NCBI GenBank assembly: GCA_937863905.1
Contig: CALMHV010000235.1
Span: 1-13,694 of the forward strand
DNA: 13,694 nt
Source: an uncultured Bacillota bacterium
GTDB taxonomy: Bacteria > Bacillota > Sulfobacillia > UBA995 > UBA9673
Reading direction: 5' to 3'
Part shown: piece by piece, positions 1-13,694 of the stretch
How the letters are laid out: each line of letters opens with the position of its first letter
How positions within the stretch are numbered: position 1 is the stretch's first letter
Notes under the pieces: model-generated
The model's input: the letters and a program-made list of their open reading frames with translations, nothing else
The model's database searches: none
Told to the model about the DNA's origin: nothing
Translations under genes and position numbers: made by a program

Positions 1-224
1 TTACTCCGGTGAGCCCGGTCACGGTAATCGTGTCGCCGGTCCTCATCACCGGGCCCTCGCCCGGGGCGAGCGGCGAGGGGACGGACGCGGTCGTGGACGA
101 CGGTGGCACGCCGGGTTCGACCGCCACCGGGGCCGCCGGTGAGATGGCCACGCGGCTTAGGAGCCAACTGGTGTTGCTGTTCGGAGTGCCGCCCGGCGGC
201 ATCACCGTGGAGGTCTATCCATAG
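1..224 (+). CDS. spoIIIAF: Stage III sporulation protein AF, C-terminal fragment (5' partial)
   Basis: This reading frame is open at the left edge of the window (first complete codon at 3) and ends at TAG 222-224. SpoIIIAF is a mother-cell membrane protein of the SpoIIIA-SpoIIQ channel that connects mother cell and forespore during engulfment. What is visible is a Gly/Ser/Thr-rich low-complexity stretch followed by an amphipathic end (RSQLVLLFGVPPGGITVEVY) resembling the helix-strand close of the ring-building-motif fold in SpoIIIAF/AG. The sequence alone would be weak. The call rests mainly on position directly before spoIIIAG and spoIIIAH in the conserved spoIIIAA-AH order. The membrane segments expected at the N-terminus lie outside the window. 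A 69-nt spacer with no evident signal separates it from spoIIIAG. Confidence 0.8.
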   Translation, partial: TPVSPVTVIVSPVLITGPSPGASGEGTDAVVDDGGTPGSTATGAAGEMATRLRSQLVLLFGVPPGGITVEVYP

Positions 225-302
225 TCAAGGCGGCCGCGGCAGCGGGGGTCGTCAGGGTCGCCCGGCGGCGCATCGCGCAGGGGATGGACGGGAGTGAGAA
301 CC

Positions 303-1010
303 GTGAACGAGGAGCAGCGGAGTCCTGGCGGGGGAGCGGTGGGTCCGGTCGGCTGGTTGACCGGGCTGCTGGGCCTCAACAAGCGGGATGGGCGTCTCAA
401 GGGCGACACGCTGAAGCGGCTGGTCTGGTTCGGCCTTTTCGTTTTGCTCGGCGTGGCCGCGATGGGCATCGGCGACATCCTCAAGCCCTCCTCCCCGGCG
501 GCCTACGACGGGACGACCGCCGGCTCGAGCGCGGATGGCGCCGGCGCGACCGGCCAGAACGCCGGCAGCGCGCTGGCGGCCGGTGGAGGCTCATCCGGCA
601 TCTGGATCAGCGTTTCCGACCTGGAGGCGATGATGGAGCGCACCCTCGAACGCATCCTCTCGCAGATAAGCGGGGCGGGGAAGGTCTCGGTGGCCGTGAG
701 TCTTGAGACCGGCGCCACCTACGTCTACGGCTACGACGAGACCCAGACCTCCCAAACGACCCAGGAGCACGACGCCAGCGGCGGGTCCCGGGTCGTCACC
801 GAGACCAACTCGACCCGGTCGGCCGTTGTCGTGAGTCAGAGCGGCTCCAGCCAGGCGGTGGTCGTGCGGGTCGACCTCCCACCGGTGAAGGGTGTGGTGG
901 TCGTGGCTACGGGCGCGGGGGATTCCCGCGTGAAGGCTTTGCTGTCTTTAGCCGTGCAGACCCTGTACGGCGTGCCGGCGCACCGGGTCATCGTGCTCGC
1001 CGGCGGCTAA
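303..1010 (+). CDS. spoIIIAG: Stage III sporulation protein AG
   Basis: SpoIIIAG forms a large oligomeric ring in the intermembrane space as part of the SpoIIIA-SpoIIQ feeding-tube complex. From the GTG at 303 the product is 235 aa: a short basic N-terminus, one membrane segment (about residues 40-57, WFGLFVLLGVAAMGIGDI), a Gly/Ala/Ser-rich linker (about 65-97), then the ring-building domain from LEAMMERTLERILSQISGAG to the C-terminus. The SGAGKVSVAVSLETG strand region and the closing VKALLSLAVQTLYGVP helix are family hallmarks. I chose GTG 303 because GGGAG (290-294) lies 8 nt before it. An in-frame GTG at 294 would add three residues and has a poorer Shine-Dalgarno match. The gene sits between spoIIIAF and spoIIIAH and presumably shares their sigma-E-driven transcription; that promoter is outside the window. 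Confidence 0.93.
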   Translation: MNEEQRSPGGGAVGPVGWLTGLLGLNKRDGRLKGDTLKRLVWFGLFVLLGVAAMGIGDILKPSSPAAYDGTTAGSSADGAGATGQNAGSALAAGGGSSGIWISVSDLEAMMERTLERILSQISGAGKVSVAVSLETGATYVYGYDETQTSQTTQEHDASGGSRVVTETNSTRSAVVVSQSGSSQAVVVRVDLPPVKGVVVVATGAGDSRVKALLSLAVQTLYGVPAHRVIVLAGG

Positions 1011-1026
1011 GAGGGAGGGGGGTAGG

Positions 1027-1635
1027 ATGGTCTTCTCGGGACGGGAGATGCTCAAGCTGGTCGTTTTCGTGGTGTTGATCGGGCTCGTGGTCACCTATGT
1101 GGCCTCGAACCGGGAGCACCTCATCCGGGACCTCACGGGGCAAACCACGGCGACGCCGGCGGACGGCGCCGAAGTGGACCTCGGCAACGCCGAGGTCATC
1201 CCGGTGGCGTCGCTCACGGAGGACAAGTCGGCGGTAAACGGCCAGGCGTCGGGAGAAGCGGCCAGCCCGACGGTCGGGGGCGGGGAGGACCTTTTCATCG
1301 AGTTCCGGCTCCAGCGCGACCAGGCCCGGAGCGAACAACTCGACCTTCTCCGCGAGGTGCTCAACAACGCGAATCTGGGCAGCGCGGCGAAAGACCAGGC
1401 GCTGGGCGTCTGGCTCCGCATCACCCAGGACCTCGGCCTCGAGGTGGACATGGAGAACCTTATCCGGGCCAAGGGCTTCGCCGACGCGGTGGTCGTGTTG
1501 CGCGAGGGCCAGGCGACGATAATGGTCAAAGCCGCCTCGCTGACACCGGAGGAGGTCCTGCGCCTCGCCGACATCGCGGTGCGCATCGCGGGCATCAGGT
1601 TCGAGGACATCACGGTCCTGGCTCGCGAGGGTTAG
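1027..1635 (+). CDS. spoIIIAH: Stage III sporulation protein AH
   Basis: SpoIIIAH is the mother-cell partner of forespore SpoIIQ; the two periplasmic domains interlock across the septal space. The 202-aa product has a cytoplasmic stub, one membrane segment (about residues 9-26), a variable low-complexity linker (about 35-90) and the conserved C-terminal domain from FIEFRLQRDQARSEQLDLLR to the end, containing the charged helix, the VLREGQATIMVKA strand pair and the LADIAVRIAGI helix of the YscJ/FliF-like fold. The length is near the usual of about 220 aa. The ATG at 1027 follows a strong purine-rich ribosome site (GAGGGAGGGGGG) and lies 16 nt after spoIIIAG. It is the last spoIIIA gene. Downstream in many relatives come accB/accC; here the Asp23 group follows directly. 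Confidence 0.94.
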   Translation: MVFSGREMLKLVVFVVLIGLVVTYVASNREHLIRDLTGQTTATPADGAEVDLGNAEVIPVASLTEDKSAVNGQASGEAASPTVGGGEDLFIEFRLQRDQARSEQLDLLREVLNNANLGSAAKDQALGVWLRITQDLGLEVDMENLIRAKGFADAVVVLREGQATIMVKAASLTPEEVLRLADIAVRIAGIRFEDITVLAREG

Positions 1636-1685
1636 GACCGGGCGATGGCCCCGGCCCTGCAGGGAAACGGGGCCACCGGGCGAAA

Positions 1686-1715
1686 TTGACGAGACTTGCG
1701 CCGTTTCAAGATGAT
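1686..1715 (+). promoter_or_regulatory. Possible sigma-A promoter for the asp23-amaP-DUF2273 group
   Basis: TTGACG (1686-1691, 5 of 6 to the -35 consensus) is followed after 18 nt by GATGAT (1710-1715, 4 of 6 to TATAAT). The stretch is AT-rich against a very GC-rich background and lies in the gap between spoIIIAH and the Asp23 gene, where a switch from sporulation to vegetative transcription would be expected. Predicted transcription would start near 1722, downstream of the TTG at 1696 and the ATG at 1711, which argues against both as start codons. This is an inference from consensus only. Confidence 0.45.
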
Positions 1716-1734
1716 AGACTTTGAAAGTGCCTAC

Positions 1735-1740
1735 GGTGGA
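1735..1740 (+). promoter_or_regulatory. Ribosome-binding site deciding the Asp23 start
   Basis: GGTGGA lies 6 nt before the in-frame TTG at 1747. The two upstream candidates, TTG 1696 and ATG 1711, have no comparable Shine-Dalgarno sequence and fall inside the promoter-like element, so this site favours the shorter protein. Confidence 0.5.
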
Positions 1741-1746
1741 AAACAC

Positions 1747-2181
1747 TTGATTTCGAAGCCTCGAGTGGAGGTGGAGGCGTCGACCGAACGGACCATCGGC
1801 CCATATGACAAAGACGCCGACGCCGGCGTGATTCGCATTTCCGACGACGTGGTGGGAACCATCGCCGGCATAGCGGCCATCGAAGTGGAAGGGGTCGCCG
1901 GTATGAGCGGCGGGATCGCGGGCGGTATCACGGAGATGCTTGGCCGCCGGAGTCTGGCCAAAGGGGTCAAGGTAGAGGTCGGGGAGCGCGAAGCCGCCCT
2001 GGACATGTTCGTCGTCGTCGAGTACGGGGTTCGCATCCCCGAGGTTGCCCAGCGCGTTCAGGAGAGCGTCAAGCGCGCTGTGGAGAGCATGACCGGCTTA
2101 CAGGTCGTGGAGATCAACGTCCACATCCAGGGTGTGGCGTTCCGACAGGAGCCCAGGGAGGAGGAGCCGAGGGTCAAATGA
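1747..2181 (+). CDS. Asp23/Gls24 family envelope stress protein
   Basis: Asp23 proteins are small soluble proteins that are abundant at the membrane in Gram-positive bacteria, tethered by AmaP and tied to alkaline/cell-envelope stress. The product is 144 aa from TTG 1747. The family signature is clear: VIRISDDVVGTIAGIAAIEV (28-47) followed by EGVAGMSGG, then the KGVKVEV strand, the FVVVEYGVRIPEVAQRVQES segment and the closing VVEINVHIQGV strand. The C-terminus is short and charged (REEEPR). The start was chosen on the Shine-Dalgarno match and the promoter position; ATG 1711 would give 156 aa. The stop overlaps the amaP ATG (ATGA at 2178-2181), implying translational coupling. The adjacent AmaP and DUF2273 genes are the usual partners. 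Confidence 0.92.
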   Translation: MISKPRVEVEASTERTIGPYDKDADAGVIRISDDVVGTIAGIAAIEVEGVAGMSGGIAGGITEMLGRRSLAKGVKVEVGEREAALDMFVVVEYGVRIPEVAQRVQESVKRAVESMTGLQVVEINVHIQGVAFRQEPREEEPRVK

Positions 2182-2720
2182 TGGGGATATTCGACCGCGT
2201 GATGTTGACGATCTTCACTCTTATCGTCGCCGCCTTTTCCGCTGTGGTCATCCTCCTCGCCGCCGGTTGGCTTGTTCCGCTGGAGGCGTTCTGGACAAGC
2301 CTGCTCAAGGTGTCGGGCCGGTGGGTCATCGGGACTCTGGCCGGGCTGACCTTCATCATCGCCGTCCGGTTCATCTACTTCGGCTTCCACCGCGCCGGCT
2401 CCGACGAGACCTTGGTGCATGAAAGCGAGCTCGGCGAGGTCCGCATCTCTCTCAGCGCCGTGGAAAACCTCGTCCGCAAAGTCGCGCGCCAGGTCAAGGG
2501 AGTGCGCGACGTCCGCGGCTGGGTCACCCCGGGGGGCGGCCGCCTCAACGTCAGACTCCGTACGGTCATCAGCCCGGACGTGAGCGTGCCCGACGTCTCC
2601 GGGGACATCCAGAACTCGGTCCGGGACTGCCTGAAGAACGTCGTCGGCGTGGAGGCCGGCGAGGTTCGCGTCTTCGTGGAGAACATATCGAACGAGGCCC
2701 GTCGCGGGCGGGTGGAGTAG
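2178..2720 (+). CDS. amaP: Alkaline shock response membrane anchor protein AmaP
   Basis: AmaP anchors Asp23 at the membrane in Staphylococcus. The 180-aa product has the family architecture: two N-terminal membrane segments (about residues 8-32 and 49-69) separated by a short loop, then a soluble Asp23-like domain (about 86-172) beginning GEVRISLSAVENLVRKVARQ and ending with the GEVRVFVENI strand. The first segment is of the TIFTLIVAAFSAVVILLAAG type seen in AmaP. The ATG at 2178 overlaps the stop of the preceding gene and a GGGAGGAGGAG run (2157-2167) precedes it; a second ATG directly follows at 2181, so the true N-terminus could be one residue shorter. The stop codon abuts the next ATG with no spacing. 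Confidence 0.9.
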   Translation: MMGIFDRVMLTIFTLIVAAFSAVVILLAAGWLVPLEAFWTSLLKVSGRWVIGTLAGLTFIIAVRFIYFGFHRAGSDETLVHESELGEVRISLSAVENLVRKVARQVKGVRDVRGWVTPGGGRLNVRLRTVISPDVSVPDVSGDIQNSVRDCLKNVVGVEAGEVRVFVENISNEARRGRVE

Positions 2721-3035
2721 ATGGCCGTTTTCCGGGGGCCCAAGGATGAGGACGCCGACCGGGATCTTCCGCCGGTCCGTTCTCCCGACGGGGGCGGAGA
2801 GTGGGCGCCCTTCTGGTGGGTGGCCCTGCAGTTTCTGCGGCGGCACCGTGGCAAGATAGCGGGGCTGGTCATCGGGCTCTGGGTCGGTTTCGGCATCCTG
2901 AAGCTGGGCGTCCTGTGGACCCTGTTCATCTCGCTGGTCGCCGGGCTCGGGTACTTCATCGGCAAGCGTCTAGACGACAACCAGGAGGGCCTGCTCGAGT
3001 TCCTCGACCGGGTTCTGCCGCCGGGGCGAGGCTAA
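2721..3035 (+). CDS. DUF2273 family small membrane protein
   Basis: This is a 104-aa protein of unknown molecular function. It has a charged N-terminal tail, the motif FLRRHRGKIAGLVIGLWVGF, and a second membrane segment (about residues 62-80) ending in GYFIGKRLDD. A short HRGKI box before two closely spaced membrane helices and a GYFIGK close is what the DUF2273 family looks like, and these genes habitually sit beside asp23 and amaP. The N-terminal 35 residues (Asp/Pro/Gly-rich) are longer than in typical members of about 60-75 aa. It starts directly after the amaP stop, so it is almost certainly co-translated and probably acts at the same membrane site as AmaP/Asp23. Confidence 0.88.
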   Translation: MAVFRGPKDEDADRDLPPVRSPDGGGEWAPFWWVALQFLRRHRGKIAGLVIGLWVGFGILKLGVLWTLFISLVAGLGYFIGKRLDDNQEGLLEFLDRVLPPGRG

Positions 3036-3056
3036 CTGTCTGGGGGAACAAGCTCC

Positions 3057-3548
3057 TTGAAGAACCGCCGTCAAAGCCGGGAACTGGCCCTGAAGGTCAT
3101 CTTCGAGTTGGACGTGGCCGGAGGCGACCCGGCCGAGGCGTTCGATCTAGCGGTGAAGCTCGCCACGGAGGACCCGGACGACCAGGCGGAGCCGCCACCT
3201 GGCGACGAGGTCACCAGGTTCGCCCGGAGCCTCTTGGACGGAACGCTGGCCCACCTCCCCGAAATCGACGTCAAGCTTCGCTCGTACGCCCGCGAATGGT
3301 CGCTGGAGCGCATGGCCAACGTCGACCGCAATATCCTCCGGCTGGCTCTTTTCGAGATGCTCCATCTCGAGGAGGTCCCCCTGAGCGTGTCGATAAACGA
3401 AGCTGTGGAACTGGCCAAGACATACAGCACGCCCGATTCCGGGCGCTTCATCAATGGCATTCTCGGGAAGATCGCCGGGGAACTCGCGCCCTCCGGAGGC
3501 CGGCCGAAATCCGAAGGGGAGGAAGGAGACGCACCGGTCGGTCGTTAA
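3057..3548 (+). CDS. nusB: Transcription antitermination factor NusB
   Basis: NusB binds boxA RNA with S10 (NusE) and supports antitermination on rRNA operons. The 163-aa product opens with the typical RRQSRELALKVIFELDV helix and contains VDRNILRLALFEMLHLEEVP and the SINEAVELAKTYSTPDSGRF segment, closing with INGILGKIAGEL, all family landmarks of the all-helical NusB fold. A 12-residue acidic/Pro insertion around positions 38-50 and a roughly 20-residue charged C-terminal tail are lineage additions. The TTG at 3057 is preceded by GGGGG (3042-3046) at a somewhat long spacing. In relatives nusB is followed by folD; here two redox genes intervene. Confidence 0.95.
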   Translation: MKNRRQSRELALKVIFELDVAGGDPAEAFDLAVKLATEDPDDQAEPPPGDEVTRFARSLLDGTLAHLPEIDVKLRSYAREWSLERMANVDRNILRLALFEMLHLEEVPLSVSINEAVELAKTYSTPDSGRFINGILGKIAGELAPSGGRPKSEGEEGDAPVGR

Positions 3549-3605
3549 CTGGTTCGGGTCACAGGCAGACACAAACCACACATCTACACGGAAGAGAGCG
3601 GTCTA

Positions 3606-4472
3606 ATGTTCATAATCCGAAAGAAGCGCGACCTCACACCGGTCACCAAACTGTTCGTCGTCGACGCGCCCCTGGTGGCGAAGAAGGCCCAGCCGGGCCA
3701 ATTCGTCATCGTGCGGATAGCGCCGAGCGGTGAGCGCATCCCGCTGACCATCGCCGACGCCGACGCCAAGGCCGGCACGGTCACCATCGTCATCCAGGAA
3801 GTCGGTAAGACCAGCCGCCAGATGGGCCTCCTCAAGGAGGGCGACGGCATCCTCGACTTCGTCGGCCCCCTGGGACGGCCCGCCCCCCTGACCGACAAGG
3901 GTCCGGTGGTCCTGGTCGGCGGGGGTTTCGGCGTCGCCCCCATCTACCCCATCGCCAAGGCCCTCCGCGCCAAGGGCGTGAAGGTCATCTCCATCATCGG
4001 CGCGCGGTCCCAGGACCTGCTCATCCTCGAGGCGGAGATGGCCTCGGTGTCGGACGAACTCCTGGTGGCCACGGACGACGGGACCAAGGGCCACAAGGGT
4101 TTCGTGACCGAGGTTCTAAAGCAGCTCATCGACTCCGGGCGGGACATCGAACTGGTCATCGCCATCGGGCCGATGGTCATGATGCGCGCGGTCGGGAAGA
4201 CCACCGAGCCGTACAAGCTCAAGACCCTCGTCAGCGTCGACCCCATCATGGTCGACGGCACGGGGATGTGCGGGGCCTGCCGGCTCACTGTCGGCGGGAA
4301 GGTCAAGTTCGCCTGTGTCGACGGGCCCATTTTCGACGCCCACCAGGTGGACTTCGACGAGGCGAACCGCCGCGGCAAGATGTACGCGACCGAGCAGAAG
4401 CTCGCGGTTGACAGATTCGAGAAGGCCCACCACAGCGGACCGTGCGCCTGTGGATGCGGAGGTGGCCACTGA
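3606..4472 (+). CDS. nfnA: Ferredoxin:NADP+ oxidoreductase-type small subunit (NfnA/SudB-like)
   Basis: This is the FAD/NAD(H)-binding small subunit of a two-subunit enzyme of the NfnAB/SudBA family. It has a ferredoxin-reductase-like FAD domain (about 1-100), an NAD-binding half with VVLVGGGFGVAPIYPIAKAL (101-120), and a C-terminal [2Fe-2S] segment with Asp217, Cys222, Cys225 and Cys237. The Asp-plus-three-Cys cluster ligation is established for NfnA and SudB. NfnAB couples NADH and reduced ferredoxin to NADP reduction by electron bifurcation. Sequence alone cannot separate this from sulfide dehydrogenase/NADPH-oxidoreductase relatives. An odd feature is a C-terminal tail with His275-His276 and Cys280, Cys282, Cys284 and His288. 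The ATG at 3606 has a moderate purine-rich site (GGAAGAGAG, 3590-3598). The stop overlaps the next ATG by one base. Confidence 0.85.
   Translation: MFIIRKKRDLTPVTKLFVVDAPLVAKKAQPGQFVIVRIAPSGERIPLTIADADAKAGTVTIVIQEVGKTSRQMGLLKEGDGILDFVGPLGRPAPLTDKGPVVLVGGGFGVAPIYPIAKALRAKGVKVISIIGARSQDLLILEAEMASVSDELLVATDDGTKGHKGFVTEVLKQLIDSGRDIELVIAIGPMVMMRAVGKTTEPYKLKTLVSVDPIMVDGTGMCGACRLTVGGKVKFACVDGPIFDAHQVDFDEANRRGKMYATEQKLAVDRFEKAHHSGPCACGCGGGH
4458..4465 (+). promoter_or_regulatory. Strong ribosome-binding site deciding the nfnB start
   Basis: GGAGGTGG lies 6 nt before ATG 4472, inside the end of nfnA. It favours ATG 4472 over the in-frame GTG at 4442, which would add ten basic residues. The Gly codons it creates lie in the Cys/Gly-rich nfnA tail, so the same bases serve both functions. 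Confidence 0.75.
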
Positions 4473-5896
4473 TGCCCGAGCACGAGACCACACCCGCGAA
4501 GAGACTTCCCGTGAAACGCCCTCGGGCGGGGATGCCCACTCAGGACGCCAAGGCCCGGGGCCGCAACTTCAACGAGGTCGCCCTCGGTTACGGCGAGGAA
4601 CTGGCCGTCGGTGAGGCGGAGCGCTGCCTGGAGTGCAAGAAACCGGTCTGCCAGGAAGGTTGTCCGGTCGAGGTCCGGATCCCCGAGTTCCTGGGCAAGA
4701 TCCGGGACCGCGATTTCCGCGGCGCCTATGAGACCGTGAAGTCCACGAACAGCCTCCCGGCCGTCTGTGGCCGGGTTTGCCCGCAGGAAACGCAGTGCGA
4801 GATCAAGTGTGTTCTGGGCAAGAAGGCCGAGCCGGTGGCCATCGGACGCCTGGAGCGGTTCGTCTCCGACTGGGCCATGGGCCAGAGCCAAGACAAGCCG
4901 GCCCGCATCAAGCCCAACGGCAAGAAGGTCGCCATCGTCGGGTCCGGGCCGGCCGGCCTCACCTGCGCCGGCGATCTGGCCAAGAAGGGCTACAAGGTGA
5001 CCATCTTCGAGGCCCTTCACGCCCCGGGCGGCGTCCTCATCTATGGGATTCCCGAGTTCCGCCTGCCCAAGCAGATCGTGGCCGAGGAGGTCGGAAACCT
5101 CGAGGCCCTCGGGGTCGAGGTCATCTGCGATGTCGTCGTCGGGCGGACCATCACCGTCGACGAACTCTTCCAGCAGGGGTATGACGCCCTGTTCCTCGGA
5201 ACGGGCGCCGGCCTCCCGATGTTCATGAACATCCCCGGCGAGACCCTGAACGGGGTCTACTCCGCGAACGAATTCCTCACCCGGACCAACCTGATGAAGG
5301 CCTACCTCTTCCCGGAGTGGGACACGCCCATCAAGGTCGGCGAGCGCGTGGCCGTCATCGGGGCCGGGAACGTGGCCATGGACTCCGTCCGGTGCGCTTT
5401 CCGGCTGGGCGCGAAGGAAGCGGCCATCGTCTACCGCCGGTCGGAGGCGGAGATGCCGGCCAGGCACGAGGAGTTGGAGCACGCCAAGGAGGAGGGCATC
5501 GTCTTCCACACTCTCACCGCGCCGGTGCGCGTCCTGGGCAACGCCGACGGTTGGGTCACCGGCCTGGAGTGCATCAAAATGGAACTCGGCGAGCCCGACG
5601 ATTCCGGGCGGCGCCGTCCGATCCCGATCAAGGGGTCGGAGTTCACGCTCAACGTGGACACGGTCGTCATGGCCCTCGGCACGAGCCCGAACCCGCTGGT
5701 CTCGCAGACGACGCCCGGTCTTGACGTCGACAAACACGGCTGTCTTGTCGTGCGCGACGAGGACGGTCTGACGACCAGGGACCTCGTCTGGGCCGCCGGC
5801 GACGCCGTGACGGGCGCGGCGACGGTCATCCTGGCCATGGGCGGCGGCAAGAAGGCGGCCACGGCCATCGACAAGGTGCTCCAGGGGGCGAAGTAG
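4472..5896 (+). CDS. nfnB: Ferredoxin:NADP+ oxidoreductase-type large subunit (NfnB/SudA/GltD-like)
   Basis: This is the 474-aa large subunit partner of the preceding gene, homologous to the glutamate synthase small subunit. It has an N-terminal helical domain with eight cysteines in two groups, Cys52/55/60/64 and Cys99/103/109/113, for two [4Fe-4S] clusters, then the FAD site VAIVGSGPAGLTCAGDLAKK (153-172). An NADP(H)-binding half follows with VAVIGAGNVAMDSVRCAFRL and YRRSEAEMPA, and the closing FAD contact WAAGDAVTGAATVILAMGGG. The length matches NfnB/SudA (about 465-475 aa). With NfnA it probably interconverts NADH, ferredoxin and NADPH. A stand-alone NADPH-dependent glutamate synthase role is often annotated for this family, but the paired small subunit argues against that. 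ATG 4472 is supported by a near-perfect Shine-Dalgarno site, and TGATG couples it to nfnA. Confidence 0.88.
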   Translation: MPEHETTPAKRLPVKRPRAGMPTQDAKARGRNFNEVALGYGEELAVGEAERCLECKKPVCQEGCPVEVRIPEFLGKIRDRDFRGAYETVKSTNSLPAVCGRVCPQETQCEIKCVLGKKAEPVAIGRLERFVSDWAMGQSQDKPARIKPNGKKVAIVGSGPAGLTCAGDLAKKGYKVTIFEALHAPGGVLIYGIPEFRLPKQIVAEEVGNLEALGVEVICDVVVGRTITVDELFQQGYDALFLGTGAGLPMFMNIPGETLNGVYSANEFLTRTNLMKAYLFPEWDTPIKVGERVAVIGAGNVAMDSVRCAFRLGAKEAAIVYRRSEAEMPARHEELEHAKEEGIVFHTLTAPVRVLGNADGWVTGLECIKMELGEPDDSGRRRPIPIKGSEFTLNVDTVVMALGTSPNPLVSQTTPGLDVDKHGCLVVRDEDGLTTRDLVWAAGDAVTGAATVILAMGGGKKAATAIDKVLQGAK

Positions 5897-5935
5897 GCGA
5901 AGGAGAGCCCAGACAAGAGAAGAGGGGGCAGGGAC

Positions 5936-6793
5936 ATGCCCGCAACGATCATCGACGGCAAACAGGTCCAAGCTTCAATCCGCGAGGAACTGGCCAAGAA
6001 GGTCCAGGAACTCAAGGCCAAGCACGGGCTGACCCCGGGCATCGGCGTCATCCTGGTGGGCGAGGATCCGGCCTCCCAATCGTACGTCAAGAGCAAGGAG
6101 AAGACGGCCAACGAACTCGGCTACTACTCCAAGACCATCAGGGTCCCGGTCGAGACGACCGAGGCCGAGGTCCTCAGGCTGGTGGGCGAGTTCAACAAGG
6201 ACCCCCAGATCCACGGCATCCTCGTCCAGCTTCCCTTGCCGCCGCACATCAATGAGAACTCTATCATCTTCGCCATCGACCCGAAGAAGGACGTCGACGG
6301 CTTCCACCCCGTGAACATCGGCAAGCTGCACATGGGCGAGGAGTGCTTCGTCCCCTGCACGCCGGCGGGCGTGATGGAGCTTCTCAAGCGCACCGGTGTG
6401 GAACTGAAGGGCAAGAACGCCGTGGTCGTCGGCCGCTCGAACCTCGTGGGCAAGCCGGTCTCCATGCTCCTTCTGGCCCAGCACGCCACGGTGACCATCT
6501 GCCATTCCCGCACCAAGGACCTGGCCGCCGAGTGCCGGCGGGCCGACGTTCTGGTGGCGGCTGTCGGCAAGGCCAAGATGATCACGGCCGACATGATCAA
6601 GCCGGGCGCGGTCGTCATCGACGTCGGCGTCAACCGCGTCGAAGGCGGCAAGCTTGTCGGCGACGTGGATTTCGAGGGCGCGGTGAACGTGGCCTCGGCC
6701 ATCACCCCGGTGCCCGGCGGCGTCGGGCCGATGACCATCGGCATGCTGATGAAGAACACCTTCCTCGCGGCCGAGCGCACCCTGGTCAAGTAG
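5936..6793 (+). CDS. folD: Bifunctional methylenetetrahydrofolate dehydrogenase/cyclohydrolase FolD
   Basis: FolD interconverts 5,10-methylene-, methenyl- and 10-formyl-tetrahydrofolate using NADP(H), supplying one-carbon units to purine and formyl-Met synthesis (and to acetogenic carbon fixation where present). The 285-aa product is full length. Catalytic residues seen in register with the E. coli enzyme are Tyr50 and Lys54 (SYVKSKEK), Gln98 (QLPLPPH) and Asp121 (DVDGFHP). The Rossmann part shows [17 protein letters not shown] and HSRTKD, and the C-terminus ends [18 protein letters not shown]. The ATG at 5936 has AGAGGGGG (5921-5928) 7 nt upstream. It lies 39 nt after nfnB, and its stop TAG shares one G with the GTG of xseA. 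NfnAB just upstream is a plausible NADPH source; that link is inference. Confidence 0.97.
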
Positions 6794-8070
6794 TGCGCGG
6801 CCCCGTGGATGCGCCCAGGATTCTCAGCGTCGGGGAGCTGACTTCGCACCTAAAGCGGCTCCTCGACGGTGATTCGCTCCTGGCCGACGTCTGGGTGCGG
6901 GGCGAGATATCGAACTTCCACCACCACACCTCCTCGGGCCACATGTACTTCACCCTCAAGGACGCGGCGGCCAAGGAGGCCGTCTCCCAGATAAGGACGG
7001 TCATGTTCCGGGGGGCCAACCAGAGACTGGGCGGATGGGTGCCCAAAGACGGCGACCGGGTCGTCGCCAACGGGAACGTGACCGTCTACGACCGGGACGG
7101 CCAGTACCAGTTCTACGTCCGGGAGATGCAGCCCGACGGGGTCGGCGCCCTCTATCTCGCCTTTGAGCAGCTCAAGCGGAAACTCGCGGAGGAGGGCCTC
7201 TTCGACCAGGCCGTCAAACGCGATCTACCCCTCCTGCCGCGGCGCGTCGGAGTTGTCACCTCGCCGGGCGGGGCCGCCCTGCGGGACATCGTCACCGTGG
7301 CCCGCCGGCGGTTCCCGAACGTCCACATCGTCATCTCGCCCGTCCAGGTCCAGGGTCTCGGCGCGGCCGAGGACATCATCCGCGGGCTCCAGCTTCTGGA
7401 TGCCCGGGACGACATCGACGTCATCATCCTGGCCCGGGGCGGCGGCGCGGTCGAGGAACTCTGGGCCTTCAACGACGAGACCCTGGCGCGCGTCATCCGC
7501 TCCACGCGCCACGCCGTGGTCACGGGCGTGGGCCACGAAACCGACGTGACCATCGCCGACCTCGTCGCCGACAAGCGAGCGGCGACGCCGTCGAACGCCG
7601 CCGAGATGGCTGTGCCGGACAAGGCCGAACTGGCCCGGAGGACGGGCATCCTGGCGGGGCGCCTGGAACGCGCTTGCCGGTCGGGCCTCGACCGGAAGCG
7701 CCGGGAGGCCGAGAACCTGAGCGGCTCGACGGTCCTGGCCCATCCCGGGCGCGGCATCCTGGACGGAAGGAGACAAGGCGTGGACCAACTCGCGGTCCGG
7801 CTCGAGGGCCGGTTCCGCGGGCTGGTGCGCCAGGCCGGACTTCACTTCCAGGGGCTGGCCGGACGGCTGGAGGCTCTGAGCCCTCTGGCCATTTTGGGGC
7901 GCGGGTACGCGCTGTGCCTCAGGCCCGACGGCTCGCTGATCCGGACCGTCACAGCGGTGGCGGCGGGCGATTCCGTCGAGGTGCGGGTCAGAGACGGCCT
8001 CATCGACTGCGAAGTGGTCGGCGCAAGGCCGGACGATGGTCCTGTCGTCAGAACGGGAAGGGGAGAATAG
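6793..8070 (+). CDS. xseA: Exodeoxyribonuclease VII large subunit
   Basis: This is the catalytic subunit of the single-strand-specific exonuclease ExoVII. From GTG 6793 the protein is 425 aa: an OB-fold nucleic-acid-binding domain (about 9-110, ILSVGELTSHLKRLL and WVRGEISNFHHHTSSGHMYF), then the catalytic domain with RVGVVTSPGGAALRDIV (151-167), ARGGGAVEELWAFND (214-228) and GVGHETDVTIADLVADKRAA (245-264), and an Arg-rich coiled-coil region leading to a C-terminal GRGYALC segment. GTG 6793 overlaps the folD stop (TAGTG). GTG 6805 is an alternative four codons in. Neither has a real Shine-Dalgarno site, so re-initiation from folD translation is likely. An upstream extension of the open frame into folD is only a shadow. 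Confidence 0.95.
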   Translation: MRGPVDAPRILSVGELTSHLKRLLDGDSLLADVWVRGEISNFHHHTSSGHMYFTLKDAAAKEAVSQIRTVMFRGANQRLGGWVPKDGDRVVANGNVTVYDRDGQYQFYVREMQPDGVGALYLAFEQLKRKLAEEGLFDQAVKRDLPLLPRRVGVVTSPGGAALRDIVTVARRRFPNVHIVISPVQVQGLGAAEDIIRGLQLLDARDDIDVIILARGGGAVEELWAFNDETLARVIRSTRHAVVTGVGHETDVTIADLVADKRAATPSNAAEMAVPDKAELARRTGILAGRLERACRSGLDRKRREAENLSGSTVLAHPGRGILDGRRQGVDQLAVRLEGRFRGLVRQAGLHFQGLAGRLEALSPLAILGRGYALCLRPDGSLIRTVTAVAAGDSVEVRVRDGLIDCEVVGARPDDGPVVRTGRGE

Positions 8071-8072
8071 CC

Positions 8073-8324
8073 ATGGCCAAGGGCAAGTCGGCGGAACCGT
8101 CCTTCGAGGAAGCCCTGCGCCGGCTGGAAACGATAGTGTCCGAGCTTGAGCGGGGTGAACAGCCGCTGGAGAAGGCCTTGGCCCTCTTCGAGGAGGGCGT
8201 GGGCCTGTCGCGCGTCCTGACGGGCAAGCTCGAGGAGGCCCAGGCCAGGATAGACCGGCTGGTCGCGGCGGGCGACGGAGGCACGGAGCTGGCGCCGTTC
8301 GAGGGTGAGCCGGGCGAGAAGTGA
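8073..8324 (+). CDS. xseB: Exodeoxyribonuclease VII small subunit
   Basis: XseB is the 83-aa helical partner that wraps the XseA coiled coil in ExoVII. The sequence from SFEEALRRLETIVSELERGE through PLEKALALFEEGVGLSRVL to KLEEAQARID is the complete two-helix family signature, followed by a short acidic C-terminal tail (EGEPGEK). The ATG at 8073 is two bases after the xseA stop and has AAGGGGAG (8058-8065) at 7 nt. The frame is open much further upstream inside xseA, but that extension is out of register with any family member. Confidence 0.95.
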   Translation: MAKGKSAEPSFEEALRRLETIVSELERGEQPLEKALALFEEGVGLSRVLTGKLEEAQARIDRLVAAGDGGTELAPFEGEPGEK

Positions 8325-8333
8325 AGTGAAGCG

Positions 8334-8339
8334 AAGGGG
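8334..8339 (+). promoter_or_regulatory. Ribosome-binding site deciding the ispA start
   Basis: AAGGGG lies 7 nt before ATG 8347 (a second ATG follows at 8350). It favours this start over the in-frame GTG at 8305, which would overlap xseB by 20 nt and lacks its own site. Confidence 0.55.
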
Positions 8340-8346
8340 CGAGCTG

Positions 8347-9222
8347 ATGATGAACGACGCGGCGGCTGAGGCGGCCTACAAGCGGCGCGTGCGCCTGGTC
8401 AACGGCGGGCTGGATTCCATTCTCCCGCGGCCTACGGTCGAACCTTGCCGTCTTCATGAGGCCATGCGTCACGGGGTCTTCGGCGGGGGCGGGGGCAAGC
8501 GCTTGCGGCCGGTCATCCTGCTGACCGTGGCCTCCGACCTGGGCGTCGCCGAGGACCGCGCCCTGGCGGCGGCCATGGCTCTGGAACTGGTCCATGGCTA
8601 CTCGCTGGTCCACGATGACCTTCCCTGCATGGACGATGCCGCCGAACGCCGAGGGGCCGCGGCGGTGCACGCCGCGTACGGGTACGCTGAGGCCGTGCTG
8701 GCCGGAGACGCCCTGCTGACCCTGGCTTTCGAACTCCTGGGCCGCGCGGCCAACTCCGGGCTCCCGCGTCAGGGCGACCTCGTGGTCGAACTGGCCCTGG
8801 CCGCGGGGAGTCTGGGCATGGTCGGCGGTCAGCAGGCGGATCTCGACGCCAGCGGGGCCACGGCCGGGCGCCTGCCCGGCCCAGCCCATCCCATCCTCAA
8901 GCTTCACGGCCTGAAGACGGCTAAGCTATACGGGTTTGCCTTCTCCGCCCCGGGGTATCTCGCCGGGGCCAAGGCGCCGGTCATCCGGACCCTGCGGGAG
9001 GCGGGCCAGGACTTCGGTCTCGCCTTCCAGATCGCCGACGACATCCGCGACGCCGGGTCCGACACGGCCCCGAACTACGCCCAGGCGGCCGGGGCCACCC
9101 CGGCCCGTCAGGCCGGCCTCGACGCCGTCGCCCGGTGTCAGGCCGCCCTCACCGCCACCCTGGGCGAACCGGCCGAGATTCTCGCCCTTGTCCATGGCGC
9201 CAGCCGCGAGATGGGCCTTTAG
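8347..9222 (+). CDS. ispA: Polyprenyl (geranyl/farnesyl) diphosphate synthase, variant
   Basis: IspA-type trans-prenyltransferases condense isopentenyl diphosphate onto dimethylallyl/geranyl diphosphate. The product is 291 aa from ATG 8347. Both Mg-binding Asp motifs are intact: DDLPCMD (90-96) and DDIRD (231-235). GKRLRP (50-55), VGGQQADL and LKTAKL (189-194) are also recognisable. Departures from the family: five glycines precede KRLRP where the usual form is AGGKR; RRGKPT has become RRGAAA (101-106); and the segment after the second Asp motif, normally carrying a GKxxGxD..KxTYP element, is shortened and lacks those lysines (NYAQAAGATPARQAG). A working but altered enzyme or a drifting one are both possible. 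It is the last protein gene before the OLE RNA; dxs lies beyond. Confidence 0.88.
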   Translation: MMNDAAAEAAYKRRVRLVNGGLDSILPRPTVEPCRLHEAMRHGVFGGGGGKRLRPVILLTVASDLGVAEDRALAAAMALELVHGYSLVHDDLPCMDDAAERRGAAAVHAAYGYAEAVLAGDALLTLAFELLGRAANSGLPRQGDLVVELALAAGSLGMVGGQQADLDASGATAGRLPGPAHPILKLHGLKTAKLYGFAFSAPGYLAGAKAPVIRTLREAGQDFGLAFQIADDIRDAGSDTAPNYAQAAGATPARQAGLDAVARCQAALTATLGEPAEILALVHGASREMGL

Positions 9223-9258
9223 GTCTCGCCGTCGCTCCTGGTTTCAACGAATCAAGCA

Positions 9259-9267
9259 TGCTATAAT
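9259..9267 (+). promoter_or_regulatory. Extended -10 promoter of the OLE RNA
   Basis: TGCTATAAT is a perfect extended -10 (TGn plus TATAAT at 9262-9267) in an AT-rich island 37 nt after the ispA stop. The -35 region at 17-18 nt spacing (around 9238-9244) is weak, as is common for extended -10 promoters. The predicted start is near 9274, 28 nt before the terminal helix of the RNA. This suggests OLE can be transcribed independently of ispA and upstream genes, in addition to read-through. Confidence 0.65.
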
Positions 9268-9280
9268 GAAACACGTTTCA
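9267..9280. promoter_or_regulatory. Operator-like inverted repeat at the OLE start site
   Basis: TGAAAC-AC-GTTTCA is a perfect inverted repeat with 6-bp arms and a 2-bp centre, covering the predicted transcription start. A third copy of the half-site GTTTCA lies at 9241-9246, on the other side of the -10 element. The 14-bp form resembles LacI-family operators such as cre (TGWAANCGNTNWCA) but lacks the central CG. The 2-nt centre is too tight for an RNA hairpin, so a DNA-binding repressor site is more likely. Confidence 0.4.
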
Positions 9281-9890
9281 CGCAGCTTATAGACAAGAGT
9301 TGGGAGGCCAGTGGCGCAGTATCCTAGTCGGAGTCGTCGCTCATAAGGGCGGGGCTAAAAATCCGCCAAGGGCACATCGATGAAGTTCCTGGTGGCAGCC
9401 TTCGACGCCCAGTCGAGGGTTGGTGCTGGGAGTTAAGGAGCGGGGGCAGCCCGCAAAGGCATGTGGGTGCCGACCCTCGTTCCGCGGAGGCCCAAGTGCA
9501 TGGCCAGGTCTAGATGACCGGCGAGGACTTGGGGGAAGAACCTGCATTCGGATAGAGAACTGGGTGCAGCGTAGCCTGCCTTGAGCGGCGGTGGTGGACC
9601 GGACGTCTTGGGCGCGCAGAAGGCGCGCTCTGTCCCGAAACCATCGTTCGCAATAAAGGCTAAAGAGCGAACGGCGCCGTAGAGGAAAACTCCTAGGCTG
9701 CTCGACGACAAGTTGAGGCGGACCGGGGATTACAGTGTGCTCTAAGTGGCAATCCAGCCCTGTCGCGGGCGACCCGGCAGGGACCTCGTAAAGGGAAACC
9801 GCCCCGGCGGCGACGCCGCGGTGAGGTCTGGGAAAGCCTGCTGGACCTAAGACACAACGTTTACTCGGTTCGTTGCCACCGGCTCTCAGC
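9274..9890 (+). ncRNA. ole: OLE (Ornate, Large, Extremophilic) RNA
   Basis: The 699 bases between ispA and oapA hold no supported protein but a highly structured RNA whose length (about 610 nt), position between ispA and dxs, and direct linkage to oapA match OLE RNA as known from Bacillus halodurans and other extremophilic Firmicutes. The two ends pair: 9302-9306/9883-9887, 9308-9309/9881-9882 and 9311-9315/9875-9879. Internal helices seen are 9348-9352/9363-9367; 9414-9423/9470-9479 (10 bp, one G-U) enclosing 9440-9444/9450-9454; 9491-9497/9527-9533 enclosing 9507-9510/9516-9519; 9542-9549/9562-9569; 9612-9617/9623-9628; 9645-9651/9667-9673; 9783-9787/9823-9827 enclosing a GCGA-capped hairpin 9805-9818. 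OLE forms a membrane-associated complex with OapA and has been linked to cold, ethanol and magnesium stress. Exact ends are estimates: the 5' end from the promoter, the 3' end from the terminal helix. Confidence 0.92.
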
Positions 9891-9911
9891 CATTCTTCTT
9901 GCAGAGAAAGG
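9890..9911 (+). promoter_or_regulatory. Possible hairpin overlapping the oapA ribosome-binding site
   Basis: CC-A-TTCT (9890-9896) can pair with AGAA-A-GG (9905-9911), leaving an 8-nt loop and one A-A mismatch. The 3' arm includes half of the oapA Shine-Dalgarno sequence. The stem is short and AU-rich, and bases 9897-9901 could instead pair with CAAGA (9294-9298) as an outward extension of the OLE terminal helix. The two pairings would exclude each other in part, which is the shape of a switch, but this is speculative. Confidence 0.25.
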
Positions 9912-9914
9912 TGA
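9907..9914 (+). promoter_or_regulatory. Ribosome-binding site for oapA
   Basis: AAAGGTGA lies 7 nt before TTG 9922 and is the best Shine-Dalgarno match in the gap after the OLE RNA, so it fixes the unusual TTG start of oapA. Confidence 0.65.
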
Positions 9915-9921
9915 CGCGGTT

Positions 9922-10578
9922 TTGTCAGGGCCAGGCCGGAGAGGGGGAGAGTTGGTCGGTCCCCGTTCCGTCCTGGTCATCTTTGTCGCCACGTTCGCCC
10001 TCGCGACAGTCTTCTCGCTCCTTTCCGACAGAGTCCTCCGGTCCGCGACGCTCGTGGCCGGTCTCGTCCTGGTCGGCATCATCGCCGTGGGCATCGTTTT
10101 CGACATCATCGGACTGGCGACGGCCACAGCCGACCATTCCCCCCTTCACTCCATGGCCGCCAAGAAGGTTCCTGGGGCGCGGCAGGCCCTGCGCCTCGTC
10201 CGCAACGCTCCGCGAGTCGCCACCATCTGCAACGACCTGGTCGGGGATATCTGCGGCACGGTGAGCGGGGCGGCCGGGGCGGGCATCGTCCTTCACATCC
10301 TGGCGAGGCAGGTCTCGCCGAGACCGCCGGCGCTCGGAGGGTCGCTGGGGACTGACGGTGGTCTCTGGGCGGTTCTGGCGGTGGCCCTCGTCGCGGCGGT
10401 GACCGTGGGTGGGAAGGCCATCGGTAAGAACGTGGCCATCGGACGGGCCAACCGCATTGTCTTCGCGGTCGGCCGCTTCCTTTGGTGGGTCGAGCAGCGA
10501 CTGGGGCTGGTCCTCCTGAAGGATAGGCCGACCCCGCGCCGCGCCTCCAGGCGAAGGGTGACCCAAATCGATGAGTAG
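9922..10578 (+). CDS. oapA: OLE-associated protein A (OapA), DUF21-like membrane protein
   Basis: OapA is the membrane protein that binds OLE RNA and holds it at the membrane. From TTG 9922 the product is 218 aa with four hydrophobic segments (about 15-34, 42-64, 110-130 and 147-165). Between segments 2 and 3 is a conserved-looking core: ATADHSPLHSMAAKKVPGAR, ALRLVRNAPRVATICNDLVG, then DICGTVSGAAGAG. This resembles the DUF21 transmembrane domain of CNNM/CorC-type magnesium proteins, without any CBS domain. The basic C-terminal tail (PRRASRRRV) and the basic N-terminus are candidate RNA contacts. It directly follows the OLE RNA, and the dxs ATG lies 8 nt inside its 3' end, so it is co-translated with dxs. 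TTG 9952 is an alternative start, which would sit very close to its purine-rich site. Confidence 0.9.
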   Translation: MSGPGRRGGELVGPRSVLVIFVATFALATVFSLLSDRVLRSATLVAGLVLVGIIAVGIVFDIIGLATATADHSPLHSMAAKKVPGARQALRLVRNAPRVATICNDLVGDICGTVSGAAGAGIVLHILARQVSPRPPALGGSLGTDGGLWAVLAVALVAAVTVGGKAIGKNVAIGRANRIVFAVGRFLWWVEQRLGLVLLKDRPTPRRASRRRVTQIDE

Positions 10579-12601
10579 GGTCGGCGACGCCCCATCCGGC
10601 CTGGCATCAATCAAGGGCCCGGCGGACCTGAAGGTCCTGCCGGCGGCCGGCCTGCCACGCCTGGCCGAGGAGGTCCGTTCGCGAATCATCGAGACGGTCG
10701 CCCGGAACGGCGGGCACCTGGCCCCCAACCTCGGCGTGGTCGAGCTGACCATCGCCCTTCACCGGGCGTTCGACAGCCCCCGGGACCGCATCGTCTGGGA
10801 CGTCGGGCACCAGACCTACACCCACAAGATGCTCACCGGACGGCTCGACGGTTTCGCCAGCCTCCGCCGGGACGGTGGGCTGAGCGGTTTCCCCCGTCGC
10901 GCTGAGAGCCCGCACGACGTCTTCGAGACCGGACACGCCTCCACGTCGATCTCCGCCGCGCTGGGCATGGCCAAGGCCCGGGACCTTAAGGGCGAGGACT
11001 TCTACGTCGTCGCGGTCATCGGCGACGGGGCCCTCACCGGCGGCCAGGCCTTCGAGGCCCTGAACAACGCTGGGCACATGAAGACCGACCTCATCATCAT
11101 CCTCAACGACAATGAGTTTTCCTACGGTCCGACCGTGGGCGGTCTGGCCGCTTACCTGGGCCGGATGCGGACGAGCGTGGCCTACTCGCGGTTCAAGGGA
11201 GGTCTTGAGCGGGCCGTGAAGGCCGTGCCGCTCATCGGCTCGGCCCTCTTCGCCCTCGGCGGCCGCCTCAAGGGCAGCCTCAAGTACCTCGTCGTGAAGG
11301 GGATGCTCTTCGAGGAACTCGGGTTCGCTTACCTCGGGCCTATCGACGGGCACAGTTTCCCCCAGCTTGAGGACTACCTGAACCGGGCCAAGCGCATCCG
11401 GGGGCCGGTCTTCCTCCACGTTCAAACGAAGAAGGGGAAAGGGTACCCTCCCGCTGAGCGCGACCCGGACCGTTTCCACGGGACGGGCCCGTTCGACCCG
11501 GTGACCGGTTCGCCCCTGCCGCCCTCGATGAACGGGTCGAGCAACGGGGGGCCGTCGACGTCGTCGAACGGAGGACTGCCGCCCTCCCCGGCGCGCCTGA
11601 GCTACACCCAGGCCTTCGGGCAGGCGCTCCTTCGCCTGGGCGAGATGGACAACAGCATCGTGGTCATAACGGCGGCCATGGCGTCGAGCACGGGCGTCCT
11701 GCCCTTCGCCCGGCGCTTCCCGAAGCGTTGGTTCGACGTGGGGATATGTGAGCAGCATGCCGTCACCTTCGCCGCCGGCCTGGCCCGGGAAGGGTTGCGG
11801 CCGGTCGTCGCTGTCTACTCCACCTTCCTGCAGCGGGGGTACGACCAAATCCTACACGACGTCTGCCTGCAGCACCTCCCGGTGACCTTCATGCTCGACC
11901 GGGCCGGGCTCGTGGGCGCGGACGGGCCGACCCACCACGGCGTCTACGACCTGGCCTACCTAAGATCCATGCCCGGGATGACGGTGATGGCCCCGCGGGA
12001 CGAGAACGAACTCCAGCACATGCTGAAGACAGCCGTTTACCTTGGCGGCCCCGCCGCCGTCAGATACCCGCGCGGCTCGGGCCTTGGCGTCGCCCTGGAC
12101 GAGAAGCTCCACCGCTTGCCCGTCGGCGAGGCCGAGGTCCTGCGCGAGGGTGATGACGTGGCCATCCTGGCCATCGGGTCGATGGTCGGGCCGGCCAGGG
12201 AAGCAGCGGAGCGGCTCGCGGAAGGACTCCCCGCAGGCAGCGGGGGCCCTCCGGGCCGGCGCCTCGAAGCCACGGTCGTCAACGCCCGTTTCGCCGCGCC
12301 CCTGGACACGGCCCTCGTCCTGAGACTCGCCGGCAGCGTGGGGGCGCTGGTCACGGTCGAGGAACACGTGTCGAAAGGCGGGTTCGGGAGCGCCGTGGCC
12401 GAGGCGGTGGCCGACGCGGGCCTGGGGATGGCCGGTTGCCAAGCGGTCTACCTGCGCCGCCTGGCCCTTCCCGACGAGCCCGTGCCCCACGGCAAGGTTG
12501 AGGGACTCCTGGCGCGGCTGGGCCTGGACGCGCCGGCCATCGCCACGGCGGCCCGGGACCTGGTGGTCGAGAAGCTGGCCGAGGGCCGGAGGCGAGGCTA
12601 G
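10571..12601 (+). CDS. dxs: 1-deoxy-D-xylulose-5-phosphate synthase
   Basis: Dxs condenses pyruvate and glyceraldehyde 3-phosphate (thiamine diphosphate, Mg) to start the MEP isoprenoid pathway. At 676 aa it is somewhat longer than the usual 620-640. It shows DVGHQTYTHKMLTGR (77-91), ETGHASTSISAALGMAKA (119-136), the ThDP motif GDGALTGGQAFEALNNAG (151-168) continuing to LNDNE (178-182), GMLFEELGFAYLGPIDGH (244-261), the pyrimidine-domain glutamate Glu394 in DVGICEQHAVTFAAG, and DRAGLVGADGPTHHG (443-457). Oddities: Phe183 where NDNxMS normally has Met, a roughly 27-residue Pro/Gly/Ser/Asn-rich linker (314-340) between the first and second domains, and a 28-residue N-terminal extension. The ATG overlaps the end of oapA, with GAAGGGTGA upstream. 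Confidence 0.96.
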   Translation: MSRVGDAPSGLASIKGPADLKVLPAAGLPRLAEEVRSRIIETVARNGGHLAPNLGVVELTIALHRAFDSPRDRIVWDVGHQTYTHKMLTGRLDGFASLRRDGGLSGFPRRAESPHDVFETGHASTSISAALGMAKARDLKGEDFYVVAVIGDGALTGGQAFEALNNAGHMKTDLIIILNDNEFSYGPTVGGLAAYLGRMRTSVAYSRFKGGLERAVKAVPLIGSALFALGGRLKGSLKYLVVKGMLFEELGFAYLGPIDGHSFPQLEDYLNRAKRIRGPVFLHVQTKKGKGYPPAERDPDRFHGTGPFDPVTGSPLPPSMNGSSNGGPSTSSNGGLPPSPARLSYTQAFGQALLRLGEMDNSIVVITAAMASSTGVLPFARRFPKRWFDVGICEQHAVTFAAGLAREGLRPVVAVYSTFLQRGYDQILHDVCLQHLPVTFMLDRAGLVGADGPTHHGVYDLAYLRSMPGMTVMAPRDENELQHMLKTAVYLGGPAAVRYPRGSGLGVALDEKLHRLPVGEAEVLREGDDVAILAIGSMVGPAREAAERLAEGLPAGSGGPPGRRLEATVVNARFAAPLDTALVLRLAGSVGALVTVEEHVSKGGFGSAVAEAVADAGLGMAGCQAVYLRRLALPDEPVPHGKVEGLLARLGLDAPAIATAARDLVVEKLAEGRRRG

Positions 12602-12603
12602 AG

Positions 12604-13473
12604 GTGGCTGACCGGGACAGGCGGGAGCCGGGTGACCGTCAGCGGCTCGACGCCCTTCTGGTCGAACGGGATCTCGCCCGGAGCCGGACCGAGGCCCACG
12701 GCCTCGTCCTGGCCGGAAGGGTGAGGGTCGACGGCCTCTTGGCCGACAAGCCCGGCCGTCGCTTCCCGACCGGGGCCCCCATCGAGGTCAGCTACCCCGC
12801 CCACCGGTACGCTTCCCGTGGCGGTCTCAAGCTTGAGAAGGCCCTGGACCACTTCGGCCTCGTCGTCGGCGGGCTCGATTGCCTGGATGTGGGGGCGTCC
12901 ACGGGCGGTTTCACCGATTGTCTGCTCACGCGCGGGGCGCGGCGCGTTTACGCCGTGGACGTGGGGTACGGCCTTCTCGCCTGGCGCCTGCGGACAGACC
13001 CGCGGGTGGTCGTGTTGGACCGCACCAACGCCCGGCACATGGAGCGCGAAACCTTCCGGCGAGCGGCCGTCGAGAGGCTGCCCGCCGAGGACCCCGAGTT
13101 CCGCTGGCCAGGCTTTGCCACCTGTGATGTGTCGTTCATCTCCCTCCTCAAGGTCGTCCCGGCCATTCTCCCGATCCTGGTCAGCCCCTGGCAGATGGTT
13201 CTCCTGGTGAAGCCGCAGTTCGAAGCCGGCCGGGAGAAGGTCGGTTCAGGAGGGGTGGTCCGCGACCCCGCGGTCCACGTCGAGGTCTTGGAGCGCGTGT
13301 GCGAAGGGCTTGGCGGGAGGGTCGAGATCACGGACCTGACCTACTCGCCCCTCCGAGGCCCGGAAGGGAACATCGAGTACCTGCTCTGGGCGAGGGAGGC
13401 CGCCCCGCAGCCGGCCCCCTGGTCGGCGGAGAGGGTCGCGGCCATCGTGAAGCAGGCCTTCGCCGACCTCTAG
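12604..13473 (+). CDS. tlyA: TlyA family rRNA (cytidine-2'-O)-methyltransferase
   Basis: TlyA proteins 2'-O-methylate cytidines in 16S and/or 23S rRNA, and many Firmicute homologues are annotated as hemolysin A. The 289-aa product has an N-terminal S4 RNA-binding domain (about 11-70: RLDALLVERDLARSRTEAH, RVRVDG), the linker RYASRGGLKLEKAL, and an FtsJ-like methyltransferase with the SAM motif DVGASTGGFTDCLL (95-108), the acidic DVSFISL (175-181), Lys203 in LVKPQFEAGR and the closing GPEGNIEYL. The GTG at 12604 lies 2 nt after the dxs stop, with GGAGGCGAGG (12589-12598) upstream, so translation is coupled. In many relatives argR and recN follow on the same strand; here recN is convergent and argR is not seen. 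Confidence 0.95.
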   Translation: MADRDRREPGDRQRLDALLVERDLARSRTEAHGLVLAGRVRVDGLLADKPGRRFPTGAPIEVSYPAHRYASRGGLKLEKALDHFGLVVGGLDCLDVGASTGGFTDCLLTRGARRVYAVDVGYGLLAWRLRTDPRVVVLDRTNARHMERETFRRAAVERLPAEDPEFRWPGFATCDVSFISLLKVVPAILPILVSPWQMVLLVKPQFEAGREKVGSGGVVRDPAVHVEVLERVCEGLGGRVEITDLTYSPLRGPEGNIEYLLWAREAAPQPAPWSAERVAAIVKQAFADL

Positions 13474-13490
13474 ACAGCCGACCGGACCCG

Positions 13491-13580
13491 CCTCAGCCGC
13501 GCGTCGCGACCGGCCTCAGCCGCGCATCGCGGCCCGCCTCAACCACGCGTCGCGGCCGCCTCCGTCCGCGCGTCCCGGAG
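13491..13580. repeat. 23-bp tandem repeat, three copies plus a degenerate fourth
   Basis: Units start at 13491 (CCTCAGCCGCGCGTCGCGAC...), 13514 (CCTCAGCCGCGCATCGCGGC...) and 13537 (CCTCAACCACGCGTCGCGGC...), spaced 23 bp. A diverged unit begins at 13559. The first unit contains the palindrome GTCGCGAC (13503-13510). The third and fourth units encode the last recN codons; each of the first three carries TCA, which read on the minus strand is a stop codon. No U-tract terminator is present between the convergent genes, so the repeat occupies the place where one would be expected. Confidence 0.8.
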
Positions 13581-13694
13581 AGCCTTCTTAGCGCCCAGCC
13601 CCTGCTCCAACATCTCCGTGGCGTGGGCCAAGGTGATGGGCGTGGGGGGATGACCGGCGAGCATGCGGGCGACCTCGGCCACGCGGTCGTCGCC
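13539..13694 (-). CDS. recN: DNA repair protein RecN, C-terminal fragment (partial)
   Basis: Reading the minus strand from the right edge, an open frame of 51 residues ends at TGA (13541-13539). The visible sequence GDDRVAEVARMLAGHPPTPI followed by TLAHATEMLEQG matches the RecN C-terminus (a D-x-R-V-x-E-[LVI]-A-R-M-L-x-G block and a TLAHAxELL-type final helix). RecN is an SMC-like ATPase acting early in double-strand-break repair, and its Walker motifs would lie outside the window. It is convergent with tlyA, which is unusual because tlyA-argR-recN are normally collinear. The last residues (about RTEAAATRG) come from the tandem-repeat region and are not conserved. The call is based on about 30 informative residues plus the neighbourhood. 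Confidence 0.82.
   Translation of the reverse strand, partial: GDDRVAEVARMLAGHPPTPITLAHATEMLEQGLGAKKALRDARTEAAATRG

Follow-up and report, generated by a model that had tools for sequence, protein, structure and literature searches.

An OLE RNA–OapA locus in a GC-rich Bacillota contig whose RNA has no palindromic L9.3 loop

OLE RNA belongs to the largest structured RNAs of bacteria for which no biochemical activity is known, and one proposal makes it the first integral membrane RNA. Fernando and Breaker (2024, PMC11332333) reported it in 2,822 Bacillota genomes, and variants 1 and 2 of that paper are defined by bit score together with changes in P7–P9. In PMC12265935, OapA is described as binding palindromes in or near P2 and P4a, the OapB site in H. 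halodurans lies in the P13 region of domain 2, P3 is proposed to cross the membrane, and a polycistronic transcript is described for H. halodurans ole; published work on that organism also ties bS21 binding to an anti-Shine-Dalgarno mimic (CCUCC) in P6. The bridges of the C. acetobutylicum cryo-EM dimer (Kretsch et al. 2025, PMC12286853) include B3, a symmetric kissing loop in L9.3 that covaries between palindromes.

We analysed one contig (C235) of 13,694 nt, here called the window, from a draft assembly of 1.94 Mb that comprises 452 contigs and is 92.9% complete. A preliminary description of this DNA had noted a structured non-coding stretch of about 600 nt between ispA and a membrane protein gene, followed by dxs, and had taken it for a genuine OLE locus in the folD-xseA-xseB-ispA-dxs neighbourhood. 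The following features bear out that arrangement.

8305–9222, + strand: ispA, a polyprenyl synthetase gene whose top NCBIfam match is farnesyl diphosphate synthase, under that model's cut-off
9295–9895, + strand: OLE RNA, Rfam RF01071 over the full model length, cmscan 429.7 bits, E 1.6e-123
9922–10578, + strand: oapA, starting at TTG 9922 (218 aa) or TTG 9952 (208 aa), with the stop codon ending at 10578
10571–12601, + strand: dxs, TIGR00204 776.9 bits

The Rfam covariance model, suggested earlier as a check, covers its positions 1–616 here, at a score to be compared with a gathering score of 50. A search of the genome with RF01071 found no second copy, and no other Rfam family reached its gathering score in the window. 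The ole gene is preceded by spoIIIAG, spoIIIAH, an asp23-family gene, amaP, a DUF2273 gene, nusB, a flavoprotein/gltA pair, folD, xseA, xseB and ispA, and is followed by oapA, dxs and tlyA. The genes nusB, folD, ispA, dxs and tlyA were identified by family search, xseA and xseB were named solely from translation and position, and spoIIIAG lies under its NCBIfam cut-off. The GC content is 67.8% for the window and 62.1% for the OLE RNA. Three details of the neighbourhood may be recorded here. The Asp23-family, AmaP and DUF2273 genes form a cluster at 1696–3035, flanked by spoIIIAG/AH and nusB; the interval between nusB and folD holds, at 3606–5896, the flavoprotein (NF004862) and gltA (TIGR01316) pair, which we take to resemble NfnA/NfnB; and both TTG starts of oapA are plausible (9899–9954 region), with AAAGGTGA ahead of 9922 and GAGAGGGGGAGAG ahead of 9952.

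The protein encoded beside the RNA scores 246.4 bits (E 3.4e-74) against a profile made from 166 other OapAs and built without the window, in agreement with its earlier identification as OapA. It shows the family's four membrane helices and its conserved Asp, Gly and Lys, with a predicted CNNM-like fold, and the family-conserved positions are retained. The CNNM membrane fold is a prediction, for which Foldseek by itself gives E 8.6e-3, and the Pfam CNNM model gives 27.0 bits, just under its cut-off of 28.4; the OapA query had no matches in a sequence search of the PDB and none among the NCBIfam models. The genes for OapB and OapC, expected elsewhere in the genome, were both located. OapC/YbxF is an L7Ae-type k-turn protein (PF01248, 52.6 bits; PDB 3v7e, 2.6e-16; 4lck YbxF, 3e-16). 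The oapB gene was found through the neighbourhood of infA and sits between that gene and map (the latter named from its translation); its product is a probable KOW-type OLE-binding protein by a modest match, the top PDB entry being 7k9b, "OLE-associated protein B", at E 1e-6, with archaeal eL14 proteins next at 7e-5. Of the genome's two PF00467 (KOW) matches, L033 and L034 (L, G and f numbers are our labels for loci, genomes and families), neither corresponds to oapB; the neighbours of L033 mark it as the rplX region. The genome also encodes bS21. OapA is its sole CNNM match, and no second CNNM protein of the MpfA type (CNNM-CBS-CorC) was found in this genome of 92.9% completeness; because the assembly is so fragmented, the absence of MpfA is not certain, and the anticorrelation of MpfA with OLE genomes is itself a tendency and no strict rule.

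Taken as a whole, these data are best explained by a true OLE ribonucleoprotein locus, which we regard as very likely, and they support the interpretation given in the preliminary description; both results named there as refuting it, a missing OLE match and a neighbour outside OapA, came out the other way. The OLE gene is complete and is an ordinary member of its family apart from one absent dimer loop; the system is a known one, with nothing new in kind. OLE is frequent among the relatives of this genome (55 of 61, the window genome counted among them), in its class (100 of 154 genomes) and in genomes drawn from its phylum (284 of 398), so its presence at this locus is expected. By the same abundance one more member adds little to covariation, for which the RNA had at first been called valuable, and what is informative about it is the missing L9.3 loop.

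Two side observations concern this distribution. Full OLE RNAs (429–462 bits) adjoin OapA on six MAG contigs (L071, L095, L099, L102, L114 and L116), five of them titled Actinomycetota and one Candidatus Humimicrobium. The OapAs of all but L099, which is absent from the tree, form one supported set in a quick tree (99 SH-aLRT), and a long-standing presence in that lineage fits this better than scattered assembly errors would. In seven genomes (G015, G033, G040, G051, G075, G090 and G098) ole has no oapA in the flanks that were fetched, and oapA lies elsewhere in each genome, in G051 on the same contig at a distance of about 362 kb; such split loci offer a way to tell apart what each of the two genes does.

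The recognisable parts of the window RNA are given below.

9317–9327, + strand: 5' strand of P2 with a CUAG palindrome, near one of the two published OapA-binding palindromes; labelled by position
9327–9342, + strand: 5' strand of P3/P3.1, the proposed membrane-crossing helix; pairs with 9665–9678, 13 bp in the predicted duplex
9348–9367, + strand: P4 hairpin with A-rich loop CUAAAAAU (bridge B1 of the dimer, PMC12286853)
9376–9381, + strand: AUCGAU palindrome in the P4a/J4a-5 region, candidate second OapA palindrome by position
9403–9415, + strand: P5.1 loop CGACGCCCAGUCG (bridge B2, GCC side)
9452–9463, + strand: P6.1 loop CGCAAAGGCAUG (bridge B2, GGC side)
9573–9662, + strand: P9, 90 nt, placed by anchors
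9610–9630, + strand: P9 tip GGGCGCGC-AGAAG-GCGCGCUC, a stem with a non-palindromic loop at the place expected for L9.3 (bridge B3)
9665–9678, + strand: 3' strand of P3/P3.1; pairs with 9327–9342
9781–9828, + strand: P13-region stem-loop of domain 2, equivalent of the OapB site, assigned by position in the Rfam alignment

The conserved core around the AUCGAU palindrome is matched without error, and no part of the P7/P8 stretch (82 nt) or of the P13 region is missing. The CCUCC mimic is absent from the P6 3' arm of the window RNA (P6 region 9435–9485) and of its two family members. It is present in 48 of the 166 OLE RNAs in which the anchors were found and absent from the other 118, a count of the exact pentamer with partial mimics outside it; by this tally an exact CCUCC anti-Shine-Dalgarno mimic is not general in OLE.

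P3 is unpaired in Rfam's model, and we measured it between anchors that failed in 2 of 142 RNAs. In the remaining 140 the 5' side, measured from GUC to L4, spans 27.6 ± 0.70 nt and the 3' side 21.8 ± 1.0 nt; the 5' strand occurs as 112 distinct sequences. The duplex of an RNA's own two strands has a mean of –18.8 kcal/mol versus –9.2 when strands from different RNAs are combined, the best of 50 such shuffles reaching –9.9. The window duplex is predicted at –21.4 kcal/mol, compared with a foreign mean of –9.9, and is equalled by one of 139 foreign 3' strands. Thus P3 has a near-constant length and a sequence that drifts with compensation. The length agrees with a membrane-spanning helix but equally with any rigid structural helix, and is no proof of the former.

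P9 was surveyed between fixed anchors at 179 loci, which gave 142 RNAs with a P9 (137 distinct P9 sequences) and 37 loci without. Four of the latter are non-OLE; the 33 others, which were dropped, include the low-scoring loci of the class (L168–L180), L054, L099 (which does hold an OLE of 438.7 bits) and OapA matches that lack a recognisable or complete ole. P9 occurs in two length classes, 57–83 nt (n = 21) and 90–152 nt (n = 121, with 101 at 102–111 nt), and at 90 nt the window P9 falls in the gap, the other 141 loci being either short (57–83 nt) or long (95–152 nt). With apical loops taken from minimum-free-energy folds, a palindrome of at least 4 nt (most commonly GGGCCC, TGGCCA or GGCC) is present in 112 of the 121 long P9 stems versus 3 of the 21 short ones. 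The AGAAG tip loop of the window P9 holds no such palindrome. Among the nine palindrome-free P9 stems of more than 85 nt, three (L050, L148 and L166) carry GGGCCC elsewhere in P9 and may be misfolded. Two relatives of the window RNA in its own family, L018 and L019, have a P9 of 111 nt that holds GGGCCC; in the four examined members of the sister family f2, P9 is 61–68 nt long.

A second sample, weighted to high scores, was taken from the 284 matching genomes (90 of them, being the 30 top-scoring and alternate further matches listed). All 90 gave a P9 (86 distinct sequences), and the palindrome is present in 82 of 87 P9 stems of at least 98 nt and in none of the three of at most 86 nt. This sample is not fully independent of the first, L181 and L182 sharing their P9 with L133; with these two removed the counts are 80 of 85 and 0 of 3. 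Four of the five long palindrome-free P9 stems belong to a single family, f60, so a long P9 is no guarantee of the loop. The f60 loci in question (L231, L234, L241 and L243) have P9 stems of 104–116 nt with no apical palindrome; L238, which shares its genus with three of them, has AGATCT, and L254 and L262, also of f60, have P9 stems of 86 and 62 nt. In f60, then, L9.3 was apparently lost repeatedly and recently.

When the state is set by P9 length (L9.3 absent at 95 nt or less), the loop is missing in 22 of 134 RNAs, which takes 11 changes on an OapA tree that was built quickly and has many weak branches; at least 8 of these are forced by supported branches. The loops of the other two bridges are mostly intact in these RNAs. 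Among the 23 RNAs with a P9 of at most 95 nt, the A-rich L4 is kept in 21 (it was not found in L117, and L167 has four A) and the P6.1 GGC in 22, the exception again being L117, whose match is poor throughout. For P5.1 the motif is recognised in 17, in altered form in L009, but not in L117 or in five MAG loci labelled Clostridia. The window RNA has the A-rich L4 loop of B1, CUAAAAAUCC, and the complementary loops of B2, GACGCCCAGUC in P5.1 (GCC) and CAAAGGCAUG in P6.1 (GGC). Caldanaerobacter subterraneus DSM 13054 has an OLE RNA of 541.7 bits with a P9 of 69 nt and no L9.3, and its OapA shares 92% identity with the OapA of a Thermoanaerobacter MAG (L063); both this MAG and T. wiegelii (L133) have L9.3, as AAGAGCUCU. 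Going by P9 length, L9.3 does not define membership of the OLE family. Those parts of the OLE literature that were available to us (PMC11332333, PMC12265935, PMC9723947, PMC12286853 and PMC12054373) contained no description of a loss of P9 alone. We infer a true absence of B3, as opposed to its replacement by another contact. On balance we favour the idea, with fair confidence, that the P9 arch and B3 form a module which OLE can do without and which was lost many times while B1, B2 and OapA stayed, the window RNA being one case. If this is so, there are natural OLE RNAs, many of them scoring as full-length, whose dimers, if any, must form without B3, and the closely related Thermoanaerobacter (with L9.3) and C. 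subterraneus (without) form a cultured test pair.

A motif just upstream of the RNA bears on how it is made.

9259–9267, + strand: extended –10 motif TGCTATAAT, probable promoter of ole itself, with a start expected at about 9274–9276

Its first position, 9259, is also where the preliminary description began the feature. The motif was first noticed by eye and then sought at the other loci, as TGNTA[TA]NAT within 100 nt upstream of the conserved GUGG. It is present at 82 of 134 loci versus 2 of 134 control stretches taken 200–300 nt upstream (mean of 200 shuffles 3.8, maximum 10), and at 68 of 86 in the second sample (shuffle mean 4.3, maximum 11); it is missing from 52 and 18 loci, respectively, and its distance from GUGG ranges from 12 to 92 nt. 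A stricter sigma-70 scan of 8900–10700, whose rule requires a good –35, gave no promoter. Thus ole probably often has an extended –10 promoter of its own, and the presence of the motif in most loci examined suggests that the cell can produce the RNA without relying on the genes upstream. The accessible parts of the OLE literature examined contained no statement on such a promoter.

The RNA, its pairings, its partner genes and a single CNNM protein can be read from the DNA here, and membrane localisation, dimerisation and a stress role are taken from published work. On this footing, ole would be transcribed from its own promoter just upstream, and the RNA would fold into the OLE architecture of domain 1, P3 helix and domain 2. 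It would then bind the OapA encoded beside it, together with OapC, OapB and possibly bS21 encoded elsewhere, in a complex held at the membrane that may stand in for MpfA in responding to stress and balancing Mg2+. Dimerisation would proceed through B1 and B2, with no part played by the P9 kissing loop B3.

Since ole and oapA are directly adjacent and point the same way, with ole upstream, and our scan showed nothing terminator-like on the + strand in the interval, the RNA might instead be a long cis-acting, riboswitch-like 5' leader of oapA-dxs with no stand-alone existence. We think this extremely improbable: the match is full-length and to a family with protein partners of its own, and seven genomes of the class have no oapA in the fetched flanks of ole and carry it elsewhere (one about 362 kb away). 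It is also very improbable that the copy is decaying, with the loss of L9.3 and the mid-length P9 as first signs of degeneration. A palindrome-free P9 of 90 nt, between the two length classes, is what such decay might leave; however, the remaining RNA fits the model throughout at 429.7 bits, the P3 pairing is kept and compensated, OapA retains its family-conserved positions, and elsewhere an RNA without L9.3 reaches 541.7 bits and the loss recurs across several lineages.

The remaining alternatives concern the P9 tip. It comes from a single contig of a single draft assembly, with no second genome of the genus among those searched, and a GC-rich hairpin might have been misassembled or missequenced; an artefact of this kind is quite improbable, as more than a simple deletion separates the P9 arms from those of L018 and L019, the nearest relatives, and short P9 stems occur independently in the sister family f2. 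We consider it unlikely that the GC-rich tip makes another P9–P9 contact, for example through the self-complementary hexamer GCGCGC in each arm. Those arms pair together in the predicted fold, any hairpin could in principle form such a duplex, and no other tip of this sort was noticed among 232 P9 stems, of which only the loops of the exceptions were inspected.

Compared with known systems, the locus resembles typical OLE RNA (RF01071) with OapA, OapB and OapC in its full-length RNA, adjacent oapA, ispA-dxs neighbourhood and possession of all three published essential partners, and differs from it in a 90-nt P9 without a palindromic L9.3, the lack of a CCUCC mimic in P6, and a GC content of 62%. 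The full-length class of PMC11332333 begins at 390 bits with that paper's own model and the window's 429.7 bits come from Rfam's, so this comparison is approximate. A shorter P9 is common to the window RNA and variant 1, but variant 1 also shortens P7 and P8 and often has no OapB site, whereas P7/P8 and P13 are intact here; variant 2 lacks P7 and P8, unlike the window RNA with its intact P7/P8 stretch. Relative to the C. acetobutylicum dimer of PMC12286853, the sequences of B1 (A-rich L4) and B2 (P5.1/P6.1) are present and the symmetric L9.3 kissing loop of B3 has no counterpart. OapA shares a predicted CNNM membrane fold with the MpfA/CorC/CNNM Mg2+ transporters, but is too short for the CBS and CorC domains, none of which matched, and is encoded with OLE RNA. 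The three comparative points that reach beyond this locus (L9.3 loss, an own promoter and P3 length) are all computational, and the comparison offers testable points in natural deletions of a dimer contact (is B3 needed?), the near-constant length of P3 and the promoter motif of ole.
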